From Porticoccaceae bacterium (GTDB lineage Bacteria > Pseudomonadota > Gammaproteobacteria > Pseudomonadales > Porticoccaceae): a stretch of DNA of 39,449 nucleotides. This document shows, piece after piece, positions 1 through 39,449 of this stretch. Position 1 is the first letter of the stretch, and the number at the start of each line of letters is the position of its first letter. Position numbers and translations under genes: made by a program. A model generated the notes under the pieces. The model worked only from the letters and a program-made list of their open reading frames with translations, ran no database searches and had not been told where the DNA came from. The stretch covers positions 1 through 39,449 of the forward strand of contig JAQXEN010000058.1 in the NCBI GenBank assembly GCA_029250825.1, given 5' to 3'.

Positions 1-254
1 CGATTGACATAGCGACGCGCGATTTTAACCACTAATCGCAGATTGCTTTCGATCATGCGCTTGCGTGCTGATTCATCGCCTTTGAGGAGTTTTCGAGCGT
101 AGAAGACTTCTTCTGCTGCCGTAAGTAACGGAGCATAACCAATCTCTTTGAGGTAGAGGCTAGTAGCATCAATAACCTGATGACTAACTTCCGATGAGCT
201 TCCTTGATCGTCGTTTTGTACTTTTTCTATATCTACTTTTAACGCTGATTCCAT
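1..254 (-). CDS. rpoS: RNA polymerase sigma factor RpoS, 5' part only
   Basis: This is the N-terminal 84 codons of the stationary-phase sigma factor; the gene runs off the left edge of the window. Reading from the ATG at 254-252, the protein starts [12 protein letters not shown], has an acidic, poorly conserved N-terminus, then region 1.2 ([17 protein letters not shown]) and the start of region 2 ([20 protein letters not shown]), which is the core-binding signature of sigma-70 family factors. The segment [10 protein letters not shown] and the position directly downstream of nlpD identify RpoS rather than RpoD or RpoH. The likely Shine-Dalgarno sequence AAAGGG lies about 11 bases upstream, which is rather far. 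A second ATG at 262 in another frame is closer to it. The nlpD-rpoS gap is 204 bases, so a promoter inside or downstream of nlpD is expected by analogy with E. coli. Confidence 0.95.
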
Positions 255-375
255 AACGTCATAATCCCTTTAATGTTACTCCATGTTCCAAGTCACAATC
301 TAGTGACCTCTCCAGAACGGTACCGCTTCCTTTTTTACATACTGCTTTTCAAATAACTTACTATCTACTACTTGC

Positions 376-391
376 GTTGAGCTAGCTCAAC
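376..391. repeat. Perfect 16-base palindrome between nlpD and rpoS
   Basis: GTTGAGCTAGCTCAAC is a perfect inverted repeat of eight bases per arm with no spacer, lying about 122 bases upstream of the rpoS start. It has no T-tract after it on either strand, so it does not look like an intrinsic terminator. It could be a dimeric regulator operator in the rpoS promoter region or a cruciform/hairpin in the rpoS leader. It does not match the PsrA box I know from Pseudomonas rpoS. Confidence 0.5.
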
Positions 392-458
392 AAGGTTGAC
401 GATATAGCTGTCCAATTTATCAACCTCTTCAAACGCTTTCGATCTTAATTTCATCTAT

Positions 459-1241
459 CTATCTCAAATAGGCCTCAGGATCCACTGGATACCCATCTTT
501 GCGTATTTCAAAATACATCGTACCATCAGAACCCAATCGAGAGATAATTTCGGTCTGTCTTACGGACTGACCCTCTCTGACCATAATCTGATCATTGTGA
601 GCATAGGCACTTAATAAAATCTCACTGTGCTTAACGATAACCAGCTTACCATACCCGCGTAAACCCTCTCCTGCATAAACTACGACACCCGGAGCTGAAG
701 ACCGCACCGCTGCTCGGCTGACGGACTTAATTTTTATTCCCTTATGCAGCTTGGGAAGGCTATATGACTCAACTATTTTACCTTTAATCGGCCATTTCCA
801 CTGCCAATTAGTGCTATACACCACAGGACTAGGGGCAGATTTAGGCTTAATTTTAAGGGTTTCTGTTACCTTTGGACTGGTCGCAGGAGCAATCGAAGTG
901 GCCTTCCGCGCGGCTATTTTAGTCTTTTTAACTGCTTTACTAACAGTTTTAGCCGCCGCACTGCTTATTTTACTGGTATCCAATGACAGCAGTTGGCCGC
1001 GACTAATAACGAAAGGTGCTCTTATCCCATTAGCTCGCGCGAGCTTGCGGAAATCCAGGTCATAGCGCCAAGCAATGGAATAAAGTGTCTCACCTGATTC
1101 AACCTGATGCACCATTACGCGAGTACTAGGCGGCGCAGAACGGCTACTGACAGGCGCCGAGTTATTGCTGCTACAGCCGGCCACTAAAATGACCGCTATC
1201 AGCGCTAACGCAGAGACTATTGGAACCGGCTTGGCTGTCAA
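459..1241 (-). CDS. nlpD: NlpD-type murein hydrolase activator lipoprotein (LysM + degenerate M23)
   Basis: This is an envelope lipoprotein that in known relatives activates the cell-division amidase AmiC. The start is TTG at 1241-1239, preceded by CAGGTAG at good spacing. A hydrophobic signal peptide (about residues 6-22) ends in the lipobox LVAGC, so Cys23 should be lipidated. A LysM domain follows (about residues 44-88, HQVESGETLYSIAWRYDL), then a Lys/Ala/Pro-rich linker (about 92-140) and a C-terminal LytM/M23 domain (about 150-258). The catalytic HxxxD-type metal site is not intact: the region reads LHKGIKIKS. This is as in E. coli NlpD, so it should act as an activator and not as a peptidase. 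The 260-residue length is short for the family because the linker is short. It sits directly upstream of rpoS, as in most gammaproteobacteria. Confidence 0.93.
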   Translation of the reverse strand: MTAKPVPIVSALALIAVILVAGCSSNNSAPVSSRSAPPSTRVMVHQVESGETLYSIAWRYDLDFRKLARANGIRAPFVISRGQLLSLDTSKISSAAAKTVSKAVKKTKIAARKATSIAPATSPKVTETLKIKPKSAPSPVVYSTNWQWKWPIKGKIVESYSLPKLHKGIKIKSVSRAAVRSSAPGVVVYAGEGLRGYGKLVIVKHSEILLSAYAHNDQIMVREGQSVRQTEIISRLGSDGTMYFEIRKDGYPVDPEAYLR

Positions 1242-1271
1242 ATTAGACTACCTGCAGAGAGTTATAGAAGT

Positions 1272-2213
1272 TTATAGGGTTTCATTCTGAAACCTTGATC
1301 CAACATATTCTAAACCCAGCACTAAAATCAAGCCCCATAACATGGCGCTGACACTGAGCAGGGTTTGCGCATCAACGCCAACCAACGCTGTATATTGGCT
1401 TGGCCAGAGATTTTCTGCCGCCAGTACTATGGTCTTGCCTGAGTGACTGACAGTGGACTCCAGCACCAACTTCCAGGGCCAGATAATATTTAAGCTACCC
1501 ACCAAAAAGCCACACATAGTGGCAATAACCGACACTTCATAATGGGCCAATAGCCAGGAGAGAAAGCGACTAAAGAGCGCCAGGCCTAGAAGGCCGCCAA
1601 GCGCAAACACGCTGAGAATATCCAGCTGAAGCTCAGCAATGGCACCGATAAAAACTGGATATAGCCCGAGGAGAACAAGGATAAAAGAGCCTGAAATACC
1701 GGGCAAAATCATCGCACAGAGAGCAATGCTCCCGGCAAAAAACATAGTCGTCAGATTGCCCTCAAGCTGCACCGCGGGTGCCACTGACACAGACCACGCG
1801 ATAAACACACCAACCACAAATAGCAGCATATCCTGCCAGCGAGCAATGCGGTATTGGCGGAGTAGATAGATCACTGAGCCGGCAATTAAACCGACAAAAA
1901 ATGACCAAAGTGGCAGCGGGTGTTGCGCCAACAGGTACTGCATACCCACCGCCAGAGAAAATAAGCTGGTTAAAATTCCACTGACCAAGGTGAGTAAAAA
2001 GTTGCCATTAATATATTGCCAGGCAGCGGCTAGCCCCTGAGTCTTTAGGGTTCTAAGCGCGTCCAGATTCAACGACTTAATACTGTTAATCAGCTCCATG
2101 TAGATGCCACTGACAAAGGCTATCGTGCCGCCCGAAACACCGGGAACTACATCGGCAGCGCCCATGGCCAAGCCTTTTGAGAAAAGTAATAGGGATTGTT
2201 TAAAACTGCGCAT
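1272..2213 (-). CDS. DUF368 family polytopic membrane protein (PopT-like undecaprenyl phosphate translocase)
   Basis: This 313-residue inner-membrane protein has about eight to nine hydrophobic segments and the DUF368 hallmarks: an N-terminal KGLAMGAADVVPGVSGGTIAF and a related internal repeat, ALCAMILPGISGSFILVLLG. The paired PGxSG motifs in two inverted halves are typical of the family. Family members (PopT) have been reported to recycle undecaprenyl phosphate across the cytoplasmic membrane, feeding peptidoglycan and surface-polymer synthesis. That function is assigned by family only. The ATG at 2213 is preceded by GGAG at five bases. It lies between pcm (50 bases upstream) and nlpD (30 bases downstream), probably in one operon. 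In several relatives a DedA-type YqaA protein occupies this slot, and DedA proteins are the other known carrier-lipid flippase family. This gene may therefore be a functional replacement. Confidence 0.85.
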   Translation of the reverse strand: MRSFKQSLLLFSKGLAMGAADVVPGVSGGTIAFVSGIYMELINSIKSLNLDALRTLKTQGLAAAWQYINGNFLLTLVSGILTSLFSLAVGMQYLLAQHPLPLWSFFVGLIAGSVIYLLRQYRIARWQDMLLFVVGVFIAWSVSVAPAVQLEGNLTTMFFAGSIALCAMILPGISGSFILVLLGLYPVFIGAIAELQLDILSVFALGGLLGLALFSRFLSWLLAHYEVSVIATMCGFLVGSLNIIWPWKLVLESTVSHSGKTIVLAAENLWPSQYTALVGVDAQTLLSVSAMLWGLILVLGLEYVGSRFQNETL

Positions 2214-2263
2214 GGTTACTCCAAAGGCTGATCGGTGAGGCTATTATCCGCTGCACTCTCTGA

Positions 2264-2935
2264 TTACTGGGCTAGACCACCCAACAGCGGGACAAACTTA
2301 ACCTGCTCAATAATCTCTTCTTCAAACTCGGATGAGCTGCCAATACGGCGCAGAACTCGCAGATCCTGAACATCGCCAGTACCCACCGGAATCACCAGTA
2401 TTCCATCCGGTGCCAACTGGTGTAACAGGTCGTCCGGGATCGCCTGAGGCGCTGCAGTGGTAATAATACCGTTGTAAGGTGCATGGCGTTTCCAACCAAA
2501 ACTGCCATCGGAGAGTTCAGCGGTGATATTGCGCAAACCCAGCTTGCGAAAGCGCTCTTTGGCTTTTGTTAGCAGGGGCTCAATACGCTCCACTGAATAA
2601 ACCCGGTCCACCAACTGCGCCAGAATAGTCGCCTGAAAGCCAGACCCTGTGCCAATTTCAAGAACGTTTCTCAGGGGGCCGGCGGAGAGCAAAATTTCGG
2701 TCATCCGAGCAACTATATAAGGCTGAGAAAGAGTCTGGGAAAAGCCGATAGGTAGAGCCGTATCCTCGTAGGCGCGATGGGCCAATGCTTCGTCGAGAAA
2801 GATATGCCGTGGCGTTACCCGAAAGACATCGAGGATCCGTTGATTGGTGATGCCCTGATCTTTTAATCGCTGAATCAGCCGCTCGCGCGTGCGCTGAGAT
2901 GTCATGCCGACACCAGCCAAATCAATCGAGTTCAC
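2264..2935 (-). CDS. pcm: Protein-L-isoaspartate O-methyltransferase
   Basis: This 223-residue cytosolic enzyme transfers a methyl group from S-adenosylmethionine to isoaspartyl residues, starting repair of damaged proteins. The PCMT family signs are clear: [33 protein letters not shown] near the N-terminus (about residues 40-72), the SAM-binding loop [17 protein letters not shown] (about 92-108) and the late motif [12 protein letters not shown] (about 173-184). The start is GTG at 2935-2933; an AGAGGA Shine-Dalgarno six bases upstream supports it over the internal ATG eleven codons in. Normally surE lies immediately upstream and overlaps pcm. Here only 81 bases separate the end of truD from the pcm start, with no room for surE. 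Confidence 0.95.
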
Positions 2936-2954
2936 GCAAAATCCTCTATTCCTA

Positions 2955-2970
2955 AAGTCCCTACGGACTT
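2955..2970. repeat. Small hairpin at the truD-pcm junction
   Basis: AAGTCC CTAC GGACTT forms a perfect six-base-pair stem with a four-base loop in the 81-base truD-pcm gap. There is no T-tract after it. It sits where surE would be expected and just upstream of the pcm ribosome binding site, so it may be a processing or attenuation hairpin, or a chance structure. Confidence 0.3.
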
Positions 2971-3016
2971 AACGGGTTGGGTTTAAAATTAGTCCACCGA
3001 ATGCTGTGCAAATATA

Positions 3017-3967
3017 TCACAGGGACTCTACTGGAGGGCGGAATAATTCAGCGATCTCACGTAGTATCACCGTCGCAAAACAGCCCCCGGAGAGATCAAA
3101 ACTGAGTTCTAACTGATCTACGGCCAGCCTCTGCCAATGCATATTCTGTGGCAGCAATATCAGTGCCCGACGCTCTTGTTTAAGTCCGGCATGTTCCAAT
3201 GCATAACACCAGGACTGCCAGGGCCCCAAAACTGTCTGTTCTAATATTTCGAGATCACCACTGGCCGCTGAGCGTCCGCGGCCCCAGAGTGGACCGCTAG
3301 GTTCAGGCTCATAAGCGAAGCACTCTGACCAGTTACCCTTTTCCAGGCGCTCGGCTAGTACAAGATTAAACAGCCAGGACCGCGCTGCCGAAAGATAGAT
3401 ACCAGTACCCCGACGATTGCCTTTGAGTTGATCGCGTTCGATCAGATCCTGAGCCTGGTGCAAATTGCCGCAGTCATGACCAAAGCGCTGTTCGCCAAAG
3501 TAGTTCGGTACACCATTGCTGGCGATACTGCTGAGACGAGCCTCAATATCCGAGAAATGCTCTTCAAGAGAGGTAAACTCTCGCAATATCAGCCGAAAGG
3601 TATTGGCAGCATGCATACCGCGACGCAATTTTTTATTGTTGCGCGCCATGCTCAAGATTTCAAAGTCACTGTGGACTAATTGTTCCTGAGAAATTTCTTT
3701 ACCCGGCAAATAAAGACTGAACCACTGCGTGGTCACAGCAAAGCGGTCTTTCATGCCACAGTAGCTGACATCATTGCGCTTGATGCCGGCAAGCTCAGCC
3801 AACAACCCGGCCACCCACTGAGTATTTTGGTCACGCTTGCGGACATGCACAAATAGATGCTCACCCTCACCGCTGGGCTCAAAACCGAGTATCTCATCGA
3901 CTTGAAAGTCTTCCGGCTGGCTACGGAACTGAGCGCGGCCAAAGGTTGCTGGAAACAGGCGCGGCAA
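3017..3967 (-). CDS. truD: tRNA pseudouridine(13) synthase TruD
   Basis: TruD converts U13 of tRNA-Glu to pseudouridine. Family motifs are present in order: RSQPEDFQVDEILGFEPSG at the N-terminus, the catalytic loop GMKDRFAVTTQW with Asp74 as the expected nucleophile, PNYFGEQRFGHDCGN (about residues 151-165), SAARSWLFN, and the C-terminal LSGGCFATVILRE. The start is unusual: the only standard start codon between the upstream in-frame stop (4087-4085, on top of the ispF stop) and the conserved domain is TTG at 3967-3965, with no clear Shine-Dalgarno. The open frame continues upstream through a 15-base tandem repeat without any ATG, GTG or TTG. Translation may rely on coupling to ispF or on a non-standard start further up. 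Length (316) is slightly short of the usual 340-350. Confidence 0.93.
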   Translation of the reverse strand: MPRLFPATFGRAQFRSQPEDFQVDEILGFEPSGEGEHLFVHVRKRDQNTQWVAGLLAELAGIKRNDVSYCGMKDRFAVTTQWFSLYLPGKEISQEQLVHSDFEILSMARNNKKLRRGMHAANTFRLILREFTSLEEHFSDIEARLSSIASNGVPNYFGEQRFGHDCGNLHQAQDLIERDQLKGNRRGTGIYLSAARSWLFNLVLAERLEKGNWSECFAYEPEPSGPLWGRGRSAASGDLEILEQTVLGPWQSWCYALEHAGLKQERRALILLPQNMHWQRLAVDQLELSFDLSGGCFATVILREIAELFRPPVESL

Positions 3968-3985
3968 GTGCTGAAAATCAAACGC

Positions 3986-4045
3986 TTGGGAGTCCGGGCT
4001 TTGGGAGTCCGGGATTTGGGGGTCGGGGGCTTGAGAATCGATAGC
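3986..4045. repeat. Four tandem 15-base units before truD
   Basis: Starting at 3986 there are four head-to-tail copies of a 15-base unit: ttgggagtccgggct, ttgggagtccgggat, ttgggggtcgggggc, ttgagaatcgatagc. The first two differ at one base and the last two are increasingly diverged. On the minus strand they are in frame with truD and would encode five-residue units of the form (S/I/A)-P/I-D-S/P-Q. The array fills most of the ispF-truD gap. Confidence 0.75.
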
Positions 4046-4084
4046 AGTTAGTCCGAGAAAAGTTGTATTTCGATGGGGCAGGCT

Positions 4085-4558
4085 TTAGGAAGAGACCAAT
4101 AAAGCCACTGCATGACAGGCGATGCCTTCCTTGCGCCCAGCAAAACCAAGCTCTTCGGTGGTGGTCGCTTTGATATTAATCTGATCAATATTGCAGCTTA
4201 TATCTGCTGCGAGATTGAGGCGCATTTTGTCTAAGTGAGGCAACATTTTTGGCTGCTGAGCGACAATAGTGATATCGGCATTGCCCAATATGTAGCCTTT
4301 GCTGCTAATCATGGCGACAACTGCGGCTAAAAGCTGACGGCTATTAGCCCCCTGCCACTTAGCGTCTGTATCGGGGAAATGCTGGCCTATATCTCCCAGT
4401 GCCGCTGCACCGAGCAGTGAATCAATCAAGGCGTGAATCAGCACATCGCCATCAGAATGAGCAACAAAACTATGCTTATAGGGAATCGTCACGCCACCCA
4501 GCATCAACTTATCGCCGGGACCAAATCGGTGCACATCGTAGCCATGTCCTATACGCAT
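4085..4558 (-). CDS. ispF: 2-C-methyl-D-erythritol 2,4-cyclodiphosphate synthase
   Basis: IspF makes the cyclic diphosphate intermediate of the MEP isoprenoid pathway, following IspD and IspE. The 157-residue length is normal. The zinc ligands are visible: Asp8 and His10 in [11 protein letters not shown] and His42 in [11 protein letters not shown]; the AHSDGD loop and the C-terminal [18 protein letters not shown] motif complete the family signature. It overlaps the 3' end of ispD by ten bases, so the two are probably translationally coupled. Confidence 0.97.
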
Positions 4559-5262
4559 TGTTCAGTCTCCTGCTGATTCATAATCGCCGCTGCGATAGTT
4601 AGATCTTCCCGGTGGGTAATTTTTATATTGTCCCGGCGACCCTCAATTATTTTTGCCTGCTCACCCAAATACTCAATAGCCGAGGCTTCGTCAGTGGGAG
4701 TTTGACCTTCCTCAAGCATAGTCTCTAGCGCCTTCACCAACAGACCGTAGCGAAACATCTGAGGCGTTTGCGCCGCGCGATAGAGACTGCGATCGGCAGT
4801 GGATTGAATAATATTGTCGACAGCGACTCGCTTTAAAGTATCGCTCACCGAGGTTGCCAGAATCCCCCCTACCGGATGATCAACCAACTCGGCAATTAGC
4901 TTATTGATATCGCCAGAGGTAATACAGGGCCGCGCCATATCGTGGACCAACACCCAGTCATCGTTAGCAGCTTGATCGGCAATAGCCTGCAAACCTTGCA
5001 GCACTGAGTGCACTCGCTCAGATCCGCCGCCAACTAGCTCGACTCGGGAATCGCTGGCTGCAGGTATCTGCGGCCAATAAACGGAGTAACTGTCACAGGG
5101 AACAATAATTTTTTTGATACAGGAAACATTCAGCAGGCGGCTGAGGCTATGCTGCGCCACTAGATGATCACCTAGAGGCTGAAACTGTTTCGCCACCTCA
5201 GAACCAAACCGCTGGCCGCTTCCTGCTGCGGGAACAATTGCCCAGTACTCAGGGGCACTCAT
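4549..5262 (-). CDS. ispD: 2-C-methyl-D-erythritol 4-phosphate cytidylyltransferase
   Basis: IspD couples MEP to CTP, giving CDP-methylerythritol, in the cytosolic MEP pathway. The nucleotide-binding signature [18 protein letters not shown] is at residues 10-27, the substrate loop [13 protein letters not shown] at about residues 101-113, and [13 protein letters not shown] and [12 protein letters not shown] near the C-terminus. The length of 237 residues is typical. Its ATG overlaps the ftsB stop codon (ATGA, 5262-5259) and its 3' end overlaps ispF, so ftsB-ispD-ispF is one translationally coupled run. Confidence 0.97.
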
Positions 5263-5564
5263 TGCTTGGCCTCTGCTGGACGAGGTTGGTTGTTTTTATC
5301 GATTACCAGATAGAAGGTTTCACCCTGCTTGATCATACCGAGATCGGAGCGCGCTTTTTCTTCGATGGCATCGAGATTGGTTTTTAGACTCTCCACATCA
5401 GTGGCAATCAATTGATTGCGCTGACGCAGAGCTTGATTGTCGTCTTCCTGCTGCTGCAGCTGCCGATTGAGCTCAGCTCGGTGGGCGAGACTGCCCTCAC
5501 CGATCCACAGTCGCCACTGTAGTCCGGCCAGAAGAACAAATAAGATAATGATTAACCAGCGCAT
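5259..5564 (-). CDS. ftsB: Cell division protein FtsB
   Basis: FtsB is a small bitopic divisome protein that forms the FtsQ-FtsL-FtsB complex. This 101-residue protein has one N-terminal membrane segment (residues 3-18, WLIIILFVLLAGLQWR), the conserved WIGEGSLA just after it, and a periplasmic coiled coil (about 27-72) rich in Gln, Glu and Leu. It ends with the conserved block KARSDLGMIKQGETFYLV. Its place between eno and ispD is conserved in gammaproteobacteria. Confidence 0.96.
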   Translation of the reverse strand: MRWLIIILFVLLAGLQWRLWIGEGSLAHRAELNRQLQQQEDDNQALRQRNQLIATDVESLKTNLDAIEEKARSDLGMIKQGETFYLVIDKNNQPRPAEAKQ

Positions 5565-5632
5565 GCAGGCATTCTATTCGCTTTTCGGATATTTGCCCAT
5601 CAACCGCTGCTCTCTGCCGCTAAACAGCTAAC

Positions 5633-6967
<1,335 letters not shown>

Positions 6968-7044
6968 TTACTATGTTCTCCAGTATCTATGGTGGTATGC
7001 ATAAGGGAGTTACGCATCATGGAATTTAACAATTTGATTCGCTC

Positions 7045-7072
7045 AGCCCAGAGTCAAAAACCGCCCTGGGCT
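7045..7072. repeat. Inverted repeat between kdsA and eno
   Basis: AGCCCAG (7045-7051) and CTGGGCT (7066-7072) form a seven-base-pair stem around a 14-base loop in the 125-base kdsA-eno gap. No T-tract follows on the minus strand, so it is either a weak terminator or processing hairpin for kdsA or a structure in the eno leader. Confidence 0.35.
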
Positions 7073-7092
7073 TAGTAGGATAAGGGTCAGCG

Positions 7093-9603
<2,511 letters not shown>

Positions 9604-9618
9604 TCACGACCCTTCGCT

Positions 9619-9663
9619 CATATAGGACGGCATCCCATATAAACAGAATCTTGAAAAATGTAA
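9619..9663 (-). promoter_or_regulatory. Candidate sigma-70 promoter and leader hairpin of pyrG
   Basis: On the minus strand, TTACAT (9663-9658) and TATATG (9641-9636) are separated by 16 bases. This fits a sigma-70 promoter about 50 bases upstream of the pyrG ATG. Overlapping and just after the -10 box is an interrupted inverted repeat, ATATgGGatgccgtCCtATAT, between about 9640 and 9619. It could be an operator or a leader hairpin. Pyrimidine control of pyrG is known in other bacteria by other leader mechanisms, so any link here is only a suggestion. Confidence 0.4.
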
Positions 9664-9751
9664 TCGAGAAAGGCTTGTTTGGTCGTGAAATTGACCGAGG
9701 CCCACCCTACCTAAGATGGGAGAGTAGATTAACAGAAAGGTATAGAGGTTT

Positions 9752-11113
9752 CTACAGAGAGTTTGTCTGCCAGATGATTTTTAAGCCTTCTATTTCAGAC
9801 CCAGCCTGCCAGTCCTGACAGACCCACAAATCCCCCACAGCGACTAACTGCTGATCAATATAAAATAGCGGCACCCGCTCTCGCCACCAAGGCTCTAAGC
9901 CGTATTCCTGAAGTAATTTTTTAAGGCTGTTGGAATGATCTCGGCCAGCTGGCTGACAGCGCTCGCCACCCCGGCGAAAGCGCACAGTCAGGCGATCGAC
10001 ACTATCCACCCGTAAACCTTCTCCAAGCGCCGTTTCAGCGACTAATAGGTTGCCGTCTGGCAGCACTAGAGGTTCATCGCCGGACCAAAATAGACAGAGC
10101 TCTGGATCAGCTTTTGGCCGCCCACTGAGTCTCAGCAAATAGAGCCTCTGACGGTAGCGGCAAAGCTGCAGATCAGCCCTTACGACTTTTGGCTCACTGT
10201 CCTCCCGAGCAGTGAGCAGCGAACCCATAATTTCATCGATCACAGCCTGCCCCAAGGCCGGCAGTCCATGTATTTCAGGCCAATAACGCAGCAGGTTTCT
10301 CTGCCGCAGCGGTTCCAGTTCAATAAACGCGGTTAAGTTCAATGACCAACCGCCCTGTTCCGTGCGCGGATCAAGACCGGCAAGATCCCCTCGGGCCACC
10401 GAATCCGCCAACTGATCCGCCTGACTACTCTGCTCAGCAGTGCGCATTACACCCTGCAAGTAGTCGGGCCAGCGCCGAGCCAACACAGGGATAACCCTGT
10501 TACGCAAATAATTGCGATCAAACAGCTCCTGCTGATTGCTCTCATCCTCAATCCATCTCAACTGCTGCAAGTTGGCGTAGGCCTGCAAGCTCGACTTAGG
10601 CCAGGGGAGTAGCGGTCTGATCAAGCGCCCGGATCCCACTGCGCGAGATTCGGGAATACCCGATAGACCTCTGGCACCGGAACCACGTAGCAAACGAAAT
10701 AGTACAGTTTCCACCTGATCGTCAGCATGATGACCCAGCAGTAACAGCCCACCTTTGACTAAATATTTCTCAAACACCCCATAGCGCGCATCTCGCGCCG
10801 CAGACTCCAACCCAGAACCGCTTTTATTAACCGACACGGATTCGGTAATAAGCCGCAGCCCCAAAGCCTGACAGACCGCCATAGCATGCTGCTGCCAATC
10901 ATCCGCATTAGCCGATAGCCCGTGATTAACATGCACTGCGGTGATCCGCTCCGGGGCGATCACCTCAGCGAGCAGATGCAGCAATACCGCTGAGTCTAGG
11001 CCACCACTAAATCCAACTAGAATCTGAGGCGCCGCCTCAAGCTGTTCGAGACAGCCAGCAAACGCGGCTGCAGCATTGACCACAGAAGGATGCTTGGCAG
11101 CCTGTCTATTCAC
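9752..11113 (-). CDS. tilS: tRNA(Ile)-lysidine synthetase TilS
   Basis: TilS attaches lysine to C34 of the CAU-anticodon tRNA-Ile, changing its reading to AUA; the enzyme is essential. The PP-loop ATPase motif ILVGFSGGLDSAVLLHLL is at residues 31-48, followed by AVHVNHGLSANADDW, LGHHADDQVETVLFRLLRGSG and the ESRAVGSGRLIRPLL and NRNYLRN-like (here FDRNYLRNRVIPVL) blocks. The C-terminal tRNA-binding domain has FRRGGERCQPAGRDHSNSLKKLLQE. The start is GTG at 11113-11111, overlapping the stop of the upstream gene (GTGA), so the two are coupled. Confidence 0.95.
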   Translation of the reverse strand: MNRQAAKHPSVVNAAAAFAGCLEQLEAAPQILVGFSGGLDSAVLLHLLAEVIAPERITAVHVNHGLSANADDWQQHAMAVCQALGLRLITESVSVNKSGSGLESAARDARYGVFEKYLVKGGLLLLGHHADDQVETVLFRLLRGSGARGLSGIPESRAVGSGRLIRPLLPWPKSSLQAYANLQQLRWIEDESNQQELFDRNYLRNRVIPVLARRWPDYLQGVMRTAEQSSQADQLADSVARGDLAGLDPRTEQGGWSLNLTAFIELEPLRQRNLLRYWPEIHGLPALGQAVIDEIMGSLLTAREDSEPKVVRADLQLCRYRQRLYLLRLSGRPKADPELCLFWSGDEPLVLPDGNLLVAETALGEGLRVDSVDRLTVRFRRGGERCQPAGRDHSNSLKKLLQEYGLEPWWRERVPLFYIDQQLVAVGDLWVCQDWQAGSEIEGLKIIWQTNSL

Positions 11114-11367
11114 GATTGCTGCTCGTCAGCCTGTTGCTCGGCCTGAAATTTTACAAACTGATGGCGGGTCAATAGATTGCAGTTTTCAGTAGCAGGGTCA
11201 AAGGTAATCAACACATCACCCCTACTCAGCTGGCCCTTCACCTGATCGATTTTGCTTGCCAAGCTCACCTCATGGGAGCCGTAGTCCGTGCCTTCGCGCA
11301 GAATAAACTCTTCGATAATCCCGGAGAGGATTTCTGCACTTAGCATGTCGGCGGGAATTTCTATCAC
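11110..11367 (-). CDS. YheU family protein (UPF0270)
   Basis: This small conserved protein has no established function. The core IPADMLSAEILSGIIEEFILREG, then TDYGSHEVSL and ITFDPATENCNLLTRHQF, matches the UPF0270/YheU family, which is about 70-90 residues long. The frame is open to an ATG at 11418 (102 residues), but the start chosen here is GTG at 11367-11365. It has a strong AAGGAAG eight bases upstream and begins at the family boundary (85 residues), while the ATG at 11418 has no Shine-Dalgarno. Its stop overlaps the tilS start, which suggests co-translation with the tRNA-modification gene. Confidence 0.75.
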   Translation of the reverse strand: MIEIPADMLSAEILSGIIEEFILREGTDYGSHEVSLASKIDQVKGQLSRGDVLITFDPATENCNLLTRHQFVKFQAEQQADEQQS

Positions 11368-11501
11368 GTTATTGGCTTCCTTGATTGCTCTCGCAACGGT
11401 TGTCTTTGGCTGAAACATATTTGTCTAATCAGGGCGTTTCAGATTTATCTGTCCTGCATAATAGTGCCATAATCATTTGCAGTTAAGCAGAGGAATGAAA
11501 A

Positions 11502-12014
11502 ATGACAGATTATTTAGTTCTAACAGTGATCGCAGACGACCGTGAAGGCATCGTTGAGCAAATTTCACAGGCAGTCAGCCAGCACGGTGGCAACTGGATG
11601 GAAAGCAGCATGGCGAGACTGGCAGGCAAGTTTGCCGGCATTTTGCTGGTGGAAATTGAACCAGCCAAGCAGGCAGATCTAGAGCAACAACTGGCGGCAC
11701 TGTCGACTCAGGGCATCAAAATTACCGTGGAAAAAAGCGCCCCCAGCCATGAACAGGAAGCCAAGATCAGCTGTATCGAAATCGTTGCCAATGATCGGCC
11801 AGGCATTGTCGGTGAAATCTCAACCCTGCTGGCGAGTAACAATGTCAGCCTTATCTCTCTGGAAACCTTTTGTGAAAGCACCCCCATGTCAGCTGGCATG
11901 ATGTTCTATGCCCATACCTATCTGCAGCTACCAGAGGCAATGACTGAGGAGCATTTAACCGCGGTTCTCGAAAGCCTATCGGATGATTTAATGGTGGAGA
12001 TTGTCGACGCCTGA
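11502..12014 (+). CDS. gcvR: Glycine cleavage system regulator-like double-ACT protein (GcvR type)
   Basis: This 170-residue protein is made of two ACT domains: residues 4-78 (YLVLTVIADDREGIVEQIS) and about 88-165 (SCIEIVANDRPGIVGEIS). The spacing and the DRxGIV turns in both halves match GcvR, which in E. coli binds glycine and holds GcvA in its repressing form. No DNA-binding domain is visible, as expected for GcvR. The start has AGAGGA upstream at eight to nine bases. It is divergent from the YheU/tilS pair and stands alone upstream of trmL, 18 bases before it. A generic double-ACT regulator of other specificity cannot be excluded. Confidence 0.8.
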   Translation: MTDYLVLTVIADDREGIVEQISQAVSQHGGNWMESSMARLAGKFAGILLVEIEPAKQADLEQQLAALSTQGIKITVEKSAPSHEQEAKISCIEIVANDRPGIVGEISTLLASNNVSLISLETFCESTPMSAGMMFYAHTYLQLPEAMTEEHLTAVLESLSDDLMVEIVDA

Positions 12015-12032
12015 GTCGACTCTTAAAAAAAC

Positions 12033-12497
12033 ATGCTCGATATTGTTTTATACCAGCCGGAAATTCCCCCCAACACCGGCAATATTATTCGCCTGTGCGC
12101 CAATACAGGCTTTCGCCTGCATCTTATCGAGCCCCTCGGTTTCGATCTCGATGATAAAAAACTGCGCCGCGCCGGCCTTGACTACCGCGAATTTCAGTCC
12201 TTAAAAGTCCATGCCAGTCTCGAGGACTACCAGCAGAGCCAGCAGCCCAATAAGATCTATGCTCTCAGCACCAAAGGAACCATCTGCTATTCCGCAGTCA
12301 GCTTTGAACCGGGAGATGCCCTGTTGTTCGGTCCTGAAACCCGCGGCTTGCCTGCCGATGTGCGCAACAGTCTGGGGGCGGAGCAAGTCTTGCGCCTGCC
12401 GATGCAAAAAGAGAGTCGCAGCCTCAACCTCTCCAACACCGTTTCGATTATCGTCTACGAAGCTTGGCGCCAACTTGATTTTGCCGGCGGCATCTAA
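12033..12497 (+). CDS. trmL: tRNA (cytidine/uridine-2'-O-)-methyltransferase TrmL
   Basis: TrmL is a SPOUT-fold enzyme that methylates the 2'-O of the wobble base of tRNA-Leu isoacceptors using SAM. This 154-residue protein has the minimal TrmL layout with no extra RNA-binding domain: [22 protein letters not shown] at residues 5-26, [36 protein letters not shown] and the knot-forming C-terminus [26 protein letters not shown]. It starts 18 bases after gcvR with no clear Shine-Dalgarno. A 7-bp hairpin (GCCATTT/AAATGGC, 12500-12518) follows the stop without a T-run. Confidence 0.95.
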
Positions 12498-12609
12498 CAG
12501 CCATTTCTTTAAAATGGCATTCCGCACCGCAGGCAGAGCAGGTATCATAGCCGCGTCTAGATCTCTGCCCCAGAGCAGATAATCACCACCTAGCTTGAGA
12601 ACAAAATCA

Positions 12610-13143
12610 ATGAGTTCAGCAATCGGCCTATTTTACGGCAGCTCCACCTGCTACACCGAAATGGCCGGAGAAAAGATCTGTGCGCAAATAAATAGCCAAT
12701 TTAGTGACAGTGTCAGCCTGCACAATATCGCCGACCAACCCCTGAACCTGATGGCGGATTATGATCTGCTGATTCTTGGCATCCCCACCTGGGATTACGG
12801 CGAGCTGCAAGAGGACTGGGAAAGCCATTGGGACGAACTCGACAAGATCGATTTCTCCGGCAAGCAGGTGGCGGTTTATGGTCTCGGGGATCAGATCGGC
12901 TATCCAGAATGGTTCCAGGATGCACTAGGCTATCTCTGGGCCAAGGTGAAAAACCAAGGTGCAACTATGGTCGGCGCCTGGCCCAACAGAGGCTATGAGT
13001 TTGACGAATCCAAAGCGCTGACTGACTCCAAGGAGTATTTTGTCGGCCTCGCACTGGATGATGAAAACCAACTCGAACTCAGCGATGATTATATCCAGCG
13101 CTGGTGTCAGCAGATTTGCACCGAGTTTGGCCTCAGCCAATGA
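12610..13143 (+). CDS. fldB: Flavodoxin FldB
   Basis: This is a long-chain FMN flavodoxin, a soluble one-electron carrier. The FMN phosphate loop GLFYGSSTCYTEMAGEKI is at the N-terminus, LLILGIPTWDYGELQEDW is the second FMN-contact region, and AVYGLGDQIGYPEWFQDALG the third; these are closest to E. coli FldB. The start is the ATG at 12610; a TTG five codons upstream would only add a non-conserved leader. The final codon overlaps the mnmC start (ATGA at 13140-13143), so the two genes are translationally coupled. Confidence 0.93.
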   Translation: MSSAIGLFYGSSTCYTEMAGEKICAQINSQFSDSVSLHNIADQPLNLMADYDLLILGIPTWDYGELQEDWESHWDELDKIDFSGKQVAVYGLGDQIGYPEWFQDALGYLWAKVKNQGATMVGAWPNRGYEFDESKALTDSKEYFVGLALDDENQLELSDDYIQRWCQQICTEFGLSQ

Positions 13144-14441
13144 GCAAGCAAAAACCCAGCGCTACGCCCTGGTATGAAACCGCTAATCCCGTTCCACGCA
13201 CCCGCAAAACCGTCACGATTATAGGAGCCGGCATCTCTGGCTGCAGCGTGGCTGCCGCCTTGCAAAAGCGCGGCTTCAAAGTGACGGTTATCGATCGTCA
13301 TGGCCAAGCTGGAGCCGAGGCCTCGGGCAATCCGGAGGGCATTGTCTACCCGAAATTATCTCCCCGAGACGATCTGTTACCCCAGGTTAACCTCGCCGCG
13401 ATTAAGTTTGCCAGCGACTACTATCGACCCTTCTGGGACAGTGGTCTGGGACGCCAGTGCGGCGTTTTGGTGGTGCCGGAAAATGACAAGGCTCGCAGTG
13501 ACTTTAAGTTGATTAGCCAGCGCTACGCCGATCAGACAGAGATGGTCGAGACTATTGCCCATGAGCAATTGGAAGAGCTGAGCGGTGTGCCCCTGCAAGC
13601 CGAATCCGCTCTATATTTCCCCAAACTGGGCTGGCTGCCACCACAGCTTATCTGCAAGCAGTTGCTCGAGCTAAACAATATCCCGCTGGTACAGGCCGAT
13701 ATCAAAAGCCTCGAATACTGCGAACAGCAGAAGCGCTGGCAGCTCTACGATAAAAATCAGCAACTGGTGTCCCTAGAGGGAGACAACCACAGCGAGAGCG
13801 TTATTATTGCCAGCGCCTTTGACTGCAAAGCGTTTAGTCAGACCGATTATTTGCCACTGCGCAAAATTCGCGGGCAGATCACGCAGCTGCCCTGTACTGA
13901 GGAGAGCCGTAAAATGAAGATGGTCATCTGCGGCGAATGCTATATCACCCCCGCGGAAAATGGCCTGCATGGCTGTGGCGCGACTTATAACAAAGATCTG
14001 TTCACCACTGAATTACGCGATATAGACCATCAAACTAATCTGGCACAGATCACAGCAACCGATGCTGGACTGGCGGCGGTATTGGGCCAACCCACCAGCG
14101 ATAGCCTGAGCGGCCGCGCCAACTTTCGCTGCACCACCTCGGACTATTTGCCAATTGCCGGCCCAGTGCCAAACCGCTCAGCAATGCTTGAGGATTACGC
14201 CATACTGCGCCGGGATGCCAAAACCGCCCTAACCACCCCTGGCGCCTATCTGCCCAACCTCTATGTCAATTGCGGCATGGGATCTCGGGGTCTCAGTTAC
14301 GCACCGCTAACAGCCGAATTACTGGCATCGGAGATCGCTGGTGAGGGAGCAGAACTAGATAAAAAAATAAATAAAGAACTGCGCCATGCCATGCATCCAG
14401 CGCGATTCTTGATTCGCGATCTAAAGAGAAATCGTATCTAA
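13140..14441 (+). CDS. mnmC: Standalone MnmC2-type FAD-dependent tRNA cmnm5(s2)U oxidoreductase
   Basis: The 433-residue protein corresponds to the C-terminal half of E. coli MnmC, which oxidatively removes the carboxymethyl group of cmnm5s2U34 to leave nm5s2U34 in tRNA. It has a Rossmann FAD motif TVTIIGAGISGCSVAAALQK (about residues 22-41), the family loop ASGNPEGIVYPKLSPRDD, IRGQITQLP, CYITPAENGLHGCGATY, FRCTTSDYLPIAGPVP and the C-terminal GSRGLSYAPLTAELLA. The methyltransferase domain (MnmC1) fused in enterobacteria is missing, so the last step to mnm5 needs a separate enzyme or is not made. The start at 13140 overlaps fldB; an in-frame ATG at 13104 lies inside fldB and was rejected. Confidence 0.9.
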   Translation: MSKQKPSATPWYETANPVPRTRKTVTIIGAGISGCSVAAALQKRGFKVTVIDRHGQAGAEASGNPEGIVYPKLSPRDDLLPQVNLAAIKFASDYYRPFWDSGLGRQCGVLVVPENDKARSDFKLISQRYADQTEMVETIAHEQLEELSGVPLQAESALYFPKLGWLPPQLICKQLLELNNIPLVQADIKSLEYCEQQKRWQLYDKNQQLVSLEGDNHSESVIIASAFDCKAFSQTDYLPLRKIRGQITQLPCTEESRKMKMVICGECYITPAENGLHGCGATYNKDLFTTELRDIDHQTNLAQITATDAGLAAVLGQPTSDSLSGRANFRCTTSDYLPIAGPVPNRSAMLEDYAILRRDAKTALTTPGAYLPNLYVNCGMGSRGLSYAPLTAELLASEIAGEGAELDKKINKELRHAMHPARFLIRDLKRNRI

Positions 14442-14473
14442 AGCCTCCCCTAAAATTGCCCCTAGCATTGCCC

Positions 14474-14989
14474 CTAATGAGACCGACCACCGTGGCGATG
14501 GACATAGCTGGCCAGCACCGTATCCATAGTGACAATATGGTTGACTAACCAGTTGGGGAATTTATCCGCGGCATAATCGCTCAGATGGGTGATGGTGCTC
14601 AGGCTGCAATCCGCTATCCAGAGACTGTGCTCTTGCGCCATCCACTGCAATACCCGCTGATGCTCTTGGCAGTGCTCCGCCCTAGCAGGAAAGCAATGTT
14701 CCTCCATGCACTGCTCCTCAAGCTCAAAGTGGGTAACAGTGTCGAGCAATAATCGCTGTAGCAAGCGTTCAATTTTTACACTGTCAGACTCACTCAGATC
14801 AGCCTTGATCTGGACTTCAACCTCAGATTCTAAGACCTTTTCTGGCTGTGGGTTCAGCCTATTATCTAATCGGCATTTTAAGGCCTTATCGAGGAGAATC
14901 TTTAAGGCATTGGCATCATCGAAAGCCTTGCGGTGCTCTCGATTCATAAACTCCAGGTCTAGCTGGGGCGTGCATCCAAAATCAACCAT
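14474..14989 (-). CDS. Hemerythrin-like metal-binding protein
   Basis: This 171-residue protein has the set of ligands expected for a non-haem di-iron hemerythrin fold: His19 in NREHRKAF, the HFELEEQ motif (His plus Glu) near residue 98, HCQEH (two His) near 115-119, and HIVTMD (His and Asp) near 156-161. Compared with common bacteriohemerythrins it carries an insert of about 35-40 residues between the first and second helices, including LNPQPEKVLESEVEVQIK. No signal peptide or extra domain is seen. Such proteins bind oxygen or sense redox state; the exact role here is unknown. It is alone on the minus strand, convergent with mnmC and divergent from nfo. Confidence 0.82.
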   Translation of the reverse strand: MVDFGCTPQLDLEFMNREHRKAFDDANALKILLDKALKCRLDNRLNPQPEKVLESEVEVQIKADLSESDSVKIERLLQRLLLDTVTHFELEEQCMEEHCFPARAEHCQEHQRVLQWMAQEHSLWIADCSLSTITHLSDYAADKFPNWLVNHIVTMDTVLASYVHRHGGRSH

Positions 14990-15142
14990 GATAGTAGACC
15001 CTTTTATTGATCAACCGAGAAGGCTATCAGAATTTCTCCTGAGGCCCGTTGATGGCAATCAAGCCCTTTGGATATTAATCTCTTTTACCTTATTATCCTC
15101 GTCTTTATAAACCCTGACTTGTCTTCGTGAGAATAGATCACT

Positions 15143-15993
15143 ATGAAATATTTTGGCGCCCATGTTAGTGCCGCTGGCGGCATCGAAAATGCACCGCTAA
15201 ATGCCCAGGCAATCGGCGCCAGCGCCTTTGCATTCTTCACTAAAAATCAACGTCAATGGCAGGCCAAGCCCCTGAGCCAAGAGAGTATCGAGACGTTTAG
15301 AGAGAACTGTGAACGCTACGATTTTTCCCCGGAACAAATCCTGCCCCACGATAGCTATCTGATTAACCTTGGCCATCCAGAGACTGAGGGCTTAGAAAAG
15401 TCACGCGAGGCCTTTGTCGATGAACTACAGCGCTGTGAGCAGCTGGGACTCAAGTATCTTAACTTCCATCCCCCGGCAGCCATCTGCGCAAGATCTCAGA
15501 AGACCAGTGTATTGCCACAATTTGCCAGTCAATTAATCAGGCCCTAGAGGCAACCTCTGGAGTTACTGCGGTAATCGAGAACACTGCCGGCCAGGGCAGC
15601 AATCTAGGTTTTAGTTTTGAACAGTTGGCGGCCATGATAGACGGCATAGAAGACAAGAGCCGGATCGGTATCTGCTATGACACCTGTCATGCATTCGCAG
15701 CGGGCTATGATATGCGCAGCACCGATGGCTGCGAAAAAGTCTTTGATGATTTCCAACGCATTGTCGGCTTCGAGTATCTCTGCGGCATGCACCTCAATGA
15801 TTCACGCTCGGAGTACGGCAGCCGTGTCGATCGCCACCACAGCCTGGGACAGGGCAATTTAGGGCTGAATGTCTTTCAATTTATTATGCAGGACAGGCGC
15901 TTTGATGGTATCCCGCTGGTTCTAGAAACCATCGACCCCTCCATTTGGGCCGATGAAATAGCCTTGCTGCGGAGCTTTCAAACAGCGGTTTAA
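15143..15993 (+). pseudogene. nfo: Endonuclease IV, frameshifted at a C5 run
   Basis: Endonuclease IV cleaves DNA at abasic sites. The first frame (15143-15547) encodes [19 protein letters not shown] through GLKYLNFHP, including zinc ligands His69 and His109. At the five-C run 15470-15474 the frame is lost: it continues as non-homologous residues to a stop at 15547. The matching sequence resumes at 15475 in another frame, [18 protein letters not shown], and runs through [53 protein letters not shown] and [12 protein letters not shown] to 15993. The coding sense would be restored by removing two C or adding one. A protein from the first frame alone lacks most metal ligands and should be inactive. 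Either a real lesion, a slippery phase-variable tract or a sequencing error. Confidence 0.9.
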
Positions 15994-15999
15994 CAGTAG

Positions 16000-17223
16000 T
16001 TAGCTATTCTCTTGTTGCTGCTCATATTCGCGCGCAGCAAGTAGCCCATTCCGATAGGCCTCGGCACTGGCTTTGCTGTCGCCGATTGTCTCCAGCACGG
16101 CAGCCAAATAGATAGAGCCCTGCACCGAGGGGCGCAACTTAACCGCGGCACTGAGATAGTCTTTGGCTTTGCCCCAAAATTGTAAGCGCTGGCAGATTTG
16201 TCCCAGCGCTAAAAGCAGATCTGGATCTTCACTGTGCTGAGCAAACCATTTTTCCGCCACCGCCAATTGTTTCTCGGGACTGGCTGATTGGAGCTCACCA
16301 AACTGCACAACCAATAGGGGATGCCACTGTCGATTGAGGCTTTTTATCAACAGCGCCTGTTGTTTTTCCGGCAACTGAACTCTACCAAGACTGGCGCCAT
16401 AGCTGGCGACAATCTGAGGATCTCGATGCAGTTTTTTCGGAATCAAATACCAAATATTCTCCAACTCCCCCCTGAATGCACTTATTGAGGCGTCCCCGTC
16501 AGCTACCAGACTGTCGAGCAGATTACAGTAGACCTGCTGTTCTAGACTGGCCATATCCTGTTCGCCGATAGCCTTAAAGTGGCGTAAGTCACGGAGTATT
16601 TTTTGCAGCGGCATCCATTCTTCAGCTAGATAATAGGCATCGGCCAAAAGTCGCAAGAGCCCTTTATCTCGAGGGTTTTTATCATAGATCCCCTGAAGAA
16701 TTTTCAGCGCCTCACGGGGCTTTTCTTGCAGCAGGTACAGTTCCGCCAGCGCCTTATCGGCAACAAAGTAGCTATTTGGTAAGGATACTTTTAGCCTCTG
16801 TAATATCTGAGCCGCCTGCTCAAATTGCTCGTTGTCCGCCGCAGCCCGAGCTGCAAATAACAAATTTACCACCGGCATAGATGATTTATCCGCAGACTGA
16901 GACAACAGCTTCGTCGCCTCAGACCAATCGTCACCGGCAAACAGTAATAGCCCCTCAGCGGTCTGATTGCGATTGCGAGTACTGCGGCGATTGCGCCACC
17001 AGGATCTAAAGCCGCCAGCACCCATAATCCAGCGCCAAGTCAGCAGCAGCCAGAATAACAATAGCGTCGCAACTACATAGATTAGCAGTCCAGTCCAGAC
17101 ACTCATCTCAATGGTAAATTCGGCAAAACTCAATAACACATAGCCACTGCCAAACTGCAGCACCCAGACTGCGGACGCGCCCACAAGTAGGCCCAGAACC
17201 AGTAATAACAAAAGCTTTCTCAC
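16000..17223 (-). CDS. hemY: HemY-type membrane TPR protein of the haem operon
   Basis: HemY is an inner-membrane protein encoded with the haem genes in gammaproteobacteria; its exact role in protohaem synthesis is unsettled. Two N-terminal membrane segments (about residues 3-25 and 41-63) are followed by the HemY_N block (RNRRSTRNRNQTAEGLLLFAGDDW) and a cytosolic TPR solenoid, for example LPNSYFVADKALAELYLLQEKP and a last TPR pair near residues 330-400. Length 407 is standard. Its start overlaps the hemX stop by four bases (17220-17223), so it is coupled to hemX. It converges on nfo with a gap of only six bases. Confidence 0.9.
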   Translation of the reverse strand: MRKLLLLLVLGLLVGASAVWVLQFGSGYVLLSFAEFTIEMSVWTGLLIYVVATLLLFWLLLTWRWIMGAGGFRSWWRNRRSTRNRNQTAEGLLLFAGDDWSEATKLLSQSADKSSMPVVNLLFAARAAADNEQFEQAAQILQRLKVSLPNSYFVADKALAELYLLQEKPREALKILQGIYDKNPRDKGLLRLLADAYYLAEEWMPLQKILRDLRHFKAIGEQDMASLEQQVYCNLLDSLVADGDASISAFRGELENIWYLIPKKLHRDPQIVASYGASLGRVQLPEKQQALLIKSLNRQWHPLLVVQFGELQSASPEKQLAVAEKWFAQHSEDPDLLLALGQICQRLQFWGKAKDYLSAAVKLRPSVQGSIYLAAVLETIGDSKASAEAYRNGLLAAREYEQQQENS

Positions 17224-18395
17224 TTTTCTGCTCCATCGTCAGCGGCGCCGCTGTGACGCAAACTCAGAGCAGTTTGGATAGCTTTGTGAGAGGCAGAAAT
17301 ATCCGGCAGGCCTTGAACTACTGACTTGTCGGCGAGGGCTTGTAGTCCTGTAATCAAGGCTTGAGATTCACTGTTTAACTGGAAATAGCGGCGCAACAAT
17401 ATCTCGGCTTTATTGAGGCTATTGTTAAAGATCGGCTGTTCTTCACGGAGCAATGCACTCTGGGCCTGTTCCAGCAGCAGATAAAGATTCTGACGCACCA
17501 TAGTTTGCTCTGCCTGACTGAGCAGAGGCTCAATCGGCTGCTGGCGTTTTTGCAGGACAATTAACTTGCCGAACTTATCACTGAAGCGCTCAAGGGTCTC
17601 TGCAAGGGAACTTGGAGCCTGTTCAGTGCCCTGATCCGATTGAGCGATCTCAGGATCCGTATGGGGCTCTAGTATCGAAAGCGTCTCAAGGGCAGAGGAG
17701 ATTGCCTGCAACTCAAGATAGATGCCCTCACGATCAACTTTTTCGGTCATGCGCAGAGCCGCAATATCAACTGCCACGGCACTGCGCACCGCGAGCAACT
17801 CCGGGTCATTGAGCTGAACAAAAATATCATCAACCGTTTCTAAAATCGCCAGAGGATTGTCAACACCGCGTTCCACTTGGAGTCGCTGATTGGCGAGGCG
17901 CACTAAATAGGCAGCCTCTGCCAGCAGCCAATCACCACGCGTTGCTGTACCCAAAACTAATATCTGCTCCGCCTGCCGGTTGGCCATTAGACGCAAAGAG
18001 TAGAGTTGCTTTGTAAGTTGATCAATATCTACCGCGCGCGCCTGCTCAATTTTGAGTAGCGCTTGTTGCTGTTGTTCAACTCTGTCACTAAGCCTGGTTA
18101 GGCTGTCGTTAAAAATATCGGTTAATACCGCGCGCTGCTGCCATTGCATCCAGCCAAACCATGCCAATGAGGCGATTAGTAACAGTAGAAAAATCGTTTT
18201 AAACCAGGGGAAGGATTTTGTAGAAGCTTTGTCTGGAGAGGCTTTATTTGCAGCAGCTTTTTTATCCGCACCCTTGCCGCTGCTCTGCAGCGGTGACTTA
18301 ACTGAGCCAGCCTTATCCGCCGCAGAAGAACTCGCTTTCGCCGGGGCGCTTTTGTCGCTGGCCGCAGGCGCAGCTGGTTTTTTCTCAGTCACCAT
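17220..18395 (-). CDS. hemX: HemX-type membrane protein
   Basis: Often annotated as uroporphyrinogen-III C-methyltransferase, HemX has no methyltransferase domain. This 391-residue protein has a low-complexity Ala/Lys/Ser-rich N-terminus (residues 1-62), one membrane segment (about 65-85, FPWFKTIFLLLLIASLAWFG), a coiled coil (about 90-130, LSDRVEQQQQALLKIEQAR), then the HemX core with RGDWLLAEAAYLVRLANQRL. That core motif fixes the family. It probably acts as an inner-membrane scaffold for haem enzymes (inference). It follows hemD after 90 bases and overlaps hemY. Confidence 0.9.
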   Translation of the reverse strand: MVTEKKPAAPAASDKSAPAKASSSAADKAGSVKSPLQSSGKGADKKAAANKASPDKASTKSFPWFKTIFLLLLIASLAWFGWMQWQQRAVLTDIFNDSLTRLSDRVEQQQQALLKIEQARAVDIDQLTKQLYSLRLMANRQAEQILVLGTATRGDWLLAEAAYLVRLANQRLQVERGVDNPLAILETVDDIFVQLNDPELLAVRSAVAVDIAALRMTEKVDREGIYLELQAISSALETLSILEPHTDPEIAQSDQGTEQAPSSLAETLERFSDKFGKLIVLQKRQQPIEPLLSQAEQTMVRQNLYLLLEQAQSALLREEQPIFNNSLNKAEILLRRYFQLNSESQALITGLQALADKSVVQGLPDISASHKAIQTALSLRHSGAADDGAEK

Positions 18396-18485
18396 TTTCC
18401 CTCTTTTATTTCGCGTTTCTTAAACGCCAAAAAAATTTATTCATTAATCGAAGAGTAGCTCTTGAGTCACCCTTGATGCAATAAA

Positions 18486-19217
18486 TTACAGCGCTTTCTC
18501 CACCGCGGCAAACATTGACTCGGGCAGTGCATTTTCGGCGCTGATAATATTCTGGTAACCCAACTCTCGAGCAATCTCCGCCACTCGCTCACTGGGAACT
18601 ACCACAGGAGTCCCAGCCCCCGGTTCGCCAACCTGTTCACCCAAGGCTTGCAGCAACTCACCACTGTGGGCCACTAAACAATCACTTTGCGCCAACTGCT
18701 GGCGCGCCAACATTGCCTGCTCTGGGTTGATCACGCGCCTGTAAAGTTCGCAGTAATCAACTCGAGCGCCGCGCTCCATAAGCGTGTCACCGAGGATTTC
18801 TCGACCGCCACAGCCACGAAAAATAATCACTCGCTGATCACTCAGAACCTGTAACTCAGGCAGCGCTAAGAGCGCCTCACTATTTTGTCGCCCCATCGGT
18901 GACAGGGCAGTAATATCTGCACTTGCAAGTATCTCTGCGGTCTGTTGGCCAACGGCAAAGAACTCTATACCCACAGGCATCATGGGCCAGTAACGATCTA
19001 GCCACTCAAGGGTCAATTGCGCAGCATTGCCACTGACACAGATGGCCTTATCAAAATTATCCACTTCAAGGATAAGGTTTTTAATCTCCTGACCATCGAC
19101 TAGGGGTTCGATAGTCATCACTGGGGTATGGCATATCTGGGCACCGGCCTGCTCTAACAGTGCGATAAATTGATCCACCTGCCGCGAGGGTCTGATCACC
19201 AGAATGCGTTGCGACAT
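18486..19217 (-). CDS. hemD: Uroporphyrinogen-III synthase
   Basis: HemD closes hydroxymethylbilane into uroporphyrinogen III with inversion of ring D. The 243-residue protein shows the poorly conserved two-lobe family pattern: ILVIRPSRQVDQFIALLEQAG at the start, AICVSGNAAQLTLEWL, FFAVGQQTAEIL and the second-lobe RVIIFRGCGGREILGDTL. The ATG overlaps the hemC stop as TAATG (19219-19215). The assignment rests on these motifs and on its place after hemC. Confidence 0.93.
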   Translation of the reverse strand: MSQRILVIRPSRQVDQFIALLEQAGAQICHTPVMTIEPLVDGQEIKNLILEVDNFDKAICVSGNAAQLTLEWLDRYWPMMPVGIEFFAVGQQTAEILASADITALSPMGRQNSEALLALPELQVLSDQRVIIFRGCGGREILGDTLMERGARVDYCELYRRVINPEQAMLARQQLAQSDCLVAHSGELLQALGEQVGEPGAGTPVVVPSERVAEIARELGYQNIISAENALPESMFAAVEKAL

Positions 19218-20197
19218 TAGTCTGCCCCGTAAACCTCGGCGAGAATTTCACCTGCACCAGCTGCAAGTAAGCGCTCCGCCAGTTCAATCCCTAACTCTTC
19301 CGCCTGCTCCACCGGTGCCGACAGTTGGTCCTGCAAAATACGACTGCCATCAACGCTGCCAACCAAACCTCGCAGGTGCAGCGAACTACCAGCTTTATCG
19401 AGTTCTGAATAACAAGCGATCGGCACCTGGCAGCCCCCCTGTAGGCGTCGATTAAGCGCCCGCTCAGCAGTGACGCGGATGCGTGTTTGGCTGTGCTCTA
19501 AGGGTTTCAACAACTCGATGGTGGCATGATCTTCAAGACGGCATTCAATGCCTACAGCACCCTGTCCACCGGCAGGAAGGCAGAGTTCTGCTTTCAGGCG
19601 CGAGGCAATTCGCGCTTCCATGCCCAACCGCATCAGTCCGGCGCTTGCGAGAATAATTGCATCGTAGTCACCATAATCGAGCTTGGCTAAACGGGTATTC
19701 ACATTGCCACGCAGGTCTTTGATCTGTAACCCTGGGAAGGCCGCGCGAATCTGACATTGACGGCGCAAACTGGAGGTTCCCACCACAGAGCCTGGGGGCA
19801 GTTCAGCAAGATTAGTGTAGCGATTGGAGACAAAGGCATCGAGGGGGTCTTCACGCTCACAGATAACCGTTAGGCCCAGCCCCGGAGGAAATTCCATAGG
19901 TACATCTTTCATTGAGTGCACAGCAATATCGGCGCGGCCCTCTAGCATTGCCACTTCAAGCTCTTTAACAAATAGGCCTTTGCCGCCGACTTTTGCCAGA
20001 GGTGTATCAAGCAACACATCGCCACGGGTGGTCATGGCCACCAGCTGGACATCAAGCTGTGGATGATTCTCAAGTAATCGGGCTTTTACAAACTCGGCCT
20101 GCCAAAGGGCTAAAGGGCTCTTTCGCGTCGCAATTCGGATCGTCTGGGGCACTGAATTTCCATCACTGTGGTTAACTAGACAAGCATTATCGACCAT
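19217..20197 (-). CDS. hemC: Hydroxymethylbilane synthase (porphobilinogen deaminase)
   Basis: HemC polymerises four porphobilinogen units into hydroxymethylbilane. The family blocks are [59 protein letters not shown] and [12 protein letters not shown], where Cys256 should carry the dipyrromethane cofactor. The frame is open from ATG at 20197, giving 326 residues and 15 extra N-terminal residues. A GTG at 20152 ([12 protein letters not shown]) with TGGA upstream would give the usual length of about 311 and may be the true start. It lies 52 bases downstream of algR, as in Pseudomonas. Confidence 0.96.
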
Positions 20198-20249
20198 TTA
20201 CTCGCGCTTGGGCAGCTCTAATACGGAGATTTTTCACCCCTAAACAGCC

Positions 20250-20969
20250 TTATAGCTGCGGCACTAACTGACGCAACTTAGGCTCGAGGCGACGACTGAC
20301 AATCGGCTCAATAGTAATATCCCTGAGCTTTACTGCGAGATGGCCCTCAGCATAGGTAAGTCCTTCGATGGCATCTCGGGCCACCAGTGCACTGCGATGA
20401 ACACGTATAAACAGCTGAGAGAATTCCTCTTCGATATCTTTGAGAGTATCGGACAGCACGGTTTCACCCTCGGCGGTATAGGCGGTGACATATTTTTGAT
20501 CTGCCTGCAGCAGTCGAATTTGTTCCACTGGGACTAACTCAAGGCCATTGTGAGTTCGGCTGCAAAGGTGGCGCCTGTGACTGCGAGTTCCACCGTTGAG
20601 CTGGGCACGGGTCGCGCTTGCTGCTCGCTGCAGCGCCGCATCCAAATCAGCGGCCTTGATCGGCTTGAGCAAGTAGGCGAAAGCTTTGGCGTCAAAGGCA
20701 CGCAGCGCAAAGTCTTCAAATGCGGTACAAAAAATAACTGCCGGGGGCGGATTCATTATTGCGATCTGACGCGCAGCTTCGAGACCGTCCATCTCGGGCA
20801 TGCGCACATCCATCAACACAACATCCGGCAAGTATTGCTGCGCCATTTCCACCGCTTCAAGCCCATCCTTGGCTTCACCGACAATTTCCACATGCGACTT
20901 CTTTTCCAGCAGACGCTGCATGCGGACTCGTGCTAGCGATTCATCATCTACGATCAATACCTTGATCAT
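20250..20969 (-). CDS. algR: LytTR-family response regulator, AlgR type
   Basis: This DNA-binding response regulator has an N-terminal receiver domain (residues 1-120; phosphoacceptor Asp54 in VVLMDVRMPEMDG, Thr in FCTAFE, Lys in YLLKPI) and a C-terminal LytTR domain (about 135-235, VPVEQIRLLQADQKYVTAYT and FIRVHRSALVARDAI). In Pseudomonas the ortholog AlgR controls alginate, type IV pili and cyanide genes. The gene order algZ-algR-hemC is the same here, which supports the name; the regulon in this organism is not known. It starts two bases after the kinase gene. Confidence 0.88.
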   Translation of the reverse strand: MIKVLIVDDESLARVRMQRLLEKKSHVEIVGEAKDGLEAVEMAQQYLPDVVLMDVRMPEMDGLEAARQIAIMNPPPAVIFCTAFEDFALRAFDAKAFAYLLKPIKAADLDAALQRAASATRAQLNGGTRSHRRHLCSRTHNGLELVPVEQIRLLQADQKYVTAYTAEGETVLSDTLKDIEEEFSQLFIRVHRSALVARDAIEGLTYAEGHLAVKLRDITIEPIVSRRLEPKLRQLVPQL

Positions 20970-20971
20970 CT

Positions 20972-22036
20972 CTAACCCTCCAATGGTTTAAATAGAATCC
21001 TCGTATGGTAGTGATTTTTGAATACAGTTTCCTGTAACTCAGCGTTACCATTAAAGTAGGTATCAAGCCGGCAACGCAAATTATCCAGCGCCAATTGGTG
21101 GCCTGAGGTAGGCGCAATAAGGGCATTACCCTCTCCAGTTTTGTCCGGGAGGCTATTTATCAAATCTATAGTGAGCCACTCTGACTGTCGATAAATAACG
21201 ATATACAGAGCGCCACCCTTACGCGCTGGCTGCACTCCGTGAAATACTGCATTTTCGATTAATGGCTGCAAAATCAGCGCTGGAACATGAATATTATCGA
21301 GCTCTATTTTAATGTCCCAGTTGTACTCAAGACGCTCATCGAGGCGCAATTTTTCTATCTCTAGATAGCGCTTGCAGGCCTCCACTTCCTCCTGCAATGT
21401 CACGGAACTGGTGCTTTTCAGGGCATAACGGAAAAGATCGCAGAGACTCTCAACGGTTTTCTCAGCCCTGTCCGCATCAATGCGGATCAGCGTTGCCAAA
21501 CTGTTCATGCTGTTAAATAAAAAGTGTGGACGGATGGTTGCCTGCAACGCCTGCAGTCGCGCCTCAAGGCTGGCACTCTGCTGTTGATGCAAACGCCGCT
21601 GCAGATAATAAAGTCTTAAAATTACGCCGGCGGGAATTGCGGTAATCAGCACGGTGTTCAATATAGAAATTGGATCGGCGCGCCAGATCCTGTTGAGGGA
21701 ATAGCTGTTCCAGTATTCTGCGGCAATGGCGCAGAGAGCTGCGGCCAACAAAACCAATAGATAATTGATCAATGCCACCTGCGGCAGTTCGAGGTGCAAC
21801 AAATAGGGCCGCGCGCGACATAAAAATAGCGCGCTGATCAGAGCAATCCAGCTAATGAACAGGCTAACTTTGCCCAACCAGAGAAAATCGAAGTCGCCAA
21901 TCCCCCCCTGAAGCAGCGCCATTAATACTGCCGATAAGGCAGCAATAACAAATATTCCCAACAATCCCTGCCCTCGACAGAGGTCAGGAATAAAATAATC
22001 GTCTATTTGACTCTGATTTGCCCCTGAATCACGCAT
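20972..22036 (-). CDS. algZ: LytS-family sensor histidine kinase, AlgZ/FimS type
   Basis: This 354-residue membrane kinase has four to five hydrophobic segments in residues 22-145 and no obvious periplasmic sensor domain, followed by a short coiled coil and the His_kinase (PF06580) domain. The phosphoacceptor is expected to be His171 in IRPHFLFNSMNSLATLI. The ATP-binding region has LILQPLIENAVFHGV and a C-terminal glycine-poor variant GHQLALDNLRCRLDTYF. Pseudomonas FimS is similarly atypical. The partner is the adjacent AlgR-type regulator. It is divergent from argH across 70 bases. Confidence 0.88.
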   Translation of the reverse strand: MRDSGANQSQIDDYFIPDLCRGQGLLGIFVIAALSAVLMALLQGGIGDFDFLWLGKVSLFISWIALISALFLCRARPYLLHLELPQVALINYLLVLLAAALCAIAAEYWNSYSLNRIWRADPISILNTVLITAIPAGVILRLYYLQRRLHQQQSASLEARLQALQATIRPHFLFNSMNSLATLIRIDADRAEKTVESLCDLFRYALKSTSSVTLQEEVEACKRYLEIEKLRLDERLEYNWDIKIELDNIHVPALILQPLIENAVFHGVQPARKGGALYIVIYRQSEWLTIDLINSLPDKTGEGNALIAPTSGHQLALDNLRCRLDTYFNGNAELQETVFKNHYHTRILFKPLEG

Positions 22037-22041
22037 TCTAG

Positions 22042-22071
22042 TTATTGCTCATCCCTGTGATTAGCTATAAT
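22042..22071 (+). promoter_or_regulatory. Candidate sigma-70 promoter for argH
   Basis: In the 70-base divergent gap between algZ and argH there is a perfect -10 box TATAAT (22066-22071). Upstream lie TTATTG (18-base spacer) and TTGCTC (15-base spacer), both imperfect -35 candidates. The start codon of argH is 35 bases downstream of the -10 box. Confidence 0.5.
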
Positions 22072-22106
22072 CCTAGTCGCGATATAACCACTGAGCAAAC
22101 AAGTCG

Positions 22107-23534
22107 ATGAGTAAAAATGAAAACAGCGAGACCAAGCAAACTCCAGCCACGCAAACTAATCAGGCTTGGGGTGGCCGTTTTAATGAGCCAGTGGATGATT
22201 TTGTCGCCCGCTTTACCGCCTCGGTGGATTTTGATCAGCGCTTCTACCGTCAAGATATTCAGGGATCTCTAGCCCATGCCAGCATGCTCTGCGAAGCCGG
22301 TGTATTAACCGTCGCCGAACGGGATCAAATTGTTATCGGGCTAGGAGAGATTGCAGCGCAGATTGAGGCCGGTGAATTTCCTTGGTCAGTGGCACTAGAA
22401 GATGTACATATGAATATCGAGGCGGCTCTCACCGCTAAAATCGGTATTGTCGGCAAGAAACTGCACACTGGCCGCTCGCGCAACGATCAGGTGGCAACCG
22501 ATATTCGCCTCTGGCTGCGCGATGAGATCGACCATATAGCGCCGATTTTGACGCGTTTACAGGATGGCCTAATCGGTCTGGCTGAGCAGGAAGCAAGCAC
22601 AATTATGCCTGGCTTTACGCATTTGCAAACGGCTCAGCCGGTGACTTTTGGCCACCATCTGCTGGCCTGGAATGAAATGCTCGAGCGCGACTACAGCCGC
22701 CTGCAGGATTGCCGCAAGCGACTCAACCAAAGCCCCTTGGGAGCCGCGGCCCTGGCTGGAACCACCTACCCTATCGACAGAGCCTTTACCGCTCAGGCTC
22801 TGGCCTTTGATAAGCCTACGGAAAACTCATTGGACTCGGTTAGCGATCGCGACTTTGCCATCGAGTTCTGTGCCTTTGCCAGCATCTTGATGACTCATAT
22901 GTCACGTATGTCTGAGGAACTGGTGCTCTGGACCTCGGCGCAATTCCAGTTTATTAATCTGCCTGACCGCTTCTGTACCGGCTCATCGATTATGCCGCAA
23001 AAGAAAAATCCCGATGTCCCTGAACTGGTGCGCGGTAAAACCGGCAGGGTCAATGGCCACCTTATCTCTCTGCTGACTCTGATGAAGAGCCAGCCCCTGG
23101 CCTATAACAAGGACAATCAGGAAGATAAAGAACCGCTGTTTGATGCTGTTGATACAGTGCGCGACTGTCTGCGTGCCTTTGCTGATATGATCCCTGCCAT
23201 CGAGTCACGCAAAGATATGATGTATGAAGCCGCCCGCCGCGGATTCTCAACCGCCACCGATTTGGCCGATTATCTGGTACGCAAAGGCATTGCCTTTAGA
23301 GACTCTCATGAGATTGTCGGCAAGTCTGTTGCCTATGGACTGGCTGAAAACAAGGATCTCTCGGAGATGACACTGGAGGAGCTGCAGCAGTTTTCCACTG
23401 AAATCAGCGCCGATGTGTTTAATGTCCTAACGCTGGAAGGATCAGTTGCTGCCCGAGATCATCTTGGCGGCACAGCACCGGCTCAGGTTGTGGCAGCAGC
23501 CAGCCGCGCCAAAGCTTTGCTTGGTGAGCGCTAA
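22107..23534 (+). CDS. argH: Argininosuccinate lyase
   Basis: ArgH splits argininosuccinate into arginine and fumarate in the last step of arginine synthesis. The 475-residue protein belongs to the fumarase/aspartase superfamily: [20 protein letters not shown] at the N-terminus, [35 protein letters not shown] with the catalytic His, and the signature [20 protein letters not shown] with the catalytic Ser loop. About 15 extra polar residues precede the conserved start. It is divergent from algZ, as in Pseudomonas. Confidence 0.97.
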
Positions 23535-23550
23535 GAATGTAACGGGATCT

Positions 23551-23572
23551 GGCGCCTAGAGTCCTAGGCGCC
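23551..23572. terminator. Perfect hairpin between convergent argH and cyaY
   Basis: GGCGCCTAG (23551-23559), loop AGTC, and CTAGGCGCC (23564-23572) form a perfect nine-base-pair GC-rich stem centred between the argH stop and the cyaY stop. Neither strand has a T-tract after it, so it may be a factor-assisted or RNA-stabilising 3' hairpin serving both genes rather than a classic intrinsic terminator. Confidence 0.5.
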
Positions 23573-23600
23573 GATCAATAAAAGATCTTAAAGACATTGG

Positions 23601-23921
23601 CTAAAAATCGAAACTGACAGCTTCACCTGACTGGGCTAGACAAGCCTGACTGAGCATATCAATCAGCGGCTCATCACTGACGGTATTGCACCATACACCC
23701 TCTTGCAACTTAAAGTGGAAACCACCAGATTTTGCCGCCAACCAGATTTCACCCACCGCCGCTTGGCGTGAAAGAATTATCTGGGTGCCGTTGGTTTCAC
23801 AGGTGATGGTCAGCATACCGGCACTGTTCTCGTAGTCCATTTCCGCACCACTGTCGTCAATGCTCTCCTCGATGGAAAACATCAGATCGTCTACCAACTG
23901 ATTAAACTGTGCTTCATTCAT
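23601..23921 (-). CDS. cyaY: Frataxin-like iron-binding protein CyaY
   Basis: CyaY binds iron and modulates iron-sulphur cluster assembly by IscS. The 106-residue protein has the frataxin fold pattern: an acidic first helix (FNQLVDDLMFSIEESIDDSG), then beta strands with MLTITCETNGTQIILSRQ and the conserved EIWLAAKSGGFHF. It is convergent with argH and divergent from lptM, matching the Pseudomonas order. Confidence 0.93.
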   Translation of the reverse strand: MNEAQFNQLVDDLMFSIEESIDDSGAEMDYENSAGMLTITCETNGTQIILSRQAAVGEIWLAAKSGGFHFKLQEGVWCNTVSDEPLIDMLSQACLAQSGEAVSFDF

Positions 23922-23986
23922 TCGTTACATCCAATATTTGGCCACTGCCAGATGAGTTTTAGATTGGGCTAGCGCCGCATATTTGT

Positions 23987-24016
23987 TTGAGTGTCATCAG
24001 CCACTGCCGCTATACT
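23987..24016 (+). promoter_or_regulatory. Candidate sigma-70 promoter for lptM-lysA-dapF-DUF484
   Basis: TTGAGT (23987-23992) and TATACT (24011-24016) are separated by 18 bases, about 56 bases upstream of the lptM ATG and in the cyaY-lptM divergent gap. Both hexamers match the sigma-70 consensus at four or five of six positions. Confidence 0.5.
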
Positions 24017-24071
24017 GATGATCAAACGTTAGATAGACATATCGCCGCGTCAACGGCAGGAATTATAAACC

Positions 24072-24290
24072 ATGTATCGTCATTTACTTGCGCAATTATT
24101 TAGCTATGTATCGCTGATCAATCGAGGGGCGGCAACTCGATGTGCTGGGATTATCTTTGTCGCCACGTTTTTATCCGGCTGTGGCAACAAGGGCGCTCTG
24201 TATCTTCCCGAAGATGTTGCGACCAGCTACCAAAAACAAACTGCTCAAACACCAGACAATCAATTACTAGCCAATCAAAATAAAGACTAA
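24072..24290 (+). CDS. lptM: LptM/YifL-type small lipoprotein
   Basis: This 72-residue lipoprotein has a signal segment with the lipobox LSGC (Cys39 lipidated), directly followed by GNKGALYLPED. That matches the CGxKGPLYxP pattern of LptM, a small outer-membrane lipoprotein that helps oxidative maturation of the LPS translocon LptD in E. coli. The N-terminal region before the hydrophobic core is unusually long (about 24 residues) with no better start codon visible; AGGAAT lies upstream of the ATG. It is directly upstream of lysA, as in many gammaproteobacteria. Confidence 0.85.
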   Translation: MYRHLLAQLFSYVSLINRGAATRCAGIIFVATFLSGCGNKGALYLPEDVATSYQKQTAQTPDNQLLANQNKD

Positions 24291-24296
24291 ATCACT

Positions 24297-25556
24297 ATGC
24301 ACCATGCCGTTAGCTCCCAGGATGGGAATCTGTTTATTGAGCGCACTTCGCTCGCCACTATTGCCAATCAATTTGGAACACCTTGCTACGTTTACAGCAA
24401 AGCCGCCATCAGCAATAACTTTCTCGCTTACCAATCCGCTCTGGCCGAAAAAGAGCATCTGATTTGCTATGCCGTTAAGGCCAATTCCAATATTGCCGTA
24501 CTGCAAACGCTTGCTCAGCTGGGTGCCGGCTTCGACATTGTTTCCATTGGCGAGCTCGAGCGTGTGCTTCGTGCCGGTGGTGATCCAGCCAAAGTCGTTT
24601 TTTCAGGGGTCGCCAAAACTGCTAATGAAATGCAGCGTGCTCTTGAGCTGGGCATTCACTGCTTCAATGTTGAATCTGAAGCCGAGCTTGAATTGCTGAA
24701 TAATACCGCAGCTAGCTGTGGCTTGATCGCAGCCGTATCGCTACGCGTCAATCCCGATGTCGACGCCCAGACCCATCCCTATATTTCCACCGGTCTGAAA
24801 GAGAATAAGTTTGGTATTGATATCAATTTGGCCGCTCAGGTCTATCAGCGTGCCGCACAGATGGCCCATATTAAGGTTGTCGGTGTCGACTACCACATCG
24901 GCTCACAACTGGTGGATATAGCTCCCTTTGTTGCCGCCTTAGAGCGCTTGTTGGCACTGGTGGATGAGTTGGCGGAGCTGGGCATCACACTGCAGCATAT
25001 TGATATTGGCGGCGGTCTTGGCGTGCGCTATGACAACGAAGAGCCACCTACACCCCAGAGCTATATGTCGGCTATTTTGCCGCTGTTGATGGATCGCAGT
25101 GAAACACTCGTGCTGGAGCCAGGCCGCTCGATTACCGCCAATGCCGGCGTGATGTTGACTCAGGTGCAGTTTTTAAAGAGCAATGGCGAGAAGAATTTTG
25201 CGATTGTCGATGCCGCCATGAACGATATGATTCGCCCAGCCCTGTATCAGGCGTGGATGGATATTCAGCCAATTTCAGCCGGCAACTCTGAGAGCGCCGT
25301 TTACGATGTGGTCGGGCCGGTCTGTGAGACTGGAGACTTTCTCGCCAAAGATCGCTCTCTGGCAATCTCAGCTGGAGATTATCTCTGCCTGATGTCAGCC
25401 GGTGCCTATGGTTTTGTTATGAGCTCCAATTACAACAGTCGCCCCCGTGCACCCGAGGTAATGGTGGATGATGATCAGGTACATTTGGTCAGAAGACGCG
25501 AGACCATTGCAGACTTGTTGAGTGGCGAGAGCTTAATGCCCTCGACTGCGGGATAG
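24297..25556 (+). CDS. lysA: Diaminopimelate decarboxylase
   Basis: LysA decarboxylates meso-diaminopimelate to lysine using pyridoxal phosphate. The fold-type III motif ICYAVKANSNIAVLQTLAQLG carries the PLP lysine; further family blocks are NKFGIDI, VDYHIGSQLVD, HIDIGGGLGVRYDNEEPP, LVLEPGRSITANAGVML, and VGPVCETGDFLAKDR with the second-subunit Cys. The C-terminus has GAYGFVMSSNYNSRPRAPEV. Six bases separate it from lptM and five from dapF, so it is inside one operon. Confidence 0.97.
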   Translation: MHHAVSSQDGNLFIERTSLATIANQFGTPCYVYSKAAISNNFLAYQSALAEKEHLICYAVKANSNIAVLQTLAQLGAGFDIVSIGELERVLRAGGDPAKVVFSGVAKTANEMQRALELGIHCFNVESEAELELLNNTAASCGLIAAVSLRVNPDVDAQTHPYISTGLKENKFGIDINLAAQVYQRAAQMAHIKVVGVDYHIGSQLVDIAPFVAALERLLALVDELAELGITLQHIDIGGGLGVRYDNEEPPTPQSYMSAILPLLMDRSETLVLEPGRSITANAGVMLTQVQFLKSNGEKNFAIVDAAMNDMIRPALYQAWMDIQPISAGNSESAVYDVVGPVCETGDFLAKDRSLAISAGDYLCLMSAGAYGFVMSSNYNSRPRAPEVMVDDDQVHLVRRRETIADLLSGESLMPSTAG

Positions 25557-25561
25557 CCCTG

Positions 25562-26392
25562 ATGTTAATGAAATTTACCAAAATGCACGGCCTCGGCAAT
25601 GATTTTGTGGTGATTGATGCGGTCACGCAAAATGTCCGTATCACTGCCTCGATGGTGCGGCGCTTGGCCGATCGAAAGACCGGTATCGGCTGCGATCAGG
25701 TATTGGTTATTGAACCGCCCTCAGCAACAGATATCGATTTCGACTACCGTATTTTTAATTGCGATGGTGCGGAAGTTGAACAATGCGGCAATGGTGCGCG
25801 CTGTCTGGCACGCTTTGTTCACGATCGTCAATTGACCGGTAAGAAGTCGATTCGAGTACAAACCTCAAACCGCGTAATGACTCTAGAGTTGATTAATAAG
25901 AATCTAGTTGCCGTAGATATGGGCGTTCCAGAACTGGACCCTACAGCCATTCCCTTTCAGGCTGATGAACCGGCAACGCTCTATGATATAGATGTCGATG
26001 GGCAACTAGAGCATATCGCTGCCGTCTCTATGGGCAATCCCCATGCGGTGTTAACCGTAGCAGATATAGACACAGCACCGGTGACGGAATTGGGTGCAGC
26101 ACTGGAGTCCCACTCGCGTTTCCCCAATCGCGTGAATGTGGGTTTTATGCAGATTGTCGATCGCAGTAATATCAAACTCAGAGTGTTCGAGCGCGGCGTC
26201 GGTGAAACTCAAGCCTGTGGCTCCGGCGCCTGCGCAGCTGCAGTGGCAGCCATTCAACAAGATCTAGTGGACTCACCGGTAACTGTTCATCTCACCCGAG
26301 GGTCACTAAAAATAGACTGGAAAGGTGTGGGTCATGCACTGATAATGAGTGGATCAGCCAAGTCAGTTTTTCACGGACGTATAAGAATATGA
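25562..26392 (+). CDS. dapF: Diaminopimelate epimerase
   Basis: DapF epimerises LL- to meso-diaminopimelate for lysine and peptidoglycan, without a cofactor, using two cysteines. Both are present: EQCGNGARCLARF and QACGSGACAAAVAA. The N-terminus KFTKMHGLGNDFVVID is standard. Either ATG at 25562 or that at 25568 could be used; the latter gives the usual family N-terminus (MKFTKMHG). The 3' end overlaps the DUF484 gene by four bases (ATGA). Confidence 0.97.
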   Translation: MLMKFTKMHGLGNDFVVIDAVTQNVRITASMVRRLADRKTGIGCDQVLVIEPPSATDIDFDYRIFNCDGAEVEQCGNGARCLARFVHDRQLTGKKSIRVQTSNRVMTLELINKNLVAVDMGVPELDPTAIPFQADEPATLYDIDVDGQLEHIAAVSMGNPHAVLTVADIDTAPVTELGAALESHSRFPNRVNVGFMQIVDRSNIKLRVFERGVGETQACGSGACAAAVAAIQQDLVDSPVTVHLTRGSLKIDWKGVGHALIMSGSAKSVFHGRIRI

Positions 26393-27069
26393 GCAAAGAA
26401 ATAGCAGCAGAGCCCATCGATAAAGTGGTACGAGAGTTCCTCCGCGATAACCCACGCTTTTTAGATGAGAACACAGATATTCTTGAAACAATGGTGCTGC
26501 CCCACAATAGTGGCAAGGCAGTTTCCTTAGTTGAACGTCAAGTTGGCGTATTGCGCGACCGCAACAAAGAGATGCGTTCGCGGCTGGATAATATGCTCCA
26601 GACGGCCAAGGATAATGACCTGCTGTTTGAGAAAACCAAACGACTGGTGCTCAATCTGCTAGAAGCCAAAACACTGGGTGCCTTAGCCGAGGCCCTCTAT
26701 GACAGTCTAGGCAAAGATTACGGTATCGAATTTTACAGCCTGACCCTATTTGGCGATGAAAAGAAGCTGCCGCGCACTATGGCGCGAATTGCCAGTACCG
26801 ATAAAGCCAATGAGCAAGTCGGTACATTGATCGGCTCCAACCGCGCGGTCTGCGGCATACTCCGCGAAGACGAAATGGTATTTTTGTTTGGTGAGCGCGG
26901 TCGTCAGGTGGGATCAGTGGCCGCGGTGCCTCTGCGCTATGACAGCCTGTATGGCATTTTAGCGGTGGGCAATAGCGACCCCAACTTCTACAAAAGCAGT
27001 ATGGGCACGCTATTTCTCAGCTATATCGCCGAGATCCTCAACCGTGTACTGCCCAGCCATCTAAAATAG
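26389..27069 (+). CDS. DUF484 family protein (GAF-like)
   Basis: This 226-residue protein of unknown function belongs to DUF484. It has an N-terminal helical part with VVREFLRDNPRFLDENTDILETM, a coiled coil around SLVERQVGVLRDRNKEMRSRL, and a GAF-like C-terminal domain (about residues 85-222) ending with RQVGSVAAVPLRYDSLYGILAVGN and SYIAEILNRVLP. It overlaps dapF by four bases. In many gammaproteobacteria xerC follows directly; here the next gene is the convergent rnr, so the usual unit is cut short. Confidence 0.9.
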   Translation: MSKEIAAEPIDKVVREFLRDNPRFLDENTDILETMVLPHNSGKAVSLVERQVGVLRDRNKEMRSRLDNMLQTAKDNDLLFEKTKRLVLNLLEAKTLGALAEALYDSLGKDYGIEFYSLTLFGDEKKLPRTMARIASTDKANEQVGTLIGSNRAVCGILREDEMVFLFGERGRQVGSVAAVPLRYDSLYGILAVGNSDPNFYKSSMGTLFLSYIAEILNRVLPSHLK

Positions 27070-27131
27070 TGTGGTTTAAGCAGCTACATTAGAAAAGCCC
27101 CTTTAAACGGAGAAGCCTCAAAGCGCAGCGA

Positions 27132-29657
27132 CTAGCTTTTAGGTCCTTTCGTTCCCCCAGAACTAGCCCCTTTATTAGCCCGCCCAGCGGCCTTTGGCGC
27201 ATTGCGCCTGCGTTTCGAGCCAGAGGGTTTATCCTTGCCGCCGGCTCCAGAGCGAGCACCAGCACCGCGCTTCTTTTTGCCTTTGGGCTTGTGTTTGGAA
27301 TCTTGCTCGCGGGTCTTTCTAGAGGACTTGCCAGCGGGTTTTCCCGCCTGCTTTCTAGTAATTTTCCCCGCCGGCCTTTTAGCACCTGAATTATTGCTAG
27401 AGTTCTCTTGCCCAGACAATTCAAAATCAATCTTACGCTCATCAAGATTTACCCGAACCACCTTCACTTTCAGCTTGTCACCCAAGCGGAATACGCGGCC
27501 GGTGCGCTCGCCAACCATCCGATGTTGCGCCGCCTCATGATAATAATAATCTTTTGGTAGACCGGTAACATGGACCAGACCTTCGACATAGAGTTCATCG
27601 AGCATCACAAACAGGCCAAACCCAGTTACGGCAGTGACTACACCTGGGTATTCTTCACCAACTCGATCAACCAGATATTCACACTTGAGCCAGTTGACCA
27701 CATCTCGGGTCGCCTCATCGGCACGGCGCTCAGTGACCGAAAGATGTGCTCCAGTCTCGTCCAGACGCGGCAGTTCGTAGGGGTAAATCTCAGCTTTGGT
27801 AAGACCCTTGGCACCTTCAACCCGCACCACACCGGAGACTTTTTTACTGCTTCTAATCAGGCTGCGAATGGCGCGATGCACCAGCAGGTCGGCGTAGCGA
27901 CGAATCGGCGAGGTGAAATGGGTATAGCCCTCAAAGGCGAGGCCAAAATGGCCGAGGTTTTCGGCCTGATAAACGGCCTGACTCATGGAGCGCAACAATA
28001 CCGATTGAATAACCGAGGCGTCATCACGATTCTTAGCGGACCTTAAAACCCGCTGGTAGTCATCTGGCTGGGGATCGTCCCCGCCTCCCAGTCCCATGCC
28101 GAGTTCCCCGAGAAAGTCGCGCACTGAGGAGAGGCGATCTTCACTGGGGCCTTCATGGACACGATAGAGTGCCGGCAGTTTTGATTTTTCAAGGAATTGT
28201 GCAGTGCAGACATTGGCGGCAAGCATGCACTCTTCAATAAGTCGGTGTGCCTCGGTGCGCTTCACCGGAATAATCTGACTTATTTTGCGCTGACTATCAA
28301 ACAGGATGCGAGTTTCCTGAGTGTCGAAGTCAATGGCACCACGTTCATTGCGACGCTTGTGCAGCACAGTGTAGAGGTCATGCAGCGAATCAATTTGAGG
28401 CAGAATGGCGGCAAATTGATCTCGGATATTGGCCGCTTCGGCAGATCCTCGCTCCTCAATAATCTGCGCCACCTGGGTGTAGGTCATGCGCGCATGGGAG
28501 TACATCACCGCTTCGTAAAACTGGTATTTGGTAACATCTCCTTCGCGACTGACCTGCATTTCGCAAACCATGCACAGACGATCTTCCCGAGGATTTAAGG
28601 AACAGAGGCCATTGGACAGCTTCTCTGGCAACATCGGCACTACATGGTTGGGAAAGTACACCGAGTTGCCCCGCTCAAAGGCTTGCTTATCAAGGGCGCT
28701 ACCGGGCTTTACATAGTGCGACACATCGGCGATAGCGACAATTAATTTCCAGCCGCCGCGAGGTTTGGGCTGACAGTAAACCGCGTCATCAAAGTCACGG
28801 GCATCTTCACCATCGATGGTAACCAGTGGCAGAGATCTCAGATCAACGCGAAATTCCTTGTCCGTTACATGATCCGGGATGGCGTCAGTTTCCACTTTTA
28901 CGTCATCATTCCACTGATGGGGAATCCCGTAGTTGCGGATCGATACTTCGATTTCTAAGCCAGGATCCAAATGATCCCCCAACACTTCAGTAATACAGCC
29001 ACTGGGTGGGCTATTGCGAGACGGCGCGTCAGTGATACCAACCAATACAATCTGACCCGGGGTAGCACCATTCAGCTGATCCGCAGCAATTAAAATGTCC
29101 TGACTAATACGTGGGTTGTCTGGGCGGACAAAATGAATTCCGCTCTCACAGAAGTAACGCCCCACCAACTCTGTAGTCCTGCGCTCGACAACATCCACCA
29201 GTGTCCCTTCAGGGCGCCCGCGGCGATCTCGGCCGGCGATTCGCACTAATACGATATCGCCATCAAAGACACGGCGCATCTGGCGACTGGAAAGATAGAT
29301 ATCCTGTTCATCCGCCTCTAGGGGCGAGACAAAGCCATAGCCTTCCGGATGGCCGATAACGCGCCCTTTGACCAAATTTAACTTATCCAAGGTGCCATAG
29401 CCATCCGCTCGATTGCGTGCAACCTGACCATCTCGCTCCATAGCCCTTAAACGTCGACGCATGGCTTCAATCTGCTCATCCTCAACCAACTGCAAACCCG
29501 CACAAATTTCCTCGTGAGTCAGAGGTCCGACACTTTCGCGTAAATACTCGAGCACGAACTCTCGACTTGGCACAGGCTTCTGGTACTTGGATGCTTCGCG
29601 GCTAGCATAGGGATCATTGAGTTTTTCTTTTCGAGACATAGAGGTTTGAGTATCCAT
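27132..29657 (-). CDS. rnr: Ribonuclease R
   Basis: RNase R is a processive 3'-5' exoribonuclease that degrades structured RNA and acts with tmRNA quality control. Domains in order are: N-terminal helix-turn-helix (about 25-95), cold-shock domains (about 95-250, VIGHPEGYGFVSPLEADEQ), the RNB catalytic domain with VTIDGEDARDFDDAVYC, EFMLAANVC-like (here EECMLAANVC) and HFTSPIRRYADLLVHR, an S1 domain (about 670-755, GVVTAVTGFGLFVMLDELYVEG), and a basic Lys/Arg/Ser/Gly tail of about 80 residues. The second ATG at 29639 (MSRKEKLNDPYASREASKY) matches the family N-terminus better than 29657. Neither has a clear Shine-Dalgarno. Confidence 0.95.
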   Translation of the reverse strand: MDTQTSMSRKEKLNDPYASREASKYQKPVPSREFVLEYLRESVGPLTHEEICAGLQLVEDEQIEAMRRRLRAMERDGQVARNRADGYGTLDKLNLVKGRVIGHPEGYGFVSPLEADEQDIYLSSRQMRRVFDGDIVLVRIAGRDRRGRPEGTLVDVVERRTTELVGRYFCESGIHFVRPDNPRISQDILIAADQLNGATPGQIVLVGITDAPSRNSPPSGCITEVLGDHLDPGLEIEVSIRNYGIPHQWNDDVKVETDAIPDHVTDKEFRVDLRSLPLVTIDGEDARDFDDAVYCQPKPRGGWKLIVAIADVSHYVKPGSALDKQAFERGNSVYFPNHVVPMLPEKLSNGLCSLNPREDRLCMVCEMQVSREGDVTKYQFYEAVMYSHARMTYTQVAQIIEERGSAEAANIRDQFAAILPQIDSLHDLYTVLHKRRNERGAIDFDTQETRILFDSQRKISQIIPVKRTEAHRLIEECMLAANVCTAQFLEKSKLPALYRVHEGPSEDRLSSVRDFLGELGMGLGGGDDPQPDDYQRVLRSAKNRDDASVIQSVLLRSMSQAVYQAENLGHFGLAFEGYTHFTSPIRRYADLLVHRAIRSLIRSSKKVSGVVRVEGAKGLTKAEIYPYELPRLDETGAHLSVTERRADEATRDVVNWLKCEYLVDRVGEEYPGVVTAVTGFGLFVMLDELYVEGLVHVTGLPKDYYYHEAAQHRMVGERTGRVFRLGDKLKVKVVRVNLDERKIDFELSGQENSSNNSGAKRPAGKITRKQAGKPAGKSSRKTREQDSKHKPKGKKKRGAGARSGAGGKDKPSGSKRRRNAPKAAGRANKGASSGGTKGPKS

Positions 29658-29715
29658 TGAATAAGCAGGCAGTCTATGTCTTATAAGCTATGGAGTAAAA
29701 GAAATTCGATGGTAT

Positions 29716-29751
29716 AAAAAAACCCGAACTGGCAAGCGCCATGTCCGGGTT
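29716..29751 (-). terminator. Strong intrinsic terminator upstream of rnr
   Basis: On the minus strand a long stem (outer AACCCG/CGGGTT, inner TGGC/GCCA, loop GCTT, one mismatch and one bulge) is followed directly by seven T. This is a convincing Rho-independent terminator. It sits about 400 bases after the hybrid-kinase gene and about 60 bases before rnr, so it ends either a long 3' untranslated region or an unannotated transcript in the gap. Confidence 0.85.
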
Positions 29752-30147
29752 GTAAGGGGGTACCAATAATCTAACTACAATTTGACTCGCACCATCCATA
29801 GTGTGCAACTTCCTGTGCCGATACATCTATCACATACCCTATCTCGCATATTACAAAATCGGTAATATCGGCAATACTAAAACGGCCTGTGCTAATTTAG
29901 GCTGATTCCTTAACTAGCCAACTCCCTGTCAGCTATGCCTCAAGCGTCCTGCTTATTAGCGCCGTCTGTATAAAACGCAGTGTAGGACTGTTATCTATTC
30001 ACCACTACCTTCCCTTTGTACGCATCATGCTAGGGAGCCAAAATAGGGGTCTATAATAGGGCTGTGATCGACAAAAGAAAATTACACTGACGAACTAGTA
30101 CGAAAGGATTAGTTTTTTGTTTGAGCAGCTGTTCACGCCAAACTATT
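29752..30147 (-). other. Non-coding gap between the hybrid kinase gene and rnr
   Basis: This stretch of nearly 400 bases has no convincing gene on either strand. I find no tRNA, tmRNA, SRP or RNase P signature. On the minus strand there is a -10-like TATTAT near 30049-30054 with a poor -35 partner, several GGA-containing motifs (ACAGGAAG, ACAGGGAG, GCAGGACG, AAGGAATC) and the strong terminator at its far end. A weak terminator-like hairpin with six T lies on the plus strand at 30093-30118. A small RNA is possible but unproven. Confidence 0.3.
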
Positions 30148-32397
30148 TCAATGCCCAGCAGCTAGGAAGTTCTCGATGTGCTGACGAATTTGCTTTACAC
30201 GCATAAGGTTTTTGTCGGCATTTAAAGAACCATAATCGGCCCTAAAGGCCTGCACCATATCCCGCAGCTCCGTCATACCATAGAGACCAGACAGCCCCAT
30301 GAGGTCGTGAACGATTTCCCGCAAGCTACCGTTCTCATTATTGATCAACTGCTCTTCAAGCTTGTCGAGACTCTGGTAGAGCGCTTTTTTAAGCTCTTCA
30401 ACGGGCACTACGGTGGAGAGTATTCCAGCCCCTCGAGGAGCTGGGGTGTCTATGGAGCGGGCCACAACCTGAGTCAGGCTATGGATCAGTTCATTCTCAT
30501 TGACCGGCTTCAGTAACAGCATTACCGCGCCAGCCTCGGTGATTCTCTCACGATCAATCATAGTGACATCGGCGGTCAAGGCAATGATCGGCGGACTTTC
30601 ACCAGACTGCTGAACTATGGTCTCACTGGCAGTAATACCATCAATAATCGGCATATGAATATCCATAAGAATCGCATCTAAATTCAGGCTGCTAGCGATT
30701 TCAATCGCCTCTTGACCATTGTTGGCTGTAAGACAGCTGGCTCCATAGCCCTCAAGTAGGCGCACAATCAACTTTTGATTAAAGGCATTATCCTCGGCAA
30801 CCAGTATCGTCGCTCCAGCTAGCACTTCATTTGGTGCCGTCCTAGCAGTGGATGCGCCAACCAAACTCTCTACATTGAGTGCATCACTTGCGCTTAATTC
30901 ACAGGTAAAGGAAAACACCGACCCTTCGCCAACTCTGCTGTGAACCTCAATTTGACCACCCATAGCCTGAACCAAATTTTTGCAAATGGACAAACCTAAC
31001 CCGGCGCCGCCGAAGCGCCGATTGATCGATGTATCCTCTTGAGAAAATGGATCAAACAGTGCCGGAATCTTTTGCTCATCAATACCTTTGCCGGTATCGG
31101 CAACCGCACATTCCAACATCACCGTGCCATCGGTATTACTGAGGCAGCGAATATCCACTTCTATAGATCCGGCATCGGTGAATTTAATGGCATTGCTTAA
31201 AAGGTTGCTGATCACCTGAATAAATCTAACCGGATCACCCACCAGTGCGGTGGGGATTTTCTCATCGATGGTGTAGTTTAAGTCCAACCCTTTCTCTTGC
31301 GCTCGCTGTCGCTGAATCGACATCAGATCGACAATCCAAGACTCAATATAAAAAGAAACTTTCTCCAGAGTAAAACCGCCCACTCGAGCTTTGGAAAATT
31401 CGAGAATATCGTCAATCATCGTTAACAACATGGTCGATGACATATTGATAATACGCAGATTTTCATCGCGTTTTTCTGTATCGGTCTCAATCGCGAGCAA
31501 TTTCGAAAAGCCAATAACAGCAGTCAGTGGTGTTCGCAATTCATGGCTCATTCTGGCGAGAAACTGATCCTGAGCTTCTATCGCTTCTTCAAGCTCAATT
31601 AAGGTTATTTGCAGCTGTGCGGTTGCCAGCGCTACTTCACTTTGCATGCGCACATTGGATTGTCGCACAGTGGTCGCTAACTGGTTGATACCCGAGGCTA
31701 GCTTGCGTACTTCGACCGGCCCATCCTCCACCGCTAAGTTGTTGAGACTCCCTGCCTCCATAGATTCAACGACCCCGGTAAGTGATTCCACCGGCCTGGA
31801 GATACTTCGTCCAATTCTCATGGATAACCAAGCAGCTATCAACAAGCCAACAGTGGAGACCAGTACAATGGCGAAAATACCTTCGCGATACTGTTTTTCG
31901 AGCATTTCATCAGTCAGTGAAACAACTACCCAACCTAAAACATCAGCACTGGCTTGCTGGCCCTCGTCATAGTCTTCGAGCGCCGACGATGTCAAAGTTA
32001 CACGAGAATAGAAGTACCAATTTTGATCGATATAGATCGGCTTACCAAACTCATAGCTATCGGGAATACCGATCATGTCACTGTCAATTTCTCCTATAGC
32101 GACACTGGTATCTTGGCTAGAATTGTAAAACAGCAATCCATTGACTGCCGGAATATCCAGCACCGACTCGCCCAAACTTACCTGCATTCCTCTATTGTTG
32201 GAGTACACCGCGAATTCAGCGTTGGCTGAAATCTGCTGCGCTGCAACAGAGCCTGTATTGTGGAGATTAGTCAGCAGCACAGTGCGCTGACTGGATATCA
32301 TGTAGCTGGCTAATACAATACAGAGCAAAGTCAGCGGCAATAGCGATGTAATGAGCATTCGTGAGTGGATGCTGGAAAATTGCTGCTTTGCCGCCAT
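30148..32397 (-). CDS. Hybrid sensor histidine kinase (HAMP-HisKA-HATPase-REC-HPt)
   Basis: This is a 749-residue inner-membrane phosphorelay kinase with a BarA-like layout. Membrane segments are at about 14-34 and 173-194, enclosing a periplasmic sensor region of about 135 residues with no recognised motif. HAMP spans about 195-248. The DHp helix carries His285 (ARMSHELRTPLTAVIGFS); the ATP-binding domain has NLLSNAIKF, DTGKGID and FGGAGLGLSI. The receiver (529-640) has Asp579 (DAILMDIHMP) and Lys630. A C-terminal HPt domain has His697 in IVHDLMGLSGLYGM. All phosphotransfer residues are intact. The ATG follows the stop codon of the binding-protein gene with no gap and is preceded by GGGAG. 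The expected final acceptor is the LuxR-type regulator at the head of this unit. Confidence 0.93.
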   Translation of the reverse strand: MAAKQQFSSIHSRMLITSLLPLTLLCIVLASYMISSQRTVLLTNLHNTGSVAAQQISANAEFAVYSNNRGMQVSLGESVLDIPAVNGLLFYNSSQDTSVAIGEIDSDMIGIPDSYEFGKPIYIDQNWYFYSRVTLTSSALEDYDEGQQASADVLGWVVVSLTDEMLEKQYREGIFAIVLVSTVGLLIAAWLSMRIGRSISRPVESLTGVVESMEAGSLNNLAVEDGPVEVRKLASGINQLATTVRQSNVRMQSEVALATAQLQITLIELEEAIEAQDQFLARMSHELRTPLTAVIGFSKLLAIETDTEKRDENLRIINMSSTMLLTMIDDILEFSKARVGGFTLEKVSFYIESWIVDLMSIQRQRAQEKGLDLNYTIDEKIPTALVGDPVRFIQVISNLLSNAIKFTDAGSIEVDIRCLSNTDGTVMLECAVADTGKGIDEQKIPALFDPFSQEDTSINRRFGGAGLGLSICKNLVQAMGGQIEVHSRVGEGSVFSFTCELSASDALNVESLVGASTARTAPNEVLAGATILVAEDNAFNQKLIVRLLEGYGASCLTANNGQEAIEIASSLNLDAILMDIHMPIIDGITASETIVQQSGESPPIIALTADVTMIDRERITEAGAVMLLLKPVNENELIHSLTQVVARSIDTPAPRGAGILSTVVPVEELKKALYQSLDKLEEQLINNENGSLREIVHDLMGLSGLYGMTELRDMVQAFRADYGSLNADKNLMRVKQIRQHIENFLAAGH

Positions 32398-33465
32398 CTA
32401 CTTGCTCCCATCTAGCAAACGTTGACGATAAAACTGTTCAGTTTCTATCGGCACATCAAGACTTGCTGCTACGGAATAATTGAAGTGCATCGAATAGTAC
32501 TTAGCCTCATAGGCGCGCCCAGTTTTATCCCTATTGACTGCATCATTGGCAATCCAATCAACCGTCTGCATAGCTACATTTTGTGGAGACGAATAGATGC
32601 CAGCAAGTGCTCCAGCCTCCACGTAAGTCCGTGAGAATGCGATTACCGGTACTTTGTGCCGATAACTGAGGTGCAGGATCCACTTCGCTGTTGCAATATT
32701 CATCAGACGACTGTCAGGCACTGGAATAAACACATCACTACTGCTTATCACCGGCTCGATCTTGGCAATAGGATTGTCTTTGGCACCCACTATGACAAAG
32801 TCTGATTCCATACCCGCATCTTCAATTGTGCCTGCCAGCTCCTCTTCGAGAATTGCCGAAGAAAGGCCCAACATGACTCCGGTCTTTTTACCCTTGGGCA
32901 AAAGGAGTTTTGCCAGAAGGATGCTGCGGCTGGTGGGCTGATCAATACAAATTGACGACACTTGGCTAGCAAATGCTTGATCGACAGACCCGAAATGTTG
33001 ACTCGCCAAGGCGACAAATGAGCTGTCGGTGATAAGAGCACTAATAATCGGGGGGCCAAGCTTGGGTTGAAGAGCCCTGTATTGATATGCGCTGTCCGCC
33101 GCTGCAGTGCCAATGGTGACAACAAGGTCAGCAGAGGCAATCGATTTAAGGGCTGTCCGCTCAGGAGCTACAGTTTCCGAGACGAACTCAATCCTGTAGC
33201 TATATTTTTCCGGAAACTTAGCCTCTAACTCCTTTTGAACCGTTGTCAGCACATCCAAGTAATCGGTTGTCGGTTTGCTCACCAAAAAAAACACATCGGT
33301 GGTATCTGCCGTCACAGAGGTTCCATACATCATTGTCACGACAAAAAGCACGGGCATCGACCAACCTGATTTTGGCCGTCTCCCACGATATGTCTTATTC
33401 TGTGACAAAGTACTTCTCATAAGTGACTCAAAAATCCACTGTAATCGACAGTTATCCCAATTCAA
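32398..33465 (-). CDS. Periplasmic substrate-binding protein, ABC_sub_bind (PF04392) type, without transporter
   Basis: This protein looks like a type 1 periplasmic binding protein of the PF04392 group: DVFFLVSKPTTDYLDVLTTVQ opens the first lobe, followed by ADLVVTIGTAAADSAY, KKTGVMLGLSSAILEEEL, DVFIPVPDSRLMN and KVPVIAFSRTYVEAGALAGIY. The signal peptide is about residues 30-54 counted from 33465; an ATG at 33420 gives a more usual N-terminus and is likely the true start. There is no ABC permease or ATPase nearby. The gene abuts the hybrid kinase gene, so I infer that it presents a ligand to the kinase sensor region rather than to a transporter. The ligand cannot be read from the sequence. 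Confidence 0.82.
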   Translation of the reverse strand: MNWDNCRLQWIFESLMRSTLSQNKTYRGRRPKSGWSMPVLFVVTMMYGTSVTADTTDVFFLVSKPTTDYLDVLTTVQKELEAKFPEKYSYRIEFVSETVAPERTALKSIASADLVVTIGTAAADSAYQYRALQPKLGPPIISALITDSSFVALASQHFGSVDQAFASQVSSICIDQPTSRSILLAKLLLPKGKKTGVMLGLSSAILEEELAGTIEDAGMESDFVIVGAKDNPIAKIEPVISSSDVFIPVPDSRLMNIATAKWILHLSYRHKVPVIAFSRTYVEAGALAGIYSSPQNVAMQTVDWIANDAVNRDKTGRAYEAKYYSMHFNYSVAASLDVPIETEQFYRQRLLDGSK

Positions 33466-33491
33466 AAATCGATACCCTATAAAGGAAAAAC

Positions 33492-35558
33492 TTAAGGCAT
33501 TGATACCTTCAAACCCAAAACATATTGGGTGTCAAATTGGTTGTAATTATAGAATTCCCTATAGGGTTCACCGACATTTTGCACGAGGAGTGACAGATCG
33601 ATATTCGAGTTAATAATAGTCCAGCGTCTACTGGCCTTGAGATCGATTCGCGTGTGGCTTCCCACGTTAGAACCCCGATAATGCTTAGTCGCCGAACGAT
33701 AAGAAGCCATGGAGCTCAAGGTGATACCCCGATCAAAGCCATAGCTGACAAGAAAGCCAGCGCCATGCTTAAGGCTATGGATTCCCAGTTCGCGAATTTC
33801 TAGTTCTGGGGGAGATGTGTGTATGGTCTCACCGTCGATATCCGAATAGCTGTAATGGGTTCGTAACAAGAAACGATCGTTGGGCCGATACTGGGTCTGA
33901 ATCTCAAATCCATTGACATTAAATGTGTCGGTATTATCGCGAATATTAACAAAATTATCGAAGTCGGGATAACCAGAGCGACGCTCATTGATAACGTCTG
34001 TTAACTGTTCGCGAAAGAGCCTCATATCAAAACTCAACTTGCGATCCAACAGATAACCTAGGTAGCCAACCTCGATACTTCTAAGCCGCTCATTGTTAAT
34101 CTCGCCATCTGAGATAACGCTGGCATCAAGAATAATGTTTTCATTGTAGCGAACAAGCTGTTCTTGCTGGCTCTCTAAGAGGGTCGGCGATCGAAAGCTG
34201 CGGTTAAAGGCTACCCGCAGCGTATGCTCAGGATAGAGTTGATAATTACCCGCTACACGATAGGAAAAGTAGCTGTCGGCACTGTCCTTTTTCTCCAGCA
34301 CCAACCCGCCGTTGAGAACCAATCTATCAGACTGGGTCAACTCAAGATTAGTGTAGACACGGTGCGATGTCTCACTCAGTGACTCAGGTCTGTCGAACAG
34401 CTCCTGTCCCTGAACCCGGTCATAGCGCACTGCAACCCCGGTTACCGCTCGTAGATTATCCAGGGGGTTGAGTATGGCGCGTAGCTCAACATCCCAGCGC
34501 TCGGATTCGAATCGATCAGTATCATCAATCACTAACTTGTCCGGTAGGCCAGGAAGTGGCCAGCTCGGTGAAGTATCGGGGATGCCCAGAGCATCAGAGA
34601 GAAGTAGCGGCATTGTCTCATCGGTTAGATCCATATCATTGTGATATAGAAGCATTTGCAGCTCGCCACCACTGACCATCAAGCGGCTCCAATTAATATA
34701 TTGGTATTTGTAGCGGACATTGCGCGGGAAATATTCCCGCTCGCCTATGCCTAAATTACTGTCACTGATCCCCGCCTGAAACTCAAAACTGTCGCTGGCA
34801 TTTGGAGTCCACAGGCCCCTAAATGTGGCGCTGAAATTTTCCGAGCTATCATCGGCGCTAACCGGCTGCCCCAGATCAAAGGAATCATCAAAACCCTGGT
34901 TGCTGCGAAAGCTTAGAGTAGTACGGTGATTCACCGGCCCCAGAGCACCGGTATAAGCAAGGTTTGCATTGCGTATATTGTCACTGCCTAGCTGAGAATT
35001 CATCATCCAACCGCTATCAACTAAGGGCGATCGAGTGACAATATTTATCGATGCCAAGAAAGCATTGCTACCATCGGCCGAAGCATTGGCACCACGGACA
35101 ATTTCAACATACTCAATATCATCCAATGTGACGCCAATAACTGACCAATCGACTGCTGAGAAAAGTGACTCATAAACCGAGCGGCCATCCACCTTAACCT
35201 CGAGACGCCGAGGATACTCATCGCCAAGAGCATGATAGGTAGTTCCCATCCTGCTGCCATCGACAAAATAGGTCTGAAATCCCGGCACCAAACGAAACAA
35301 ATCTATTACACCCAGTGCAGTAGAGGCCTGAATAGTCTGGCGATCGATAATAGTCACTGACGCCGGTGTCTGAGCCGGAGTTTGATCCATATGAGTCGGA
35401 CCTTTAACACGCGGGATTTCAACCAGAAAATCATCTTCGGTGAGTACAGCTTGAGCCGCAATTGCTGGCGGTTCTGCAGACAAAACATTGACTGCTACTG
35501 AGCCTAACAACGCCAACCAGGTAAGTCTTTTAGCCGCGCCGAGTAGAGCAGAGAACAT
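33492..35558 (-). CDS. TonB-dependent outer-membrane receptor
   Basis: This 688-residue receptor has a signal peptide (about residues 1-28, ending LSA), a possible TonB box near EDDFLVEIP (40-48), a plug domain (about 58-165: TPASVTIIDRQTIQA, VIDLFRLVPGFQT, YVEIVRGANASADGSNAFLASINIVTR in pieces), and a beta-barrel to the C-terminus. The last residues are LGLKVSMP; the usual terminal Phe is missing and replaced by Met-Pro. The barrel is short for siderophore receptors. No FecA-like N-terminal signalling domain or FecI/FecR pair is present. It starts 22 bases after the response regulator gene with AAGGG upstream. It could import or simply admit the molecule sensed by the binding protein and kinase. 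Confidence 0.92.
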   Translation of the reverse strand: MFSALLGAAKRLTWLALLGSVAVNVLSAEPPAIAAQAVLTEDDFLVEIPRVKGPTHMDQTPAQTPASVTIIDRQTIQASTALGVIDLFRLVPGFQTYFVDGSRMGTTYHALGDEYPRRLEVKVDGRSVYESLFSAVDWSVIGVTLDDIEYVEIVRGANASADGSNAFLASINIVTRSPLVDSGWMMNSQLGSDNIRNANLAYTGALGPVNHRTTLSFRSNQGFDDSFDLGQPVSADDSSENFSATFRGLWTPNASDSFEFQAGISDSNLGIGEREYFPRNVRYKYQYINWSRLMVSGGELQMLLYHNDMDLTDETMPLLLSDALGIPDTSPSWPLPGLPDKLVIDDTDRFESERWDVELRAILNPLDNLRAVTGVAVRYDRVQGQELFDRPESLSETSHRVYTNLELTQSDRLVLNGGLVLEKKDSADSYFSYRVAGNYQLYPEHTLRVAFNRSFRSPTLLESQQEQLVRYNENIILDASVISDGEINNERLRSIEVGYLGYLLDRKLSFDMRLFREQLTDVINERRSGYPDFDNFVNIRDNTDTFNVNGFEIQTQYRPNDRFLLRTHYSYSDIDGETIHTSPPELEIRELGIHSLKHGAGFLVSYGFDRGITLSSMASYRSATKHYRGSNVGSHTRIDLKASRRWTIINSNIDLSLLVQNVGEPYREFYNYNQFDTQYVLGLKVSMP

Positions 35559-35580
35559 ATGAAGCCCTTTTTATTATTAT

Positions 35581-36252
35581 TTAATTACTGGCGTCGGCAT
35601 TTTCATCAAGGCCCAGCTTCTGGCCCAAAATACCTGCCTGAGTTCGATTGGCTAAACCTAGAGCGCGGAGCATGGCACTGACGTGAACTTTTACCGTGTT
35701 TTCCGATAGATCTAGATCTCGAGCGATCTGCTTATTTGACCGACCCTGAGTGATATGACGCAGGATATCCATCTGCCGCTTGGTCATCAGTCCAGCGATA
35801 ATATCCACATCTGCTCCGGAATCGACCTCATCGATTACTTTGGCCACATCCGGCATGGCTTCACGCAGGGACATAGGTATGTACTTCTCACCTTTTAATG
35901 CGCGAGAAATAGCCTCAAACAAAGCGTCTTTGGGAGCAGATTTTGTAACAAACCCAATAGCGCCAAAATCCAAGCATTTACGGATATGGGCCGGATTTTC
36001 AGAAGCCGAGAGAACAATGACAGGAAGGGTGGGATAACTTTCACAAAGCATGGCGATAAAGTTAAAGCCACCCCCTGCCCCGGGCATAAATAAATCGACA
36101 ATAACCAGATCGATGGTATCACGAGCGAGGATTGTTAACGCGGTATCACCGTGATCTGTGGTGGTGACATCAATGCCCTTGTACTCCTCGAGCAGTGTCG
36201 CCTTAAGTCCGACGCATACAAACGCGTGGTCATCAACTATCAGAACGTGCAT
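35581..36252 (-). CDS. LuxR-family (NarL-type) response regulator
   Basis: This 223-residue regulator has an N-terminal receiver domain with the acidic pair Asp7-Asp8, phosphoacceptor Asp53 (DLVIVDLFMPGAGGG) and Lys in GFVTKSAP, then a C-terminal GerE/LuxR helix-turn-helix (about 150-212: LTKRQMDILRHI-like MTKRQMDILRHITQGRSNKQIARDL, SENTVKVHVSAMLRAL). It is the first gene of the receptor/binding-protein/kinase unit and is the likely output of the phosphorelay. AAGGA lies eight bases upstream of the ATG. A -10 box TATTAT (36324-36319) is about 65 bases upstream with a weak -35. Confidence 0.93.
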   Translation of the reverse strand: MHVLIVDDHAFVCVGLKATLLEEYKGIDVTTTDHGDTALTILARDTIDLVIVDLFMPGAGGGFNFIAMLCESYPTLPVIVLSASENPAHIRKCLDFGAIGFVTKSAPKDALFEAISRALKGEKYIPMSLREAMPDVAKVIDEVDSGADVDIIAGLMTKRQMDILRHITQGRSNKQIARDLDLSENTVKVHVSAMLRALGLANRTQAGILGQKLGLDENADASN

Positions 36253-36318
36253 GTTTTAATTCCTTGTCTTCACGTCCCTGCGAATTTGACTTTAGCTATT
36301 CCCTAGCCGAGCCTGCAT

Positions 36319-36324
36319 ATAATA
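36319..36324 (-). promoter_or_regulatory. Candidate -10 box of the sensory operon
   Basis: TATTAT on the minus strand, inside GGTATTATATGC, lies 67 bases upstream of the response-regulator ATG. No good -35 hexamer is found at 16-18 bases, which would fit a promoter needing an activator. Confidence 0.3.
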
Positions 36325-36431
36325 CCTAATCAGCACACAAATAACCTTAATTTATTCATTTGCGAATATATTCCTCAATGTAGGCGGGGATTCAAGAGCA
36401 ATCCCTTATGGCAATGCGATTTTCATTGACA

Positions 36432-36602
36432 CTACAATTCACTCAAGGCGAGGGATATTTGTGCCTGCAGCGAAGCATCAGATGATGCCAAGTCTCTAGC
36501 TCGCAGCAATGATTTCTTGGCTTCATCCTGACGCCCTAATCGGCTTAATCCGACACCATGATGATAGTGAAAAACCGCTATTGCTGGCGCAACTTCGATC
36601 AC
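36432..36602 (-). pseudogene. C-terminal remnant of a TPR-repeat protein
   Basis: From GTG at 36602 to TAG at 36432 there are 56 codons with a TPR-like sequence: FHYHHGVGLSRLGRQDEA, then KKSLLRARDLASSDASLQ and the final LALSEL. The upstream frame is closed by a TAG four codons earlier, and no more TPR sequence is visible before it. It therefore looks like the last repeat of a longer protein whose rest was lost. The neighbouring sugar transferase and CTERM protein suggest a TPR component of an exopolysaccharide/exosortase locus (for example the PrsT type), but one repeat is not enough to name it. Confidence 0.55.
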
Positions 36603-36676
36603 CTTTCCTCTCTAATCCTTCAGTTTAGTGTAGACCTTATTGCTCCCTTGAGAAGCGGCCGGTCCCCGGTCAATTA

Positions 36677-37492
36677 TTAGTAAGCATTTTTGTTCAGAAA
36701 CCCACCAAAGGCAGTCATCACAATCAATTTAATATCCAGCCACAGAGACCAACTGCGGATATATTCGAGATCATATTTGGTCCGCCCTTCCATCTTTGCC
36801 AGTGTGTCCGTCTCGCCGCGGTAACCCTTGATCTGGGCCAGACCGGTAATGCCGGGTTTGACTTTGTGACGGAGCATGTAGCCATGAATTGCGGTGCGGT
36901 AGAACTCGTTGTGAATAATCGCATGAGGTCGCGGTCCCACGATGGACATGGTGCCGCTGATAACATTTAGAAACTGGGGCAATTCATCCACTGAGGTCCT
37001 GCGCAAGAACCCGCCGAACGGGGTAATGCGGCTGTCGCCTTTGGATGCCTGAACAAGGTTTTTATCTCCCGCATCCATAACGGTCATGGTTCTAAATTTC
37101 CAAACGGTTATGGGTTCGCCGCCAATGCCATAACGCTGCTGCCGAAAGAGCACCGGCCCCTTGGAGGTCAGCTTTATGCCGAGGGCAATCAGTAACATGG
37201 GAATAACAATCAGCCCCAAGATCATGCTCCCGGCAACCAAATCAAGGGAGCGTTTAGCAAAATTATCCAGACCAGTATGGGGTGACTCAAAGACACTAAT
37301 TGCCGGCATCCCCTGAATGTCGAGCCAACTGGCGGTGAGCAGATCAAAGCTAAATAGATCGAGCATCATGAAGGCAGAGACGGTGGTGTCGGCCAATTCA
37401 TTAAGCAGCAGCTTGATGCGTTGTTCGGCGGCCAGGGGCAGGGTAATAAAGATGGTGTCTATCTTACCGGCCTTGGCCTGTTGAATAAGTTC
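36677..37492 (-). pseudogene. Undecaprenyl-phosphate sugar phosphotransferase (WcaJ type), C-terminal part
   Basis: This is the catalytic part of a polyprenyl glycosylphosphotransferase, continuous in frame with the segment at 37493-38089 but separated from it by TAA (37495-37493). It reads ELIQQAKAGKIDTIFITLP, GMPAISVFESP, one membrane helix (MILGLIVIPMLLIALGIKL) and the bacterial sugar transferase domain: GPVLFRQQRYGIGG, WKFRTM, RRTSVDELPQFLNVI, MSIVGPRPHA, VKPGITGLAQIKGYRGET. Such enzymes load the first sugar phosphate onto undecaprenyl phosphate for exopolysaccharide. A shortened product could start at TTG 37396 or a later ATG, keeping the whole catalytic domain, but no Shine-Dalgarno is seen. 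All catalytic motifs look intact, so the lesion is recent, suppressed or an error. Confidence 0.85.
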
Positions 37493-38089
37493 TTAGGAGC
37501 CACCTTTAATAAGGCTTGAGTCGGATATAAAGCGACGAGTGCCATTGGTTTTGCGATCATCAAAATAACCGACAAAATTGTATCCGGACCAGGGCATATG
37601 TTGAATGCGACCCTCGAGACCAGCGCCCAACTCAGTGGCGCCATAGATAGCTACCGATTGAGCACGCACCCCAGTATCGCGAAACAGGCGCAAGACCATT
37701 CGCAAGATGGAGTGCCAAGAGATAAGTTCTGTGGGTGTCAGTACAAACCAATAAAAGACCATCTCGCGGTTGTACAGATCGGAGGGGTGGAAGATCACAT
37801 CGACTAAAACAAGAACAAAAACAATCGTCAGCCAATTGCTGCCTACGCCAATCACCTCGGCGCGAAGACTGATATCCCGCCATGACTTACTGTGACTGGA
37901 CTCAGAGAGAAAGCTAAATAGCACAATGGCGATCAACAGCAACCAGCTGTAAAGCGGCACCCAACTGAGTTTTAGTACCGACACTAAAGCCACCAGAGTG
38001 CAGCCTATAATCGCCGCGTCAATAAGGCGAGAAAAGGCGTTAATCTTGGCGTCGTGGCGACGTACCATCCTTGATAATTGATCGGCCAT
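37493..38089 (-). pseudogene. Undecaprenyl-phosphate sugar phosphotransferase (WcaJ type), N-terminal part ending at an in-frame TAA
   Basis: This 198-codon segment encodes the non-catalytic membrane half: four hydrophobic segments (about residues 24-45, 48-64, 85-103 and 110-125) and the start of the CoA-binding-like cytosolic domain (VRAQSVAIYGATELGAGLEGR, YNFVGYFDDRKT). It ends SLIKGGS-stop, and the next in-frame codons, ELIQQAKAGKIDTIF, are what the family has after this point. With the TAA read as Gln or Glu the gene would be 36677-38089, 470 residues, the usual length for WcaJ/EpsE-like enzymes. The start ATG at 38089 has no clear Shine-Dalgarno; an ATG seven codons in has AAGG near it. 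Confidence 0.85.
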
Positions 38090-38206
38090 AAGATAAAACT
38101 GACTCTAAATGATTATTTCCTGAACTGGAGTGTACGCCACCGGCAGGTTGTGTCGATTGCGTAACACTCAAATTGTGAATCAGTTATCTTTTTATTTGGA
38201 GCACAA

Positions 38207-38796
38207 CTACTGCTTTGATGATTTTCGAAGACCAGCCAAACCTAACAAGCCAGATAAGAATAACCAAGCCGCTGCGGGGAGTGGTGCTTCAGCTACAGCC
38301 CATTCAGTGTAGTGGGACACATCGTGATCACCGCCCACGATGACCTCTACCGTTTCACCTGGACTTCCATCGCCATCAACCAGATATAACCAGACTAAGG
38401 TTGAGGCTTTAATGGTCAAATAACCGGAAAAATCAGCGGCAATATTAAACGACTTACCGCTAAAACCATTCTCAGTTTTGTCACCGGCTAGACTGGGAAT
38501 TACGACTCCTTCAAAGGCCAACATATTGAGCATATCCGGATCTGCGTGATCCTGTGCTGTGCCGACATTGCCGTTCGCGCCATAAAACTGGTTGGCACTA
38601 ATATCGCTGATATCACCAGCTGAAATTGAGCCTCCGCAAGCATTGGCACAGAATAGCTGATCGGCCACGCCATTATCTGCGGCATCAGCATCTACGCCGT
38701 CTGGACTCCATATTGCCAGCAGGTCAACGCTGCCAGCATGGGCGGTATTTAGCGATAATAACCCTGCAAAAGGGTCGCTAGTAGTGTTATTTTCAT
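38207..38796 (-). pseudogene. VPLPA-CTERM (exosortase-sorted) secreted protein, frameshifted in the signal peptide
   Basis: The C-terminus PLPAAAWLFLSGLLGLAGLR followed by KSSKQ is a VPLPA/PEP-CTERM sorting tail: short motif, hydrophobic helix, basic end. It is recognised by exosortase in known systems. The body (about 150 residues) has no family I recognise; it holds a Cys pair (LFCANACGG) and an Asp/Gly-rich beta-type composition. The true start is ATG 38796, with AAGGAAG five bases upstream, encoding the signal peptide MKITLLATLL. The frame is lost near 38765. One base more (TTGGCAGGG for TTGCAGGG) would continue with GLLSLNTAHAGSVDLLAIW into the body. As it stands translation stops after 15 codons, unless it starts again at GTG 38668. 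No exosortase gene is in the window. Confidence 0.8.
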
Positions 38797-38825
38797 GATG
38801 TCTTCCTTGGAGGTCTCTCCCTAGG

Positions 38826-38858
38826 ATTCACAAAACATCTCGGAGAATTTCTGTGAAT
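38826..38858. repeat. Inverted repeat in the leader of the CTERM gene
   Basis: ATTCACA (38826-38832) and TGTGAAT (38852-38858) form a perfect seven-base inverted repeat with a 19-base spacer, between the CRP-type site and the start codon. It may form a leader hairpin or represent two half-sites of the same regulator. Confidence 0.4.
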
Positions 38859-38870
38859 TATTTTTATGAT

Positions 38871-38892
38871 AAATGTGAAATTGTTCACATTT
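38871..38892. promoter_or_regulatory. CRP-type binding site upstream of the CTERM gene
   Basis: The site has perfect nine-base arms (AAATGTGAA and TTCACATTT) around ATTG. It contains TGTGA-N6-TCACA and the flanking AAA/TTT of the CRP consensus, so it matches the 22-base optimum at nearly every position. It is 75 bases upstream of the CTERM ATG at 38796 and about 110 bases past the rplS terminator, so it most likely acts on the CTERM gene. A CRP/Vfr-family regulator is assumed to exist in the genome. Confidence 0.75.
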
Positions 38893-39002
38893 TTAAGTAG
38901 TAAGTTAAAAGATAGACTATGGCGATGCGCTGTCAAGCTAGGAGTCAGAAAGACGATGGACTGATAGACGGATAATTTGTGGAGGGATTATTTTTAGAGA
39001 TT

Positions 39003-39032
39003 AAAAAAGGCGGCCCTTTCGGAGCCGCCTTT
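39003..39032 (-). terminator. Intrinsic terminator of rplS
   Basis: A nine-base-pair stem (AAAGGCGGC/GCCGCCTTT, loop TCCGAAAGG on the minus strand) runs into six T. It starts 31 bases after the rplS stop codon and separates the ribosomal-protein operon from the accessory genes. Confidence 0.9.
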
Positions 39033-39062
39033 GCGCAATAAATACTGCTTTGAAGCCAGTAT

Positions 39063-39422
39063 CTATCGATTGAGCTTTTCTTTGATACGTGCAGATCGAC
39101 CTGAACGCTCACGCAGATAGTAGAGCTTGGCGCGACGTACTGCACCGCGACGCTTAACTTCAATACTATCAACCAGCGGGCTGTATGTCTGGAAGGTACG
39201 CTCAACACCAATACCGTTGGAGATTTTACGAACGGTAAAGGCAGAGTTCAGCTGACGGTTACGCTTGGCTAATACTACGCCTTCGAATGCCTGCAGACGC
39301 TCGCGAGTGCCCTCTTTTACTTTAACCTGTACAACAACGGTATCACCGGGGCTGAAATCAGGAATTTCTTTGCTCATCTGCTCTTTTTCAAGCGCAGCAA
39401 TTATCGATACTTTGTTAGTCAT
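39063..39422 (-). CDS. rplS: 50S ribosomal protein L19
   Basis: L19 sits at the interface between the ribosomal subunits. The family sequence is nearly complete: [60 protein letters not shown] and [19 protein letters not shown]. The start chosen is ATG 39422 ([15 protein letters not shown]), with GAGGAG about seven bases upstream, giving the usual length of about 119. The frame is open to an ATG at 39443 that would add seven non-conserved residues. It is normally the last gene of rpsP-rimM-trmD-rplS, whose other members would lie beyond the right edge. Confidence 0.97.
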
Positions 39423-39449
39423 TTCTTGCTCCTCAATTTTCATTGGTTG

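Follow-up and report, generated by a model that had tools for sequence, protein, structure and literature searches.

Results

Genes and features of the locus

The window (the whole stretch of DNA that was analyzed, 39,449 nucleotides from a Porticoccaceae bacterium) carries four intact minus-strand ORFs with gaps of 22, 26, and 0 nt, as the sequence-only reading had described. The features are as follows:

36435..36608, minus strand: PrsT-like TPR lipoprotein gene, remnant of 58 aa preceding the regulator on its upstream side (tblastn)
35581..36252, minus strand: LuxR-type response regulator, 223 aa (Pfam Response_reg and GerE)
36094-36096, minus strand: Asp53, phosphoacceptor of the LuxR-type regulator (read by eye)
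33492..35558, minus strand: TonB-dependent receptor, 688 aa (Pfam plug and barrel)
32398..33420, minus strand: PF04392-type periplasmic binding protein, from the likely ATG (the longest ORF, 355 aa, extends to a TTG at 33465)
30148..32397, minus strand: BarA/GacS-like hybrid kinase, 749 aa (Pfam HAMP, HisKA, HATPase_c, and REC)
31882..32292, minus strand: sensor region in the periplasm, spanning kinase residues 36-172, with a single Cache-type fold
32212..32217, minus strand: Glu61-Phe62, part of an EYGxxSGN-like motif of binding-protein-linked sensors
31972..31974, minus strand: Asp142, acidic loop residue of the sensor (sensor comparison)

The binding-protein gene exists in the frame first assigned to it, but it probably starts at an ATG (33420), as do the proteins of several relatives; this leaves about 71 nt to the receptor gene, similar to the 70 nt of locus L035. 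The lipoprotein remnant is 84% identical to a protein of L035 (tblastn).

The kinase is laid out as TM, single Cache, TM, HAMP, HisKA (His285), HATPase, REC (Asp579), and an HPt-like region with His697. All phosphoacceptors named in the sequence-only reading were confirmed: His285, Asp579, and His697 do not vary across an alignment of 17 kinases, and Asp53 is present in the regulator. The HPt domain itself gave no Pfam match in the window kinase, and the invariant His697 is what upholds it.

The receptor matched Pfam in plug and barrel only, with no match to an STN domain, and neither the four genes nor the flanking ones that were read include a sigma or anti-sigma gene. A FecA-type transducer receptor has an N-terminal STN domain and neighboring sigma/anti-sigma genes; neither was found, which rules out signaling of the FecIRA type and bears out the earlier claim that this unit is of another kind.

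Conservation of the receptor, binding protein, and kinase

A co-occurrence search showed that the trio of receptor, binding protein, and sensor kinase is conserved across genomes. In the window's family, 19 of 20 loci had the receptor, and likewise 19 of 20 the sensor module. Among the 80 loci of the class, a TM-Cache-TM-HAMP sensor lay within 200 nt downstream of the binding protein in 69 (63 of them hybrid kinases), a receptor lay upstream in 55, and both were present in 51. GGDEF/EAL output variants occurred at L096, L106, L111, L132, and six named loci, mostly of Methylophilaceae or Methylophilales; two of the 69 sensors, with truncated or unclear output, were counted neither among the 63 nor among the four. 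These counts take in all loci (20 in the family, 80 in the class, and 32), and L048, with a split kinase and no receptor, was scored as a miss. A single sequence pattern was used to draw the named set, which is not independent of the class set, because at least five contigs, judged by their length, are common to both.

A chance neighborhood was ruled out, since the receptor and kinase profiles matched none of 222 other class-locus genes, all of which lie over 4.6 kb away from the binding protein.

In 36 genomes of the genus, receptor and binding protein were jointly present in 22 and jointly absent in 14. Regulator and kinase occurred together in 25; the regulator was never alone, and the kinase was alone once, at a contig edge (G080). 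The binding protein was present in 81 of the 370 class genomes drawn. Seventy drawn genomes without it included 16 that matched the BarA model at E ≤ 1e-140, and ten loci from these gave a full sensor.

ABC genes beside homologous binding proteins had been set beforehand as counting against the unit. The ORF caller retained the binding protein at 72 of the 80 class loci, and no ABC ATPase pattern was found in the co-directional gene runs there. The 25 Pfam families listed as the commonest in 70 run neighbors included no ABC family (42 families lie beyond these 25).

Kinship of the kinase with BarA and GacS

The window kinase aligned colinearly with E. coli BarA over 699 positions from residue 9, at 29% identity, and fell in one clade with BarA/GacS (87 of 121 tips, support 0.75). 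It has the BarA/GacS-type domains (single Cache, HAMP, HisKA, HATPase, REC, HPt), all detected by Pfam except Cache and HPt; for Cache we relied on the match in fold between the sensor and both CitA and LuxQ, and for HPt on His697. In the relative L123, both sCache_4 and Hpt had Pfam matches, which the window kinase lacked. The GacS structure 5o7j matched L123 weakly in sequence (E = 0.06) and was absent from the best 50 fold matches listed. An extra receiver-like stretch of longer relatives is missing in the window kinase.

With the BarA equivalog model (NCBIfam NF008318, cut-off 890 bits), the window kinase scored 404.7, and we therefore call it BarA-like, not BarA. Relatives were also under the cut-off (L095, 796; L108, 738; L123, 682), and the binding-protein-linked kinase of G379, which has no receptor gene, was above it with 919.6 bits. 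In G000, G010, G029, and G074, the model scored the kinase of a second unit above that of the trio.

Of the 80 class loci, 43 lay near one or more of eight marker genes (relA/rlmD/cysM/acpS/pdxJ type), and 26 near rlmD or relA. BarA-type kinases without a binding protein adjoin the same genes. No marker of the relA/rlmD/cysM/acpS type was found at the 20 loci of the window's family. Judged by its sequence, the window kinase is related to BarA/GacS, though divergent.

The binding protein

The window protein alone scored 18.9 bits with PF04392, under the gathering score of 25.9, so the family assignment made earlier did not hold for the single sequence. A profile of 19 relatives nevertheless reached the PF04392-type structures 3lkv (3e-12), 3lft, and 6hni, and the L123 protein scored 51.2 bits; by these profile matches, the window protein is related to PF04392. 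Its most conserved residues are DQPxxR, D251, S278, AGA 284-286, and N329. In our reading of the DSSP assignment for the joint AlphaFold model of binding protein and kinase, these would lie at loops and helix starts, as is typical of the cleft in this fold. A conserved Arg180 takes the place of Gln in the aligned 3lkv and 3lft. A plasmid search with the binding protein gave no match.

The window genome has a second unit, L004, in which a binding protein and a second hybrid kinase share one frame that is real in the assembly. We rejected this fused frame as proof of contact, because its start codon is unclear and basic residues precede the membrane helix; it is further weakened by the relatives L216-L219, which carry the two genes apart. 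L004 counts solely as a second linked unit in this genome. The confidence of the joint chain in the AlphaFold model (pLDDT 94.3, pTM 0.72) was likewise rejected as proof of contact.

Sensor motif and divergence

Among class sensors, the residues [ED][FY] stood at positions 61-62 in 64 of the 74 that have a binding protein and in one of the 16 that lack it, the exception being E. coli BarA. Asp142 was lost in 13 of the 16. Some of these 16 sensors (L237, L239) are perhaps not orthologues of BarA, and no usable sensor was obtained from 17 of the 159 loci in this comparison. The sensor diverged faster after loss of the binding protein, as judged from few independent losses and overlapping pairs. 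It was also poorly conserved in two kinases of genus g6 that retain the binding protein (0.21 and 0.23 identity to the window).

A mirror-tree test on 53 of 100 loci gave partial distance correlations in class loci of 0.60 between receptor and binding protein and 0.42 between receptor and sensor. Binding protein and sensor correlated weakly (0.23, reached by 12 of 1000 permutations; 0.02 given the receptor). We do not take this test as proof, because the correlation extends to every gene of the unit.

Regulator, UvrY, and CsrA

The UvrY/GacA partner gave no match at E ≤ 1e-30 in the window genome; the genomes without a match at this threshold were G000, G010, G074, G076, G005, and G017, and G029 had a weak one (114 bits). 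The other 19 genomes searched had a match at this threshold, 11 of them over the cut-off and the weakest with 131 bits (G463). CsrA was present in 25 of 26 genomes, including that of the window, and missing in G463. In this genus, the operon regulator may replace UvrY/GacA. The replacement is not general, because G362 and G145 have the operon regulator plus a UvrY match elsewhere in the genome. An exosortase locus adjoins the regulator in one relative, which makes surface polysaccharide and VPLPA-CTERM proteins plausible targets.

Discussion

Comparison with known systems

BarA/UvrY and GacS/GacA combine a hybrid kinase with a single Cache sensor, a LuxR-type partner, and a Csr/Rsm output. The window unit shares with them the domain order, the Cache-type sensor, and the colinear identity to BarA, and differs in having receptor and binding-protein genes as its apparent input, a kinase at another locus, and its own regulator in the operon.

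A TonB receptor is used in signaling by systems of the FecIRA type. The window unit resembles them in this respect and departs from them in its phosphorelay and in the missing STN match and sigma/anti-sigma genes.

LuxP-LuxQ, TorT-TorS, and XylFII-LytS are kinases read through a periplasmic binding protein (PMC6321045). As in such systems, the binding-protein gene here lies beside a hybrid kinase with a Cache-like sensor, with no adjoining transporter genes found, and the two halves match the LuxP and LuxQ structures. In contrast to all three, the binding protein is of the PF04392 family, a TonB receptor would provide the outer-membrane entry, and the contact of binding protein and sensor is putative. 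NspS-MbaA couples a binding protein to a c-di-GMP receptor and resembles the GGDEF/EAL variants, which differ in their PF04392-type binding protein and, usually, a TonB receptor. PF04392 proteins of ABC systems include 3lft with L-Trp, 3lkv, and CD0873 (6hni/6hnj); unlike these, the window protein has no permease or ATPase found beside its gene, and Arg180 instead of Gln. No paper that we found describes a receptor, a PF04392 protein, and a BarA-type kinase together, in a search of titles and the starts of abstracts outside subscription papers and preprints.

Proposed mechanism and alternatives

We think it probable that the unit senses across three compartments, as a form of BarA/GacS signaling that is fed by TonB import and gated by the binding protein; docking, ligand, and targets are our inference. 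The TonB receptor would actively import a scarce external molecule into the periplasm, where the PF04392-type protein would capture it in its conserved cleft. The binding protein may then dock on the membrane-distal end of the Cache sensor (motif 61-68 and acidic loop 142) and, by analogy with LuxP on LuxQ, shift the balance of kinase and phosphatase. Phosphate would pass from His285 to Asp579, His697, and finally Asp53 of the LuxR-type regulator. The sequence-only reading is partly supported; it had missed the likeness to BarA/GacS, the wide spread of the set, and the second unit in the same genome.

Several observations count against this mechanism. A receptor within 700 nt upstream is missing in 25 of the 80 class loci (18 of the 70 whose upstream sequence spans 2.3 kb or more), six relatives keep regulator and kinase without the pair of receptor and binding protein, three loci have the pair without a kinase, and the Cache pocket of E. 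coli BarA itself mediates a response to acetate (PMC8639471). The poorly conserved sensors of genus g6, the weak correlation of binding protein with sensor, the window kinase's score under the BarA cut-off, the higher scores of the second-unit kinases, and the UvrY matches in G362 and G145 also weigh against it.

Direct sensing of acetate by E. coli BarA also favors a different view, which we consider unlikely: receptor and binding protein would be a nutrient-uptake pair feeding a permease encoded elsewhere, adjoining the kinase because kinase and regulator control the pair, while the kinase senses something else. The pair co-varies most tightly with itself, occurs without the kinase in L119, L127, and L139, and is missing from six relatives that keep regulator and kinase (G081, G082, G086, G090, G009, and G020; the kinase frame is broken in one, and a stretch of N lies in the gap of another). 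However, no ABC ATPase pattern was found in the gene runs of the 72 class binding proteins, and the only two PF04392 matches in the window genome are the protein of this unit and the one in frame with the second hybrid kinase. Loss of the pair is accompanied by loss of the sensor motif and divergence of the sensor, and a 4-nt overlap between binding-protein and sensor genes is common.

It is improbable that the signal comes from the receptor itself, which would act like FecA and, once loaded, make contact with the binding protein or the kinase, the binding protein being a structural go-between that takes no ligand. Sensor distances do track the receptor more than the binding protein, but the receptor has no STN match, and the conserved residues of the binding protein are predicted to be placed as in a cleft. 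We give equally little credence to an inhibitory binding protein, whose free form would hold the kinase off until ligand releases it, or which would strip the Cache ligand from the periplasm; kinases that survive without it have fast-changing sensors, as expected from relaxed control and not from lost activation, yet this differs from the gating mechanism mainly in sign.

Meaning for BarA/GacS signaling

The natural signal of BarA/GacS-type kinases has long been sought. Relatives of the receptor, binding-protein, and kinase set occur in many other bacteria, with a BarA/GacS-type kinase. If TonB-fed gating is true, TonB import would be joined to phosphorelay signaling without a sigma factor. 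If a receptor and a binding protein are dedicated to a large share of BarA-type kinases, the search for their signal could use a protein that is soluble and can be purified, and would not need a membrane kinase. More tentatively, the ancestral BarA/GacS system may have sensed, across three compartments, a single shared molecule that entered by TonB import and was bound by a protein of the PF04392 type. BarA of E. coli, and perhaps GacS of Pseudomonas, would then be derived forms in which first the receptor and later the binding protein were lost. In that case, the GacS-type signal would become readable through the ligand of these binding proteins.

Conservation of the receptor, binding protein and kinase trio

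The trio of TonB receptor, PF04392-type binding protein and sensor kinase is conserved. A search of family genomes found the binding protein in 60 of 98 genomes and 11 of 14 genera. Among 20 family loci, a receptor lay at most 700 nt upstream in 19, a sensor module (TM-Cache-TM-HAMP) at most 200 nt downstream in 19, and the regulator was present in 10; the family exception, L048, combined a split kinase with the lack of a receptor. Class-wide, 81 of 370 genomes carried the binding protein by profile search, spread over 66 of 273 genera and counting the window genome. We took the best locus from each of 80 genomes other than the window's. The sensor module was at most 200 nt downstream of the binding protein in 69 of these loci, as part of hybrid kinases (63), GGDEF/EAL proteins (4) or proteins of unclear output (2). 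The receptor was upstream in 55 of the 80 (52 of the 70 whose upstream sequence spanned 2.3 kb or more), and a regulator in nine, four of which also had the receptor. Receptor and sensor occurred together in 51 of the 80 loci; a co-occurrence of PF04392-type protein, TonB receptor and hybrid kinase across genomes was what the sequence-only reading had suggested looking for. None of 222 more distant genes of the class loci matched the receptor or kinase profiles. In named genomes, a scan limited to one sequence pattern yielded 32 loci, at least five of them duplicates of class contigs; their sources included Chromatiales, Ectothiorhodospiraceae, Methylophilaceae, Gallionella and Porticoccaceae. 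The sensor module was present in all 32, and the receptor in 28.

The same reading saw no permease or ATPase in the unit, and no transporter was found beside the binding proteins of relatives: in 72 class loci the runs of co-directional genes showed no ABC ATPase pattern, and no ABC ATPase or permease family was among the 25 most frequent of the 67 Pfam families of 70 other run genes.

Some loci were arranged differently. Three (L119, L127, L139) carried the receptor and binding protein with no kinase match, beside neighbours resembling trmO, fabA and fabB (by eye; Pfam tally); there, the pair can exist apart from the kinase. At L134:4884-7284 and L158:6009-9405 the binding protein is followed by proteins that match the kinase weakly, possibly other output types. 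Two loci of genus g6 had a second receptor gene immediately upstream of the first, in pieces in one of them (L046).

Parts of the literature describe LuxP-LuxQ, TorT-TorS and XylFII-LytS as kinases read via binding proteins (PMC6321045), and NspS-MbaA as a c-di-GMP receptor paired with a binding protein. For GacS, the ligands are given as unknown (PMC7695008). The papers listed in our literature search included no account of a trio of receptor, PF04392-type binding protein and BarA-type kinase.

A second unit in the window genome

The window genome had two PF04392 matches in total, both below the cut-off: the unit's binding-protein gene and a stretch (21.9 bits) that shares an open frame with a second hybrid kinase. 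This second unit (contig C71, locus L004) consists of a TonB receptor, the following joint frame and a GGDEF/EAL receiver protein:

L004:5913-9683, minus strand, binding-protein stretch and hybrid kinase in a single open frame

The joint frame has a likely signal peptide with no standard start codon ahead of it, and basic residues precede its first membrane helix. Four relatives (L216-L219) have a kinase frame of 1,491 to 1,531 aa and a separate binding protein, identified by likeness to L004; the binding-protein profile matches that of L219 alone, weakly.

Gain and loss

Across 36 genus genomes, receptor and binding protein were both present in 22, both absent in 14 and never found singly (Fisher p=3e-10, kinship uncorrected and some genomes incomplete). 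Kinase and regulator were kept close together without them in four genomes (G081, G082, G086, G090) and likewise in two of genus g10, where the kinase frame of G009 is broken and the gap of G020 contains a stretch of N. Three further genomes (L213-L215) retained kinase remnants only. From this joint presence and absence, and the persistence of the other two genes, we conclude that receptor and binding protein behave like a single accessory unit, and kinase and regulator like the core pair.

Relation to BarA/GacS

In E. coli the gene order is relA, rlmD, barA. Of eight marker genes (relA, rlmD, an exonuclease gene, cysM, acpS, pdxJ, recO and era), one or more lay near 43 of the 80 class loci, including 31 of the 51 full trios; markers lay on both sides in 23, and rlmD or relA was nearby in 26. 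Six marker-type neighbours of L123 were checked by Pfam. Among 20 loci of BarA-type kinases without a binding protein, cysM lay beside six (L225, L227-L231), four of which additionally had rlmD, acpS or pdxJ, and relA lay beside L222; these seven short loci had no binding-protein or receptor match. Given the shared neighbours, the same locus occurs both with and without the binding protein.

With the BarA model (NF008318, cut-off 890 bits), six class kinases scored 626 to 796 bits, and in G379, where the binding protein stands without a receptor, the kinase reached 919.6 bits, above the cut-off. The best BarA match was the kinase beside the binding protein in 20 of 24 binding-protein genomes searched; in four genomes of the window's genus (G000, G010, G029, G074) the second unit's kinase outscored that of the trio. 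A FastTree phylogeny of 121 kinase cores placed the window kinase in the same 87-tip clade (support 0.75) as E. coli BarA; 70 further tips of this clade were binding-protein-linked kinases, and 16 binding-protein-linked class kinases fell outside. E. coli BarA itself clustered (0.92) with L222 and L223, without binding protein, and L100, L109 and L149, with binding protein and without receptor. The window kinase scored 404.7 bits, under the cut-off, and its locus differs from the relA/rlmD type, so that it is best termed BarA-like.

Sensor divergence and a linked motif

At kinase-core identities of 0.52-0.57, pairs of kinases with the binding protein had sensor identities of 0.28-0.39, against 0.12-0.14 for pairs lacking it (11 and 5 kinases, with overlapping pairs and few independent losses). 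The sensor is poorly conserved in genus g6 too, despite the binding protein (two kinases; 0.21 and 0.23 to the window, cores 0.44 and 0.45). At sensor positions 61-62 (window kinase numbering), [ED][FY] was found in 112 of 127 sensors with the binding protein and in one of 16 without, that of E. coli BarA; for class sensors alone the comparison was 64/74 against 1/16 (p=1e-9). An acidic residue (D/E) at 142 was present in 64/74 and 3/16, respectively (p=3e-7). In the joint AlphaFold model these sites lie at a helix break and in a loop, which the order of elements would place at the membrane-distal end. GGDEF/EAL variants resemble the kinases only in the sensor-HAMP part, and eight of ten examined had the motif with D142 (exceptions: Val at 61 in L111, Asn at 142 in L132). 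Such tracking of the binding protein would be expected if the sensor is its partner. A correlated-distance test of binding protein against sensor gave a weak partial correlation of 0.23, reached in 12 of 1000 permutations, that dropped to 0.02 once the receptor was given.

Regulator partner and possible output

CsrA was present in 25 of 26 genomes, the window genome among them. With a limit of E<=1e-30, UvrY/GacA went unmatched in six genomes that all carry the operon regulator: the window's, three more of its genus and the two of genus g6. Another member of the window's genus, G029, had only a weak match. UvrY/GacA was present in three genomes of the family without the operon regulator (G053, G022, G018), adjoining a uvrC-like gene in G022 (by eye). 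This distribution suggests that the operon regulator may have taken the place of UvrY/GacA here, although this is no general rule, given that G362 and G145 have both. The top model for the window regulator was ErdR (124 bits, cut-off 390), with 84 bits for UvrY.

Near the regulator, L039 encodes a VPLPA-CTERM exosortase XrtD (544 bits, cut-off 400), and L035 and L043 have PrsT-like genes below their cut-off. The window retains a PrsT remnant and these features:

38207-38809, minus strand, VPLPA-CTERM-like secreted protein upstream of the unit (24.7 bits, cut-off 25.35)
36677-38089, minus strand, wcaJ, undecaprenyl-phosphate glucose phosphotransferase, two ORFs in one frame (tblastn)

The tblastn alignment of a relative's protein (81.5%, 336 aa) spans the wcaJ break, which points to an in-frame stop or an assembly error. 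Judged from gene neighbourhood alone, the exosortase, PrsT, VPLPA-CTERM and wcaJ-type neighbours suggest surface polymers as targets.
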